Assembly (NCBI RefSeq): GCF_000565175.1
Contig: NZ_CP006681.1
Span: 620,001-684,000 of the forward strand
Length of the DNA: 64,000 bases
From: Spiroplasma culicicola AES-1
GTDB taxonomy: Bacteria > Bacillota_I > Bacilli_A > Mycoplasmatales > Mycoplasmataceae
Direction of reading: 5' to 3'
The notes beneath the pieces are model-generated. The model saw only the letters and a program-made list of their open reading frames with translations, made no database searches and was not told where the DNA came from. Position numbers and translations under genes: made by a program. Shown here in pieces: positions 1 through 64,000 of this stretch. How positions within the stretch are numbered: position 1 is the stretch's first letter; each line of letters begins with the position of its first letter.

Positions 1-308
1 CAAAATGAAAACAATTTTGAAAAATATCAATCCCAAGAGCAATGCCAATGATTGTTTATATGATAACAACTGGAATCATTAGTTCATTTAAAGTATTTCC
101 ATTAGGATTATTTGGTTCATATGAAGGTGCAGCACAAGCAAATGCACAAACAGTTGTGTTTTATATTTTTGATAAAGTAAATGCATCTTCAACTTCACCA
201 TCGTATGGAAAAGGTGGAGCCGCTTCAATTATCTTAATGACAATCATATTAGCAATAACTATAGTTAATAAATTTATTACAAATCATCTTTCAAAGAAAT
301 ATAGGTAG
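1..308 (+). CDS. Sugar ABC transporter permease, C-terminal part (5' end outside window)
   Basis: This is the last ~100 residues of an inner-membrane permease of the UgpA/MalF type. The reading frame enters at base 3 and uses two TGA codons as Trp. The stretch KQFWKISIPRAMPM matches the end of the EAA loop that contacts the ATPase subunit. Hydrophobic segments follow, with a basic tail (LSKKYR) before the stop at 306-308. The second permease starts 7 bases later, so the two form the usual heterodimer of a carbohydrate ABC importer. The ATPase and any binding protein must lie upstream of the window. The family call is firm; the substrate cannot be read. Confidence 0.8.
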
Positions 309-315
309 TTAAATT

Positions 316-1668
316 ATGAATAAAATTAAATCTAATAGTAATTTTGCAAAATTACATTCACAATATTTACAACAACAAGAAAGTTTGAAAGATGACAAAC
401 TTGCTTTAACAAATGTTAAAGCTGAATTTGAAAACAATGTAATAAAATTAAATGATAGTAATGATTTTTATACTTTTAAAGAAATTAATCATGCTCGAAA
501 AATTAAAGTAAAAAATATTAAGTCACAAATTAAAGCTTCAAAAGATATTGAACAAAAATATCTTTTATCAAATCAGATATTTAATCTTAATGATCAAGCA
601 ATTAACTTTACTAATAAAATAATTTTTAACAGTTATATCTTATTTTTCATTTCAATTTATTTTTGATTCATCAAAAAAGGAAATAAAAAATATTTAAACT
701 TTGTAAATTATAAATACAATCGAAAATTGAATAAACAAATTTTATTTACAAGCACAATGGCTGGTGAAAAATTTGTACAAAAATTCTTTAATAAATTATG
801 ACAAGGAACATTCTTATTTGTAATGGCAATTATTATTATTTTTCCATTCTACTGAATGTTAATCACTTCACTTAGAGGTTCTGATGAATTTGATCCAATG
901 AATCCAATGTCATTCTTTCCAAAGACATGATCTTTTGAAGCTTATCGAAAATTATTTGAATATATAAATGATGATTCATCAAAATTTAAAATAACTTTGA
1001 TTAGATTCTTTATAAACTCAATCATAATTAGTTTAATAACAACAATTTTACAATTAACAGTTTCTGTTATTGCTGGATTTGGTTTAGCAAACTGAAAAAC
1101 TAAACCTCAAGGAATTATTTTAATAATTATGTTATCAACAGTTATGATTCCAGGAGAAGCATTATTAATTGGACAATACATTTTTATGGTGCAATTGGGT
1201 TGAAAAAATACCATTCTAGCTTTAGTCGTACCATTTATTTCAAATGTCTTTACCATCTATTTAATGTCAAGTGCTTTTTCACAAGTTGGGGGTAGTGTTA
1301 AACATGCTGCCAAAGTTGATGGTCTTTCAACTTGAAAATACTTTTGAAAAGTTGCTTTACCTTCAATTAAATCAACAATTGTTACATCATTTGTAATTTC
1401 ATTAATTTCATCATGAAATGCAGTCTTGTGACCAACAATGGTTTTAAGTAATGGTTCAGATTGAGTAACATTGCCAATGCTCTTGTGAGATTTAATGAAA
1501 GCTAGTGGGGGAGAACCTGGTACTATCTTGGAAGATTTTGCACGTGATCCTCAAAACTTAAAAATGGCTGGAGCAATTTTATCCATCTTGCCAATGTTAA
1601 TAATGTTCTTATTCTGTAATAAACTAATAATTCGTGGAATTTCACGAGATAAAGGAGATAAGGGATAG
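316..1668 (+). CDS. Sugar ABC transporter permease (UgpE/MalG type)
   Basis: A 450-residue permease, the second half of the sugar importer. The first ~150 residues are an unusual lysine-rich N-terminal extension that includes a hydrophobic segment (SYILFFISIYFWF) and that most family members of ~280 residues lack. The classical MalG-like core then begins, with 'FPFYWMLITSLR' in the first core helix. The EAA loop reads HAAKVDGLSTWKYFWKVALP, which fits the EAA-x3-G-x9-I-x-LP consensus. TGA is used as Trp many times. The next gene starts one base after the stop, so it is probably translationally coupled. The extension could be a regulatory or ATPase-interacting region; I do not recognise it. Confidence 0.85.
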
Positions 1669-1669
1669 G

Positions 1670-2716
1670 ATGAAAAAACTAATTTCTTTAATGCTTTCTT
1701 TTAGTATTACAAGTTCACTTGCAGCAAATGTTGTTGCATGTGGAACTAATTTTAATGTCAAAATTTCATCTGATGTGTCATATTACACTTTGTCTGTTGG
1801 TAATGGTTTATTTTCTTATTTACAAGTTGAAAATAAAGCAATTCTCTTTGATGCAGGTGTAGGTTTACAAGATGGAGCTTCTTGAACTGGTGAATTACAA
1901 AAGGGAAATCAATTTCAAAGTGATTTTATGAAATCAACTGGAGTTGAAGAAATTGAAGCAATTTTTATCACTCATAATCATTCAGATCATTATGGGAATT
2001 TAGATGCTATTACTAAAAATTTTAAAGTTAACAATATTGTTATGCCTTATAATTATTCTTCATTACAGAAACGCTTTGTGAATGACAAAGAGAAATCAAA
2101 CATTGGAGATTCAAAAATATTTGTAGATCAAAATACAAATATAGTCGAAGAATATAAAAAATCATATCAATATTTAGGAATTAAATTTGAAAATTGAAGT
2201 TACACTGCAAAAGAATATATGAAAAGTACACTTTCTAATGAAAGTGATGAAAATAATCGCAGTTCAATTCTTTATGCAAGTATTAATGATCACGCATTAC
2301 TAATTACAGGAGACGCTGAAGAAAACATTGGAAAAGAAGTTATGAAAAATAGAGATTTAAGAAAAGTTGAAACTTTACAAGTTCCTCATCATGGAAGTGG
2401 AAATATGTTAAGTGCTAACTTTGTTAAAAATCTAGATCCAACTTATTGTTATGTTTCTGGAACAAATGCCAAAAATTCAGAATGAAAAGATTATGCAAAT
2501 AGTTTACAGTTTCCAACTTATAGTGGTTATACAAAGATCAGAACTTGTAATGAAATTTATCTAACAGGAACTTATCTTGATGATTCTGGCTATTCTGATG
2601 ATTTTACAGACGAATTTGATCAATTTGAAGGTTCATTTGAATATCAAATCAAAACTGATGGTTCAACTGCATTAAATTACTATGAACAAACAATTATCAA
2701 TCCAATATTTGAATAA
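1670..2716 (+). CDS. Secreted lipoprotein with ComEC-type metallo-beta-lactamase fold
   Basis: A 348-residue lipoprotein. The signal peptide ends in a lipobox (NVVAC, Cys24), so the mature protein should be anchored on the outer face of the membrane. The metal-binding motif HNHSDH is at residues 102-107, the GD of the next metal motif at 214-215, and PHHGS at 239-243. These match the C-terminal hydrolase domain of ComEC, which is also encoded at 27.5-29.5 kb. The start at 1670 is chosen over an in-frame upstream codon because it yields the lipoprotein leader and follows GGAGATAAGGG. It is coupled to the sugar permease, but the substrate is not evident. A nuclease or phosphodiesterase is plausible for this family. 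Confidence 0.82.
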
Positions 2717-2722
2717 AATTAT

Positions 2723-2760
2723 AAAAAAACATCATGGTTTTAAAACCATGATGTTTTTTT
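2723..2760. terminator. Bidirectional hairpin terminator
   Basis: A near-perfect palindrome (arms AACATCATGGTTTT / AAAACCATGATGTT) with an A-run on one side and a T-run on the other. It lies between two convergent genes and overlaps the stop codon of the minus-strand aminotransferase. Confidence 0.88.
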
Positions 2761-3805
2761 ATAATTGAGCAATGAATTCTTTAGTTAATTGAACAAGTTT
2801 TTCAATATCTTCAATTGTGTTTGAAATTGTCAAACAGATTCTAATTGTATTTTTTGCAATCAAATCTGCTCCAAAGAAAATATCATTTTCATTTAAATAT
2901 ATTTTTAACTGATTTACATTAACTTGATTGTTAAAATAAAAAACTACTAAATTTGATTTTTCAATAAAATCTTTATTATAAACATTAATATTAATTTTTT
3001 GAAATTCATTAATTAGTTTAGTTCTTAACTTATTTACATGTTCAATTATTTGTTGATCATTTTTTAATGTTCATTCAACATTATTTTTTATAATTTGTAA
3101 TAATGCAGCATTATAAGTATGGGGCATTTGATTAATAGATTCAAATTTTTTAAATAATTCAATTGTTAAATAACCTTCATTTTTAAAAATTTGATAGCTA
3201 TTAATTTCATTTTTAAATCCAATAAATGAAAAACCTGGATAAGAATTAAAACTTTTTGCAGAAGTCATTAAGAAAAAGTCACATGTTGTTTGTTTAGCTG
3301 TATGTAAATGATAAAATACAGGATAACTAACAGCATCAATAAATAATAGTTTATTGTATTTATTCAAAACCTTATAAATTAATTCAAAGTCATACATAAA
3401 ACCAGTTGAAGTTTCATTAATAACTGAAAAAAAGATATCAGAAGGATCATTTTTAATAATATCTTCAAGTTGAAACTCATTAAGGTTAAAAATATCTGTT
3501 TGGTATTCAACTACTTTAAAACCATTACCTTTAATGATTTTTTCAATGTTTTTTGCTCAATATCCTGTATTTATTAATGAAATATTTTTATTGTTTTTAT
3601 CTAAAGAACGAATAAAAATATCCATAGTTTCTGTTGCACTTGATGGAAAAATTAATACTTCTTGAGAATTAAATGTTGATTGTAAAGTTGTTTTTAAACT
3701 TGCAAAGATATTTTCAGCTTCTTGAGATCTGTGAAAAATATTACTTGATATTTCACTCATACAATTTGATTGAGGTCCTGGTGTAAATAAAATTTGTTTT
3801 TTCAT
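2759..3805 (-). CDS. Class V pyridoxal-phosphate aminotransferase
   Basis: A 348-residue enzyme of the alanine-glyoxylate / phosphonoacetaldehyde aminotransferase branch. The N-terminus has FTPGPQSNC (the 'TPGP' signature of this branch), followed by SSATETMD for the phosphate-binding loop. 'LFIDAVSYP' carries the Asp that contacts the pyridine nitrogen, and 'MTSAKSFNSYPG' the presumed Schiff-base lysine. Length fits the family. The protein is cytoplasmic, and the donor and acceptor are unknown. It lacks the Cys-containing loop expected of a cysteine desulfurase, so that role is unlikely. It lies 62 bases downstream of the next gene on the same strand and probably shares its transcript. Confidence 0.75.
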
Positions 3806-3867
3806 ATATTTTAATGCTTTCTTTCTAACTCATAAAATAGAAAATCACTTAATTAAAAGTGAAATTA

Positions 3868-4290
3868 TTAATAATATAAATTTAATTTAAGTCTTAAGGC
3901 TTTATCTAATTTTTTAATATTTTTAATAAGAGAACTAACTTCTCTTGATAAGTATATACCTAATTTATCTTGATTTGGAGCAACTATTAGATAAATTAGG
4001 GTTAAAAATTCAACTCAAAGAGCGTCATTTTCACTATATTGTTGCATTTCTGCAATATTTATATCTGATGATTCTAAAACTTGGTTTAAATTCATTTTAT
4101 ATTTGGCAATACAAATCTGATCCATAATTGCTTTACATTCTTGATTATTAAATAGGGTATGAAAAGTCATTAAAATTTCTTCACATGTTTTATTTATTTG
4201 AGTATTTGATAAAGTTTGTTCTTTTTGATCTCCCAATAGATGAAAAAGTGTTTGCATATCAACATTATTGTCAAAATTATCATTGGTCAT
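3868..4290 (-). CDS. Hypothetical protein, 140 aa
   Basis: I do not recognise this protein. It is a helical, mildly acidic cytoplasmic protein of 140 residues with one TGA Trp. A shorter reading stops at that TGA and misses the last ~50 residues, which contain a hydrophobic patch (FLTLIYLIVAP) and a basic end. The start is supported by AAAGGAGA 6-8 bases upstream. It leads the transcript that continues into the aminotransferase, and its promoter region is shared with the divergent lipoprotein gene at 4359. Confidence 0.6.
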
Positions 4291-4358
4291 ATCTCAAAAT
4301 CTCCTTTAAATTACTAATATTATAATGTAAAATATTATTTAAAGGGGATGAATTAATT

Positions 4359-5372
4359 ATGAAAAAATTATTATCTATTTTAGGAAGTGTTTCACTGATG
4401 TCAACAGCAACTGTTACAACAGTGATTTCTTGTCAAGCAGTACCTCCAGATCGTACTTTTAAAGACATAACATCAATTGATAAATTATGAGATACAAAAA
4501 ATGCTGATAAAATCTCAATTGGGGCAATCTTAAATGAAGACCAAACAAAAGTTGATATGGCTAAATTAATTCAAGAATTAATGAGATTAATTCAATTTCG
4601 TTTTAATTACGAAGAAAAGCAAAAAATTGAAACTAGTTTATTAGATACTAATATCAAAATTTACTTTAAATATACTGATCAAGAAAAAGATGCGGAACAA
4701 ATTTATGACCTTTTAGTAAGTACTGCTAAAAAATATGGAGAAAATAAATTTTTTAAAATTCCTTTAAACTTTATAATTGAAGATATTAGTGAACCAACAA
4801 ATATTCTTACTGTTGAAAAGACATTTTATTTAGTAAATAATGGTTCTTTTAGAGCTACTTATAATGGTTCAGAAAACTATGATTTTGAATATATTAAAGG
4901 ATTTAATATGACAAATAATTTTTATGAATTAAGTACTGCAGGTCAAACTACAGAAGAAGAAATTAAAGATAAGTTATGATTAAGTGACAGATACATAGCA
5001 AAAACTTATTCTTCTTCAAATTTTGAAGAAGAAGTTAAAGGAGCAATTCTTGGGTCATTTCTAGATATGCTTAATAATGATAATTACAATTATTCAGTTT
5101 CATCAATTAACCAAAAAATTGGTAAAGATTACGTGACTGATTGAAAATATAACACAGCTTTAACAATAATAAAAACTGCTTATGATATTTCAGAAAGTTC
5201 TAGCAAACTTTATGAATCTGAACTTATAACAGCAGCTAGTCAAATAGTTAAGGTTGTAGAAGGTGAAGATTTAAAAAATCTACAAGATGCAAGTAATGAA
5301 GTTCGTAATGTCAAAGTGACATTATTTGGTCAAGAAATTATTGTAAATTCAGTGCAAGCTTTAAAAAATTAA
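4359..5372 (+). CDS. Lipoprotein, 337 aa
   Basis: The leader MKKLLSILGSVSLMSTATVTT is followed by VISC, a lipobox with the lipidated Cys near residue 25. The same leader type occurs at 39436, 39984, 40580, 41912 and 44556, so this is part of a surface lipoprotein repertoire. The mature part is hydrophilic, rich in Glu, Lys and Asn, has TGA Trp codons, and shows no domain I recognise. AAAGGGG lies upstream of the start. A hairpin terminator follows directly, so it is monocistronic. Confidence 0.75.
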
Positions 5373-5383
5373 TACTAATAATG

Positions 5384-5415
5384 TAAAAACAGCATTTTAA
5401 AATGTTGTTTTTTTG
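5384..5415 (+). terminator. Hairpin terminator
   Basis: Arms AAAAACAGCATT / AATGTTGTTTTT (with one G-T pair) run straight into a T-run, just after the lipoprotein gene. Confidence 0.8.
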
Positions 5416-5482
5416 TCCAAAAAATTATATCTCATAGGTTTAATTGTTATAATAAAAATGAATTTATATTAAGGAAGCAATT

Positions 5483-5890
5483 ATGGAACAAAAAAGTATT
5501 AGTTATTTGAAAAAACAAAGAAGAAATTCAGTACAAGTCTTATATCGTACATGTTTATTAGAAGAAAATGTTATTAAAGTAAAACAAGAAATGTTAGACA
5601 ACTTTTTAATTGAAAACTTAGATAGTCAAGTAAATGAATACATTACCATTATTTTAGATTCATTTGATGATTTAAAAGAAACAATTATTCCTTTAATTGG
5701 AAGAACTTGAAGTTGAGAAAGATTACCTCATGTTATTAAAGCAATTTTAATCAATGGTGTTTATGAAATTACTAATAATATTGCTCCAAAAGCAGTTGTT
5801 ATTAGTGAATCAATTGATATGGTAAGAGAGTTTTTACCTTCATGAGATACAAATTTTATTAATGCATTATTAGATCAAGTTAATTTATAA
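5483..5890 (+). CDS. nusB: Transcription antitermination factor NusB
   Basis: A 135-residue cytoplasmic RNA-binding protein that joins NusE/S10 on boxA RNA during rRNA antitermination. The N-terminal 'QRRNSVQVLYRTCL' resembles the arginine-rich start of NusB (R-x-x-A-x-Q-x-L-Y). The C-terminal 'VIKAILINGVYEI...APKAVVISESIDMVREF' matches the family core L-x-x-A-x-x-E-I with the AV-I-NE region. Length is normal. AAGGAAG precedes the start. It opens a four-gene run (nusB, hypothetical, xseA, xseB) with gaps of 5-16 bases; nusB next to xseAB is a common arrangement in Firmicutes. Confidence 0.82.
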
Positions 5891-5906
5891 GGAGAACAAA
5901 GAAGTT

Positions 5907-7379
5907 ATGGGTTTAAATAATTTAAATGAATTAAATGTGCAGTTAAATAATTTTAAAAATAATTCACTTACAAATATTAAAAAATTATTAATGAAAGAAT
6001 TTAAAAACTTTGTTTATAAAACAAAGTTTAATCAATTACCAGATAATCCAAAAAGTTATTTAACAAAAGCTTTTTGTGATTTTTTAATGTTTAATTATTT
6101 AAACATTTTTTTAAAATCATCATTTAATGAAGCTAATTATAATTTAATTAGTGATTATCTTGAATTATCAAACAAAAAAATTCAAGATAAAAGTTTTAAA
6201 GATGTTTTGATAATTACTGCTAGTAAAGTAAGTAAATTTGATAAAAACATTAGTGACTTTGTTGAAGAAATTACTGAAAAACATAAACTTAATGTCAAAA
6301 TTAGAAATTTAGAATGATATAACATGAACTTCTTTCAAGATAAAGTTGTTCATTCACAAGAAATTGACAAAACTGAAAACCATTTGCGTGATTTTTTCTT
6401 ACAATTTGATCAAAACTTATTTGACCAATTAACTGAAAACAAATTTAAAAGTGTTAAATTAGATTTTGAAGATATGTGAAAAACTTTCTTTGAAAGAAAT
6501 ATCATTGCTTCTTTTGAAAAATTTATTTTTACACCAATTCAATTTGATCAAGATTTTGTTGAAAAAACTTATAAAAAATTACAAGAATCAATTCAACCAA
6601 ATACATTAGTTATCTTTTTAAATAATGTCGAAATAAATTCTTTATATAAGACTGCTTTCTTAAATAACATTGAATTATTTGCAAACATTATTAAAAATGA
6701 TTGTCCTGTAATTACAATTGGTGATTACAATGAATTAAACTTAATCCAAATTTTATCTTCATATAATTTAAAATCTACTTATGATATTTTAAGTTTATTT
6801 GAAACTAAAAATATAATTGAAAACAATCGTATTGAAGATGCTACAAATACTTTAAATAAATATTGAGATGATATTTTAGATTCAAAAACTTTAGATGAAA
6901 ATTTAGATGATGTCTTTAAAAACCAAACTCAAGAAAATTTTGATCTATTGCAAACAGTAACTTTAAAAGAACCAATTGATTTTGAAGAACTACAAGAAAA
7001 ACAAAAATTTAAATTATTTGTACATTTTGCTAAATTTTTTAACGATTATAATAATGAAGATAAAAATGAACTGATTGTAAAATTTAAAGAATGAAAAAAA
7101 GATTTCGAATCTTTTATAAAGATTTTTGAAAAGGGATTAGTTAATTTAAAATTAAAATCACAAAACATTGATCAAACTAGAGTCAAAACTTTTAAAGAAA
7201 AAATAAATTTAAAAACAATTAGTGAGCTTCATGAATTTATTAAAACTCGTTTTGATCAATTTGAAAGTCAAATTAGATCATCTTTTATTGATTTACAAGA
7301 CTTAGTTAATTTTTATAATTTATATATTAAAGTTAAATCTTCAATTAATGAAATCGAATTTGCATTAACAAACATATAG
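5907..7379 (+). CDS. Hypothetical protein, 490 aa, between nusB and xseA
   Basis: I do not recognise a family. This is a large helical cytoplasmic protein, very rich in Asn, Lys, Phe and Leu, with several TGA Trp codons. It has no signal peptide or membrane segment. 'TLVIFLNNVEINSLYKTAFLNNIELFANII' could form a beta-alpha unit, and the C-terminal ~130 residues look coiled-coil-like. AAGGAGA is well placed, 16 bases after nusB, and the xseA start follows 14 bases after the stop, so it is co-transcribed with them. The position suggests a link to DNA or RNA metabolism, but only by context. Confidence 0.6.
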
Positions 7380-7393
7380 AAAAGGGTGAGTCC

Positions 7394-8668
7394 ATGGATG
7401 CAGTAATTTTGAGTATAAGTGATTTGAGTGATAATTTAAAATATCATCTTGAATCATCAAATGCTTTTAAAAATATAAATATAAAAGGTGAAATCTCAAA
7501 TTTAACTTACAATAAATCTGGGCACATTTATTTTTCACTTAAAGATGCTGACAGTAAAGTTGATTGTGCTATTTGAAAATCAAATGCACAAAAATTTACT
7601 GATTTAAATCCAAGTGAAGGAACAGAAATTATTGCAACAGGGACAATTTCATTTTATAAACCCTCAGGAAAAATTACTTTTACAGTAGTTGATGTCAAGA
7701 TTGATGGAATTGGTGCTCTTGCAGAATTATATACCAAACGTTTTAAAGAATATGAAGCTAAGGGTTGATTTGCACAAGAATTTAAAAAGTCAATTAAAAA
7801 AATACCTTTAAATATTGGAATTATAACTGCTGCAACAGGAGATGCAGTTAGAGATTTAATTACAACAATGAAAAGACGTTTTCCAATTGTAAATATCTTT
7901 TTATTTCCAACCTTAGTGCAAGGAGATGGAGCTGCAAAAGATATTTCCAAAAAAATTAAACAAGCAAATGATTTTTCACCTCAACTTGATACTTTAATTG
8001 TAGGAAGAGGTGGGGGAAGTTATGAAGATCTATGAGCATTTAATGAAATTGAAGTTATTGAAGCAATTAAAAATTCAGACATTCCAATTATTTCAGGAGT
8101 TGGACATGAACCAGATATTACTCTTACAGATCATGTTGCAGATTTAAGAGCAAGTACCCCAACAGCTGCAGGAGAAGCTGCAACTCCTGATGTAAATGTT
8201 TTAATCAATAGTTTAAACAGTACTCATCAAAACTTTGCAAATATCTTGTTAACAAAGATTAACAATATTAAAACCAACTTTAATAATATAACTACCAATT
8301 TGCATACTGCAGTTAAAAATAAAATAGATAAAGAACAAAATAATTTAAATTCAACAATTGAGAGCTTTAGAAGTTCTTTTACAAATAAAATTAGAAATAT
8401 CAAAATTAATTTAATTAATTTTCAAGATTATTTTGCAAAGAGTTTAAAAACTAAATTAGAAATAATTAAACAAGAATTAGAAAAACAAGTTGAGTTAATA
8501 AATTTATTAGACCCAACAAGACCCTTACTAAAAGGATTTGCATTAATTATGCAAGATAAAAAAACATTAAAATCAGTTAATGATATTGATTCTTCCAAAC
8601 CAATGAGTGCCAAATTAATTGATGGTACTTTAAAGTTAAGCATTGATGAAATCATTAGAGAGGACTAA
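7394..8668 (+). CDS. xseA: Exodeoxyribonuclease VII large subunit
   Basis: A 424-residue catalytic subunit of ExoVII, which degrades single-stranded DNA to short oligonucleotides in the cytoplasm. The N-terminal OB-fold is visible ([20 protein letters not shown], residues ~27-46). The catalytic core has [16 protein letters not shown], then [20 protein letters not shown] and [15 protein letters not shown], all strongly conserved. A long coiled coil at ~275-370 would bind small subunits, and the C-terminal [15 protein letters not shown] is also typical. xseB starts 5 bases after the stop. Confidence 0.95.
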
Positions 8669-8673
8669 ACAAC

Positions 8674-8880
8674 ATGGAAAACAAAAACTTTACAGAAATT
8701 TTAGATCAAATTAAAGAAATTTCAAAAAAATTAAATGATCCTTCAACTTCAATTGAAGATTCAATTGATTTATTTAAAAATGGAACTGCTATTATTAAAG
8801 AAGCAAAACAACATTTAGAAACAATTGAAGGTGAAGTTAATAAAGTACTTGAAAATAATCAAGTTGAAGATTTTAAATAG
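8674..8880 (+). CDS. xseB: Exodeoxyribonuclease VII small subunit
   Basis: A 68-residue helical hairpin protein with the family pattern: FTEILDQIKEISKKLNDPS, then SIEDSIDLFKNGTAIIKEA (matching the usual 'LEESLxLFExGxxLxxxC'). Several copies coat the coiled coil of XseA. It sits directly downstream of xseA and is followed by a terminator, so it closes the nusB-xseB transcript. Confidence 0.92.
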   Translation: MENKNFTEILDQIKEISKKLNDPSTSIEDSIDLFKNGTAIIKEAKQHLETIEGEVNKVLENNQVEDFK

Positions 8881-8881
8881 T

Positions 8882-8921
8882 TAAAAAGATATAAATTTAA
8901 TATAATTTATATCTTTTTTTA
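8882..8921 (+). terminator. Hairpin terminator after xseB
   Basis: Arms AAAAAGATATAAATT / AATTTATATCTTTTT are followed by more T. It ends the nusB operon. Confidence 0.82.
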
Positions 8922-8930
8922 ATACTTTTT

Positions 8931-8969
8931 TAGATTATATAGTCTAAGATAAGATTGTGTAATACACAA
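8931..8969 (+). promoter_or_regulatory. Two palindromes upstream of ohr, possible operator
   Basis: Two dyads sit between the xseB terminator and the ohr gene: TAGATTATATAGTCTA (14 of 16 bases symmetric, 8931-8946) and TTGTGT-aat-ACACAA (perfect arms, 8955-8969). The first contains TATA-like promoter sequence. Ohr genes are often controlled by the peroxide-sensing MarR-type repressor OhrR, whose operators are palindromes. I see no ohrR here, so the assignment is inference. Confidence 0.35.
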
Positions 8970-9054
8970 GGGGTGTTTTTATTAATAAGCATCTATTTTG
9001 AAGGAATATTATTTTCTTTCAAAACTAATCAAAAAAACTAGAGGAGAAATTAAA

Positions 9055-9459
9055 ATGAAAAAAATTTATGAAGCAGTAATTAAAAACACTGGAGGAAGAG
9101 ATGGTTATGTTATATCACCAGATGAAACATTTAAATATAAAATAACAGCACCTGGAGTTAAAACAAACAATTCTACAAATCCAGAACAACTATTTGCAGC
9201 AGGATATAGTTCATGTTTTAATGGAGCATTACAATTAGTTATGAAACTTCACAATAATGTCCATCCAAGTACTATCACAGCTAAAGTGTCATTATTTGAA
9301 GATGATAAAACAGGTTTTACAATTCAAGTAGTTTTAGAAGTTAAAATTGAAGATATCGATCACGAAACTGCAACAAAATTTGTTGCAGAAGCAGACCAAG
9401 TATGTCCTTATTCTAAAGCAATCAAAAATAATGTAAAAGTTGACATTATAGTACTTTAA
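9055..9459 (+). CDS. ohr: Organic hydroperoxide resistance protein (Ohr/OsmC family)
   Basis: A 134-residue cytoplasmic thiol peroxidase that reduces organic hydroperoxides, probably using lipoyl or similar dithiol partners. The reactive cysteine is in AAGYSSCFNGAL (Cys54) and the resolving one in ADQVCPYSKA (Cys117); both match Ohr. 'NPEQLFAAGY' is the family signature before the first Cys. Start 9055 is taken because GAGGAGA lies at 9041-9047; an in-frame longer reading from 8998 lacks such a site. It is monocistronic, with its own terminator, and is a sensible defence for a catalase-free mollicute. Confidence 0.93.
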   Translation: MKKIYEAVIKNTGGRDGYVISPDETFKYKITAPGVKTNNSTNPEQLFAAGYSSCFNGALQLVMKLHNNVHPSTITAKVSLFEDDKTGFTIQVVLEVKIEDIDHETATKFVAEADQVCPYSKAIKNNVKVDIIVL

Positions 9460-9477
9460 GATTAAATATAAAAAAAT

Positions 9478-9532
9478 AAAACCCTTTTTTAAACACAATA
9501 TTAAAATATTTGTGAAAGAATAAGGGTTTTTC
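9478..9532 (+). terminator. Branched hairpin terminator
   Basis: Outer arms AAAACCCTT / AAGGGTTTT enclose an inner dyad CACAATATT / AATATTTGTG, then a T-rich tail. It ends ohr. Confidence 0.7.
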
Positions 9533-9595
9533 TTTTATAAATGTATGTTAATTAAAACTACTTTTATATACAATATTAGTGGTGAGGTATATAAA

Positions 9596-11233
9596 ATGAG
9601 ATTAGAAAATATTGAAAACTTTAAAGATATATATGGTAAGAAAAATACAAAGCATTTAGGAGAATTGTGTGAAAGTATTAGAGAAACTTTAATCAATCAC
9701 ACTAATGAAAATGGGGGACATATTGGTAGTAGTCTTGGTGTAATTGAATTAACAGTTGCACTTTTAGCACACTATAATTTAGATGATTCAATCATACTAT
9801 TTGACACTGGTCACCAATCACATGTTTATAAATTATTGACTAATCGTAAAAATACTTTTAAAACTCTTGGCCAATATTGTGGAATATCAAATTTTCAAGA
9901 AATGAAAGAAAGCGAATTTGATTGAATATCAAATGGACATAGTGGAACTGCTTTAGCTTATGCATATGCATATAGTAAAGCCAAAACTAAAAAAAATATT
10001 ATCTCCGTTTTAGGAGATGCATCATTTTATGGATCATATTCACATGCTGGACTTATAAATTTATCAAATCTTGATCACAAAAACATCATCATTTTAAATG
10101 ACAATGACCAAGCAATTGGTGAAAATGCAATTCGTATTAATGATATTGAAAAGTATTGTCAATCACTGAATATTGATTATTTAGTTTGTGAACAAGGAAA
10201 TGATATTAAAAGTTTATTAAAAATATTGCATAAAGCAGATGAAATTGAAAATCATGTTTTAATTCATGTCAAAACTGTTAAAGCAAATAAATATAATGGT
10301 ACAAAACCTTTGAGTTTCTTACATACAACTCAAGATGATTTAACAGATACTTATACACAATTAGTGTCTGAACAAATTGAAAAAATATTTGATGAGAATT
10401 CTTATTTAATTTCTCCAGCAATGTTAAATACTTCAAGTTTTAGCAATCTAAAAGAAAAATATCCCGATCAAGTAATTGATTGTGGTATTAATGAAGAGTT
10501 ATGTGCTCTAATTGCTGCAGGTCTTGCAAAAGCTGGTAAAAAAGTTTATGTCTCAGTTTATGCGACATTTTTTCAAAGAATGTTTGACCAATTAGTTCAT
10601 GATATTGTAAGAAATAAACTTCCAATTGTCTTTTTAATCGATAGGGCGGGTATAAATTACAAAGGGGGAGTTAGTCATCATGGAATATATGATGTTAGTT
10701 TAGCTTTAAACTTTAAAGATCACTTACTTTTCCATCCTTTTACTAAAAATGATGTTCAAAATATTGGATATTTAATTAAACAAAATCAAGGTGAATTAAT
10801 GTTTATTCGTTATGAAAAAGAAAAGGTTTATGATTTTGGAGAATACATTTCATTTGATAGTGGTAAATGATATGAATTAATTTACAATAGTGAATACAAA
10901 AAAACTATTATTGCCTATGGTTCTGTTTTAGGCGAATTGTACAATCACATTAAAGAAAACAATTTAGAAATTAATCTGATTAATGCACGATTTTTAAATC
11001 CAATTGACCATGACCTATTGGTAAAACATATTAATAATCAAATGTATATTTATGAGCAAGTAATTGATCGCAATAATTTATTTGCCAATATTCGTTCATA
11101 TTTAACAAATAAAACTGATATTTATCCAATTGCAATAAAAAGTCGCAATGTTGAACAAGGGCAAAAAAGTAACTTGCTTTCTTCACTTGGATTAGATGTC
11201 AGCAAAATACTTCAATATATTGCAAAAAAATAA
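9596..11233 (+). CDS. 1-Deoxyxylulose-5-phosphate synthase-like thiamine-diphosphate enzyme
   Basis: A 545-residue member of the DXS family, shorter than the usual ~620. Conserved blocks in order: GGHIGSSLG, FDTGHQSHVYKLLTNR, NGHSGTALAYAYA, LGDASFYGSYSHAGLINL, ILNDNDQAIGEN, INEELCALIAAGLAKAG (catalytic Glu), YATFFQRMFDQLVHDI and FLIDRAGINYKGGVSHHGIYD. The ThDP/Mg motif normally reads GDG but is GDA here. TGA Trp codons occur. GGTGAGG 8 bases upstream fixes the start. True DXS makes the first precursor of the MEP isoprenoid route or of thiamine and pyridoxal; no other MEP gene is in the window. The reaction may differ in this divergent copy. Confidence 0.8.
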
Positions 11234-11239
11234 AGTTTA

Positions 11240-11285
11240 AAAAAGCTTGTAGAATTGACATTAATCAATTCTACAAGCTTTTTAT
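11240..11285. terminator. Strong bidirectional hairpin terminator
   Basis: An 18-bp perfect stem (AAAAGCTTGTAGAATTGA and its complement) lies between convergent genes, with A and T runs on either side. Confidence 0.9.
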
Positions 11286-11289
11286 TTAA

Positions 11290-11469
11290 CTATTTGTTAT
11301 TATTTTTTAGTTTTTGAATCTCAAGTTTTAGAGCATCAATTTGATCTTGATAATCTTTTTTTAGTTCAAAATTTTCTAACTTTTGATCTGCAAGTTTATT
11401 TTTAATTTCAACTAACTCTGTACTTTGTTGAACATAAAGTCTTTCACATTCTTTTGTGAGTCTTGGCAT
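11290..11469 (-). CDS. Small coiled-coil protein, 59 aa
   Basis: MPRLTKECERLYVQQ starts a short, highly charged helix with heptad-like leucines (LADQKLENFEL, IDALKLEIQKL) and a polar KNNNK end. I choose this start because AAAAAGGAGAATATT stands just before the ATG; the frame is open further upstream, but those ATGs have no ribosome site. The upstream open frame looks like the remnant of another protein (see 11470-11740). The role is unknown; a leucine-zipper-like oligomer is plausible. Confidence 0.5.
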   Translation of the reverse strand: MPRLTKECERLYVQQSTELVEIKNKLADQKLENFELKKDYQDQIDALKLEIQKLKNNNK

Positions 11470-11780
11470 AATATTCTCCTTTTTAACAATAAATTCATTA
11501 TAAGATTTAACATATTTGTTAAATTTAGCAAACTGTTTTGTTTGCATTTTTATTATATCATTGTCAAAAGTTGAGATTCAAATCATATTTATTTCATCAA
11601 AACCAACATTAAACTTTTGTTTCATAAAATTTATAAATAAAATATAATCCTTATCTACATCAAATTCTCTCTTATTAAGTCATTGTTGCACATAAGCGAT
11701 CTTTTACTTTAACACTATTGTCTGTTTGATTTTGATTCATTACTAAGGAATTTAATTTGATATTTTCATTAATATTTTTG
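11470..11780 (-). pseudogene. Probable gene remnant upstream of the coiled-coil gene
   Basis: On the minus strand, an open stretch encodes QQWLNKREFDVDKDYILFIN and continues into the small gene. A second frame just upstream reads NINENIKLNSLVMNQNQTDN before hitting a stop. A single frame change near 11700 would join them. The piece has no start codon with a ribosome site. 'WLNKREFDVDKDYILF' recalls the core of phage AntA/AntB antirepressors (W-I-x-x-R-I-x-x-x-F-x-E-x-x-D-Y), a weak resemblance only. Confidence 0.3.
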
Positions 11781-11945
11781 GCACTTTTTTCACCCCATTA
11801 TTGTTATCGTCAAAAAAAGATGAAAATGTACAATTATTTTCATCTTTTATGCCTAAAAACAATGGTTTTTTACCTTTCATATCAAATAAATAGTCATTTT
11901 TATTTGATATAATTAACTCGACAAATTTTTTGAGGTGTGATATTT
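11548..11945. other. Intergenic region of ~400 bases
   Basis: It holds the remnant described above (minus strand, to about 11780), a hairpin at 11815-11848, and the promoter area of the plus-strand gene at 11946 (AT-rich, TATAATTAAC at about 11908-11917). No tRNA or other gene is visible. Confidence 0.5.
11815..11848 (-). terminator. Hairpin with minus-strand T-run
   Basis: Arms AAAAGATGAAAAT / ATTTTCATCTTTT; read on the minus strand it is followed by TTTTTTTGACGATAA. The same hairpin-plus-GACGATAA context occurs after valS at 30151-30185. No minus-strand gene ends here now, so it may be left from a lost gene. Confidence 0.5.
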
Positions 11946-13790
11946 ATGAGGCAAGTACAAGATAAAAACTATTTTTTAAATAAACTCTTAAAAGATAGAG
12001 AAATTAATCAGCTTTTAGAAGGACAATCTCAAAAGAATATTAATGGTTTTATTGATAACTTAAAAGAAATCAAAAAAATTCTACACATCAAAGAGCAAAC
12101 TGATAAAAAGATTTTAGAAGAATATAATAAACTAATTGTTATCCCAAGTGGTAGTGAAGAGACTTTAATAAGAGAATTACATCAATTTAATAAAGCAATG
12201 TATGATTGACCAGATTACTATACTTTAGATTTTGGAGTAAAAAATGCAACTGGACAAACTGAGAAACAATTTAAACCTGAAATTGAAGATAGTGTTGCTA
12301 AAAGAATGGCTCAATCTGAAAGATTATTAGCCCAAAAACAAGGTAAACACCGCCAAAAGATTGAACAAGAAGCAGAGCAATTAAATAGTGTTGAAAAAAG
12401 AAAAATGTTAGCTCAACAACTTGAAGAAGACACTATTGACAGTGAAGAACTTGCAACTGCTTTTAGTGAAATGATTGTTAATGCAAAGCAAAATTTAGAA
12501 ACTAATCTTTTAAAAGCACAAGATGAACAAAACAAATTACTCACAAAATTAGCTTTTGAATTTGAACGAGATTCAATTGATAAAGCTATGAAATTATTAG
12601 ATACTCCAAACTTTGAAGAAGAAGGACTATGAAGTCCTGGACAAAAAGATAAAAAAGGTGATTTAGAAGTAGCAAATCAAAATAATGAAAGCCCCGAAAA
12701 TGAAGAAGATTATTTTGATATTGATATTGAAGATGAAGAATATTATCAAAAGAGATTTAAATATGAAAATAATTTAAAAGAAGTTGAATTTGAAGCAGAT
12801 CATAGTTGAAATAAAAATGAATTAAATTCATTTGAAGCAAATAGTGCTGCTGCATATTTAAGTCGAATAAATAATTTTGATCCTTCACAATCTTTAAAAA
12901 ATGGTGAGCAAAAAATATTTAGAACAAAACTCGCAAACTTACCTTTAGATTTTAATGAACCTTTAGAAGAGTTAGATATTTTATTAGATGAAAATAATTT
13001 ACCAATTGAATTTGAAAAAGAAAAAATATATTTTGATTTAATTAATCAAGCAGTTGAAAATTGAAATTCAAAACAAAAAGAAGTATTTAAAACTTCAGAA
13101 AAACAAAATGTAAAAAAAGGTGAAGCAATAAAATTGCCAAAAAATATTTTAGGACTTTCTCAACCATATATCCATGAAAGTACAACTGAATTTGAGCCAA
13201 CACTTGAAAATATAAAAGAGCTTGATAGTGAAAATGTCAAACGTTTAAGTGATGAAGAACTGACAATGGTTACAGAAATTTGAGAACGTGATCCAATTGA
13301 TCCTTTAAGATATGATGATTTATCTGATTTTGAAAAACGTTTAATAAGTGCTCCAATTAAAACTAAAGATTTAAAAAAAGGTGAATGACTTTCTGAAATT
13401 CATGATGAGATTATGGAAAAGGACAATTCAATTTTAAAAGATGCACAAGAAATTATTGTTGATTCTGAAGAAGAAAAACTTGAACAGTTAAGTGATATTA
13501 AAAATAATTTAGATGAGGGAAATTATGGTAAATTAAATTTATCTAAACCAATGGCAATTACTTGTGCACGTTATATGAAAAAATTAAATTATTTAAAAAA
13601 AGGATTTGAAAAATCATATGGTTCAGAATTATTTAAAAAGATTCGCGATTGAATTGCACAAGAAAATTTAATGTATGAAAATGCAGAAAGAAATAATCGA
13701 ATTAGAAAATTAAAAACAAAAAGATTTAAAACTCAAAAATCTGTTTTGCAAAAACAAAGACTTAAAGAAATTTTTAAAGTAAAAAAATAA
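11946..13790 (+). CDS. Hypothetical acidic, coiled-coil protein, 614 aa
   Basis: I do not recognise this gene. It encodes a large cytoplasmic protein without signal peptide or membrane helix. Residues ~115-220 are strongly charged and heptad-like (KRMAQSERLLAQKQGKHRQK onward), typical of a long coiled coil. The middle (~225-275) is very acidic (NEEDYFDIDIEDEEYY). The C-terminal 40 residues are strongly basic (RIRKLKTKRFKTQKS). An acidic middle with a basic tail suggests a scaffold or a nucleic-acid-binding protein. GAGGTG precedes the ATG at 11946. tlyA follows 18 bases after the stop with AAAGGAGA, so the gene is in an operon with tlyA, dinB and sprT-like. Confidence 0.6.
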
Positions 13791-13808
13791 TTTAAAGGAG
13801 AAATTAAA

Positions 13809-14630
13809 ATGAAAAAAAGATTGGATCAAATTTTATTAGACATGCAATTAGTTGACAATCGCAATAAAGCACGTAGTTTTATTATTGATAATAAAGTGAT
13901 TGTTAATAATGAAAAAGTAACTAAGCCTGGAACAATGTTTGATCCAGAAAAAATAAAAATTTCTCTTTTACTTGAAGAAAAAGAATACGTGAGTAGGGCA
14001 GGTAAAAAACTTGATAAGGCAATTAAAGTTTGAAATATAAATTTAGAAAATAAAGTTTGTTTAGACATTGGAAGTTCAACTGGGGGATTTACAGATTGTT
14101 GTTTACACTTTGGAGCTAACTTTGTTTATGCAGTTGACGTTGGAACAAATCAACTTGATTGAAAGTTAAGAAGTAATCCCAAAGTTAAGTCAATGGAAAA
14201 AACAAATTTTAGAAATGTAACAAAAAATTTTTTTGAACAAGAAATTAATTTCTTTTGTTGTGATGTAAGTTTTATTTCTGTAGAAAAAATATTATTACCT
14301 TTAAAAGATATTGTCAATGATCAAACTGATGGAATAATTTTAATTAAACCTCAATTTGAATCTGATAAAGAAGATGTTAAGAATGGAAAAATAAATTCTA
14401 AGGAAGGTCATTTAAAAAGTATTGAGCGTGTCATTAATTATTGTAGTCAAAATAACCTTTATGTTAATGATATTAATTTTTCTCCAATTCTTGGAAATAA
14501 GAAAAAAAATATTGAATACTTATGTTGAATAAAAAAAGAAAATAATTTTAAAAATCAAAATCAATTTGATATTCAAAAATTAATTAACGATTGTTGAAAA
14601 TATTTTGAGAACTATGATGATGAAAAATAA
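13809..14630 (+). CDS. tlyA: TlyA-family rRNA 2'-O-methyltransferase
   Basis: A 273-residue protein with an N-terminal S4 RNA-binding domain ([20 protein letters not shown], residues ~3-60, with [11 protein letters not shown]) and a FtsJ-like methyltransferase domain ([19 protein letters not shown] as the SAM site, [33 protein letters not shown]). TlyA methylates ribose in 16S and/or 23S rRNA; it was first named a hemolysin. dinB starts within its last codons (overlap ~17 bases), which implies coupled translation. Confidence 0.92.
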
Positions 14631-15930
14631 AAAAGTAATTTTTCTTTTAGACATGGATGCTTTCTTTGCAAGTTGTCATATGGCAGTTGATCCTTCTCTT
14701 AAAAATAAAAATTTAGTAGTCTCTTCACCAAATAGACGAGCAATAATTACAACTGCAAGCTATAATGCAAGAAGTTTTGGAATTAGAGCAGGAATGCCAA
14801 TGTTCAAAGCTAAAGAACTTTGCCCTGATATTTTTCCAGTTAACAGTGACTTTAGTTTATATATTAATTTTTCGCAAAAAGTTTTTGATGTTATCTATAA
14901 TAACTTTACAAAAAAAATTGAAGTTGCTTCAATTGATGAATGTTATTTAGATGTGACTCATGTATGAAAAAAATATAAGACAGTTAAAAAATTAGCAGAA
15001 GCTATTAAAAATAAAATTCATCAAGAATTAAATTTAACTTGTTCAATTGGAATTAGTACAAATAAATTTTTAGCAAAAACTTGTGTTGATTTTAATAAAC
15101 CAAACGGAGTTTCAATTTTGTTACCTGAAGATATCAGTTCAACTTTATGACCTTTACCTGTTGAAAGAATGTTTATGATTGGTCCTTTAACGACTAAAAC
15201 TTTAAATGAAAACAATATTTTTACAATTGAACAGCTTGCTTTAAGTGATGTCAATAACATAATTCAACTCTTAGGAAAAAGGGGACTTACATTATGAAGT
15301 TGAGCCAATGGAATTGGAGACGATAATGTTGAACATGAATCAAATGAACTTAAATCAATTGGAAATGAGTTTACACTAAACTACACAACAGCAAATCCTG
15401 AAGAAATTGAAGAAATGATTTATGAATTAAGTTTAAAAGTTTCACAACGTGCTAGAAAAAGATTTTTAAAGGGAAAAACTATTGCTATTATTATTAAATA
15501 TGCAAATAATAATAGGGGATTTGATTTAAAGCAACGTAAAAAACACAATACCAAACAAGAAACGATTAATGAGGTGACCAATAATGTTGAAAAAATTTAT
15601 TCAGTTGCCAAAGAATGCTTTTATGAATTATGAAATGGAGAACAAATTTTACTTGTTGGTGTGAGATTAACTAATCTAATTGATTCAATTCAAGATAAAA
15701 AACAATTAAGTTTTGAAGATATTGACTTAAATGATACTTTAAATTTAAATGATATTGGCAAAATTATTTATGATCTTGAATTAAAATTTGGTAAGAAATT
15801 AATCTTTACAGCAGATCAATTAATTAAATTTAATGACAAAAATAGAAGTCAAAGTAAATATTTGAAAAATGATAATGTTCATATCTCAAATGAAGAAATA
15901 ATCAAAAAATGACAAAAACATAAAAGATAG
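14614..15930 (+). CDS. dinB: Y-family DNA polymerase IV
   Basis: A 438-residue translesion polymerase. Catalytic carboxylates are in FLLDMDAFFASC (first Asp) and VASIDECYLDVTH (Asp-Glu pair). SYNARSFGIRAGMPMFKAKELCP is the finger region, and CSIGISTNKFLAKTCVDFNKPNG the palm/thumb. The usual 'DMDAFFAAVE' has Cys-His here (FFASCHMAV), seen in some Firmicute DinB. Three ATG codons in a row (14614, 14617, 14620) make the exact start uncertain; the first is used. The gene overlaps tlyA and is followed by a SprT-like protease gene 18 bases on. Confidence 0.92.
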
Positions 15931-15948
15931 AAATAGGGGGCTTAGCTT

Positions 15949-16590
15949 ATGCAAAATTTTATAAATATTGATGATTTTATCCTTGAAATACGTTTAATTC
16001 ATAATCAATTAAATGCCCTATTATTTAAAAACTATTTAAAACCTGTTAAATTTGTTGTTGAAGATAATCGCCGTATTAAAAAGAAGCATACTTTAGGTTC
16101 TTTTATGCCAAATAGTGGTTATTTAGATCAAGACAATAGCATGCAAATAGTAATTTACACTTTATGTTTAAATGGAGATTATTACAGTATTATTGCAACT
16201 TTAATTCATGAAATGGTCCACCAATATAACTTCCAAAAAGGCATTAAAGATACTGAAAATAATGGTCGCCATAACAAAAACTTTCGCGATACTGCTTTAT
16301 CAGTAGGTTTATACATTGAACCAACTGTTAGAGGAGACAAAACCAATAGTCATGGTCTTGGATTTGCTTTTACTAAATTAAGTGATTATTTAAAACACAT
16401 TATTGACAATAAATTAGACTTCAATAAAGAAGTCTTAAAGTTAAAACATCACGCAGCGCTTAATATCAAAGAAGATAAAAGAATTGCATATCGATGTGAG
16501 GGATGTGACTTTCGTGTTACTACTAAACAGAATGTAAGGTTAAAGTGCTTAGATTGTAATTTAGAATTATTAAAAACAATTAAATCTTAA
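15949..16590 (+). CDS. SprT-like zinc metalloprotease
   Basis: A 213-residue protein with the zincin motif HEMVHQYN (residues 87-94) and the pattern of SprT-like/Spartan proteins. The C-terminus is a four-cysteine zinc ribbon (RCEGC...KCLDC, ~183-205). Family members in eukaryotes cut DNA-protein crosslinks; bacterial ones are little studied, and many are carried by mobile elements. The operon with dinB (DNA damage tolerance) supports a repair role. AGGGGG precedes the start. The extension between motif and ribbon is normal for the family. Confidence 0.85.
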   Translation: MQNFINIDDFILEIRLIHNQLNALLFKNYLKPVKFVVEDNRRIKKKHTLGSFMPNSGYLDQDNSMQIVIYTLCLNGDYYSIIATLIHEMVHQYNFQKGIKDTENNGRHNKNFRDTALSVGLYIEPTVRGDKTNSHGLGFAFTKLSDYLKHIIDNKLDFNKEVLKLKHHAALNIKEDKRIAYRCEGCDFRVTTKQNVRLKCLDCNLELLKTIKS

Positions 16591-16601
16591 TAGTTATAAA
16601 T

Positions 16602-16631
16602 AAAAGTGCATATGTACATATACACTTTTAG
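16602..16631 (+). terminator. Hairpin terminator after the SprT-like gene
   Basis: Arms AAAAGTGCATAT / ATATACACTTTT (one mismatch) around GTAC, ending in T. Confidence 0.65.
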
Positions 16632-16694
16632 ATAATAATATACATTAATAAGGTATTTATATCTATTTTAAAAAATGATATTATTAATATAACT

Positions 16695-16713
16695 TACATC
16701 ACCCTTTGATGTA
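16695..16713 (+). promoter_or_regulatory. Perfect 7-bp inverted repeat before the 324-aa protein gene
   Basis: TACATCA-ccctt-TGATGTA followed by CTTTTTATT. It could be an operator or a short attenuator in the leader of the gene at 16773; the preceding gene already has a terminator. Confidence 0.4.
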
Positions 16714-16772
16714 CTTTTTATTACTTATTTTTATTATAAAAAACTATTTTTTATGAATGGAGGATTACTAAT

Positions 16773-17747
16773 ATGGGAGCATTTTCACCAAAATTTTGTC
16801 CAACTCACTTAACAATTCATGTCTGTGACTTACAAGATATAACAAAAAAAGTTGCTTCTATAGAAGATGATCTAGGAGCAAAAGTTAGACGTTTACATGG
16901 AACTCAAACTGAAGAAGAAGTTGAAGCTGCTGCTGCAAAAAGAAAACATCAACCAGGTTCTTTGGGAGATATTTTAGAAAAAGCAAAACAAAAAGCTGCT
17001 CAAGAAAGAGAAAAAGTAAATTTAACTGGGGGAGTTGCTGGAGATGATGCCATGATACCAGTTCCAGAAAGTGAAATTACAGATAGAATGGCTGCTTTAC
17101 GTGCCAAAATGATGGGTGGAGGAGCCTCACCAGTAAGTGAAACCCCCTCTCCTACTTTAAATTCTACAACTGGGGGATTGGGCGATGTTATTCAAAAAGC
17201 ACGCCAACATCAATTTGATAATCCCGAACCTGAGTATCAGGTCCCAGAGCGCTCTAAAACTGGTGAACAAGATTACAAACACTTACCACGTGGTAATAAG
17301 CCTTCTGCAGTCTTAAAAGACCTTGATTTAGACCTTTTAAATGAAAGTGATATCAAAAATACATCAAATAAATCAAGTAAAACCCCTAATTTATTTGATC
17401 AAGAAGAAATTAATAATGTTAGTCAAGTAATGGAATCTTCAGTTGATGAGCCAATCATAAAAAAGGAAGTTTCAACTAGTGAAGAAGATATCAAAAAAGT
17501 CTTTACTGAAGAAGAAACTCAAGAATTAATTCAATCAGCTGTTAAAGAGGCATTAAAACAAGTTGGCTTAATTGATAGTAATAATAAACCAAAAAAAGTT
17601 ATTAGTCCTAAAGCAAGTTCAACTAAAAAACAACCTTCAACTGCAAAAAAAACAACATCTACTAAAACTGTTGCTAAACCAAAAGCAGAAGTTAGAAAAG
17701 ATGAAAATTTTAAAGTTGATAAAACAAAAATACCTGATTTAAAATAA
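16773..17747 (+). CDS. Hypothetical disordered protein with N-terminal CxxHxxxHxC and a repeated motif
   Basis: A 324-residue cytoplasmic protein that I cannot assign. The first 20 residues contain Cys9, His12, His16 and Cys18, spaced like a small metal site. Two copies of G-x-LGD-(I/V)-(L/I)-x-KA-(K/R)-Q appear at 62-73 and 135-145. The central part is Pro/Ser/Gly-rich. Residues ~225-265 form an acidic helix, and the last ~60 are Lys/Ser/Thr/Pro-rich (KASSTKKQPSTAKKTTSTK), like histone-type tails. Base composition is noticeably richer in G and C than its neighbours. GGAGG precedes the ATG. The gene is monocistronic with its own terminator. Confidence 0.65.
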   Translation: MGAFSPKFCPTHLTIHVCDLQDITKKVASIEDDLGAKVRRLHGTQTEEEVEAAAAKRKHQPGSLGDILEKAKQKAAQEREKVNLTGGVAGDDAMIPVPESEITDRMAALRAKMMGGGASPVSETPSPTLNSTTGGLGDVIQKARQHQFDNPEPEYQVPERSKTGEQDYKHLPRGNKPSAVLKDLDLDLLNESDIKNTSNKSSKTPNLFDQEEINNVSQVMESSVDEPIIKKEVSTSEEDIKKVFTEEETQELIQSAVKEALKQVGLIDSNNKPKKVISPKASSTKKQPSTAKKTTSTKTVAKPKAEVRKDENFKVDKTKIPDLK

Positions 17748-17774
17748 AAACTAGTTCTTAAGAACTAGTTTTTT
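17746..17774 (+). terminator. Hairpin terminator
   Basis: A perfect palindrome (AAAAACTAGTTCTTAAGAAC... symmetric) overlapping the stop region and ending in T6. Confidence 0.82.
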
Positions 17775-17847
17775 CAATTCTATTAGCAATATATGACATA
17801 TTAATAAAATTTTAGAGTGTTAGCATATAACCATAGGAGGAAATAAT

Positions 17848-18444
17848 ATGAAAATTTTACATATTGGTTATCAAGGAAAACTTGGTACAAGATTATCAAA
17901 CGAATTAACAAATAGAAAAATTGAAACAATTAAATTTGAGGGAGACGCATTAAACTATCAAAATTTATTAACTCAAGCACAAGGAGTTGATATAATAGTT
18001 TCAACAGTTGGTGCAAATAGTGTTGAAGATTTTGAAACTATTGCAAAAAATGTAATTAAAATTGCAACAGACTTAAATATTAGAGTATTGTGATCTGGAG
18101 GTGCAGCTACTTTAATTCAAAAAGATGGAACAAGAATTGCTGACTTAGACATTAATACTTTCCCTGAAGAATTAAAAGGATGAATCCCTGCTGTTTATGG
18201 ACATGCTAAAGTTTTAGATTTGTTTAAAGCAAGTCCAATAAACTGAACATTCATGTCCCCTGCTTTAGATTTTCAAGATATTGAACCAATTGGTGATGTT
18301 AAAGTTATGAAAACTGATGAAGCATTATATAATTCACAAAATAATAGTTTTGCAAGTTATATTAGTGGAGCAAAAGCATTAGCAGATGAACTTGAAAATC
18401 CAAGATATTTAAATTCACGATTTACAATTGTAGAAGAAGGATAA
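17848..18444 (+). CDS. Rossmann-fold NAD(P)-binding protein (NmrA/BLVRB-like)
   Basis: A 198-residue protein with an N-terminal dinucleotide site MKILHIGYQGKLGTRL (G-x-x-G-x-x-G). 'GVDIIVSTVGANS' and 'IRVLWSGGAATL' are the next core strands; there is no clear YxxxK catalytic pair, as in atypical short-chain dehydrogenases of the YwnB/NmrA type. Such proteins act as quinone or flavin reductases or as redox sensors. TAGGAGG is ideal. The adaA-like gene starts 3 bases after its stop, so the two are one unit: the regulator and an oxidoreductase. Confidence 0.75.
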
Positions 18445-18447
18445 AAT

Positions 18448-18999
18448 ATGAGAAAAATAACCGATAAGGAATATAAAGAAATCACAGTAAAAAATACAAA
18501 TTCTATTGATGTCTTTTATTTTGGCAATATTAATACCAAAATCATGTGTCTTTCAACTTGTGATTCAAAACGACCACTTCAAAAAAATTGTGTCGTTTTT
18601 GAAACAGCTGAGCAAGGATTTGAACATAAATATCGCCCTTGTAAACGATGTCAACATATTAAATATAAAAGAAATTATACAAGTAATTGAAAAGAAGAAT
18701 TAAAAAACTACATTGAAGATAATTTCTATTATGATCTAAATTTAGATGAACTAAGTCAACAAATTGGAATTAGTAAATTTCATCTAGTTAGAAGTTTTAA
18801 ACAGTTATATAACATAACACCCATTGATTTCTTAATTAAAACTCGATTACAAATAGCAAATGATATTATATTAAAAGACAAAAAAACAATAACAGACGTT
18901 GCTTTAGAAGTTGGGTTTAATTCTTATTATCATTTTTCAAAAAGCTATAAAAAATATTTTAATCAATCTCCTACTTTAAGTCGACAAAATCTTAAATAG
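18448..18999 (+). CDS. AdaA-type methylphosphotriester sensor / AraC-family regulator
   Basis: A 183-residue two-domain protein. The N-terminal Ada zinc domain has Cys34 and Cys38 (IMCLSTCDSKRP) and Cys65 and Cys68 (YRPCKRCQH); in Ada, the first of these takes a methyl group from damaged DNA and switches the protein to an activator. The C-terminal ~100 residues are a double AraC helix-turn-helix (NLDELSQQIGISKFHLVRSF and TITDVALEVGFNSYYHFSKSY). No O6-methylguanine methyltransferase or AlkA is fused or adjacent. Co-transcribed with the Rossmann protein. It may activate its own promoter. Confidence 0.87.
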
Positions 19000-19002
19000 T
19001 TT

Positions 19003-19035
19003 AAAAATGCGATTCTTTAACTGAATCGCATTTTT
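19003..19035. terminator. Bidirectional hairpin terminator
   Basis: 13-bp perfect arms (AAAAATGCGATTC and complement) between the convergent adaA-like and coaE genes. Confidence 0.88.
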
Positions 19036-19606
19036 ATAATATTTTTTTAAATAAATCATCAATGTTTTGATAAAAAACATCAATATCATTATTATTTTCA
19101 AGTATATAGTCAAAGTGATAATCTTTTAATTTATTAAATTGATATTCACTAATCGATTGGATTTCATTGATATTACGTTTATCACGTATCATAACACTAT
19201 CCATACGCTTCTCTTCTTCTTTTTTTAATAAAATCGTTGTATCAAATTTAATATCTAATCCATTAATCATTGCAGCTTCAACTACAATTGCTTGGTACTC
19301 TTCTTTAATTGATTGAATTATTTCAAGAATTCTTTTTGAGATTAATGGTCATACAATACTTGTAAATTGATCATTTAACTTATTATTGCAAAAAACACTT
19401 TCACGTAAAATTTGGCGATTAATTTTTCCTTCTTCAATACTTTGAGGAATATATTTTTTTAAGAAATCAATTACTTGAGGTAGATTAATTACTTCTTTTG
19501 AAACTTCATCTGCTTCAATAACTTTAACGCTTGGATTTGATTTAATGTAATTTAATAAAGTAGTTTTACCACTTCCAATAAAACCGCTTACACCAATTAG
19601 CTTCAT
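19034..19606 (-). CDS. coaE: Dephospho-CoA kinase
   Basis: A 190-residue kinase that adds the 3'-phosphate in the last step of coenzyme A synthesis. The P-loop GFIGSGKTT is at residues 8-16, followed by VIEADEVSKEV (substrate Asp) and RQILRESVF. 'QAIVVEAAMINGLDIKFD' and 'RDKRNI' fit the lid/CoA region. Start 19606 is chosen because GGGAGTG stands upstream and the P-loop then has the normal N-terminal distance; an in-frame ATG 11 codons upstream has no ribosome site. Confidence 0.88.
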
Positions 19607-19634
19607 ACATTCACTCCCATTTTTTGTAAAAAAA

Positions 19635-19661
19635 ATCATTTCATAATGAAATGATTTTAAT
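19635..19661 (-). terminator. Hairpin terminator
   Basis: AAATCATTTC-ataat-GAAATGATTT with a flanking T-run; ends the membrane-protein gene at 19679-21226. Confidence 0.75.
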
Positions 19662-19678
19662 GATATATCTATATCATA

Positions 19679-21226
19679 TTAATTATAAATTATTTTATCT
19701 GCGTAACTTGAGATTTTTGATTTAATCGGTGACATTTTTGCAATTGTTTCTAAACAAAGCTCACGATATGAATCATAATCTTCACTTTGTTTTGCTTGAT
19801 TTAATTTTGCAATGATATTGTCATTGATTTCAATGTGTTTGAAGTTGTTTGCAAGACGATCTTTTAAACAGAATCCCACTTTTGCAAGTAATTCTTCTCT
19901 TCTTGAAGCAATTGTAAAGATTTGTTCAACAATTCCTTCTGCTTCATAAACATCTCATTCTTTAATTGCTTGTCTGTATTCTTCAATTAAAGTAACAACA
20001 TCATCTTTATATCTGCCAAATACATTAACTCGTGAATTGTCAATTACATTTTTAATTAAGTTAACAAATTTTTGATCTGTTCTTGTTAAGTTTTCTAAAT
20101 CAGTTTCTGCTTGATCATAAATTTCATCTCAATCAAATTTTGCTTTTTTATCTTGCAAAGTATTCAATTGACTTTTTGCATAACTGTATAATTTGATTTC
20201 AGTATTTTTTGACATTTCCAATAGTTTAATCAATGATTTAAAGAAATTCAATAATTGATTATTATTTGGAAGTTTATTAAATGAATCTTGTTTTTGTCCT
20301 TTAACAGGTTTAATTTTAGGTTCTTTTGTTGCTTTGACTTTTGCTTCTTTTTCTTTTTTAACTTTTTTAACACTTGGTGCTTCAACGTGATCATATTCAG
20401 TTGCCAAGTTTGTACCAGTTGTTGCATCAATATCTCTTAAGACAGCTAAATTAATTGTTCATCATGAACATTCTCCAGTAATTGTGCCAATAAAAGCAGT
20501 TAAAATTAATGGAATAAAAATAATTGTTGGGACAAAAATTCAAATTCATTTTAATCAAGTTTTATCTTCTGCTGTCATAATATAACCATCAAAGAATCAA
20601 GCCATTGTTGGTCAATATAATTCTTTTTTATTTCTAAAATATCCCCCATTTTCAATTTGTTCTAAAACTTCTTGCGAACAAGCATTGATTGAACCTTTAA
20701 CATTAAATTCTCAAACAACTCCCATTTGATATGGTGATGCTGCAAAGAATGAAATTGTTGCTCCAATTGCAAGAATTACAAATCCAATTCAAGCTAAAAC
20801 CATTGTCATTTGATAACTTCTAATTGGTCTAACAATTCTTGCAATCCCGTTTTTATTTTGATTTTTATATCCAACACTGTGAATAATTAAACGAATTAAC
20901 ATGATTGTAAAGATTGCTCCCCCAATAATTAATGGTCCATAAATTATTGATGTAAAAGTTGGCGCAAAGATGAATCTTCCAGTAGTTTCATCAAATAGAA
21001 TGAAGTCTAAGAAAGAAAATGGTTTAATAAATCCATAATCTTCTCCATAAATTGTATTAATTTGTCCAAAACCAGGTGTTATTTGTATACCATTTTTTCA
21101 AGTAACAACTGCTGGAGAAACTCACATTAATACTCCAAATAAAGCATAAAAAAACGAAAAAATAATCAATGCATTGATCATAAATTTCGATTTCTTATTA
21201 TTTTTTAAAATTTTGATTTTGCCCAT
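19679..21226 (-). CDS. Multi-pass membrane protein with long cytoplasmic tail, 515 aa
   Basis: I do not recognise a family. The N-terminal ~260 residues hold about four membrane helices (residues ~17-40, ~88-112, ~142-165, ~228-250). A lysine-rich linker follows (VKKVKKEKEAKVKATKEPK, ~285-310), then a ~190-residue helical cytoplasmic domain (KLLEMSKNTEIKLYSYAKSQ onward). Several TGA Trp codons. The start is the ATG at 21226 preceded by GGGGC, a weak site. Its own terminator follows. Similar architecture (helices, linker, tail) is seen at 24687-26144 in the same region. Confidence 0.6.
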
Positions 21227-21335
21227 AATTAGATTTGCCCCTATCTAAATCATTCCAAAGTAATTATACATATTTTTGCTATTAAAATCTACAAAAAATA
21301 AGGTAGTTATAAAATCAATTGAAAATTTTATAATT

Positions 21336-21362
21336 AAAAAGTTCCATAAATGGAACTTTTTA
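21336..21362 (-). terminator. Hairpin terminator
   Basis: AAAAAGTTCCA-taaa-TGGAACTTTTT, at the 3' end of the following minus-strand gene. Confidence 0.75.
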
Positions 21363-21379
21363 ATTATTTTGTAACAATT

Positions 21380-23071
21380 TTATTTTGATTTTTTTGCTTC
21401 TAAACGATTCACTGATCAATTATATAAAGAACATGAACCCACCAAAATAGTACTTACTAATGAAATTGCAATTATCATTGCAAGATATCCAGGAATGCCC
21501 CCCAATCAATCATTACTTCTTAAATTTAAGAATGGATAAGGTCATGTTCATGTTTTTACTGCATAAACATAATTTTGGTTTCAAGCTGAGTATAAAATTT
21601 CTCCTCTAGTTACAATAAATATTGCATAAAATATAGGATATGCAATTATATAAAGAATTTTTTTATTAGTAAATAATTGTTTTGTTGTACCAAATTCAGT
21701 TTTTGTATATCAAAATACAAAATAGAAAATCATACATAATGGAAAAATAGCATGTAGAAGTGTATTGACCATTCAAAATAGAAAATTCTTTGAAGATAAC
21801 GGGTCACCATCAATTGTTCCACTCATCAATGATGTTGGAATTGAAATTGCATTGAAAATTATACAAGTTACAGTAATATAACCAGCAATGGCTAAACTTC
21901 ATTGGTAATTTGTAAATTTACCTTTATTTTCATTTGCTCCTTTAATAAAAACAACTACAAATCATAAACAAACAAGCACATTTGATTGGAAAGTAAACAT
22001 CCCAAAAGCAAAATTTAAAGCTGTTAATACGTTTCCCCCAATTCAAATAGGATCAAGTCCATCACTAGTTTTAATATATTTTGAATGCTTAGTCTCTGAA
22101 AGATAACCTGATGTTGAAAATGATATATATAATGTATAAATTAAAATTGCACTACTTGCAATTGCAAAAATCATTTTAAAATATTGTTTTGCAGTTTTTC
22201 AATCCTTTTTTTGCATCAAGTTCTTTGAATTACTGTTAATTAAAGAAACATCTTCGTTATAAATTTCACCTTTAAATTTTCAATTATCAATTTTCTTTGT
22301 TAATGAAATTAAAGCTATTGGTAATGTTAATAAGACTATAGTTGATATTAATGCAACTATTAAAAACATAATACTTGAATGTATTCCTAAATATGATCCT
22401 GTAAAGTTTAAAAATGGATAGACTCATAAACTAATACTTTCACTAAATTCAACGTTTTTGTTATAACTTATAAAAAGTAATTGAGATTTTAAAATTATTA
22501 CAATTATAAAAACTATTGGATATATTAATACTTTTAATATTTTTTTGTTTAAAAAATAATTTTTAATTCCTTGGTTTGTTCTTCCCTGATAGTAAAAAAC
22601 AAAATAAAATAACATAAATAATGGAATTGCAATATATAATGCAAAGTTTGATATTCATCATGATGCATCATTAATTTGTGTACCATCAATTGAGTTACTT
22701 TGTGAAGGTAAAATAAAACAAATAAATGTTATCATTGATAAAATATTTCAAACAACAATTGCTAAAGTTGAATGATAATTTGTTAAAATTCCATCATTTT
22801 TTTCTTGTTTTCCTTCTAATACAGAACTTACAAGTCATATGAAACTTATAACAGCTGATTGAATTCCAAAATAACTAAAAAACAATAAAAGTACATAAAT
22901 AAAGTCACTTCCAGCATAAGTATATACTTCTTCGTCCTTACTCCATTGATTTCATCTACCTGTTTCGCCTGTACCAGATAAATATAATCTAATAAACGAT
23001 AATAATATAGTTAATAAAATTAAACTCAAAGCCACTAATTTAAGTTTATTGTTATTTTTGATTTTACTCAT
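21380..23071 (-). CDS. Duplicated Pr6Pr-like membrane protein, 563 aa
   Basis: A polytopic membrane protein made of two homologous halves. The C-terminal half (NFAFGMFTFQSNVLVCLWFV, then LFWMVNTLLHAIFPLCMIFY and YPIFYAIFIVTRGEILYSAW) matches, block for block, the single-unit protein at 35901-36773 (NFFSYFTIQSNIFIAVWFIV, WITNTAIHTLSPLMMLIYV, YPLVYLFFALIRGEMVYRAY). The N-terminal half repeats the pattern more loosely (FFSYFGIQSAVISFIWLV, WWISNFALYIAIPLFMLFYF). It has ~12 hydrophobic segments in total. GAGGAGA lies just before the ATG. I use the Pr6Pr name by resemblance (FTxQSN and HxxxP motifs). Function unknown. Confidence 0.65.
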
Positions 23072-23118
23072 ATCTCTTTCTCCTCAAAATTATTTTACTA
23101 TATAAAATATTTGTTTAA

Positions 23119-23147
23119 TCAAAAAAAACACTATTAAGTGTTTTTTT
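23119..23147 (-). terminator. Hairpin terminator
   Basis: AAAACACT-atta-AGTGTTTT flanked by A and T runs, downstream of the 355-aa gene. Confidence 0.7.
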
Positions 23148-23193
23148 CAATAAGGTTTTTATAAATTAATATGAAATAAATCTTAAAAATGCT

Positions 23194-24261
23194 TTAATAC
23201 TTAGTGAACAATTCCAAATCAGTTCTCAAATCTCTAAAAGTTAAACAATCATTTATTAATTTAACTTGTTCAACTGTTAGTTCAAAAGCTTTGAAAATAA
23301 AACGTTGTTCATCATTTAAATAAATACCATCTTCTTCAATCTCATGTTCTGGACGTAAACATGTTGGAATAATTGACTTATCAATATGATTATTTGTTAA
23401 ATATTTAAATAATGGACGATATTCACCCCTACCTGGACCTAAATTTACAAGACCAATTGCAAATCTTGGATCCATAACAAAGACACTTAAAACATTAATT
23501 TTACTTTTTTCTTCAATAAAGTTTGCAATAGTTTTATTTGTTAATAAAAATGAAGCACGATCTAATTCAGATACTTTATAAATTTTTAAGAAAGTATTAT
23601 TGACAATATTATGGAAATACACTTCTAAAAATTTAAAATTTTGATTTTCAAGATCTTTTGAAGAAACAATAATTTGTTTCTTATATTCTTGATTTGTAAA
23701 GTTAATATCTGAATTTTCAACATATTCATATAAACTTTCAAATGTTCTTGGTGTAAAAATATAGTCAAACATTTCAAATAAAGCATAACTAATAATTGAA
23801 AGAATTCCTTTTCTCACATCAAGTGGACAATCTTTATTTAAAACATCAAATACTCTAAAATTTTCTCCATAACTGTTGAATAAATATTTATAGTCTCCAT
23901 TTAAAAGTGAAACTAAAAAATAGAAATATTTAATAAATAAAACTTCTTTACCTGTCATTTCAATGTTTTTATTTTTCTTTTCAATTCTTTTTTCAATAAT
24001 AGCTTTTGCAACTTTTGCAATTTGATTATATTGTTTTTGAATTGTTTCTAAGTCAAAACTTGAATCTCAACCAAATAATAAATTAATGAATGGATCATTT
24101 TCAACACTGATTTCAACAATACTATCTGATGAAAAATCAATGTATTTAAAGCACTTGCTGCCATCTTCTCTAGTACTAATTCAACGATTTAAAAAGTCAG
24201 CTGGTAACAATAAATGTCTTTTTATTTTTTTTGCAGGTTTTTTTTCATATTGTTCAAACAT
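23194..24261 (-). CDS. Hypothetical cytoplasmic protein, 355 aa
   Basis: No family recognised. A soluble protein with a basic N-terminus (YEKKPAKKIKRHLLLPADFL) and a mixed alpha/beta sequence. The most distinctive stretch is VFVMDPRFAIGLVNLGPGRGEYRP (~residues 270-293), where GPGRGE might be a glycine-rich loop. TGA Trp occurs twice near the N-terminus, so a standard-code reading would start only at residue ~102. AAGGAGA is ~11 bases before the ATG. It ends in its own terminator. Confidence 0.6.
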
Positions 24262-24317
24262 TTTAATGCACTCTCCTTTTTAAAAAGTTTTAATAAATAT
24301 TATTTAAATTCAAAACA

Positions 24318-24599
24318 TTATTCATTTTCAATTAATGATAATTGTTTTATTGCTGAAATTGGGGTTGCTGTTACAATTACTTTATCTGGTTTTGTAATGA
24401 CAAAGTATAAGTTAGCTTTTTTAGTATGAATGTAAATATTCTTTGAAGTTTCAAACATTTCTGTTGATTTTTCAATTAAATCTAAGACGATTTCTTTTAA
24501 TTTAAATTCATCTTTTTCATCTCCAAGATTTAAGCGTTGTTTAATTCTTTGAATAGCATGAGTTGAAAACTTAAATTCATGTCTATAATAATAACCCAT
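24318..24599 (-). CDS. Small hypothetical protein, DUF4258-like
   Basis: A 93-residue protein. 'FSTHAIQRIKQRLNLGDE' has the H-A-x-x-R-x-x-x-R pattern of DUF4258 and related RelE-fold proteins, followed by a helical middle and two strands (IYIHTKKANLYFVIT, KVIVTATPI). Those families include some toxins, but no antitoxin partner lies next to it, so a stand-alone housekeeping role is as likely. GGTGG stands a few bases upstream of the ATG. The 355-aa gene follows 57 bases after the stop. Confidence 0.5.
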   Translation of the reverse strand: MGYYYRHEFKFSTHAIQRIKQRLNLGDEKDEFKLKEIVLDLIEKSTEMFETSKNIYIHTKKANLYFVITKPDKVIVTATPISAIKQLSLIENE

Positions 24600-24639
24600 A
24601 TTCCACCTTCAAAAACAATCTATATATCTATTATATAAA

Positions 24640-24672
24640 AAAACCAAACCTTTTTAAAGGGGTTTGGTTCAA
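24640..24672 (-). terminator. Hairpin terminator
   Basis: AACCAAACC / GGTTTGGTT arms with a T-run on the minus strand; ends the gene at 24687-26144. Confidence 0.8.
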
Positions 24673-24686
24673 ATTATGTTTTAAAC

Positions 24687-26144
24687 TTATTCATCGTCTT
24701 TGTGACGATTATTTTTTCGATTTTGTTTATCTCTTATTTTTTGATAAAAAGCATCAATTTCGGCTTGATCTTCATAAATTGAAGGATCAATTTCATGTTT
24801 TCTACCTTGTAAAGCTTCATTAATCATTGTTTGAAATTCATTATTTGCGTATGCAACTTTTTCTCTATCCAATTTTGGATTTAACATAATTACAACAATT
24901 GTAAATATAATTGAAGCAATTGCAAAGATAAATTGAATTCATAATAAGGGAATTCCAAATTTTGATTGAGAATCTAAAGTATTAATAAATTCTTTTCCAC
25001 TTCCTGAATTAAAGAATGCAACAAAATTATCATATTGGTCTTTTCCAATTATAATTTTATTACTTTTTAATATTCTAGCAATAAAATCTATGTGATCTAA
25101 ATTACCAGTCATTCCTTTGAAAGCAAATGAATTAAAAATATAACCCCATAGAACAAAAATAATTAACATTATTGGAGCAATAATATTTATTAATGGAAAA
25201 ACAAATTGTTCTCTATATCTTTTTGCCGGAGCAATCATATTATATGTTATTCATGCAATCATAAAAGCATATAAAATAATAAATAATCATCCTCCGCCTG
25301 CCATACTATTTGAATAACCTAAGTATGTAAATATTGAAATTGAAAATGGTAGTTTGGTTATATCTTTATTTCACTCAGTTCAAGTTAAAACTGGAGGTTC
25401 TCCAGTAAATAAAGGATTAATATCTACTGTTGCACCAACATACATACTTACAAAATTTATAACAATTAAAATTGCACCTAATATTCCAAAAGTTGCACCT
25501 AATGCAATTTTTAATCATTTCATGTATTTTGGTTTTGATTTATATGGATAAAATCTTGGATCTTGCATTGGTGGAATTGGAGCTGTAAAAGGTTGGCCAA
25601 ATCCCCCATTTGTTGATTGACCAAATGATTCAAAACCAGATTTTGAAGATGAACTTCCAAATCCTTGTTGTGTATTTGGTTTTTCAACTTTTTCATCAAC
25701 TACTTCAACTGTACTTGCAATAATTGTATCTTCACTATATTTAGTTTTTAATTCATCAGTTATTTTAAATTCTTTAATTTTATCTTCTTCAACAGCTTCA
25801 TTTGTTGAAGTTAAAACTGATCTATCAATTTCATATGTATTAAAACAATATGTTAATGTATCTGCATAATCTGCATAACAATCAGAAATTGATTTATTTT
25901 CTGGCTTTTCAAATTTAAGTTTTTCTTTTGAAATATTTACAACAGCTTTTGCAAAAGCTGTACTTCATTTATTATCTTTAAATGTAGCTTCGTGATCTAC
26001 TTCTAAAGATAAAAGATTATCAACTAGAACAATTATTTTTGCTTTAAAATCAGCATCAAATAAGATCTTTGTCCTTGTTTTTTCATTTTTTAAGGTATTA
26101 TAAAGCATTTCTACAATACTTTGATAAACGCTTTTTGAATCCAT
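24687..26144 (-). CDS. Membrane protein with N-terminal cytoplasmic domain, 485 aa
   Basis: I do not recognise the family. Residues 1-160 are soluble and helical. Residues ~160-200 are a low-complexity linker rich in Ser, Gly, Phe, Gln and Pro (QQGFGSSSSKSGFESFGQS). Then come about five membrane segments (from KWLKIALGATFGILGAILIV on), with an outside loop between the last two (DNFVAFFNSGSG), and a charged C-terminus (DKQNRKNNRHKDDE). Several TGA Trp codons. AGAGAAGA stands before the ATG. It lies 24 bases downstream of holA and is probably co-transcribed with it. Confidence 0.6.
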
Positions 26145-26168
26145 TTATTATCTTCTCTTTTCTTTATT

Positions 26169-27119
26169 CTAGTTAAACATTTTGATAAATTCATACTCAG
26201 GAATTACTTTAGCATCAACTTTTCCCAATTTAATGTTTCTCTCTAATGTATATAACGATTTAATTTTATCATTAATTTCACTAACATTTAGTGTATTTTC
26301 TTGTAATAATTTTTGTACTCTATAAGGATTTTGACTTAATCTTGAAGCAATATCATAATTGTTAAAATTCATATTTTTTAACAATAAAATATTGCGCAAT
26401 GTAATAAATTGATTTGCCAGTAAAGCTAAAAAACTAAAAATATTACTGTTAATTTCAATGTAATTTCTTCATTGTTTTAAAAAAGTTGCTAAATCCTTTT
26501 TCAAAAAAGAATTTGTAATTTCAAAAACATCATATTGCAAGTAATTAATTATATTTTGTTTAATTAATTCAACTGTTACTTTTTGTTTTAAATTAATTAA
26601 CTTATTTAATTCATTTTCAAAGACATTCATATCATCTAAAATAACATCAATAAAGTAATTAACTCCTTCTAAATCATAGTCAATTTCATTATTTTGTAGC
26701 TTTTTAATAATTAATTGTTGTTTTTGCTCAAAAGTAGGCATATCAATCTTCAAAACTTTTGTATTTGCTTCAATTAATTTTGCAATTTTTAATTTTTTTG
26801 AAAATTTATCTGAATTTAAAGTAAAAATGATTGAAATATCTGTATTTTGATTGGCAATGATTTTTTCAATGTATTTATTATCAAAATCTTTGTGAAGTTT
26901 AATTTTTGCTTCATTTACAAATCAACAATCATTAATGACAATGATTTTTTTGACACTAAATAAAGAATAAGTATTGATCTCTTCAAAGATTTCATTTATT
27001 GAGTTATCAATAAATGAAAAACTAAAAACTTCATGATCTTGAGCGACATTTATTTTATCGATTAGTTTATTAACTTGTTTTCTTATTAAAAATTGATCTG
27101 CTGAATGAACAAAAAACAT
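26169..27119 (-). CDS. holA: DNA polymerase III delta subunit
   Basis: A 316-residue clamp-loader subunit that opens the beta clamp. The sequence shows 'FFVHSADQFLIRKQVNKLID' (the usual 'LYGEExxLI' region), VKKIIVINDCWF, then DMPTFEQKQQLIIKKLQNNEI, and FSFLALLANQFITLRNILLLK plus NPYRVQKLLQE in the C-terminal helical domain, all matching HolA order. Start 27119 (ATG) is preceded by AAAGGTG; a GTG three codons upstream is the longer alternative. It is divergent from rpsT, a pairing often seen in Firmicutes. Confidence 0.85.
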
Positions 27120-27194
27120 ACTTTTCACCTTTACTAATATTGTACCTATTTTTAAAAAAAACTATGTTTTTTAGACTAAAAAAGTTAAATTTTT

Positions 27195-27224
27195 TTGTAA
27201 AAACCTATTTTTTTACTATATACT
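27195..27224 (+). promoter_or_regulatory. Probable rpsT promoter
   Basis: TTGTAA (27195-27200) and TATACT (27219-27224) with 18-base spacing, ~45 bases before the rpsT start codon. Confidence 0.55.
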
Positions 27225-27269
27225 TTATTTTGTATATGTAGAAAAACACAAATAGAGAGGTGAATTTGA

Positions 27270-27512
27270 ATGGCAAATATTAAATCACAAGAAAAACGTA
27301 TTTTAACTAATGAAAAATCACGTTTAGCAAACAAATCATTTAGAAGTCAAGTTAAAACTGCTATTAAAAAAGCAGCTACTGCAAAAAGCGAAGGAGCTGC
27401 TAACAAAGATGAATTAATCAACTCAGCAGTTAGTTTAATTGACAAATCAGTAACTAAAGGTGTTTGAAAAGCAAATAAAGCTGCTAGAGAAAAATCAAGA
27501 TTGATGAAATAA
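27270..27512 (+). CDS. rpsT: 30S ribosomal protein S20
   Basis: An 80-residue, strongly basic protein that binds 16S rRNA. MANIKSQEKRILTNEKSRLANKS is the diagnostic S20 start, and SAVSLIDKSVTKGVWKANKAAREKSRL its conserved C-terminal helix. It contains one TGA Trp. GAGAGGTG precedes the start. A terminator follows at once, so it is monocistronic and lies alone on the plus strand between minus-strand genes. Confidence 0.97.
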
Positions 27513-27525
27513 TACAATAATACTT

Positions 27526-27556
27526 ACAAGAGTTCTTTAAAAGAACTCTTTTTTTA
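27526..27556. terminator. Bidirectional hairpin terminator
   Basis: AAGAGTTCTTTTAAAGAACT-type palindrome between rpsT and the convergent comEC; overlaps the comEC stop. Confidence 0.82.
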
Positions 27557-29540
27557 TGTTTATAACCCTTTTAGAATTTATATTATATTTAAAATTATAT
27601 TTTGAATCACTAATATAGGTATTACATTGATATTTTTTTAGAGTTTCAAGTGTTTGAAAATTAGGAAATCGTCGATTCTTCCTATTTTCAGCTGAGATAA
27701 AACAAGTTTTGGGATTAAGAAATTCAATAAATTTTGCACCACTACTTGTTTTGCTTCCATGATGTCCTACTTGTAAAAAATCAATCCCTTCACCTATTAA
27801 TTTTCTAAACTGCCTGTTATTTAATAACCGAGCTTCTCTTGCTTTTGAAGAATCTCCCATAAAAAGAAATTTGTCTTCTAAATATGTAATGATAATTACT
27901 TGTGAATTATCATTTTCATCCTTATTATTTAATTCATAAAAAATATCAAAACTTAGTTCAGCAATTTGTAAATGAGTTATTAAATCACGATTTTCAATTA
28001 CTTGTTTTACTTCAAAAGTATTAATAACATCATCTAACATATTACTATGATCGACATGATTGTGAGAAATAAAAATTGTATTTATTTGATTGACACCATA
28101 ATAATTTAAATAATTTTTTAAAGTATTTTTGTTATGTCCTGTCCCTACTCCTGCATCTAAAATAAAATATTGATTTTTATAATTTAAAACAAAGGAATTA
28201 CCATTTCCCCCATTTAACATTACTATTGAAGGATTAAAATTTGAAATTTTGTGGAATGCAATTGAAGTAAAAAGTGAGCATAACATGATCAAAATAAAAA
28301 AAATTTCTTTAATATAATTAATAAAAATTATGCGAATAAATATATTTAACATTGAGTAATACAAAATTATAAAAACTATACCAATATATCCAGTTCTAGT
28401 TGAAATATTTATTTGATTCAAAAATAACAATAAATATTTCAAGCAATTATAAAGTATGTCTAAAAATGAAATTAGAAAAGGCAAAATAATAGTTATCATT
28501 ATCAAAAGATAAGATAAAAATAAAATTGGAAAAATAAAAATTTTAAAAATTTCTAACAATCAATAAATTCTGTAGTCAAAATACATTTGTAAAGGTATAA
28601 AAACTAAATTTAATAATAAAAAGTTTTTTAAAATTTTTATTAATGTTCGATTATTTTGAAATTGTTTTAAAGAAATAACAGCAATTAAAGAGTAAATAAA
28701 TCCTGGTGAAAAAATATATAAAGGATTAATTATTAAAATACAAATTCAAATAATTGACAAGCGACTATATTTTTTTAATTTAAGATGATAATTTTGTTCA
28801 AATCATCGAATTAACAAATAAAAGTTAACTTTGAGCATTACCACAGGAAATCTCAATAAATAACAATAGAAAAATAAAAGAATTATTAAAATAATCTTTC
28901 ATTTTATATAAGTTTTATTATGCTTAAAAACATACTTTTGAATAAATCAACTTAATGGGAATAAATAAAATCCAGAAATATTAATTAAATAACCATTCCC
29001 AAGTTGATTCATTAGTAAATAAACTGGATTATCAGTTTTTATTTGAAATAAAAGTAAATCAACTAATTTATTTTGACGAATTGATAAGTTATAGAAAAAA
29101 TAACGTAAACCTTTAAAATCATATTTTTGTCAAACTAGATCATTGATTACAAATTTAACATTTTTATCATTTAAATAATCATTAAAATTGAAATCTCAAA
29201 AATTACCATTATTACTGAGTTTTTCAAACCCCCCTTCCAATTTTATATACTCCCCTATCGATATCTCAGACCCCCCTATTCATATCAAATAGCGTTGTGT
29301 CCCTTTTGAAAGTAAAGAATAATTTTGTTTAACATCATATACATAAAAAATATTGAAATTTTCTAGTAAATTCTTTTCAAGTTTATAAGCAATAATAATA
29401 TAAATAATAAAGATCAAATAAATTATTAAGAACTTATAACTCTTTTTAATATCTGTTAAGTACAATAAGATAGTTAAAAGATAAATTGTATAAGTTATTA
29501 CTACTGAATCAATTTTAAGTGTTAAACAACCTAAAAACAC
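27537..29540 (-). CDS. comEC: ComEC-type DNA-uptake channel / metallo-beta-lactamase protein
   Basis: About 667 residues. The N-terminal part has helices followed by an OB-like segment (IGEYIKLEGGFEKLSNNGNF and FNDYLNDKNVKFVI) as in ComEC. The middle has many membrane segments. The C-terminal hydrolase domain has FILDAGVG, SHNHVDHSN (His 493 onward), FLFMGDSSK and VGHHGSKTSSG. ComEC moves single-stranded DNA across the membrane in transformation. TGA Trp codons split it under the standard code. The start is uncertain: the frame is open to ~29575, overlapping the previous gene's stop, with no ribosome site. The GTG at 29540 is used. Confidence 0.85.
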
Positions 29541-29565
29541 ACTTAGAGCACAAAATAACAGCCAA

Positions 29566-30105
29566 TTAATATGGATTAATCAATTTTGGTATTGCTTGAC
29601 TATAAAATGCAAGATTAAATTCACTTCCTACATATATTCTTTTAAGTTCCTTTAAACATTGACTATATGATTTTTGACGATCATTAAAAATCAATGTTGA
29701 TTTCTTTGCATTATTTTCACTAACCCCTCTAGCTAGAAAAAATGATTGGTCAACTTCAAAACGTGAAGTTTTAATAACTTCAATATTTTCTTTGGGATAG
29801 AGTACAATTGTGCGTTTATCATTAAAATCTTTTTGTTTAACAATTGAAAAGAAGTAATAAATTGTGGTGAGTCCCTGCTCTTTAATAATATCTTCTTCCT
29901 TTTGATCTCTTAGTTCATGAGTATATTCAAAACTTTCAGGAATTAATTTTTTATTTTTAATATTAATGTCATATTGAATTTTGAAATGAATTTGATTGTC
30001 AATTATTAAATCTTGATTAATAAAAGTATTCTTTGTAAAAATCATGATAGCAATCGTTGCTAATAATAAAGTTATTGTTATAAAAATATAAAACAGTTTT
30101 TTAAT
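29566..30105 (-). CDS. Membrane-anchored hypothetical protein, apparent ATT start, 179 aa
   Basis: The open frame has no ATG, GTG or TTG before residue 20, yet AAAGGGTGAG lies a few bases before an ATT at 30105. Starting there gives MKKLFYIFITITLLLATIAI, a perfect N-terminal anchor or signal sequence. An ATG at 30045 would cut through this helix. The rest (~155 residues) is extracytoplasmic, mixed alpha/beta, with no recognised domain. It sits between valS and comEC, and its stop overlaps the comEC frame, so it may be coupled to comEC and have a competence-related role (inference). Confidence 0.6.
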   Translation of the reverse strand: MKKLFYIFITITLLLATIAIMIFTKNTFINQDLIIDNQIHFKIQYDINIKNKKLIPESFEYTHELRDQKEEDIIKEQGLTTIYYFFSIVKQKDFNDKRTIVLYPKENIEVIKTSRFEVDQSFFLARGVSENNAKKSTLIFNDRQKSYSQCLKELKRIYVGSEFNLAFYSQAIPKLINPY

Positions 30106-30150
30106 TTTCTCACCCTTTCTAATATTGCTATCACTATTTTTATCGTCAAA

Positions 30151-30185
30151 AAAAAGATAAAAATTACATAAATTTTTATCTTTTT
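30151..30185 (-). terminator. Hairpin terminator after valS
   Basis: 15-bp arms (AAAAAGATAAAAATT and complement) followed on the minus strand by a T-run and GACGATAA. Confidence 0.82.
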
Positions 30186-30191
30186 AAATAT

Positions 30192-32840
30192 TTATTTTTT
30201 TAAGTTTGCAATTTTATCGATTACTAATTGATATTGTTTTTCATATTCCTGTGCTTTTTGTTTTTCAGCTTCAACTTTTTGAGGATCTGCTTTAGCGATA
30301 AAATTTTGATTTGAAAGCATTTTTTTACTTCTTAAAATTTCTTGTTCAAGTTTATTTTTGCTTTCTTCTAACTCTTTCAATTGTTTTTCAACATCAATAA
30401 ATGTCGAATTTAAAATTTCTAAAAAGAAATCTGAAACTTGTAAAGAAGTTACTTCTTCATCAAGTTGACTTAGATTAACAGTTGCATTAGTTAAAGTCTT
30501 TAAATAATTATTAATTGCCTCTAAATTTAGTTCAACAAAATTTTTATAGTTTGATTCTTTTAAATTTAAACTAAATTCTAATTGCGTTGAATTTTTAATA
30601 TCTTGATTTGCTCTAAATTCACGAATCTTTGCGATTGCTTCAACAATAACTTGTTCAAATCCTTCAATTGCAAAATCAAATTGTGATATTTTAAATTCTT
30701 CTTCAAGAATTGAAGTGTGTAAATCAAGTTGTTGATAAATTTCCTCACTTACAAATGGCATTAAAGGATGTAACATTATTAAAATTTCTTTTAAAACAAA
30801 TCCTAAAGTTGCTTTTGTTAATATAATTGCATTTTGATCTTGAGAATTTAATTGTGCTTTTGAAAGTTCTAAATATAAACTACAGTAATCATCTCAAATA
30901 AAGTTATATAAAACTTTTCCAGCAATTGTAAATTCATATTTTTCCATAGCTTCAAAATATTGTTTTTGAGTTTTTGATAATGAATTTAAAATTCATTTAT
31001 CACTTAAGTTTGTTGAATCATTAATAACAGATTTAAGTTTTTCAAATTCTTGGTTCGCAATAACTTCATCTAAATTCATCATTACAAAACGTGAAGCATT
31101 TCAAATTTTATTAATAAAGTTTCAACTTGAACGAATTTTTTCTTCACTAAATCTGATATCTTGTCCAGGACTAGAATTTGTTAACAAGAAATGACGTAAT
31201 GAATCTGAACCATATTGATCAATTACATCCATTGGGTCAACTCCATTGCCAAGAGATTTTGACATTTTTCTGCCTTCTTCATCTCTAATTAGTCCATGAA
31301 TTAAAACATCTTTAAATGGTTTTTCTTTTGTAAATTCCAATGATTGAAATATCATTCTTGCAACTCAAAAGAAAATAATATCATATCCTGTAACCATACA
31401 ATCAATTGGAAAGTAACGATTAAATAATTGATTGTCGAGTTGACCTTCTCTTCAATTCAATGTTGAAAATGCTCATAGAGCTGAAGAAAATCATGTATCT
31501 AAAACATCTTCATCTCTAGTTCAGTTTTCAATATCATTTGGAGGATTAAGCCCAACATATAATTCTTGAGTTTGATTGTGATATCATGCTGGAATTTGAT
31601 GTCCTCATCAAAGCTGACGACTAATTGTTCAATCATTTATATTTTCCATTCATCTAGTTAAGACTTCATTAAATCTTTTTGGATAAAATCTAATTTGATT
31701 ATCACTTGCTTGTAAATCTAAAACTTGTTGAGCAAGTTCATCCATTTTTACAAATCATTGTTCAGATAAATAAGGTTCAACAATAGCATTACTTCTTTCA
31801 GAATAGCCCACTTGATGAAGTACTTCTTCACTTTTAATAAATAAATCAAGTTGAGTTAATTTTTCAACTAATTGTTTTCTAACTTCAAAACGATCAAGAC
31901 CATTAAATTCATAAGCCAATTCATTTAAAGTTCCATCAGGATTCATACAATTAACTTTTTCTAATCCATATTTTTCTCCAATTATATAATCATTTGGATC
32001 ATGAGCTGGTGTACATTTCATAACTCCTGTTCCAAAATCAATTTCAACATAGTCATCACCAATTACAGGAATTGCTTGACCATTAACTGGATTAATAACA
32101 TTTAAACCAATATATTTTTGATAACGTTTATCTTTAGGATTAACAACCACACAAACGTCACCAAACATTGTTTCAGGACGAGTGGTTGCAATTGTTAGAA
32201 AATTATTTGAATCATTTTCAAGCATGTATTTAAAATAATACATAGCTCCTTTTGTTTCTTTATAAATAACTTCAATATTTGAAATAGCAGTTTTTTGTTG
32301 AGGATCTCAGTTTACAATTCTTTTTGACTTATAAATTAAACCTTTGTCATACATTTTTGTAAAAACAAAGTTTACCAATTCATTCATTTCTGGAGAATAA
32401 GTAAATTTTTCTTTTGAATAATCAAGACCAATTCCCAGTTTTTTTCATTGTTGGCGAATAGTTGATGCATATTCCTCTTTTCATTCTCATACCTTGTCAA
32501 TAAAAGCTTCTCGTCCTAAATCTCAGCGTGAAATTCCTTGTTCACGTAGACGTTGTTCTACCTTTGCTTGAGTTGCAATTCCAGCGTGATCCATTCCTGG
32601 AACTAATAATGTATCAAAACCGTTTAACTTCTTATAACGAATTAAAGCATCTTGAATTGAATAATCTCAAGCATGACCTAAGTGCAATTTTCCTGTTACA
32701 TTTGGAGGTGGAATAACAATAGCATAAGGTTGTTTATTTTCATCCATTTGTGCTTCAAAATAATGATTATCAATTCAAAAATCATATTTTTCATTTTCAA
32801 TATCTAAATGATCATATTTTTTTGCTAATTCTTTTTTCAT
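30192..32840 (-). CDS. valS: Valyl-tRNA synthetase
   Basis: An 882-residue class I synthetase that charges tRNA-Val. It has the HIGH motif as HLGHA (residues 53-57) preceded by [10 protein letters not shown], which is diagnostic for ValS. The editing domain includes [19 protein letters not shown] and [25 protein letters not shown] is the tRNA/Val region, and [12 protein letters not shown] the second signature. A C-terminal coiled coil ([19 protein letters not shown]) binds tRNA, as in other ValS. Length is normal. It is regulated by a T-box leader upstream and closed by a terminator. Confidence 0.97.
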
Positions 32841-32863
32841 AATTTATTTCCTTTCAAATAAAA

Positions 32864-33070
32864 GAATTCGTTCCTATTTTTAATTATAAAAATAGGAACG
32901 AATTGCATATTAAATCCGCGGTACCATCCTGTTTAGCTTATATTTTTATAAGCTCGCCTCATTTATCTAAAGTTGTTATAGTTATACAACCTTCAAAAAC
33001 CTATCTTATTAGTTCACACCAGCCACTAACTCTCTGAAAAGATAAATGTTTTTTACTCCTTATAACTTTC
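32864..33070 (-). promoter_or_regulatory. T-box leader of valS
   Basis: The minus-strand leader contains the conserved T-box GGATGGTACCGCGG (32916-32930), which pairs with uncharged tRNA to form the antiterminator. After it comes a strong terminator hairpin (AATTCGTTCC... 32864-32904) that the T-box competes with. Upstream, Stem I features are visible: AGAGAGTTAGTGGCTGGTGTGAAC, paired arms TTATCTT/AAGATAG, and a valine-type triplet in GAAGGTTGTATAAC. Uncharged tRNA-Val should therefore raise valS transcription. The exact specifier codon was not resolved. Confidence 0.9.
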
Positions 33071-33076
33071 AATAAA

Positions 33077-33082
33077 ATTATA
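33077..33082 (-). promoter_or_regulatory. -10 box of the valS T-box transcript
   Basis: TATAAT on the minus strand a few bases before the expected leader start; the -35 is not clear. Confidence 0.5.
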
Positions 33083-33130
33083 TCTCAAAATAATACCAAA
33101 AGAATAAAAATTGCTTATTGGTTGTGTAAA

Positions 33131-33280
33131 TTATTTAGATTCAATTGATTTATCACGTTTGTCTTTTATCTTAGCCATTTGCTTTTCTTCTTTTTTAAAG
33201 TCTTTTAAGGCTCTTTTAAATCAATATCTCTCTGAACTTTTTCTCGCTCCAAATATATCTATTAATAGTCAACTAATCAT
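33131..33280 (-). CDS. Small basic protein, 49 aa
   Basis: MISWLLIDIFGARKSSERYW opens with a short hydrophobic stretch, then a lysine-rich amphipathic helix (KRALKDFKKEEKQMAKIKDK). AAAGGAG lies ~10 bases before the ATG and the frame uses two TGA Trp codons. It is too small for function prediction. It might attach to the membrane through its first ten residues. It lies between the T-box promoter and a hairpin at 33309-33354, so it has its own transcript. Confidence 0.45.
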
Positions 33281-33308
33281 TTTTAAATAACTCCTTTTAT
33301 GTTTTTTA

Positions 33309-33354
33309 CTAAAAGGTTTTTGTCCTATTTTGAAATAATACAAAAACCTTTTAA
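33309..33354 (-). terminator. Hairpin terminator
   Basis: AAAAGGTTTTTGT / ACAAAAACCTTTT arms; ends the 117-aa gene at 33360. Confidence 0.78.
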
Positions 33355-33359
33355 CATTT

Positions 33360-33713
33360 CTAATATTTTATTTTGAATTTATCAATAATATTTCAAAATT
33401 CACCATTTTTATATCCTGTGCTATGTTGACCTAAGGGGTTTTCTTTACAAAACTGCCTATTACTATTTATTTCATCATCCAAATATAGTAAATATAAATT
33501 AATATCTATTTCACCATTTGAATTTAAATAATATGTAGGATTACAAATTTTATTTTTATCAGGAATATAGTTTTTATCTAAAGCTCGTCTTGTAAAATGA
33601 TACATATGTGAAGCTGGCAATTTTCATTCTCCTACTATATTTTCATAAATTTGACTCTTAGCTTCAAACTCAACAAAATCATTCAATTCCTCAAATAAAT
33701 CAAATATTGCCAC
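33360..33713 (-). CDS. Hypothetical protein, 117 aa, GTG start
   Basis: I do not recognise it. The predicted start is GTG (AIFDLFEELNDFVEF follows) because AGGGGGTG stands ~9 bases upstream; the first ATG is 31 codons later. The protein is soluble and mixed, with conserved-looking HMYHFTRRALD and QHSTGYKNGEFW. TGA Trp occurs twice. It is 72 bases downstream of a secreted protein on the same strand and ends at the hairpin 33309-33354, so the two are one transcript: a secreted protein with a cytoplasmic partner. Confidence 0.5.
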
Positions 33714-33785
33714 TTGTAAGCACCCCCTAACATAAATATTGTTATATCTTTTAAAACTAATAACTACAAGAAAAAGAGCTATAAA

Positions 33786-34469
33786 TTAGATTTTATAGTC
33801 AACTGCTATTACAAAACTATAAAAAACATCTGCTCTTGCATTTGTAGGAATACGTGCAGTATTTGAACGTACAACTAATTTTGCACTCCCACTTAAAGGT
33901 TTATAATAAAGAGAAGTACTATATCCAAATATTCCACTACCTGTTACTTGAAAATAGAAATATCCAGTTGACCCTTTTCCATGTGAAAAGTTATCTAAAT
34001 CAGACAAATATTTGCTTATTCCATCATTAATTCCTAATGCATAACCAATAATTGTTCCTCATCCAGTTGGATGTGTAATTGTTCCTTCTCAATTTAATAT
34101 AGATGGAGCTTTTGAAACAGATCAATCATCTGCTCCTAATTGTTCTGCTCTATCTGCTCAATTTAAAGCATAAGTTAAAGCAGTTGGAAAGTAAGCACGG
34201 TTTGAAACTACTCCAGAATTGAAAGTAAAAGTTGTAACATCTAATGCAACTTGAGTTTCAATTTTGTAAAACTCTCTTATTAATCCTTTTTCATAATTAT
34301 ATTCAGTATTAATTAAATTAATATCATTATACTTATCATCCATTTTATTAAAATTTTCATCATTGAAATCAATTATGTTACTACTAGTTATCATTTCGTT
34401 AAGATTATTTGCTGAAGCAACAACTGGTGTAGACATAAGTGCAAGACTACCTAATAAACTTAATATCAT
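33786..34469 (-). CDS. Secreted protein without lipobox, 227 aa
   Basis: The leader MILSLLGSLALMSTPVVASA resembles the local lipoprotein leaders but ends in an Ala-x-Ala signal-peptidase I type site instead of a cysteine, so the product should be released. The start at 34469 is preferred over one three codons upstream because GGAGATG would overlap the latter. The mature protein has a Gly/Ser/Tyr-rich C-terminal half (GYFYFQVTGSGIFGYSTSLY) likely to be beta-rich. No family recognised. It is co-transcribed with the 117-aa gene downstream, and a dense set of inverted repeats lies just upstream. Confidence 0.6.
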
Positions 34470-34600
34470 TATATTCATCTCCTTTTAATCAATGGAAATA
34501 GGATATTAGTAATAAATAGCTTTTAGAAATAGATATCCTATTTCACAAATATTGTAAAACTTTATTTTAAAAAAGCAATCTAATAATATTAATAATTAAA

Positions 34601-34624
34601 AAACTTCACTAAATAGTGAAGTTT
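34601..34624. terminator. Perfect dyad AAACTTCACT-aaat-AGTGAAGTTT
   Basis: 10-bp perfect arms; the preceding A-run (a T-run on the minus strand) makes it a terminator for minus-strand transcripts. Confidence 0.65.
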
Positions 34625-34632
34625 GATTATAG

Positions 34633-34712
34633 TTTAAACACCAATTTATTTTATAAAATCAAATAACATTTAAATTGGTGTTTAAAATTTCCGACAAATA
34701 AAGTTATTTGAT
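34633..34712. repeat. Two interleaved inverted repeats (pseudoknot-like order)
   Basis: Arms A (TTTAAACACCAATTTA, 34633-34648), B (ATCAAATAAC, 34658-34667), A' (34671-34686) and B' (34703-34712). A pairs perfectly with A', and B perfectly with B', in A-B-A'-B' order, so an RNA could form a pseudoknot or switch between two hairpins. Confidence 0.75.
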
Positions 34713-34730
34713 ATCTATTATTTAAATTTA

Positions 34731-34793
34731 CTCATAAGTTAAGTTATTTAAAGGTGACTAAAATTTTAAATAACTTCTAAAAACAGTTATGAG
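34731..34793. repeat. Long imperfect stem
   Basis: CTCATAA / TTATGAG outer arms and AAGTTATTTAAA / TTTAAATAACTT inner arms (perfect). Confidence 0.7.
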
Positions 34794-34798
34794 ATATA

Positions 34799-34834
34799 CA
34801 CTTGTAAATTATTGGTTAAAGTATTTTACAAGTG
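34799..34834. repeat. 10-bp dyad spanning a stop codon
   Basis: CACTTGTAAA / TTTACAAGTG surround the stop of the 177-aa membrane protein. Confidence 0.65.
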
Positions 34835-35342
34835 GAGGTGTTGTTCCTTTTTTAATCGTTGTTAACATATCCGATTCTTTGGTATTAATAACATTCGTTT
34901 CAACTTGTTGCGAATCGCGATCAGTACGTTGTATCTCTTGTTCAAGTTCATGTTCACTATTATTCATAACTTCAATTTCATTTGTTGAAGTTAAACCTTT
35001 TGATTGATCGCGAACATTTCTTGAAATTGTTTTATAAACATTTTTGTGAACATTAAGAATTGATATTTTCAATGTAATATAAATAATTGTTAGTCCTGTT
35101 GATAATAAGAACACAACTAATCCCAATGAAGATAACATTAAATAAATTTCGTTTGAATAAACAAAACTAAATTTAAAAATAAATGTTGGCAAATAAGGTT
35201 TAATAATATCAATAATGTCACTTGTTTGAATTTCTAGTACTTCAGCCAAATTTTGCTCTGTATCAATATAAGAAGAAATTTTAATCAAATAGTAAGTTGA
35301 TAGTGCTGCAAATGGAGCTAAATAAATTAATAATTTAAACAT
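34809..35342 (-). CDS. Membrane protein, 177 aa
   Basis: Two membrane segments (residues ~1-22 and ~68-95) and a ~80-residue hydrophilic cytoplasmic tail rich in Glu, Gln, Thr and Asn (NEIEVMNNSEHELEQEIQRT). No family recognised. Its ATG follows immediately after the stop of the 99-aa membrane protein (TAAATG), so the two are coupled and may form a complex. Its 3' end lies in the inverted-repeat cluster. Confidence 0.55.
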   Translation of the reverse strand: MFKLLIYLAPFAALSTYYLIKISSYIDTEQNLAEVLEIQTSDIIDIIKPYLPTFIFKFSFVYSNEIYLMLSSLGLVVFLLSTGLTIIYITLKISILNVHKNVYKTISRNVRDQSKGLTSTNEIEVMNNSEHELEQEIQRTDRDSQQVETNVINTKESDMLTTIKKGTTPPLVKYFNQ

Positions 35343-35642
35343 TTAAATTATATTTTCTTTTTTAAAGATTCAAACTCAAGTATTAATATTTTTTTCTTCA
35401 ACTTGAAAATTATCAATTAAATCATAAATTTCATCAAAATATTTAAAAATTAAGATCAATGCAATTGAAAAACCAATTACTGTTTTTGCTATAAGTAAAA
35501 TTCAATATGTGAATTGTGATTTTATTAAAACATCAAAAGCAGGTAAAAAAAGAAAAACAATAGTCAAAATTATTAAAGGTGCAATTCCTCTAATTTGTCT
35601 TGCAAATCTTTTTGAAGTTTTATAAATAAGATTTACATTCAT
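35343..35642 (-). CDS. Membrane protein, 99 aa
   Basis: Two membrane helices (IAPLIILTIVFLFLPAF, residues ~20-36, and YWILLIAKTVIGFSIALILIF, ~46-66) between a basic N-terminus (YKTSKRFARQIR) and a charged C-terminus. Uses TGA as Trp. AGGAAAT lies upstream of the ATG. Translationally coupled to the next gene, which starts right at its stop. Function unknown. Confidence 0.5.
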
Positions 35643-35900
35643 CTTTCTAATTTCCTTTCTTATTGAGTAATCATAGTTATTTTACTATATTTAACTTAAA
35701 AATTATTATAAAAAAACAACTTTTAATATGTAAAAGCTGTTTAGTATTAAAGATCAAAAAAAGTCTAATTAAATGTGATCGTAAACTCTTTCAATTTAAA
35801 AGAGTCTTTTACTTGCTTTATTGGCAAATTTATTTTTTAATCTATCTTCAAATAAGACATAATGCTCATCTAGTTATAACTTGATATTTTTTTGTTTAAA
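35643..35900. other. Intergenic region
   Basis: Contains a hairpin (AACAACTTTTA / TAAAAGCTGTTT, about 35713-35741, one mismatch) that could terminate minus-strand transcription from 35901, then AT-rich promoter-like sequence for the 99-aa gene. A 73-codon plus-strand frame is present but has no ribosome site. Confidence 0.45.
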
Positions 35901-36773
35901 TTATTTTTTTAACTCTTTATTAACAGGTTTTACATTTATTTCGCTTTGTGTTTTTCTATTAATAAAGTAATTTGTCAATTGTCCAAATCCAATAATAATT
36001 GCAATTATTGCAATAGCTGCAATAAATAATCAAGCAATTCCTGGTAAACCAGCAAGTGCATTTGGGTTATGAATTTCTAAGAAGAAATATGGATATCCAC
36101 TATGTTTTTGTGCTAATGATCAATCACTTCCATATGCTCTATAAACCATTTCTCCACGAATTAATGCAAAAAATAAATAAACTAAAGGATATGCCATTCC
36201 TAAACCAAATTCTTTTTTAAAGAATGCTCCATAACCTCTTTTTTCATATTTAATTGTGTTAAAAAACATTACATAAATTAACATCATTAATGGTGATAAA
36301 GTATGAATTGCTGTATTAGTAATTCAAAATTCTGCACTTAATCCACCTTTTGCAGCGATTGGAGGTAATAATAAAAAGTTAAAAATTACTCCTGTAATCA
36401 TAATATAAACAGTCAAAAGTAAAGTTACTGTTCTTGATAGAACAAAAGAGTTTTTATTTTCTCCTATTTGATATCTATGTTTTGTTGCAGCCACTATAAA
36501 TCACACAGCAATAAAAATATTTGATTGAATTGTAAAATAACTAAAGAAATTCAGAGTATAACCAAAATAGTCATATCCAATTGGTTCTCCACCTTCTGGT
36601 TTAAAAATAGCTCAGCTTGAATAAATTGGATTACCCTCATCATCCATTTTAATTGTATCAATACTTAAAATCCCTGAAATGTATTGATAGATTAGAAATC
36701 CAATAATATTTAAAGCACCAATTACTTTAAATCAAAATTTTCAATCTTTTAAATCTTGGACCTTTGTATACAT
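35901..36773 (-). CDS. Pr6Pr-like membrane protein, 290 aa
   Basis: A polytopic protein with ~7 membrane segments. Distinctive motifs are FFSYFTIQSNIFIAVWFIV, WITNTAIHTLSPLMMLIYV (conserved His) and YPLVYLFFALIRGEMVYRAY, each shared with both halves of the protein at 21380-23071. The name Pr6Pr is used for such mollicute proteins; no function is known. TGA Trp codons. AAAGGAAAA precedes the start. It lies 36 bases downstream of the MATE gene and is probably co-transcribed. Confidence 0.65.
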
Positions 36774-36809
36774 GTCTTATATTTTCCTTTCAAAAATAAA
36801 AAATTATTA

Positions 36810-38900
36810 CTATGTAATAATTCTTTTTATTAATTTATCATATTTATTAACTAATTTTTTGTGTTTTAGTTCAATTAATTGAACTTTTTTGTCATCTTCT
36901 ATTTTTGAATTGACATATCTTTCACGTACAACATCCATTTCTTGGTGCTGAATTGTTTTATATAATTGTACTAATTGATTATTTGGATCACTTCGTCAAT
37001 TTTTATTGCCTTTCAATGAATGTAAAATCTCTTTTGCATCAAGTTCTTTAGTTTTATTAATCATTTTTAAGTCATATTTATAAATATGAGCCAATTTGGC
37101 ATTTGTCAATTTAGCAATTTTATTTTGATCTGTTGTTAAAGCAATTTTGTGATCATAGTAATTAATAAAGAAATCCTTATTAATTTGTAAAACATTTAAA
37201 CATGCTTGTTTATATGTTGGTGATTCAAATTTATCTGGTTGATCTATAAAGTAATTATTCTTTTTACCTTTTTTATAGTTAACAGTAAATGCAATAAATG
37301 CAACTAAAGCAGCAGGAATTTCTTTAAAACTGTTACATAAGAAGAACAATCAATCTCTTGATCCATCAGTTGAAGCCCCTTTTGCAACAGCTCATCCCAT
37401 AAAGATAAACGAAATTTCAAAGATTAACGATCTTGAAACATTTGTAATTAAAGCTAATTTAGCATTTCCACTTCCTTGGAAGTATCCTATCACTGTAAAA
37501 GTGAATCCAGCTAAAGGCATAAACGCAAGATAGGCAAATAATCATCAATGTAAATCAACTGGTCCTGAAAATAGTTGAATCATTTGTTTTGATAAAGCCA
37601 ATACCATAATTCAAGCAAATGTCATTCAAATAATTGAAAGAATAAATTGCATTTTAAACATTTTTATCATTCTTTCACGTTTTTGAGCCCCTTCATTATA
37701 AGAATAAGTGATGGTTGCTCCTTGCATACATCCCACTAATGGAGCATAAATAATATTCAATCAAGGAAATGCAGAAGAAAGAATAATAATTGTTAATGAG
37801 ATATGTTCTGTAGGATTTAAAGTAGCACTTCCATTATTAATCATTGCTTCTTTGAATGGAACAAAACTCTCTGCATCAAAAATTAAAATATAGCGTTTGG
37901 TTAATTCTTCTAATTGTGCTTGACTTACCATTTCTGGTAGATCACGAATATTTGAGATTAAAATTGTTGATGTAAATGACACAATTGCAAATATAAGGTT
38001 ACCAAGCATTGGACTTAAACCATTAAGTCAAATTGAACCTGCATCATTTCATTTAAATTTATAAGTTTTTAAATTAATTCTTAATAAACTATCTTTTTGA
38101 ATTCAAATATAAATAACACTTGCAACAATCATAAAGATTCAAGCAGTTATACTACTCATAACTGCTCCTTTCATTCCCATATGAAAGACATCCATATAAA
38201 TAATTCCAGCAACTGTGTTAATAACAACTCCAATTACATTAATTCAAATTACAAATCAAACTTTTCCTTCAGTTCTAATTAATGTTGATAAAAAGTTTGC
38301 CAAAGTTAATAGTCCAAATGTTAAAACAAATAAACTTACATATTCACTTGATAATTGATATTGTAATGATTTTGCTGGATCTGAAATGCCAGCTTGAGTT
38401 GTAATCATCAATGGATATAAGAAATTTAATGCAATTGTTGCAATTACTATTAAAAATAGAGTTTGAATAAACCCAGTTACCACTGCGTTATCCATTTCTT
38501 GTTTGTTTCTTCGGCCCATTGCTTGACCAAATTTAATACTTGTTCCAACTGAAGTAAATAAACTCAATGCAGTTGTCACCATAATAACAGTATTTGAATA
38601 TTGAGTTGATACATTTATCAATTGTTTGGCAATATTTGTTAAATCTAAATTTTGATTAATAATACCATCATTTGCTCCAATGATATAAAATTGAATATTG
38701 CCTTCTAATTTTGCAATAATTTCATCAATTGCAAAATTAATTGTCAATTGTTTATCAACCATAACAAATAACGAATTGACAACCATTATTAAAATCATTG
38801 GTCCTGCCATAAACATTAATGATTTAAAAGGAGTGGCATATCTTAAAATCCACTCTCTTCTGGTTATAGCTGACTCTTGTTTGACTAAATTTTCTGACAT
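36810..38900 (-). CDS. MATE-family efflux transporter with long C-terminal tail
   Basis: A 696-residue membrane protein. The family pattern is seen in PFKSLMFMAGPMILIMVVNSLF (first helix), TSVGTSIKFGQAMGRRNKQEM (cytoplasmic loop), and in the second half WLNIIYAPLVGCMQGATITYSYNEGAQKRERM. MATE proteins export drugs or metabolites by Na+ or H+ antiport. Usual length is ~450; here a ~60-residue outside loop (~55-95) and a ~150-residue lysine-rich cytoplasmic tail after the last helix are added. AGGTAGG precedes the ATG. The substrate cannot be read. Confidence 0.82.
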
Positions 38901-38947
38901 TGTTAAAAACCTACCTTAATAAAAAAGATTAATTATGTTTTACTTAA

Positions 38948-39310
38948 TTAATCTTCTTGAACTTCTTCTTTTTTATCTTCGTTTTCAAGTTCTTTAATAT
39001 ATTTATCAATTTTTGAAGATATTCTAAAGTAAAATAAACCCGCATCTAATGCTCCTCGAGCTCTAAACTTTTCAACATGATCTATTTTTTTATTAACGCG
39101 TAAAAATACGCTTCCCCCAATAATTGCAAATATAAACATCAAATTTAAAACTAAACATAAAACAGCAATTCCAATAGTTATTCCAGTTCAACTTTTATCA
39201 CTAACTACTAAAAAAATTGCACTACAAATAATAGAAAATATAAAGAATATAATAGAAACAATTAAAGTTTTGAAAACTGATTGTTTCACATTTAAAACTT
39301 TTTTAGACAT
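38948..39310 (-). CDS. Membrane protein, 120 aa
   Basis: Two membrane helices (LIVSIIFFIFSIICSAIFLV, ~residues 15-34, and ITIGIAVLCLVLNLMFIFAIIGG, ~45-67), then a charged cytoplasmic tail with a weak coiled coil (DKYIKELENEDKKEEVQED). No family recognised. AGGAGA upstream of the ATG. It precedes the MATE gene by 47 bases and may be its partner. Confidence 0.5.
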
Positions 39311-39344
39311 ATTCAATTTCTCCTATTGTTTTTTTAATTATAGC

Positions 39345-39404
39345 ATACTCAAAAAGTATAGTATATTTTATTTACTTTACTTTTTGTGATTTTTGCTTTA
39401 CAAT
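39345..39404 (+). promoter_or_regulatory. Divergent promoter region with a short dyad
   Basis: ATACT-caaaa-AGTAT (39345-39359) lies between divergent genes. TACAAT near 39399 is a candidate -10 for the lipoprotein at 39436. Confidence 0.35.
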
Positions 39405-39435
39405 AAAAAAAGATAAATGTAAGGGGTATCAAACT

Positions 39436-39915
39436 ATGAAAAAACTACTTTCAATTTTGGGTTCATTTGGAATGTTTACAACAACTGCTGTAACTACTTC
39501 TTTTGTCGTAAGTTGTGGTTATGTAATAACAATACCTCTTCAACCTCGTAATTTAGAAGACTGTACTACTTATTTAGAACAAACACTTAATCAGCTTTAT
39601 GAATTAAATTCTAAAAAAGAATGATTTCAAAAAGATATTCAAAAAAAACTTGATAGAAAAGAAATAACAGAAGAACAAGCAAATCAATTAAATAAAAATA
39701 ATAAGGATGTACAAAACTATATTAAATTAAATCAAAATAGATTAGCTATGAGTGTTCAACAAACATACTATTCTAATGGTGATTGAGAGTCTGAATACAA
39801 ATATTACAAAAATCTCATTTCTAATCTTGAACGTATGTATGCATCTGATTCAACAAATAAACATATTGATGAATTAATTATTTGACTAGATGAAGCATAT
39901 GCAACATGATCATAA
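39436..39915 (+). CDS. Lipoprotein, 159 aa
   Basis: Leader MKKLLSILGSFGMFTTTAVT ends in FVVSC (lipobox). The mature part is a helical, charged protein (ELNSKKEWFQKDIQKKLDRK, then EEQANQLNKNNKDVQNYIKL) of ~130 residues with several TGA Trp codons. It resembles the neighbouring lipoprotein at 39984 in layout (leader, short proline stretch, long helix with an 'I-T-x-E-x-A-N' turn), so the pair may be ancient duplicates. AAGGGG upstream. Own terminator. Function unknown. Confidence 0.7.
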
Positions 39916-39921
39916 TAATTT

Positions 39922-39956
39922 AAAATTACATTAAAATTTTAGTGTAATTTTTTTTA
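39922..39956 (+). terminator. Hairpin terminator
   Basis: AAAATTACA / TGTAATTTT arms plus inner TAAAATTTTA, then T-run. Confidence 0.78.
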
Positions 39957-39983
39957 TAATATATATAGGATAGAGGTGTATTT

Positions 39984-40475
39984 ATGAAGAAATTTTTAAC
40001 TTTTTTATCTTCAATGACTTTGACAGCTTCTTTAATTATTACTACTAGAAATGTTGTAGCATGTGGACCAGTTTACAAAATTAAAGTACCAGATATGCCT
40101 ACAACTGTTGAAGAGGCAAATGAAATAAAATTAATAACTCTAAAAGAGTTAGAAAAAATTCAATATAAAGCAGTTGAAATCGGTAATGATATTGAAGAAA
40201 AAGAAAAAAGTGGTCAAATAACTGCTGAAGAAGCAAACAAAATGCGCCACGATAATCGTGTATTTCAAGCAGCTCTTCAATATAATTTTCTATATTCAGC
40301 AGCAGATTTCAAAATTATTCAATTTGGTGAGAATGGTGAAGAAGAATTACTTGCTAATTCTGACTACATTAATGCTCGCTCATTATGATTTGTAGCAGAT
40401 TTATTGCCTCAATTTCATTCTAAAACAGTTGAAGTATTTAAAACATTAGATACATGAGATTGACCTGAAAAATAA
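39984..40475 (+). CDS. Lipoprotein, 163 aa
   Basis: Leader MKKFLTFLSSMTLTASLIIT ends in NVVAC (lipobox). The mature protein is helical (EANEIKLITLKELEKIQYKA, EEKEKSGQITAEEANKMRHD) and ends in a Trp-rich tail (TLDTWDWPEK, both internal Trp from TGA). The segment QITAEEANKM parallels EITEEQANQL in the previous lipoprotein, supporting duplication. AGAGGTG upstream. Terminator follows. Role unknown. Confidence 0.7.
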
Positions 40476-40480
40476 TCATG

Positions 40481-40502
40481 CTTGGAAATTCCAAGTTTTT
40501 TT
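40481..40502 (+). terminator. Hairpin terminator
   Basis: CTTGG-aaatt-CCAAG followed by T7. Confidence 0.72.
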
Positions 40503-40535
40503 ATTGCTAATTTAAAATTATTTAAATAAAACATG

Positions 40536-40564
40536 AAAAAACTCCATACAGTTATGTAATGGAG
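40536..40564 (-). terminator. Hairpin terminator
   Basis: CTCCAT / ATGGAG arms with a minus-strand T-run; ends the 380-aa lipoprotein. Confidence 0.65.
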
Positions 40565-40579
40565 CAATAATAATTTATT

Positions 40580-41722
40580 TTAACCTAAGTTTTTTGTTCT
40601 ATCCAAAACATTATTTTTATATTCATCAAGACCTTTTGGATAAGTTGTCAGTCCTGTTAAATAATCTTCAATATAATATTTTAAATCTTTATATTCTTTA
40701 ATAGGTCACCCATTTTCTTCAATATTTTTTTGAGTTAATAAATAATATCTATAGGTAATTTCACATAAATCAATATAATATTGATATGCTAGATAAACAC
40801 TTTCAGAATTTTGTGAAAATCATTCATAAAGTTCTTTCGCTTCTTGAGTATCACCTGGTATTAATGATCCATCACTATCAATAGTGTAATCTACCTTGTT
40901 TCTATCAAATAACGCTTTTACATCAATCTCTCATTGAATAAAACTATAATCTCATTTTTGATGAATTTCATTATATAGTTTTTTTAAATCTTGTTCATTT
41001 AAATCAATATATGGATCTTGTGGTCCATCAATTTGAACTTTAATTTTTGCTGCCTCAAATCCTGGAGCATTAATTTGTAAATATTCTGCATTTGAAGCAA
41101 CTAATCCTGAAATAATATATAAACTTGTATTATTTGATTTTTCTCATCTAGCAACTAATTTTTGCTCATTTGAAGTTATAACTTCAAGATTAGTTGGCAA
41201 TTCTTGGTTATCTTTACTACTAATATAAATTCTTTCTGGTTCGAAAGCTGTAATTTCCATTTCATTAATTGGTGAAGTAAGTCCCCCATTATTTTCAAGT
41301 TTTACTTCAAATTCTCTTAATTCTTCTCCAAAAAGAGTTGTAATATGTGTTGTATATTCACTTCACATATAATTTCCTTCTCCAAGAACTCATAGACATT
41401 CTTTAATTGTTACTTTAAATTCAATCATTTTGTCTGATGTTGATAAAGTAGTAATATTTATATAAATTGTTCCTACTTCGATACTTGGATCTTTTTCATC
41501 TTCTACAACACTTGTATGAGCTGCTTTTGCAGCATCAAGTGCTCTATTAATTAAAACATCTTCAGCAATTGCTTCAGAATATCTTGTATTTAATATTGGT
41601 TTAATAGCATTTAATATTTTTTGTATATTTGCACTAACATTTGGCTCTCCACAAGCAACAACTGTAGCTGAGCTTGTTGCAACTAATGATAAACTTCCTA
41701 ATAAACATAATAACTTCTTCAT
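40580..41722 (-). CDS. Lipoprotein, 380 aa
   Basis: Leader MKKLLCLLGSLSLVATSSAT ends in VVAC (Cys near 24). The region NIQKILNAIKPILNTRYSEA (~32-52) is followed by DPSIEVGTIYINITTLSTSD. The middle is beta-rich with an Ig-like feel (LREFEVKLENNGGLTSPINE, RIYISSKDNQELPTNLEVIT), and the C-terminal ~130 residues are helical. Many TGA Trp codons. AGGGGGTG precedes the ATG. A surface protein of unknown role in the lipoprotein-rich segment. Confidence 0.7.
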
Positions 41723-41882
41723 GGTTAAGCACCCCCTAGATAATTATTGATATTTATTAATTATACTTGTTAAAGTAACTTAAAGCAAAAAATAGAACTC
41801 TCTTAAATCAAGGAATCATAGCATTTTAGAAAGAATTTCAAATATTTTGTTGCGTTTTACAACTTCAAATATAAAAATGATA

Positions 41883-41916
41883 GTTAAAAAATGCAGTATT
41901 TACTGCATTTTTTAAC
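41883..41916 (-). terminator. Hairpin terminator
   Basis: 16-bp perfect arms GTTAAAAAATGCAGTA and complement, overlapping the lipase stop. Confidence 0.85.
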
Positions 41917-43414
41917 TATTAAATTGTTTTGCTAACTCTTCTAATTTTTCTGCAACTATTTCATGAACGTATTTTGTTGGATGAACAAAATCTGTAAAGA
42001 AATATGAGTCAATATCTGGCATATCATCACCATTTTCTGCTATACTTCTATAAGTTTGCATATTAGCTTCAATATTTAAACTTATTCCAGTAAATAAAGC
42101 TCGATTTTGTATATTGTTTGTTACAAGCTCACTATATTCAAGATAACTCATTACATCTTTAATTTGGTTATCACCACTTGGTAGTAATTCTTTAATATCA
42201 AAACAACTTAAATCTTGATTTAATAAAGTTGCACAAGCATTTAATTTTTCCAAATTTGCTGCAGCTGAATCAGTAAATGCATATTTCTTTTCAGTTTTTT
42301 CTCCTTTATTTGGATCAATAATTCCTTTTTCAATCATTAATTGTTCATGTTCATTTTGAAGATTTTCAAAATCACTATAAATATCATAAATTTTTATATT
42401 AGATGAATAAAAGTTTTGAACATATTTAACAGTATCTAACATCATTTGATTAAATTCTTTTGATATTTGTTGAATATATTTAAATTTATCATTATTTTGA
42501 TTACTATCTTCAACATATCTTGGAACAACTGATACATCTGGAGGTGTTCCTACAATTACATTTTCAATTCCATTATTTAATAAAGTAAATAAAGCAATTT
42601 TGATTTTTTCCATAGCCTCTGTTAATAATCTAGTTTGAGCTTTTCTATCATCTTTCAATTCTGCAAGAGCAAATAAATCATTTCCTCCAATTTCTAAAAA
42701 TACTAAATCATTTGTAGAATCTTCAATATGATGCTGAGATACTAAAGCCTCAGCTTGTTTATCAATTGTAACATCATTTAAAAGTATACTAGTAACATCT
42801 TTAACACTAGATCCAGTTGCTCCACCAATTGAATAGTTTCGACCATATTCATATTTAGGTTTTATATTCCCCATATTATATGGATCAGAAAATTTATTGC
42901 TTGATTTTATTTCTTCAAATCCCAATAAATTATTTAATTCTACACCAGCTGTTGGACCATTACTAAAATTTGAATGAAATACTTGTTTTTCATCATAATA
43001 TCCATAACCTCCAACTCCTTTTTCAGGCTCTGTACTAGCAAAATTAAAATTTATATTACTTCTAACTGCAATTTTGCCATCAATTAATATTAATTTAAGA
43101 ATTTTTTCAATTGCTGGGGGTAATTCTACTCCTAATTCTGGAAATGGAACTAATAATGTTTGAGAAAACTTTTGATTTATCAAAGTTGTTAAACCATTAT
43201 CATCACTTAAACTATCTCCAACTATAAAGTAATTTGTAAATCCTGAATCTGAAGGAGTTTCTGGAGCATACGTTGCATCATCTAGTTTTTTTATATTTTT
43301 ACCAATTGTTAAAGGATCAATTTGGGGAGCATTTTTAATTGTACAAGCAACTAGTGAAGTTGTTGTTGCTGCTACTAATGCTAAGTTTGCTAATAAAACT
43401 AATAATTTTTTCAT
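41912..43414 (-). CDS. GDSL/SGNH-family lipase or esterase lipoprotein
   Basis: A 500-residue lipoprotein: leader MKKLLVLLANLALVAATTTS with LVAC (Cys24). The SGNH blocks are IVGDSLSDDNG (nucleophile Ser68), NYSIGGATGSS, FLEIGGNDLFALAE and near the C-terminus FTDFVHPT with the catalytic Asp and His. Such enzymes hydrolyse lipid or carbohydrate esters; anchored outside, this one could release fatty acids from host lipids, which mollicutes need. Its ATG overlaps the stop of the upstream gene (TAATG), with GGGGGAGAAAAA as ribosome site inside that gene, so expression follows the upstream poly(A) promoter. Confidence 0.9.
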   Translation of the reverse strand: MKKLLVLLANLALVAATTTSLVACTIKNAPQIDPLTIGKNIKKLDDATYAPETPSDSGFTNYFIVGDSLSDDNGLTTLINQKFSQTLLVPFPELGVELPPAIEKILKLILIDGKIAVRSNINFNFASTEPEKGVGGYGYYDEKQVFHSNFSNGPTAGVELNNLLGFEEIKSSNKFSDPYNMGNIKPKYEYGRNYSIGGATGSSVKDVTSILLNDVTIDKQAEALVSQHHIEDSTNDLVFLEIGGNDLFALAELKDDRKAQTRLLTEAMEKIKIALFTLLNNGIENVIVGTPPDVSVVPRYVEDSNQNNDKFKYIQQISKEFNQMMLDTVKYVQNFYSSNIKIYDIYSDFENLQNEHEQLMIEKGIIDPNKGEKTEKKYAFTDSAAANLEKLNACATLLNQDLSCFDIKELLPSGDNQIKDVMSYLEYSELVTNNIQNRALFTGISLNIEANMQTYRSIAENGDDMPDIDSYFFTDFVHPTKYVHEIVAEKLEELAKQFNS

Positions 43415-44406
43415 TATTTTTCTCCCCCTTTATTTTCTGGTTTTAAAGTTTTTTCTTTTTTAGTTTTTGTTTTTTTCTCTGTTACTGTATTTTTTAGTGC
43501 AAGATAACTAAACACTGCTCCTGCTGGAATAATTGCAATATTAAAATAAAATAAAACATATGCAAATTTCATTAATCCTAATGCCGCAATAAAGTTTGGA
43601 TGATATAGATCATCAACTGTTACAGGTGTTTGAGCATTTTTTTGAGCTTGTTCTAATGCTTTAGCACTATCTTTAAATGGACTTAATGAAGGACTAATTG
43701 CTGAAGGTGCTGTTGCATTACTTAATGAAATGATTTGTTGATTTAGAAATCAAACTTTATTATTTACTAAATATGATCCAATACTTGAATTAACAACTAA
43801 TCCTGTAATTCCTGGTCCTTCATATTGCAAGTATGATTCATAGACATCTTGATTTAAAATTGTTTGTTGGTATAAACCTATTTCATAAGTTTCCTCAGCA
43901 AAGATTTCTGTTGTTCCATTTTTGTGAAACATTCATTGAATTCCTGTATTTACAAAACCATATGAATGATATTTTTGAGCAATTGCTTCATCAAATTCAA
44001 TAAAGTTTAATCCCACATCATGTAAATCAATTTCCTCTTTTGCTTCAACTTTAGCAGCTCAATGATCGTCATATCATTGATTTGCAAAATCTGTATAAGC
44101 ATCAACTAATGTATTTTTTTCCTCTTCGTTCATTCAGTTGACAGTTGATAATGCATCAGCTACATAAGATTTTTTAATTACACTATCCATTACCATACTA
44201 TATAAAGGGCTTTGTGGATTTACAACAAAAGTTCCCTTTGGCATAATCTTTTTAATTTGTTTTTCAACACTATTAATTAATTTTAAAGATTGTAAACCTA
44301 CTCCTGGAATTGTTAAAGCAGTTGAAGTAACTCCAAATGCAGCTGTAGCTGCAATTATTGAAAAACCAATAATTCTTCTTTTTTTATTATTATATTTTTT
44401 AAACAT
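43414..44406 (-). CDS. Membrane-anchored surface protein, 330 aa
   Basis: A basic N-terminus (MFKKYNNKKRR) leads into a first helix (IIGFSIIAATAAFGVTSTAL, ~residues 12-31), a ~240-residue outside domain, a second helix near the C-terminus (FAYVLFYFNIAIIPAGAVFSYL) and a Lys-rich tail inside. No domain recognised. Uses TGA Trp. AAGGAG upstream. It shares one base with the start of the GDSL lipoprotein, so the two are made together. The promoter carries a run of ~16 A, which suggests on/off switching of both. Confidence 0.65.
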
Positions 44407-44424
44407 TTTTTGAGCTCCTTATAA

Positions 44425-44468
44425 ACTCAATTATAAAGTTTTTTTTTTTTTTTTGAATAGAATTGAGT
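44425..44468 (-). promoter_or_regulatory. Promoter with ~16-base poly(A) spacer (candidate phase-variable)
   Basis: On the minus strand the order is: ACTCAATT-type arm, CTATTC, a run of about 16 A (44454-44439), CTT, TATAAT (-10, 44435-44430), the complementary arm AATTGAGT, then ribosome site and ATG. The A-run lies where the -10/-35 spacer should be. Homopolymer runs in this position switch vlp surface lipoprotein genes of Mycoplasma hyorhinis on and off. An 8-bp inverted repeat flanks the element. The exact A count may be off by one. Confidence 0.6.
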
Positions 44469-44509
44469 ATTTTAATAATTTTTTTATAACTTAAAATAAA
44501 TTTAGTATT

Positions 44510-44544
44510 AAAAAACTTAAATCATTTTTTGATTTAAGTTTTTT
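44510..44544 (-). terminator. Hairpin terminator
   Basis: 15-bp arms AAAAAACTTAAATCA and complement with T-run; ends the two-gene secreted-protein operon. Confidence 0.82.
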
Positions 44545-44555
44545 AAAATTCATTT

Positions 44556-45914
44556 TTAAATAAATTTCATTTTTAATCAAAAGGCCTTGAAATAATTATT
44601 TCTTGGAATCATTTCAAAACTTAAGATATCTCCAACATTTATTTCACTTGCTCTTAAAGAACCTATTTTTTGAATATAAATTATATATTCAGTTAAATTT
44701 GTTTCCAATTTATAAGGTTTTAAAATAATTTTATAATTTTCAACATTTATTTCTAAATTAAAATCAAAAATAAGTGGAGAATTATGATGTATTGAGATTT
44801 TTCCTTCGTATAAAAAATTTGAGTTAACTTTAAAATCTTTAATTTTTACATCAGAAACAATTTGAGAATTATCAATATCAATTATATCCTCATTAATCAT
44901 CACAAAATCATATTCTATTGTAAAAACATTAACTGAAATATTTAAATCATGATAAAGATAATTATCATCTCTTATTGCAAAAAATAACTTTACTGATTTA
45001 ACTAGAATGAATTTAATTTCAATAGTTTTTTGTTCTTGATCAATTCTAAAAGTTAAGTTTTTATTTTCACTTACATTCAAAGATATTTGATTTTTTGGAT
45101 CTTTAATTTTAAATTTAATTCATATATTTGGAGGATAAGAACTTTCAAGAGGAGTTGATTCATCTAACTCAATTGTTTGAATTTCACCATTCATAATTAC
45201 ATAAAAATCAATACCATGTTTTTTTGAAAGTTCTGCTTTTGAAGTAGCTGATATATAAAATTTTATTTTTTCTCTTTCAGCAATTTCGTTTCACCTTTTT
45301 CTGGGAAGAATATTAATAACTCCATTTTGTGAAATTGAAGTTTTTAAGAATTGATTATCAATTAAATTATTAAAGTTATCAAAAGGCTCAATTGAAATTT
45401 GAAAATTTGAAAATTCATTTGACTTATTAAGAACAATTTCTAATTCATTACCATAGGAAACACTAAACTGATTTTCATTTAGTAATCCTTGATCTAATTT
45501 ATGTCCAAAATTTACAACAACAGAAGGATTTGAAAATGTTATATTTTTAATATGTTGATTTTCTACCTTATAAAATTTTAATAAAAATCTTTTTGAATAA
45601 CGATCAATAATTTCATTTGATTCAATATTTGAATAAAATTTATCATCAATACAATTAGTTGGTTTTTGTTCATTACAACTGTTATCAAATGTTCCGACAT
45701 TAAATTCTTTAAAATTAGATGAAAATTGAACAAATGTATTAATTACCTCTTGATCAGAATTATAAACTTCATCTAATTTATCAAATTTATCAGTAATATA
45801 ATTATTAAATTTTTGTTCATATGGCTTATAATTTGGACTTGCACAAGCTATTGTTATTACTGGTAATGTAAACAAATGAATTAGTAAAGTTGAACTTAAT
45901 ATTCTTTTAAGCAT
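44556..45914 (-). CDS. Lipoprotein, 452 aa, coupled to the preceding secreted protein
   Basis: Leader MLKRILSSTLLIHLFTLPVI followed by TIAC (lipobox). The mature part is largely beta (NITFSNPSVVVNFGHKLDQG, EIEVLNKSN-like stretches, FKVNSNFLYEGKISIHHNSP), resembling serial Ig-like domains. 'RIKFYISATSKAELSKKHGI' type segments are helical exceptions. TGA Trp codons include one at a former break near 45290. It has no ribosome site of its own; the ATG lies 1 base after the previous stop, so it depends on translational coupling. Adhesin is a fair guess, no more. Confidence 0.65.
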
Positions 45915-45915
45915 T

Positions 45916-47049
45916 TTATATTATTATAAAATCAAATATTCTAACATTTGATTCAGTTCTTGCTCAATATGCATTTATTGCAGTTGCATATGCAAAAACA
46001 TTTAGATGAAATTCGATTTCAAATTCAAAATTATTAATTCATTCATAGTTAACAGATAGATCACTTTTCATTTTATTTATGTTTACATATTCACGATGAT
46101 AAATTCTATTTGTACCAGAATCAATGTTCATAGAAATAGGATAATTTGTAATAACTGTTTCTTCAATAATTAATTCTTTTTCTTGTGTCTTGATATTTTC
46201 AAAATAATTTCAATCATTTTTATTATCTCAAGTATATCCAGAAATTGAAAATGCTATTTTATTATTAGGTAAATCTAAAAATTTATTTTTACCTAAAAAT
46301 GATTTAAAAACAAATTTTTGTTTTCAGTATTTAGTTTGTTCAGAATTATAAGCATTAACTCTTAAAGTACCTGAATTACCTGTTCAGTCTAAACTAAACT
46401 TAGTTGTATAATTAAATTTAACAAATCCAGTATATTTAGAACTTTCTTTTGCTTCTAATGTTATTTGATAATAAGAAATTTCTTTAATCAAAAAATCATC
46501 AGAAGTAACTTGTGCTTTTGGATTATATTTAAAAATTAAATCAATCATATTTTGCTCTGATTTGGGATTCATTAATATTCCTAATTCATTTTTTTCAAAT
46601 TGATCTGCTAATAAATCTTTAACAATTTCAGATTTATTAGCAATTTCAACTGTAAATGATAATGAACCTTCAAAATTTCCAGTTCCAACATAAAAAACAT
46701 TTATATTTGAAAATATAGTCGTATCAATTTGTGGGTAGCTACTTGGAAAATCAAGAAAATATCAATCATCTTGATTTATCAAAAAGTCCTTAAAAATTGC
46801 ATTTAAATTATCAATCATATCATTATTTGTTTTCTTTGCTTCAGATAAAAATAATTGAAATAATCTATTTTTATTAAAATTACCTTCCTGATCTAAATTA
46901 TAAACGTTTACTTTTACATCTTTTAAACTCATATCATCTAATATAATAAGATCATCAAGACTTTTATTAATAACATTATTAGAATCAGTTAAATTAACTA
47001 ATTGTGTGCTTGCCATTACTGGTAGCATAGCCATAAATATTTTATTCAT
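45916..47049 (-). CDS. Secreted protein, 377 aa
   Basis: The N-terminus MNKIFMAMLPVMASTQLVNL is a short signal peptide without a lipobox Cys, so the product should be released or held by its lipoprotein partner. The mature chain is beta-rich (INVFYVGTGNFEGSLSFTVE, YYQITLEAKESSKYTGFVKF, WINNFEFEIEFHLNVFAYAT) with similar strand spacing to the next gene, suggesting related folds. TGA Trp codons throughout. AAGGAG stands before the start. The next gene follows after TAA-A-ATG. No family recognised. Confidence 0.62.
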
Positions 47050-47276
47050 TTTTTACTCCTTTAATTTTGCTATTTTCCTAAAAACTATTTATCCAAAAAT
47101 AAATATTTTTCTTGATAGATTTTTAATTAAAAGATTAATATATCAAAAATAAATAAGTTATTTCCTATAAACTAGTTAATAGAATTAACACTTATAAATT
47201 ACATTTGATAACTTAATAGTATCAAATTTTAAAAAACTTACTATTATTTTTTAAAATATATTTAAATTTTGCACAA

Positions 47277-47305
47277 AAAAATGAACTTTTTTAAAGTTCA
47301 TTTTT
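47277..47305 (-). terminator. Hairpin terminator
   Basis: AAAATGAACTTT / AAAGTTCATTTT arms; ends the P-type ATPase gene. Confidence 0.82.
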
Positions 47306-47310
47306 ATACA

Positions 47311-50190
47311 TTATTTAGTAATTTTTTTATCTTTAGCAATTAATTCTTCAACAATTTGTTTATTTCTTCTTCTTGTATCTGGAAAATAATGATAACTTAC
47401 AAAGACTATTCCATCAACTGCCAATATTGCAATTGCTGGAGTTGCAGATAATAAGAAGATAATTGGTACTAAATATCATGTTTCTTTATATTCAGAAATT
47501 GATAACAAGTTTAAGATTCCACTATTTAATCCTGGAATAAATAAAGCCACTAAATTTAATGCCATTGCCCCAATACTTGCAATTCATAATGGTTTATTAA
47601 TAACAATATTTAGTTTCTTGCTTGTTTTTCAATGTGATAATTTGACTAAGCTTGCATAGAAACAAGGAGCACAAGTAATTGCAATAAACATTGCAGTTCT
47701 TCCATAATCGCCAATTTCTAATTTTAAAGCAAAGATATAATCATTGCTTCTTAAAATTTGAAATCAAGATAAATCTGGATTAAATTTTTGGCTACTAAAT
47801 TCAGGTCTATCAAAAATATCTTTGATATAGTTTTCTGGCATCATTGCCATTCCTAAATAAAATGCTCCAATTGTAACACCAGTTGTAAAAATTAAGATTT
47901 TAATCATTGAGAATCATATTCCTCTAAAAAGAGAATTTTTACCCTTAATTGGTTTAACTTTCATTAAACTTGGATCATTTGCTCCCATTCCCATTGATAA
48001 AGCAATAATTGATTCAACTACTAAATTCATTCACAAAATATTTGTAGCTTCAACTGGTGAAACTGTATTAATTGTTGAAAGAATAAAGATTGATAAAACG
48101 TTAGCAAAGTTTACTCCTAAAATGAAAGTAATTGCTCTTTTAATTTTTTGATAAACGTTTCTTCCTTCATTAACCCCTTTGATAATTGTTTCAAAGTTGT
48201 CATCGGTTAAAATAACATCAGCAGCTTGTTTAGCCACATCAGTTCCAGTAATTCCCATAGCAACACCAATATCGGCTTTAGCTAAACTTGGTGCATCGTT
48301 AACTCCATCCCCTGTCATACTTGTGATGTTTTCACGTTTTTGTAAGGCTTCAACAATTCTCACTTTGTGTTCAGGGTTTACACGAGCAAATACTTTAATT
48401 TGTTCAATTACTTCATATAATTGCTCGTCGCTCATCTCATTTAATTGATCACTTGACATTACTTCAGATTCACTATGAGCTAAATCTAATTCTTTAGCAA
48501 TTGCAAGAGCAGTTACAGCATGATCTCCTGTGATCATTACAACTCGTACTCCTGCATCATGAGCTTGCTTTACAGCATTAACTGCTGATTGACGTACAGG
48601 GTCAATCATTGCAACTCCCCCAAGGAAAGTTAAATTACGTTCTAAATCGTCTTTATCAGGTTCATTATCATAGTTTGTATTATAAGCAAACGCAAGTATT
48701 CTTAAAGCATCAGCACTTAAAGTTGAAGCAATTGCTAATAATTGATCTTTATCTGCTTGAGTAATATCTCTTTCAACATTATCAACCATAATTTTTGTAC
48801 AGCAATCCAATAACTGATCAATGGCTCCTTTTGTAAAAGTAGTTTTGACTCCATCAACATTATTAACTGTTGTCATCATTTTTCTTTCACTATCAAATGG
48901 CATTTCATCAATTCGTTCTCATTTATCACGAGCATCTTGCTCGTCATAACCAATGATTTCTGCATAATCAACTAATGCAAGTTCTGTTGGATCTCCAATT
49001 CTTTCACTTCCTTCAGTAACTGAATCGTTACATAAAACAAGTGATTTTAAGAATAAGTCCATATGACGATCATTTTTTTCTTTAGCATAACTTTTTGACT
49101 CTAAAATTTGATTATCCATAATCATTTTTTTAACAGTCATTTTATTTTGAGTTAATGTTCCAGTTTTATCAGTACAAATTACATTAACACTTCCTAATGT
49201 TTCAACTGCTTGTAATTTTTTAACAATCACATTTTCTTGAGCCATTCTTTTAGTACTAAAACTTAATGTAATTGAAATAATAGCTGCAAGACATTCAGGA
49301 ATAACTCCAATTGCTAAAGTAATAGCAACCATTAAGTATTCACTTCAGTTGTTTTTATCTCCTGATAAAAACAAAGTTACAAAGATTAACGCTCCAATTA
49401 AGAAACTGATTAAGGCCACAATTAAAGTAAAGAAACTTAATTTCTTCTCTAAAGGAGTATGCTCTTCATCATTTTCATTAATTGATGTTGCAATTTTTCC
49501 AATTTCAGTGTTAACACCAGTTTTAATTACAACTCCAATTGCTCTTCCTGCTGTTGTAAATGTTGACATAAAAGCAATGTTTTTCATTTCAGCTAAAATT
49601 GTAGTTTTATTATTTATTTCGTGATCAATTTTTTCAACTGGAACAGATTCTCCAGTTAAAATTGATTCATCAATCATTAAATCATTTGATTCAATAATTC
49701 TTAATTCAGCTGGCACATATTTTCCTGCTTCTAAAACAACAATATCTCCAGGAACAAGTTCACTTGCATCAATTTCTTGTTGCATATCATTTCTAATAAC
49801 AACTGCTTTTGGTTTTGACAAACTTTTTAAAGCGTCCATAGATTTTCGTGCTTTAATCGCTTGCACTGTTTCTAAAATTGAATCAATTAAAACAATTGAC
49901 ATAATTACAATACAATCAATAAAGTCTTCAGTTGCAATATGACTAAATCCAGAAGCTGCTAATGGTGCAATAACACTAATTACTGCTGCTGCAATTAAGA
50001 TTAATTGAATTGGTTCTATTAAAGTTTTTAAGAAAATTACATATCAAGGTGTAACTTTTCCTTGTGGTAATTCATTTTTTCCAATAAGTTTTTGTTTTTC
50101 AATAACTTGCTCACTGGTTAATCCTTCTTCAAGGTTTGTTTCTAAACTATTTTCGATAGATTTTTTATTTTTCGACAAATATTCGTCCAT
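47311..50190 (-). CDS. P-type cation-transporting ATPase (P2 type)
   Basis: A 959-residue membrane pump. Motifs in order: LTGESVPVEK (actuator), ICTDKTGTLTQNKM (phosphorylated Asp), KGAIDQLL (nucleotide site), MITGDHAVTA and MTGDGVNDAPSL (hinge). About ten membrane helices, with a normal C-terminal group of six. The fourth helix reads GVIPECLAAII where Ca2+ pumps have PEGLP and Na/K pumps PEGLL; the Gly-to-Cys change at the ion site is notable. Calcium is the most common substrate for this subtype, but magnesium or sodium cannot be excluded. No partner gene is adjacent. Confidence 0.92.
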
Positions 50191-50295
50191 TATTTTCCCT
50201 TTTCCTTTTTTAATAATTTATTTGTAATAATTTTATATCAAAATTTTATAAATAAAAGAAAATAATATAAAATTATTTTATTAGGAGAAATAACA

Positions 50296-50694
50296 ATGAA
50301 AAAACCTCAAATTGAACAAGTAATCAATAATTTTAAAAATCAAATTGTTGGATTGGCAAAAAACATCTTATTACAATTAAATCGCAGTAGTTCAGAGAAA
50401 AAATTTGCTTCATTAACTAATAAATCTCTAATCACTTTTTGAAAAGCCATTGATATTTTCCCAATTGAAGAAGATATTAATGTAACATTAGTAGCTACTA
50501 AAGTTGCAAGTGACATTGAACAAAGTAGTATGGCAAATCAAATTAATAACTTTACAAGAAGTTATGATCATGCTGGAACTGGATTAATGATGGATGAAAT
50601 CTGTCAAGCAGAAATTATCAAAATGCTAAATGGATACTTTTTAACAGGAAATATTGATCAAAGAATCTTGCAATATGTTGTTGAACATATTTAA
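50296..50694 (+). CDS. Hypothetical protein, 132 aa
   Basis: A small helical cytoplasmic protein of unknown family, MKKPQIEQVINNFKNQIVGL onward. A fairly even spread of residues and a conserved-looking 'HAGTGLMMDEICQAEIIKML' segment suggest a folded domain. One TGA Trp. TAGGAGA stands just upstream. Monocistronic, with its own terminator, and divergent from the ATPase gene, from which its promoter is ~100 bases away. Confidence 0.55.
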
Positions 50695-50696
50695 AA

Positions 50697-50725
50697 AAAT
50701 CGCTTAATTTAAGCGATTTTTTTAA
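50697..50725 (+). terminator. Hairpin terminator
   Basis: AAATCGCTTAA / TTAAGCGATTT followed by T-run. Confidence 0.83.
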
Positions 50726-50797
50726 ACTACTTTTAGTTTCTAAAAGTAATATTGCTTTTATTAAAGTTAAGATTTAAATAGAGAGGAATAATAAAAA

Positions 50798-51496
50798 ATG
50801 AGAAAAATAATTAAAAAAGATTATGAACAATTAAGCCAAGATATGGCATCAACTTTATTTAATCTCTTAACAAGCAAAGAAACATTAAATATTGCTTTAA
50901 CTGGAGGAAAAACTCCAATTCGCACCTATGAAATTTTAAAAGATAAATTAAAAGGTATTAAAATTGAAAATAAATATTTATACAATTTTGATGAAATTGG
51001 CTATCTAGATAGTGATAATGGTTTTGGGGTAACTCGTGATGACTTAAATCACCTCTTATTTGATCATTTAGATATTGATAAAGAATGTTTAATTCATTTA
51101 AATACTTTAAATTGAAAAGAATGACCCCATATTTTGCAACAAAATGGAGGTTTTGATTTCATTTTAATGGGTTTAGGAGCTGATGGCCATTTCTGTGGAA
51201 ATTTACCAAGTAATACAGATATCAATTCAAAATTAAGATTCACAAAAATGAGTGAACAAGAAACAAAAAAACTTCAAAGTGGTTTAAAAATAGAACGTCC
51301 TTTAAGTGGCGAATTTGTCACAATTGGCCCTAAAGAAGTTATGAGTTCTAAAAAAATTGTTATTATTGTCAATGGAGAAGTAAAAAAAGACGCTGTTAAA
51401 AAATTATATGAAGAACATATTGACATGAATTGGCCTTCAACAATTTTAACTTTACATAATAATTTTGATTTAATTGTTACAGAAGACTGCCTATAG
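50798..51496 (+). CDS. Glucosamine-6-phosphate deaminase-like enzyme
   Basis: A 232-residue member of the NagB/SugarP_isomerase family. ALTGGKTPIRTYEIL is the phosphate loop, YNFDEIGYL (64-69) carries the catalytic Asp, and ILMGLGADGHFCGNLP (123-137) has the family G-x-G-x-DGH. The usual SxRTR active-site lid of NagB is not obvious, so it could act on another amino-sugar or be a 6-phosphogluconolactonase relative. The enzyme would feed amino-sugar phosphates to glycolysis. GAGAGGAA lies upstream. It stands alone before a strong terminator, next to the PTS region. Confidence 0.75.
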
Positions 51497-51540
51497 AATA
51501 TTTAAAAACAACTATTGTTTAGTTGTTTTTAAATATTCTA
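51495..51540 (+). terminator. Long hairpin terminator
   Basis: ~19-bp near-perfect arms (GAATATTTAAAAACAACTA and complement). Confidence 0.85.
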
Positions 51541-51608
51541 TTTTATTTGCTCTTTCAATAATAATTTATGATTATTAATTCATTTTTTATAACATATTTT
51601 TAATGAAA

Positions 51609-54290
51609 TTATATTTTCTTATTAATTTTGCTTTTATTTTCTTTATTAATAGATTTTAAAATAGCTATTTCTTTAGCAAAATTATATTCAGGTTCTTTAG
51701 AATCAATATCATAATGTATACGCATAACATTTAAAGCATTTTTATATGAATTATTAATTTCTTGTAAAAGAACTAATTCAAAATTATATGTCTTATTAAT
51801 ATTTACTAATTTATTTTTGATATCTTGAATTTTTGAATTAACAAAATTATCTATTGGTTTATAATCAATCTCTGTTTTTACATTGCTAATTAATTCTTTA
51901 ATTTCATTTTTTCTTAAATCAAAGTTTTTTTGTTGCATAATTTCAATTAATTGCTCAGCTTCTTTTAATTTATTTTTTTTAATTAAATTTTTACCTTTTT
52001 CCATGTATTTGTCATTAATATTGACTTCTTTTGTTTCAAGTGAATTTAATTGTGTTTCATATTTTAATAGTCTCTGAACTTTTTTTTCAATTTCTTTAAT
52101 GTGTTTTTGTTCTTCAACTGTTACTAATTCTGGAATTTCATTAAATATATTAATAACTTCTTTTTTGTTTTTTTCATTTATCAGTCCTTGTAATTTCATT
52201 ATTGATAAAAGTTTTGCTGAAACAAATTTAAGGCTTTGTTTTTCAGTTTTTCTTTCAATATTAAATAATAAAGTAAGTAATATTGAAGCACCAATTGCAA
52301 TTAAACAAGACAATATATAGAAAATTCCGTTATTCAACTGTGTTAATTGCCCTAAAGGAATACCAATTGAACCAGTTGGATCTTGGATTGGATATTGAAA
52401 GGCACCAATAATTTCAAAAATACCTATTCCAGTTTGAATTCTTCCTGTAACTCCAACAAATCCTGCAAATAAACCTGCTATAAATGCTGCTAAAATACCT
52501 GATCAAAATACTCTTTTTCTTGGTAAATTAATTCCATATATAATTGGTTCTGTAATTCCTAAAATACCTACTGGAATTAAACCTATAGCTTGTTTTTTAA
52601 GGGCAGAATTTTTAGTGATTATCATTAATCCAACCATTGCTCCTCACTGTGCTCAAACAGAAATGGAAGAACCAGGTGTAAATAAAGCATATCCTCCTAA
52701 TCCAGTAGTTGCAGAAACTATAATTTGAATTGAAGAAATTATTCCCAAAGCCATATGGACACCAAATAAAACACAAATTTGTCATATAGCACAATAAATT
52801 CCGACTCCAAGTCCAAATGGTAATTTACCAATATAAAACATTATTACTCCAAATAATCCTTCAAAAATATTTCATAAAGGTAAAAGAATTATAAAAGTTA
52901 ATGTACATGTTAATAATATAACTAAAAATGGGCGAATTGTTAATTCAATAATTACTGGAATTTTTTTACCTAATCAATCATCTAGTTTTTTTGCAATATA
53001 AATTGCTCCAATAACTACAAATAACTTAAATTGTGCTCCTGTAATCACTAATTTTGTTATTTTTTGAATAATTAAATTTAATTCAATATCAGTAATACCT
53101 TTAATTTCACCAAAATCAACAATTACTCATTCTCCACCCATACCCATTTCTCCACCATTACTATATAGGATGGGCGAACAAAGTATTAGTGCAATTACTA
53201 CTCCTATTATTCTTCTTAAATCAAAAAATTTAGAAGCTGAGTAACCTACAATTATTCCAATAAACATTGAACTTGTTTTTCCCATAACAAATAAAATTAC
53301 TCATCATCATTTTTCATTAAATAATTGTGTTGTATCTACAAAACCAAGTGCAGGCATGACTCCCACTCACGTTAAAATACCAATTATTGCAGAAATCATT
53401 CCTGCACTTAAAAAAGCTGGAATAATTGGTGTCATTATTCCGGCAAAAGTTTGTAAAAGTCTACGAAATAAAGTCAATTCCTTTACTTTTGAATTCAAAT
53501 CAAAATTTCCAAGACTGATTTCATTATCTTTAATAACTTCATCTTTTACTTTATATACTTCTTGACCAATAATAACTTGAAGTTCATTACCATTTCAAAT
53601 TATTCCTTTAGTAAGATTAATTTTTTTAATGTTTTCTTCATTAACTAATTCTTTGTTTTTAATTGAAAAGCGCAATCTTGTCATACAATTATAAACATTA
53701 TTATAATTTGCTTGTCCCCCAACTAGATTATTAATTTCCTTTGCAATCTGAGCAAACTTATTATCTTGTGCAAAGAATTCTTTTGGATCAATAATTTTAT
53801 TTAAAACATCGTTTTTATTAATTAATTCAAATTCTCCAATTAATTCCCCTTGTTTAACATCTCCAACTTTTAAAATATTAAATCTATATTCATCACTTTC
53901 AGAATTAATTGTAATTGGACAGACATGGTCTAAACCTGCATTATTAATATAATTAATATCTACAGATATGATTCTCTTGCTAAGATTTACATCACTTTCT
54001 ATTTCAATTGCATTGCTAAAAGGTTTTCCATCCAAACTAACTGTGTCTAAACCTATATGCATTAAAATACTTAAATCTTTTTCAAGTTCAAAAAAAATTG
54101 CATGTAAGCTTTCTGCAATAAATTTTACTTTTCCCATTTCAATTGGCGAAAAGAAATCTTTTTTTTCTTTTCCAGAGGCTCTAATATAAAAACCATCACC
54201 AAGCAGTTTTTGACTAAATACACCATCATTTAGTTTATCAATTGAATCAATATAACCATCAACTGGTGCATATATTTTTATTTTTTGCAT
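51609..54290 (-). CDS. PTS EIIABC permease, glucose/beta-glucoside superfamily, with coiled-coil tail
   Basis: An 893-residue membrane protein in A-B-C order. EIIA (1-~160) has YAPVDGYIDSIDKLNDGVFS and the phospho-His in LMHIGLDTV (His78). EIIB has the phospho-Cys in NNVYNCMTRLRF (Cys202). EIIC (~265-660) spans ~10 helices, with GITEPIIYGINLP as the typical sugar-binding loop. The C-terminus adds a ~220-residue charged helical tail after a last membrane helix (LSCLIAIGASILLTLLFN), which the family normally lacks. TGA Trp throughout. Transports and phosphorylates a sugar, likely a beta-glucoside. A long palindrome and a poly-A/T run precede it. Confidence 0.9.
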
Positions 54291-54320
54291 ATTCTAATTT
54301 CCTTTCTAACTTCAATGTAC

Positions 54321-54336
54321 AAAAAAAAAAAAAAAA
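54321..54336. repeat. ~16-base A-run (T on the minus strand) before PTS gene
   Basis: Sits in the leader/promoter zone of the minus-strand PTS gene, between the palindrome at 54345 and GTACATTGAAG. A second homopolymer run of this size in the window, beside the one at 44439. The count may be off by one. Confidence 0.6.
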
Positions 54337-54344
54337 GTAATTTA

Positions 54345-54380
54345 TTTTGGAATAAGTAAAGTACTTTAGTTATTCCAAAA
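54345..54380. promoter_or_regulatory. 36-bp palindrome upstream of PTS gene (contains AAAGTACTTT)
   Basis: TTTTGGAATAAGTAAAGT followed by its complement with one mismatched pair. The centre is AAAGTACTTT (54358-54367), which recurs near the other sugar genes. It could be an operator or an antiterminator-type leader hairpin. Confidence 0.6.
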
Positions 54381-54407
54381 TACTTTAAAAAAAGTAAAAT
54401 TGAAATT

Positions 54408-54450
54408 TTGAAAGAAAAAACTCAAATCTAATTTGAGTTTTTTCTTTCAA
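54408..54450 (-). terminator. Very strong hairpin terminator after the AlaX-like gene
   Basis: ~20-bp perfect stem (arms start TTGAAAGAAAAAACTCAAAT) overlapping the stop at 54428. Confidence 0.88.
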
Positions 54451-55708
54451 TAATTTTTCCTTGTGCAGTTTTTTCATTTCCTCCACCTTTAATATTAAAA
54501 GTTTGATGCTCTTGCATTCTTTCAAATGCTTTTATAGAACCATTAGATTTACAAAAAAACATTTTAGAAGTTTGATCAATAATTTCAACATAAGAATTTG
54601 AATTATTTTTTAATATCAAATCACAAATAAAATTATAATCTTTATTTTCTAAACCATTTTCTTCTAAAATAAATATTTTAGTTTCTCCATTAATATTTGG
54701 TTCAATATTTTTATATTTGTTAAATAAGAAATCTTTTTTCTTTGTCTCTACTTGAACAAAATATTCATTCATATTCTTTTTTAAATCATTTATAAATATT
54801 TTAAATTTTAAAAATGAATCTCAATTAAAATTTAAAGTATCTTTTTTGATTTCTAAAAATGTTTCTAAGGCTTGTTCAATATTTTGATCATTTCCAAATT
54901 GTTGTTTTAGTTTTGCATATTTATCAAAAAGATTTGAAACTTCTAAGATTTCTTTTTCAGTTAGTTTATTGTATTCATCTTTAATTAATATTTCATTTGT
55001 TTTAGCATAAAATCTATAAATATTATTTCCTTTTGATTCAAAATCATAAATTAAGAAATCCTTAATTTCAGATAAATTATTAACATGAGTCCCACTACAT
55101 AATTGAATTGAAACGTGATCAAATTTTACAATTCTTAAATCACCTTCTAGTTCTTTTTCATTAAATTCAATCGAAAGATTATATTCTTCCTTTGCAGTTT
55201 TAGCATCAACTATAATTTCTTCTTTGTTGGCTGTAGTTTGTCTTTTATTTGTAACTATTTCATTTAATTTCAAAATTAAATTTCAATCAACTTTTTCATT
55301 AAGTTGCATATCAATTCTTAACCCATTTTCATCATTAAAATACCCTTTACCTAAAGATGTTGGAAACAGTTCTCTTAGAGTATCGAATAATAAATGCGCA
55401 GCACTATGGTTTTGACTAACTAAATCTCTATGATTTTTGTCAATTTTTGCAGTTACAATAGAACCTACTTCTATATCTTCAATTAGTTCTGTTTTGTGAA
55501 CAACTTTATCATCACTAATTGTAAGACCAAGTATTTTATAGTCTTTATTATTGAATTGTATTATTCCTAAATCACCAACTTGTCCTGCTGATTCGGGAAA
55601 AAATACAGTTTCTTCTAAATAAAGTAAAGTAAACTTTACTTTATTTAGAAATTCAGTTATTTTAGTTGTAATTTCAAACACATTATATCCTTTAAAATTT
55701 TTCAACAT
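54428..55708 (-). CDS. AlaX-type alanyl-tRNA editing protein (large form)
   Basis: A 426-residue cytoplasmic protein that corresponds to the editing and C-terminal part of AlaRS without a synthetase domain. FFPESAGQVGDLG and QNHSAAHLLF (His101, His105) and QLCSGTHV (Cys203, His207) are the zinc/editing residues. The C-terminal ~170 residues include a coiled coil and a DHHA1-like end (GGGNEKTAQGKI). It should hydrolyse Ser- or Gly-tRNA-Ala in trans. A small gene in-frame break is caused only by TGA Trp. It is monocistronic, with its own terminator; why it lies between sugar genes is unclear. Confidence 0.85.
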
Positions 55709-55810
55709 AAATTTCCTACTCCTTTTTATTTAATACAATATGTATCAAATAATACTCTAATTATACAAAAAAAATTAAAATTCTAATGTTGAAAATAATT
55801 TACCCTTTTA

Positions 55811-55866
55811 TTTAAAAAAGTACTTTAAAATAATTAAATTACTTTTTTAAATATAGATTATATAAT
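55811..55866 (+). promoter_or_regulatory. Promoter of the TSUP gene with an overlapping inverted repeat
   Basis: TATAAT at 55861-55866 is the -10; TTACTT at 55839-55844 a possible -35. The arms TTTAAAAAAGTA (55811-55822) and TACTTTTTTAAA (55840-55851) form an inverted repeat over the -35, and AAAGTACTTT is at 55817-55826, the same motif as before the PTS gene. A repressor site is likely. Confidence 0.5.
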
Positions 55867-55901
55867 GGTATAAATAAACTGATTAAATATAGGTGGATAA
55901 A

Positions 55902-56738
55902 ATGAGTATATGAATAATTTGTAGTCTATTTCTATTAGTAATATTAATCTCTTCAGTTGGTTCAATAAGTGGAGTTGGTGGTGGAGTATTATACGTTCCA
56001 TTATTACTAGTTTTCTTTTCAAGTTCTATTTTAGAATTAGAAAAAATAAAATTTATCTCAACTTTTTTAGTATTAATTTCTTCATTATTTAATGTTTTAA
56101 TTGAAATATTTAAGAAGCGTTTTAGTTACATTATCTTACTAATAGGTATAACCTTTTCAGTTCCAACAATATTTTTAGGAAATTGAATTAATAGTTTATT
56201 AGCAAATGATAATTATTTAAAAATAATCATTTTAGTAATGTTAACAATTGTAACTATTTTATTAATTGTTAATGAATACTATTTTTCTAAAAATAAATTG
56301 AAGCAAAAAGATATTTTAGAGAAAAACAAATGAATGTATTTTCAATATAATGAATTTAAATTAAATTGATTATTTTTATCAACAATTGCATTATTATCTG
56401 GACTAATAACTTCACTAACTGGGATGGGTGGCGGTCCTATTCTTATGCCTTTACTTCTAATGATTTTTAAATTAGATGTAAAAAATAGTACTCCTATTAG
56501 CCATACTTTAATTGCAATCTCAAGTTTTATTACCTTATTTTTTAATTTTGAACTCTTTTCAGATCAAACAATTATGCTTAACCTAGTCCTTCCGCTTTCA
56601 ATTGCAGCTATAATTGGAGCAATTAGTGCAATTTATTTAAAAAGGATAATAAAAAAAGAAATTATTATTAAGTGAATATTAATCATTTTAATTTGAGCTT
56701 CTGAAATTAAAATGTTAATTGATATTATTAATTCTTAA
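55902..56738 (+). CDS. TSUP (TauE/SafE) family anion permease
   Basis: A 278-residue membrane protein with ~8 helices built from two repeats, each with a glycine motif: SISGVGGGVLYVPLLL and SLTGMGGGPILMPLLL. TSUP proteins mostly export sulfite, sulfonates, sulfoacetate or sulfate-like anions. AGGTGG precedes the start. It stands alone between promoter and terminator. Its position near the sulfatase genes, and a shared upstream motif, suggest export of sulfate or sulfite released from sugars (inference). Confidence 0.8.
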
Positions 56739-56772
56739 AAAATAAGTTCTATAAATATGTAATTTAACAATA

Positions 56773-56807
56773 AAAAAGACATGGAATATCTATTCCATGT
56801 CTTTTAA
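56773..56807. terminator. Bidirectional hairpin terminator
   Basis: Perfect arms AAAAGACATGGAATA and complement between the TSUP and convergent PTS genes. Confidence 0.87.
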
Positions 56808-56814
56808 TTAAAAT

Positions 56815-59430
56815 CTATTGAATATTTAAATTATACAAGTCTTTTTTATTAATATTTACTTTTTGTGATTTTACATTATCAAAGTAAATATTCATAGATT
56901 GCACTCCATTAAAATACATTTTAGTAAATTCATCTATAAATTCATAATTTAAAGGTTTTTTAACATCAACAATAATTAATTCATAAAGTTTTGTTAAATT
57001 ATCAAGCAAAGTATTATATTGGATATTTAATTGGTCAATTTCTTTTTTTAATATATTTGCTTGATCCACATATTTTTTTGTAATTGTTGAATTTTGAATT
57101 TCATTTATTTTTTCAAGTAAAGTAATTAAAGTTGCTTGATCTTTTTTTCCTCTTAATTTATTGAATTTTTTAGATAAAACATTTCTTTTACTATTTAAAT
57201 CAATTTCAAGTTTTGAAATTTTAATTTCTAATGTTCTTAACTTAGAATATTTTTGTTCTAAATCTTTAATTAATTTTTTATTTTCTTTTGTCATTAATTG
57301 TTCAAGAGCAGTCATATTTTTTTCAACTACTTGTGGTAAAACAATATTATTTTTTGTAAATAATCTTCTTATATATCTATTAGTTGAACTAATAATAGAT
57401 TTTTCATCGGCTCTATTTTTTACTAATAAAAGAGATAAAGTAATTCCTACACCTAAAGTTACAATTCATCCAAACATATTTGAAAGTAAAGATGTAACAG
57501 AAGCATCAGGTCCTAAAGAATTGATTATACTTAAAATTCCATTTCCACCTTGTGGTCAATTATTTCCCCCAGTAACTCCAATTGCCAAACTTCCACAGGC
57601 TGTTGCAAAACAAGCATAGAAGAAAGCTTTTCCATTTGGTAAATTAACCCCATACATCATTGGTTCACTTATACCAAAAATACTTGCTGGCAATGCACCA
57701 TAAATATTTTCTTTTACTTTTGGATCTTTACTTTTAAATAGAAGTCCAATTCCTACACCCATTTGACCTAAAGCAGAACAAAATATGCAAGTTAATAATG
57801 GAATTGCAATATTTACATTTCCTGGATCCATTATACGAGGCAATGTAATAATCATCAGTAATGAGACATGTGCTCCTGTAATTACTAACATTGGTCACAG
57901 TAATCCAAAAATAAATCTATCAATTCCTCATGGTACTTTAATTAATAAACCTACCATTTGACCTAAGAATGTTTCTAAAAAACCAATCATTGGTCCTAAA
58001 ATTAAAAACATTGATACACCAACAGATAAAATTATACTTGGAGGTATTAAAACCATTGAAGCATTTCCTGGAATAATTTTAGTAAAGAAATTCTGTGATT
58101 TAACTACTAAATAACCTGCACCAATTCCTGCAATTAAAGAATTGGGCATTCCACCAAGTTTCAATCAAACTACTGGCAAACCATTAGGTTCAACAAATGA
58201 TTTTGTTTGTCAAATTGGATAACTTCAAGCGCCCATTCCAATTGCCTGTTCTGTTCCAGGAGCAAATTGAAGAATACCTCTAAATAGTAATGGTGCAGAT
58301 ATAATTACTCCAACCATTAAACCATATATACCATTTCCATTAAAATATCTAACTGTAGAATAACAAATAAAAATTGTTAAAAAACTACTACTTGAATAAG
58401 CAAGAGTAAATAATATTACTTCAAAAATATTATAGTTTGAATAAATTGATCCTGTATTTACAACTTCAATTACTCCAGTGATTTCTAATATTGCTTTTGT
58501 TGCTGTAATTAATGCAGTTCCAAGAAAAACTGGAAGACACGGTAAGATAATACCTTTAAACATGTCCATAGCTTTATTTGCAAATGATTTTTTATTTGGT
58601 AAATATTTTTTACCTCCAGTTTTTAAATCAAATTCTCCTGAATCTTTTATCTTAATATATTTATCATAGGCTTCTCTAACTCGATTTACAGCGCCACCAA
58701 ATATTATTTGAAGTTCATTTCCAGATCAATTAAATCCCTTAACTAAACTAATTTTTTTAATTTCATTTTCATTGATTTTTGATTTATCTTTAATATCAAA
58801 TCTTAAACGAGTAATACAATTATAATATTTGTTATAATTGCTTTCTCCACCTACTAAAGAATATATTTCATCTGCAATAATAGAAAATCTATCCCTATCA
58901 TCTAATCCTTTTTCTAATGCTTCTTTAAAGTCAATTTTGGTGATTTCTCTTTTAATTCCTTCAAAAGTTAAAGTTAAAATTTCATCTCCTTTTTTAACTT
59001 TACCTTTTTTAATATTTGAAATTTTTCACCCATTAAATGATTCCTCATCAAAAACTATTGCAGTTTCAGTTCGTAAATTACTTTCTTTAATTTCTCTCAT
59101 ATTAACGTCTACAATTTTAGAGTTTAAATTTACAATTTGTTTTTCTGTTACATTGTAATTAAATGGAGAACCTTTTAATGTAACTGTATCTAGACCAATA
59201 TGAACAAGAACAATTGGTCCTTCACTGCTTTTCTCAAAAAAAGCATGTTTAGTATTAAATATTTGTTCAATACTTCCTGCAGAAAATACTGAATAAAATT
59301 CTTCTACATCTTTTAATGGTTTTAAAAAAATCCCATCACCCAACATTTTTTCGCTAAATACACCATCATTTAAATTTTCAATTGATTCAACTTCACAATC
59401 AATTGGGGCATATAATTTTAATTCATTCAT
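56815..59430 (-). CDS. PTS EIIABC permease of the sulfatase locus, with coiled-coil tail
   Basis: An 871-residue A-B-C fusion. EIIA has LYAPIDCEVESIENLNDGVF and IVLVHIGLDTV (phospho-His77). EIIB has NKYYNCITRLRF (phospho-Cys205). EIIC (~290-690) has GISEPMMYGVNLP and ~10 helices. A ~170-residue coiled-coil tail (KNKKLIKDLEQKYSKLRTLE onward) follows, as in the paralogue at 51609. It is the last gene of the run GH1-GH1-sulfatase-FGE-PTS, 71 bases after the FGE gene with a hairpin in between. Imports and phosphorylates a sugar, plausibly a sulfated glycoside. Confidence 0.9.
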
Positions 59431-59474
59431 TTATTCATTTCCTTTCATATATATTTATACAAAGAAAACAAAAA

Positions 59475-59503
59475 AAAGTACTTTTTGTTAGAAAAAGTAC
59501 TTT
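59475..59503. promoter_or_regulatory. Paired AAAGTACTTT palindromes between FGE and PTS genes
   Basis: Two copies (59475-59484 and 59494-59503) separated by 9 bases form one hairpin AAAGTACTTTTT-gttag-AAAAAGTACTTT. On the minus strand a T-run follows, so it can also act as a partial terminator. TATAAAT (about 59453) beyond it may be a -10 for the PTS gene. Confidence 0.5.
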
Positions 59504-60359
59504 AATTTTTAACACATCTAAAACTTAAATTATTTGAAGTTGAATTTGCTATATTTCCATTTCTTCCATGAACCTTATATCTTCGACAATAATTATCATG
59601 ACACAAAAATGATCCCCCGCGTATAGCATATTGAGCATTTTCAATATTTTTATAGACATCTGAAAATAATGTATTTAAATAATTATTGTCATTAAAATCT
59701 TTCAGCTCAACTCATCGTCTATTTAAACATCATTCTCAAACATTGCCACTCATTTGATAAAGACCATATCCATTTGGAGTATAGCTCTTTACTGGTTTTA
59801 CTTGAGGTAGCTCCTTTTTATTATCCCACTCAGGAAATTCACCATTTCATATATTACAATTTCTTTCTCCATTAATATAGAGCTCATCTCCTCATGGATA
59901 AGGTTTTTTTTCTAATCCTCCCCTAGCTGCAAATTCTCATTCAGCTTCTGTTGGTAATCTCAATCCAGCTCATTTACAATATTCAATTGCATCTTTTCTA
60001 GAAACATGAACAACAGGATGATCTAATAAATCTTCAATTGAAGAATTAGGTCCAAAGGGTTGCTTTCAATTAGCACCAATTACTTCATATCATCAAGGTA
60101 AGCCTTCAACAATGTTACTTATTTCTTTAATTTCTTGAGAAATAGAATCTCTAAACACAAAAGATTTATTATTATGTTCTGCATCAGTTATATAACCTGT
60201 TGCATTTACAAACTTTTGAAATTCTTGATTTGTAACAGGAGTTGATGCTATTTCAAAATCATTTACATTAACAATAACTTCAGGAGATTCTAAATCATAA
60301 GCAAAACCATCACTTTTATTTGATCCCATTACAAATTGATGTCCCTTAATTTTTATCAT
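59502..60359 (-). CDS. Formylglycine-generating enzyme (sulfatase-modifying factor)
   Basis: A 285-residue protein of the FGE/SUMF1 family, which converts the sulfatase active-site Cys to formylglycine using O2. Blocks: VMGSNKSDGFAYDLESPEV, STPVTNQEFQKFVNATGY, GLRLPTEAEWEFAARGG, NVWEWCLNR and RGGSFLCHDNYCRRYKVHGR. The two Cys at 253 and 258 match the copper-binding pair of true FGE, so it should be active. No signal peptide; cytoplasmic. Its ATG is 5 bases after the sulfatase stop, so the two are made together. This pair is unusual in a mollicute. Confidence 0.93.
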
Positions 60360-60364
60360 AGCAC

Positions 60365-61846
60365 TTATATTTCTAATCCTAATCTTTGATATATTTCAAT
60401 TGGGGTATCTACCTCTTTTAATCTTTTGATTAATTTATTGATCATTTCTTGTTCTAACTGTGAATCTTTAATTGGAATTAATTGTTCGGGATCATTTTCC
60501 ATATCAAAAAGTAGATTTCCATATTTATATGAATCAATATAACCATTTGCAGGTAAATTTATTTTCATTAATGGAACTCCATCAGAATATCTTGAACCTT
60601 CAACATAAGTCATATGTTTTAATAACTCTTTTGGTAAAAAACCTCTCATTAAATTAAAATTTAATGTATATTGTGCATTAGGAGAATTTGAACTATCCTT
60701 TGATGCTCTCATATATACATATTTTCCATCGAAAATACCAACGTGTCCCATATTCATACCAAATAATATTGACTCATGATTTTTTTGTTTTTCTTTTAAA
60801 AGTTTTAATAAAGATTTTCCATCTCGATCATAATCATCAGATATTTTAAAATAATCTAAAATTGTTTTGGGAATATCTATTGTTTGGGCAACTTCAGAAA
60901 TTCTTCCCCCATCTAATTCTTTAAATTCTGGTATGTGTAAAAAGAATGGAGTATGGATAATTTCATCATAGAATGGAGCTAAATTTTTTCCAATAAAATT
61001 ATGCTCTCCGATTGAAAAACCATGATCTGTATTAATAATTAACATAGTATCTTCTCAAAGATTATTTTCATCAAAGAAATCTAAAACTTTACCAACATAT
61101 TTGTCTACCATACTAATTAAAGCTGCATATTCTTTTCTAGTTGCCAAAATTTCTTCTTTGTTTTCTTCAAAGTCAATATCTTGGTATTTTGGAAAGTTTG
61201 GACGAACTTCAGAATCTGTACAACCATAAAGTTTTCTATATTCTTCTGGCACTAAAAATGGTTCATGAGGATCAAAACATTCTATTTGCAACAATCAATT
61301 ATCTCTATCTTTAAACTTATTTAAAAATTTTAAGCCAGCATTTACAGTTTTAACACTTGAATAATCTTGTTCTTTTATTCAATGTGCTCGATTTTCAATA
61401 TTAAATTCCATATTTTTTCTTGGTTTATTTAAATAATGTTCATTTTTATAGTTTAAGTCTTTAGTTACTGGCATTCATCTATCAGTTTCTTGACCCCTAA
61501 AACCTTCTCAAGTGTCATATCTGTTGTGATATGTTGAACCTCCATCCTCTCAATAATGTGAGTGGTCTGTCACTAAATGAGTATAAATATTATTTTTTTT
61601 CAATATTTCAAATACAGAATTATCAAATGGTTCAAGTTGGCCTCACCCACGGTGTAAAAAATTATATCTTCCAGTATGCATTTCTCTTCTTGCAGGCATG
61701 CAAGGCATACTGCCTCCATAAAATGTATCAAATGTAATTGCTTTATGTTCTAAACGCTCAAAATTTTTAGCTTTTACTCAATCATTTCCATAATTTGGAA
61801 GATATTTTCTAGTTAATGTATCAAACATTAAAATTACAGCTCTCAT
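60365..61846 (-). CDS. Type I (formylglycine) sulfatase, cytoplasmic
   Basis: A 493-residue sulfatase. The maturation motif C-x-P-x-R is SMPCMPARREMHTGR (Cys49-Arg53). The N-terminal metal ligands fit ILMFDTLTRKYLP (Asp9), and the later ones are INTDHGFSIGEHN. 'HDSHYWEDG'-like (THLVTDHSHYWEDGG) and RRxMHTGRYNFLHRGWG blocks are typical of Firmicute sulfatases. No signal peptide, so it acts inside the cell on imported, phosphorylated sugars. Start 61846 has AAAGGA upstream. It is followed 5 bases on by FGE and preceded by GH1 genes. Exact sulfate ester unknown. Confidence 0.92.
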
Positions 61847-61895
61847 ATAAAACTATTTATTCCTTTCTTATTCTCTATAGATTATAAAGATATTT

Positions 61896-63347
<1,452 letters not shown>

Positions 63348-63364
63348 TTTTTAATTCCTTCTTT

Positions 63365-64000
63365 CTAAAATTCACTACCGTTTGTTTTAATAACATTTTG
63401 ATATCAATAGAAACTATCTTTTCGATATCTTTTCATATCTTTTAAATCAAATTCATCACGATTTACATAGACAAAACCATAACGTTTTGAAATTCCTTCA
63501 TGAGTTGATACTAAGTCAATCGCACTTCAAGGGTTATATCCAATCATTTCAACACCTTCATCAATTGCTTGTGCCATTTGTTTAAAGTGTTTTGTATAAT
63601 ATTCAATTCTGTGATCATCATGAACTTTTCCTTCAGCTGTTAATTGCTCACGTGCACCAATTCCATTTTCTGTAATTAAAATTGGTAAATTATAGCGATC
63701 ATAAACTGCTTTTAAAGTATTTTTAAATCCAATTGGATCAATTTCTCATCCAAATTGAGTTTTTTCTAAATTTGGATTCTTAACAGCTTTTCCAAATCCA
63801 GGTATTCCCATCACTATTTGTTGGTCAACTTTATCTCCAACTTTTTCATCTTTTTCCATCATTTCAACAGTTAAAGTTGAATAATAGTTTAAAGCAACAA
63901 AGTCTGGTTTTGCACTTCTAATTTCTTGCATATCTGCTTCACTTGGATTAAATTCATATCCTTGTTTTTTAATAAGTTTTAAGAAAAAAGGGTTATATTG
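63365..64000 (-). CDS. GH1 6-phospho-beta-glycosidase, C-terminal part (5' end outside window)
   Basis: The last 211 residues of a second GH1 enzyme. It contains the nucleophile block LPILITENGIGA and the phosphate-binding HEGISKRYGFVYVNRD. The region KPDFVALNYYSTLTVEMM is the family Y-x-x-xN-YY loop. It is paralogous to, but clearly different from, the neighbour downstream. The N-terminal half, with the acid/base Glu, is beyond the window. First visible gene of the sulfatase run; the promoter must lie further right. Confidence 0.9.

Follow-up and report, generated by a model that had tools for sequence, protein, structure and literature searches.

In Mycoplasma hyorhinis, the promoters of the vlp surface-protein genes contain a homopolymeric A tract (Citti & Wise 1995, as reviewed in PMC10502178), and insertions and deletions in the spacers of the vlp, maa2 and vmm promoters switch transcription (PMC2268961; PMC10502178). 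The vpma genes of M. agalactiae serve as a warning against function inferred from anatomy: the T-tract just upstream of their −10 box generates no variation (PMC2268961). Promoter-linked A/T runs as such are already known from M. hyopneumoniae, where runs of 8-25 adjoin putative promoters genome-wide (PMC5179023).

The locus studied here lies in a window of 64,000 nucleotides from Spiroplasma culicicola AES-1, the whole stretch of DNA that was analysed. Like the vlp promoters, it has a homopolymeric A tract in a surface-protein promoter of a mollicute, and it resembles the vpma surface-lipoprotein promoter, with its T tract just 5' of the −10 box. It differs from vlp in that a conserved two-gene operon is involved together with ~50 unrelated genes elsewhere, that both A and T tracts occur, and that switching is putative; behind the tract lies a pair of genes, for a conserved membrane protein and for a GDSL lipase, rather than a tandem array of variable surface-lipoprotein genes. 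The maa2 promoter of M. arthritidis and the vmm promoter of M. mycoides, with their −35/−10 spacer indels, are single-gene cases, while the A16 tract described here belongs to a genome-wide class. The vmm spacer is a TA repeat.

The A16 promoter and its operon

The T16 read on the plus strand at 44439-44454 is an A16 on the minus strand, where the order of elements is ACTCAATTCTATTC-A16-CTT-TATAAT-TGAGTTTAT-AAGGAG-CTCAAAAA-ATG. The −10 box TATAAT (44430-44435) is evident from the sequence and from a promoter scan, whose best result was TTCAAA-16-TATAAT, with 10/12 matches and a spacer of 16 nt. This −35 candidate (44452-44457, minus strand), which is also favoured by alignment with the class of tracts described below, is weak, and its last three A's lie inside the A16. 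A Shine-Dalgarno sequence, AAGGAG (44415-44420, minus strand), stands 8 nt before the ATG at 44406-44404. The homopolymer thus makes up the bulk of a −35/−10 spacer, as in promoters of the vlp type, and we suggest that this would be the single promoter for both genes of the operon. Further upstream, a palindromic hairpin (44508-44546, minus strand; a self-complementary match) probably terminates the preceding gene (44556-45914).

The first gene (43414-44406, minus strand, genetic code 4) encodes a 330-aa membrane protein that is conserved in the family, has no Pfam match and, judged by eye, carries hydrophobic segments at its N- and C-terminal ends. Its stop codon overlaps the start of the second gene (41912-43414, minus strand) as TAATG. 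The second product, a 500-aa lipoprotein, matches the Lipase_GDSL profile PF00657 (E 2e-13; 51.3 bits against a cut-off of 23.6) and has the GDS, GGND and DxxH blocks expected of a GDSL lipase/acylhydrolase in the form of GDSLSD, GGND and DFVHP. A scan predicts an intrinsic terminator at ~41880-41919 (minus strand) as the end of the operon; the search for matches among phage records gave none. The earlier note, made from the sequence, had placed the A run between a −35 region and TATAAT and had read the genes behind it as an operon of a membrane protein and a GDSL lipoprotein, and both observations hold.

The same note had pointed to an 8-bp inverted repeat around the tract, with the left arm ACTCAATT at 44425-44432 and the right arm AATTGAGT at 44461-44468. 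The repeat exists, and its perfect arms on both sides of A16 could suggest an operator for a regulator; its significance, on the other hand, dissolves on comparison, since in the window such repeats also flank 3 of 126 short A/T runs, a chance-level frequency, and A16 is alone among the 54 long runs of the genome in having one. We therefore judge the arms to be a chance match, reject the repeat as an operator, and regard this explanation as highly improbable.

Homologs of the 330-aa protein were found in 55 of 60 family genomes, and the GDSLSD motif follows 3' of the homolog in 30/30 loci examined, the window's own included. The tract does not share this conservation: within these 30 loci, the only runs of at least 13 nt at the promoter position are the A16 of the window and a T15 in genome G050, while 28/30 lack one (at L040 a run of T13 or longer lies ~190 nt upstream of the operon start, which is not the promoter position; at L045, where our script misplaced the start, the longest run is at most 9). 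The long run is thus not required for expression of the operon, and the comparison indicates an old operon with a recent tract, specific to a few lineages. This bears on the view that A16 is a fixed structural element, a stiff A-tract spacer that replaces a poor −35 and sets constitutive strength, with any length variation incidental. The weak TTCAAA is in keeping with such a role, but most homologous operons do without the tract, and an uninterrupted run is the most mutable design one could choose for a fixed element; we consider this explanation improbable.

A genome-wide class of long A/T runs

There are 54 A/T runs of at least 11 nt in the genome, and every one of them is 15-20 nt long (3 of 15, 25 of 16, 20 of 17, 3 of 18, 2 of 19 and 1 of 20), with none of 11-14. 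The window repeats this pattern, with 21 runs of length 8 and two of 16 but nothing in the 9-15 range. Extrapolation from the tail of the short runs over the whole genome predicts ~43 runs of 11-14 and ~0.9 of at least 15, against the 0 and 54 observed; the extrapolation is crude, while the 11-14 gap itself is not in doubt, and an excess of long tracts is what slippage would be expected to leave. The second class member in the window is a T16 in the sense direction (54321-54336, minus strand), followed by GTACATT and located 30 nt before a gene for a PTS enzyme II (EIIA-EIIB-EIIC; 51609-54290, minus strand).

The 60 family genomes together contain 1019 runs of at least 15 nt and 66 of 11-14; among the 36 that have 10 or more long runs, 20 are without a single run of 11-14. 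Homopolymer lengths are prone to sequencing error, and one might suspect an artefact in the run or in its exact length; 52/60 family genomes, each deposited separately, have runs of at least 15 nt and show this same gap in length, and we give this idea almost no credence. Several family genomes, among them G031, G048, G049, G052, G053 and G056, are without any run of at least 15 nt, and from this distribution the long-tract state appears to be gained or lost between lineages.

The long runs are registered with promoter boxes. A TTG lies no more than 5 nt 5' of 33/54 runs in the sense direction, compared to 3/54 antisense and 10/122 short runs, and a TANNNT starts no more than 5 nt 3' of 37/54, compared to 9/54 antisense; these sense/antisense contrasts are inflated, as runs were oriented toward the downstream gene, at some sites by eye and partly by the look of the promoter. 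TTGC directly adjoins 20/54 runs, and the enrichment of TTG at T-sense runs is strong (Fisher p = 4e-11), while for TANNNT the contrast between long and short runs is weaker (36/122 short runs; p = 1e-4). A test free of orientation, counting TTGC+T15, gave 16 cases in the genome versus 0 reversed, and ~168 versus 1 reversed over 198 genomes of the order (hand-summed). The median distance from tract to start codon is 70 nt, and one group of distances clusters at 27-37 nt. This registration indicates that most of the 54 tracts occupy −35/−10 spacers.

Some members of the class have a different setting. One A16 (L069:1502-1517; G000:C1:4530-4545) is an odd case that, by eye, sits at an apparent gyrB/gyrA junction; it lacks promoter boxes, and the second start codon follows after 14 nt. 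At L099, L101 and L117 a single gene is preceded by a pair of long tracts with 9-16 nt between them (722499/722532, 731587/731619 and 1086391/1086419), one of the two sometimes directly behind a terminator hairpin. In two other families, TTGC+T15 recurs in tandem series, often every 1-3 kb (G125:C1:170991-204655 and G157:C1:121580-125594); these look like vlp-style arrays.

Slippage and the length of the tracts

A length tuned for a fixed spacer was considered and rejected. The length of a run does not make up for its distance from the boxes (rho −0.13; totals 14-19, mode 16), and ~10 runs that lie directly behind a hairpin, in the manner of a terminator U-tract, have the same lengths as the promoter tracts, so that the length does not look tuned to the promoter. 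Hairpins accompany the runs on one side in 12 cases versus 3 on the other; in the sister species G041 and G043, no clear hairpin enrichment over the control was found (6 vs 6 and 8 vs 6). Mismatch-repair deficiency, a further feature expected where tracts slip, is indicated by a search for mutS1 that was negative in 60/60 family genomes and positive in 11/14 controls. Our inference is that slippage is at equilibrium at 15-17 nt, and that tracts beyond ~9 nt but shorter than this are unstable and either move up or collapse.

Comparison of related tracts is in line with slippage. In the stretches examined in G041 and G043, runs are 6-9 or 15-17 nt long with none in between. Among 19 reciprocal-best tracts of these two species, most with flanks 90-99% identical and a few paralog-like with one weaker flank, 9 differ in length, each by exactly 1 nt, a difference that an assembly error of ±1 could also produce. 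Where the sister lacks the run, it is either interrupted at about equal total length (A8TA8, A8TA6, A6TA8, A7GA7) or contracted (A10, A8, A7). Within the genome, the promoters of two PTS paralogs are nearly identical, with a T16 in one (window 54321-54336; 674320) and a T17 in the other (G000:C1:687452-687468; 687451), and another near-identical paralogous pair differs by 1 as well (697377 with 16, 737559 with 17), although assembled homopolymer lengths may be off by 1. Slipped-strand change, which had been proposed for the A16 tract itself, thus gains indirect support at the level of the class, through the missing mutS in 60 genomes and the ±1 differences in 9/19 sister-species tracts; A16 itself had no orthologous counterpart with which its length could be compared. 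The interrupted counterparts, which keep a total of ~15-17 nt, are also what the improbable stiff-spacer explanation would predict.

These data can be read without any switching. Tolerated A/T runs longer than ~9 nt might, without mismatch repair, simply drift to 15-17 nt, with promoter spacers and terminators merely tolerating them, so that length varies and expression changes little. The tracts behind terminator-like hairpins and the unclassified tracts, which at 15-19 nt resemble the promoter tracts, fit such neutral drift, as do the empty 11-14 range in 20 of 36 genomes, the interrupted or contracted counterparts of some tracts in the sister species, and the precedent of the M. agalactiae vpma T-tract (PMC2268961). 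It does not sit well with the strong TTG(C) enrichment directly 5' of the runs and the −10-like box 3' of them, as tolerance alone does not predict a strand-specific TTGC. We regard such drift with little consequence for expression as possible but doubtful.

We favour the reading that A16 is a slippage-prone spacer of the lipase-operon promoter whose length changes turn transcription up or down, and give it a probability of roughly 0.55. In the absence of MutS, slippage of DNA polymerase would hold the 54 A/T tracts near 15-17 nt, and A16 would gain or lose single A's in a growing population. Each such change would alter the offset between TATAAT and the weak −35, and operon transcription could rise or fall with it, either by degrees or as an on/off switch, as for vlp in M. 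hyorhinis. As A16 has no good −35, spacer length may matter little. The promoter is probably slippage-prone and a member of a large genome-wide class, its switching being putative; phase variation of the lipase operon by spacer slippage is plausible by analogy. As for the earlier proposal of a phase-variable lipase switch, the vlp-like anatomy is borne out, while a special status for the lipase operon is not: its tract is one of 54 similar ones in the genome.

Targets of the class and wider meaning

The 54 tracts precede ~49 distinct genes, of which ~13 encode lipoproteins and ~8 are PTS genes; the others include an aquaporin-family protein, PAP2, an acyltransferase, an RpiR-type regulator, an aminotransferase and family-less membrane proteins. 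Lipoproteins are only modestly enriched (13/49 targets, compared to about 8-10 of 56 window ORFs), and the class is thus not just one of surface variation. Among the targets is a defence-like operon (L210:3156-8733; G000:C1:458655-464232) behind an A17 tract (G000:C1:458605-458621). Its promoter, TTGC-A17-TCTACAAT, stands in front of the gene for a DndC homolog (E 6e-104). Next in line come genes for a HATPase/MzaB-like protein, a Z1 helicase (MzaC-like) and a nuclease-like protein with DUF4420, and the neighbours in the island include an adenine methyltransferase together with an HNH protein and a viperin. From its promoter, we regard this DndC-type island as a candidate phase-variable defence island.

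The runs of M. hyopneumoniae have a broad length range, in contrast to the sharp 15-20 class described here, with its empty 11-14 interval and its registration with TTGC and the −10 box. Within the literature open without subscription we found no description of the sharp length class, the TTGC registration, the spread over the family or the defence-operon target, and nothing published on homopolymer promoters in Spiroplasma or on phase variation there by slippage.

We tentatively propose, as a conjecture with less than even odds, that Spiroplasma and its relatives have dozens of stochastic promoter switches of the form TTGC - T/A 15-17 - TANAAT, with one equilibrium length and one mutational clock, which would control lipoproteins, PTS uptake, DndC-type defence and the lipase operon. 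The empty 11-14 interval together with the sharp 15-17 peak offers a clean natural readout of slippage without mismatch repair. If the tracts do switch transcription, they would form one of the larger promoter contingency sets, in an insect-associated group for which our searches turned up no account of phase variation, and their reach would extend beyond the surface to metabolism and phage defence.
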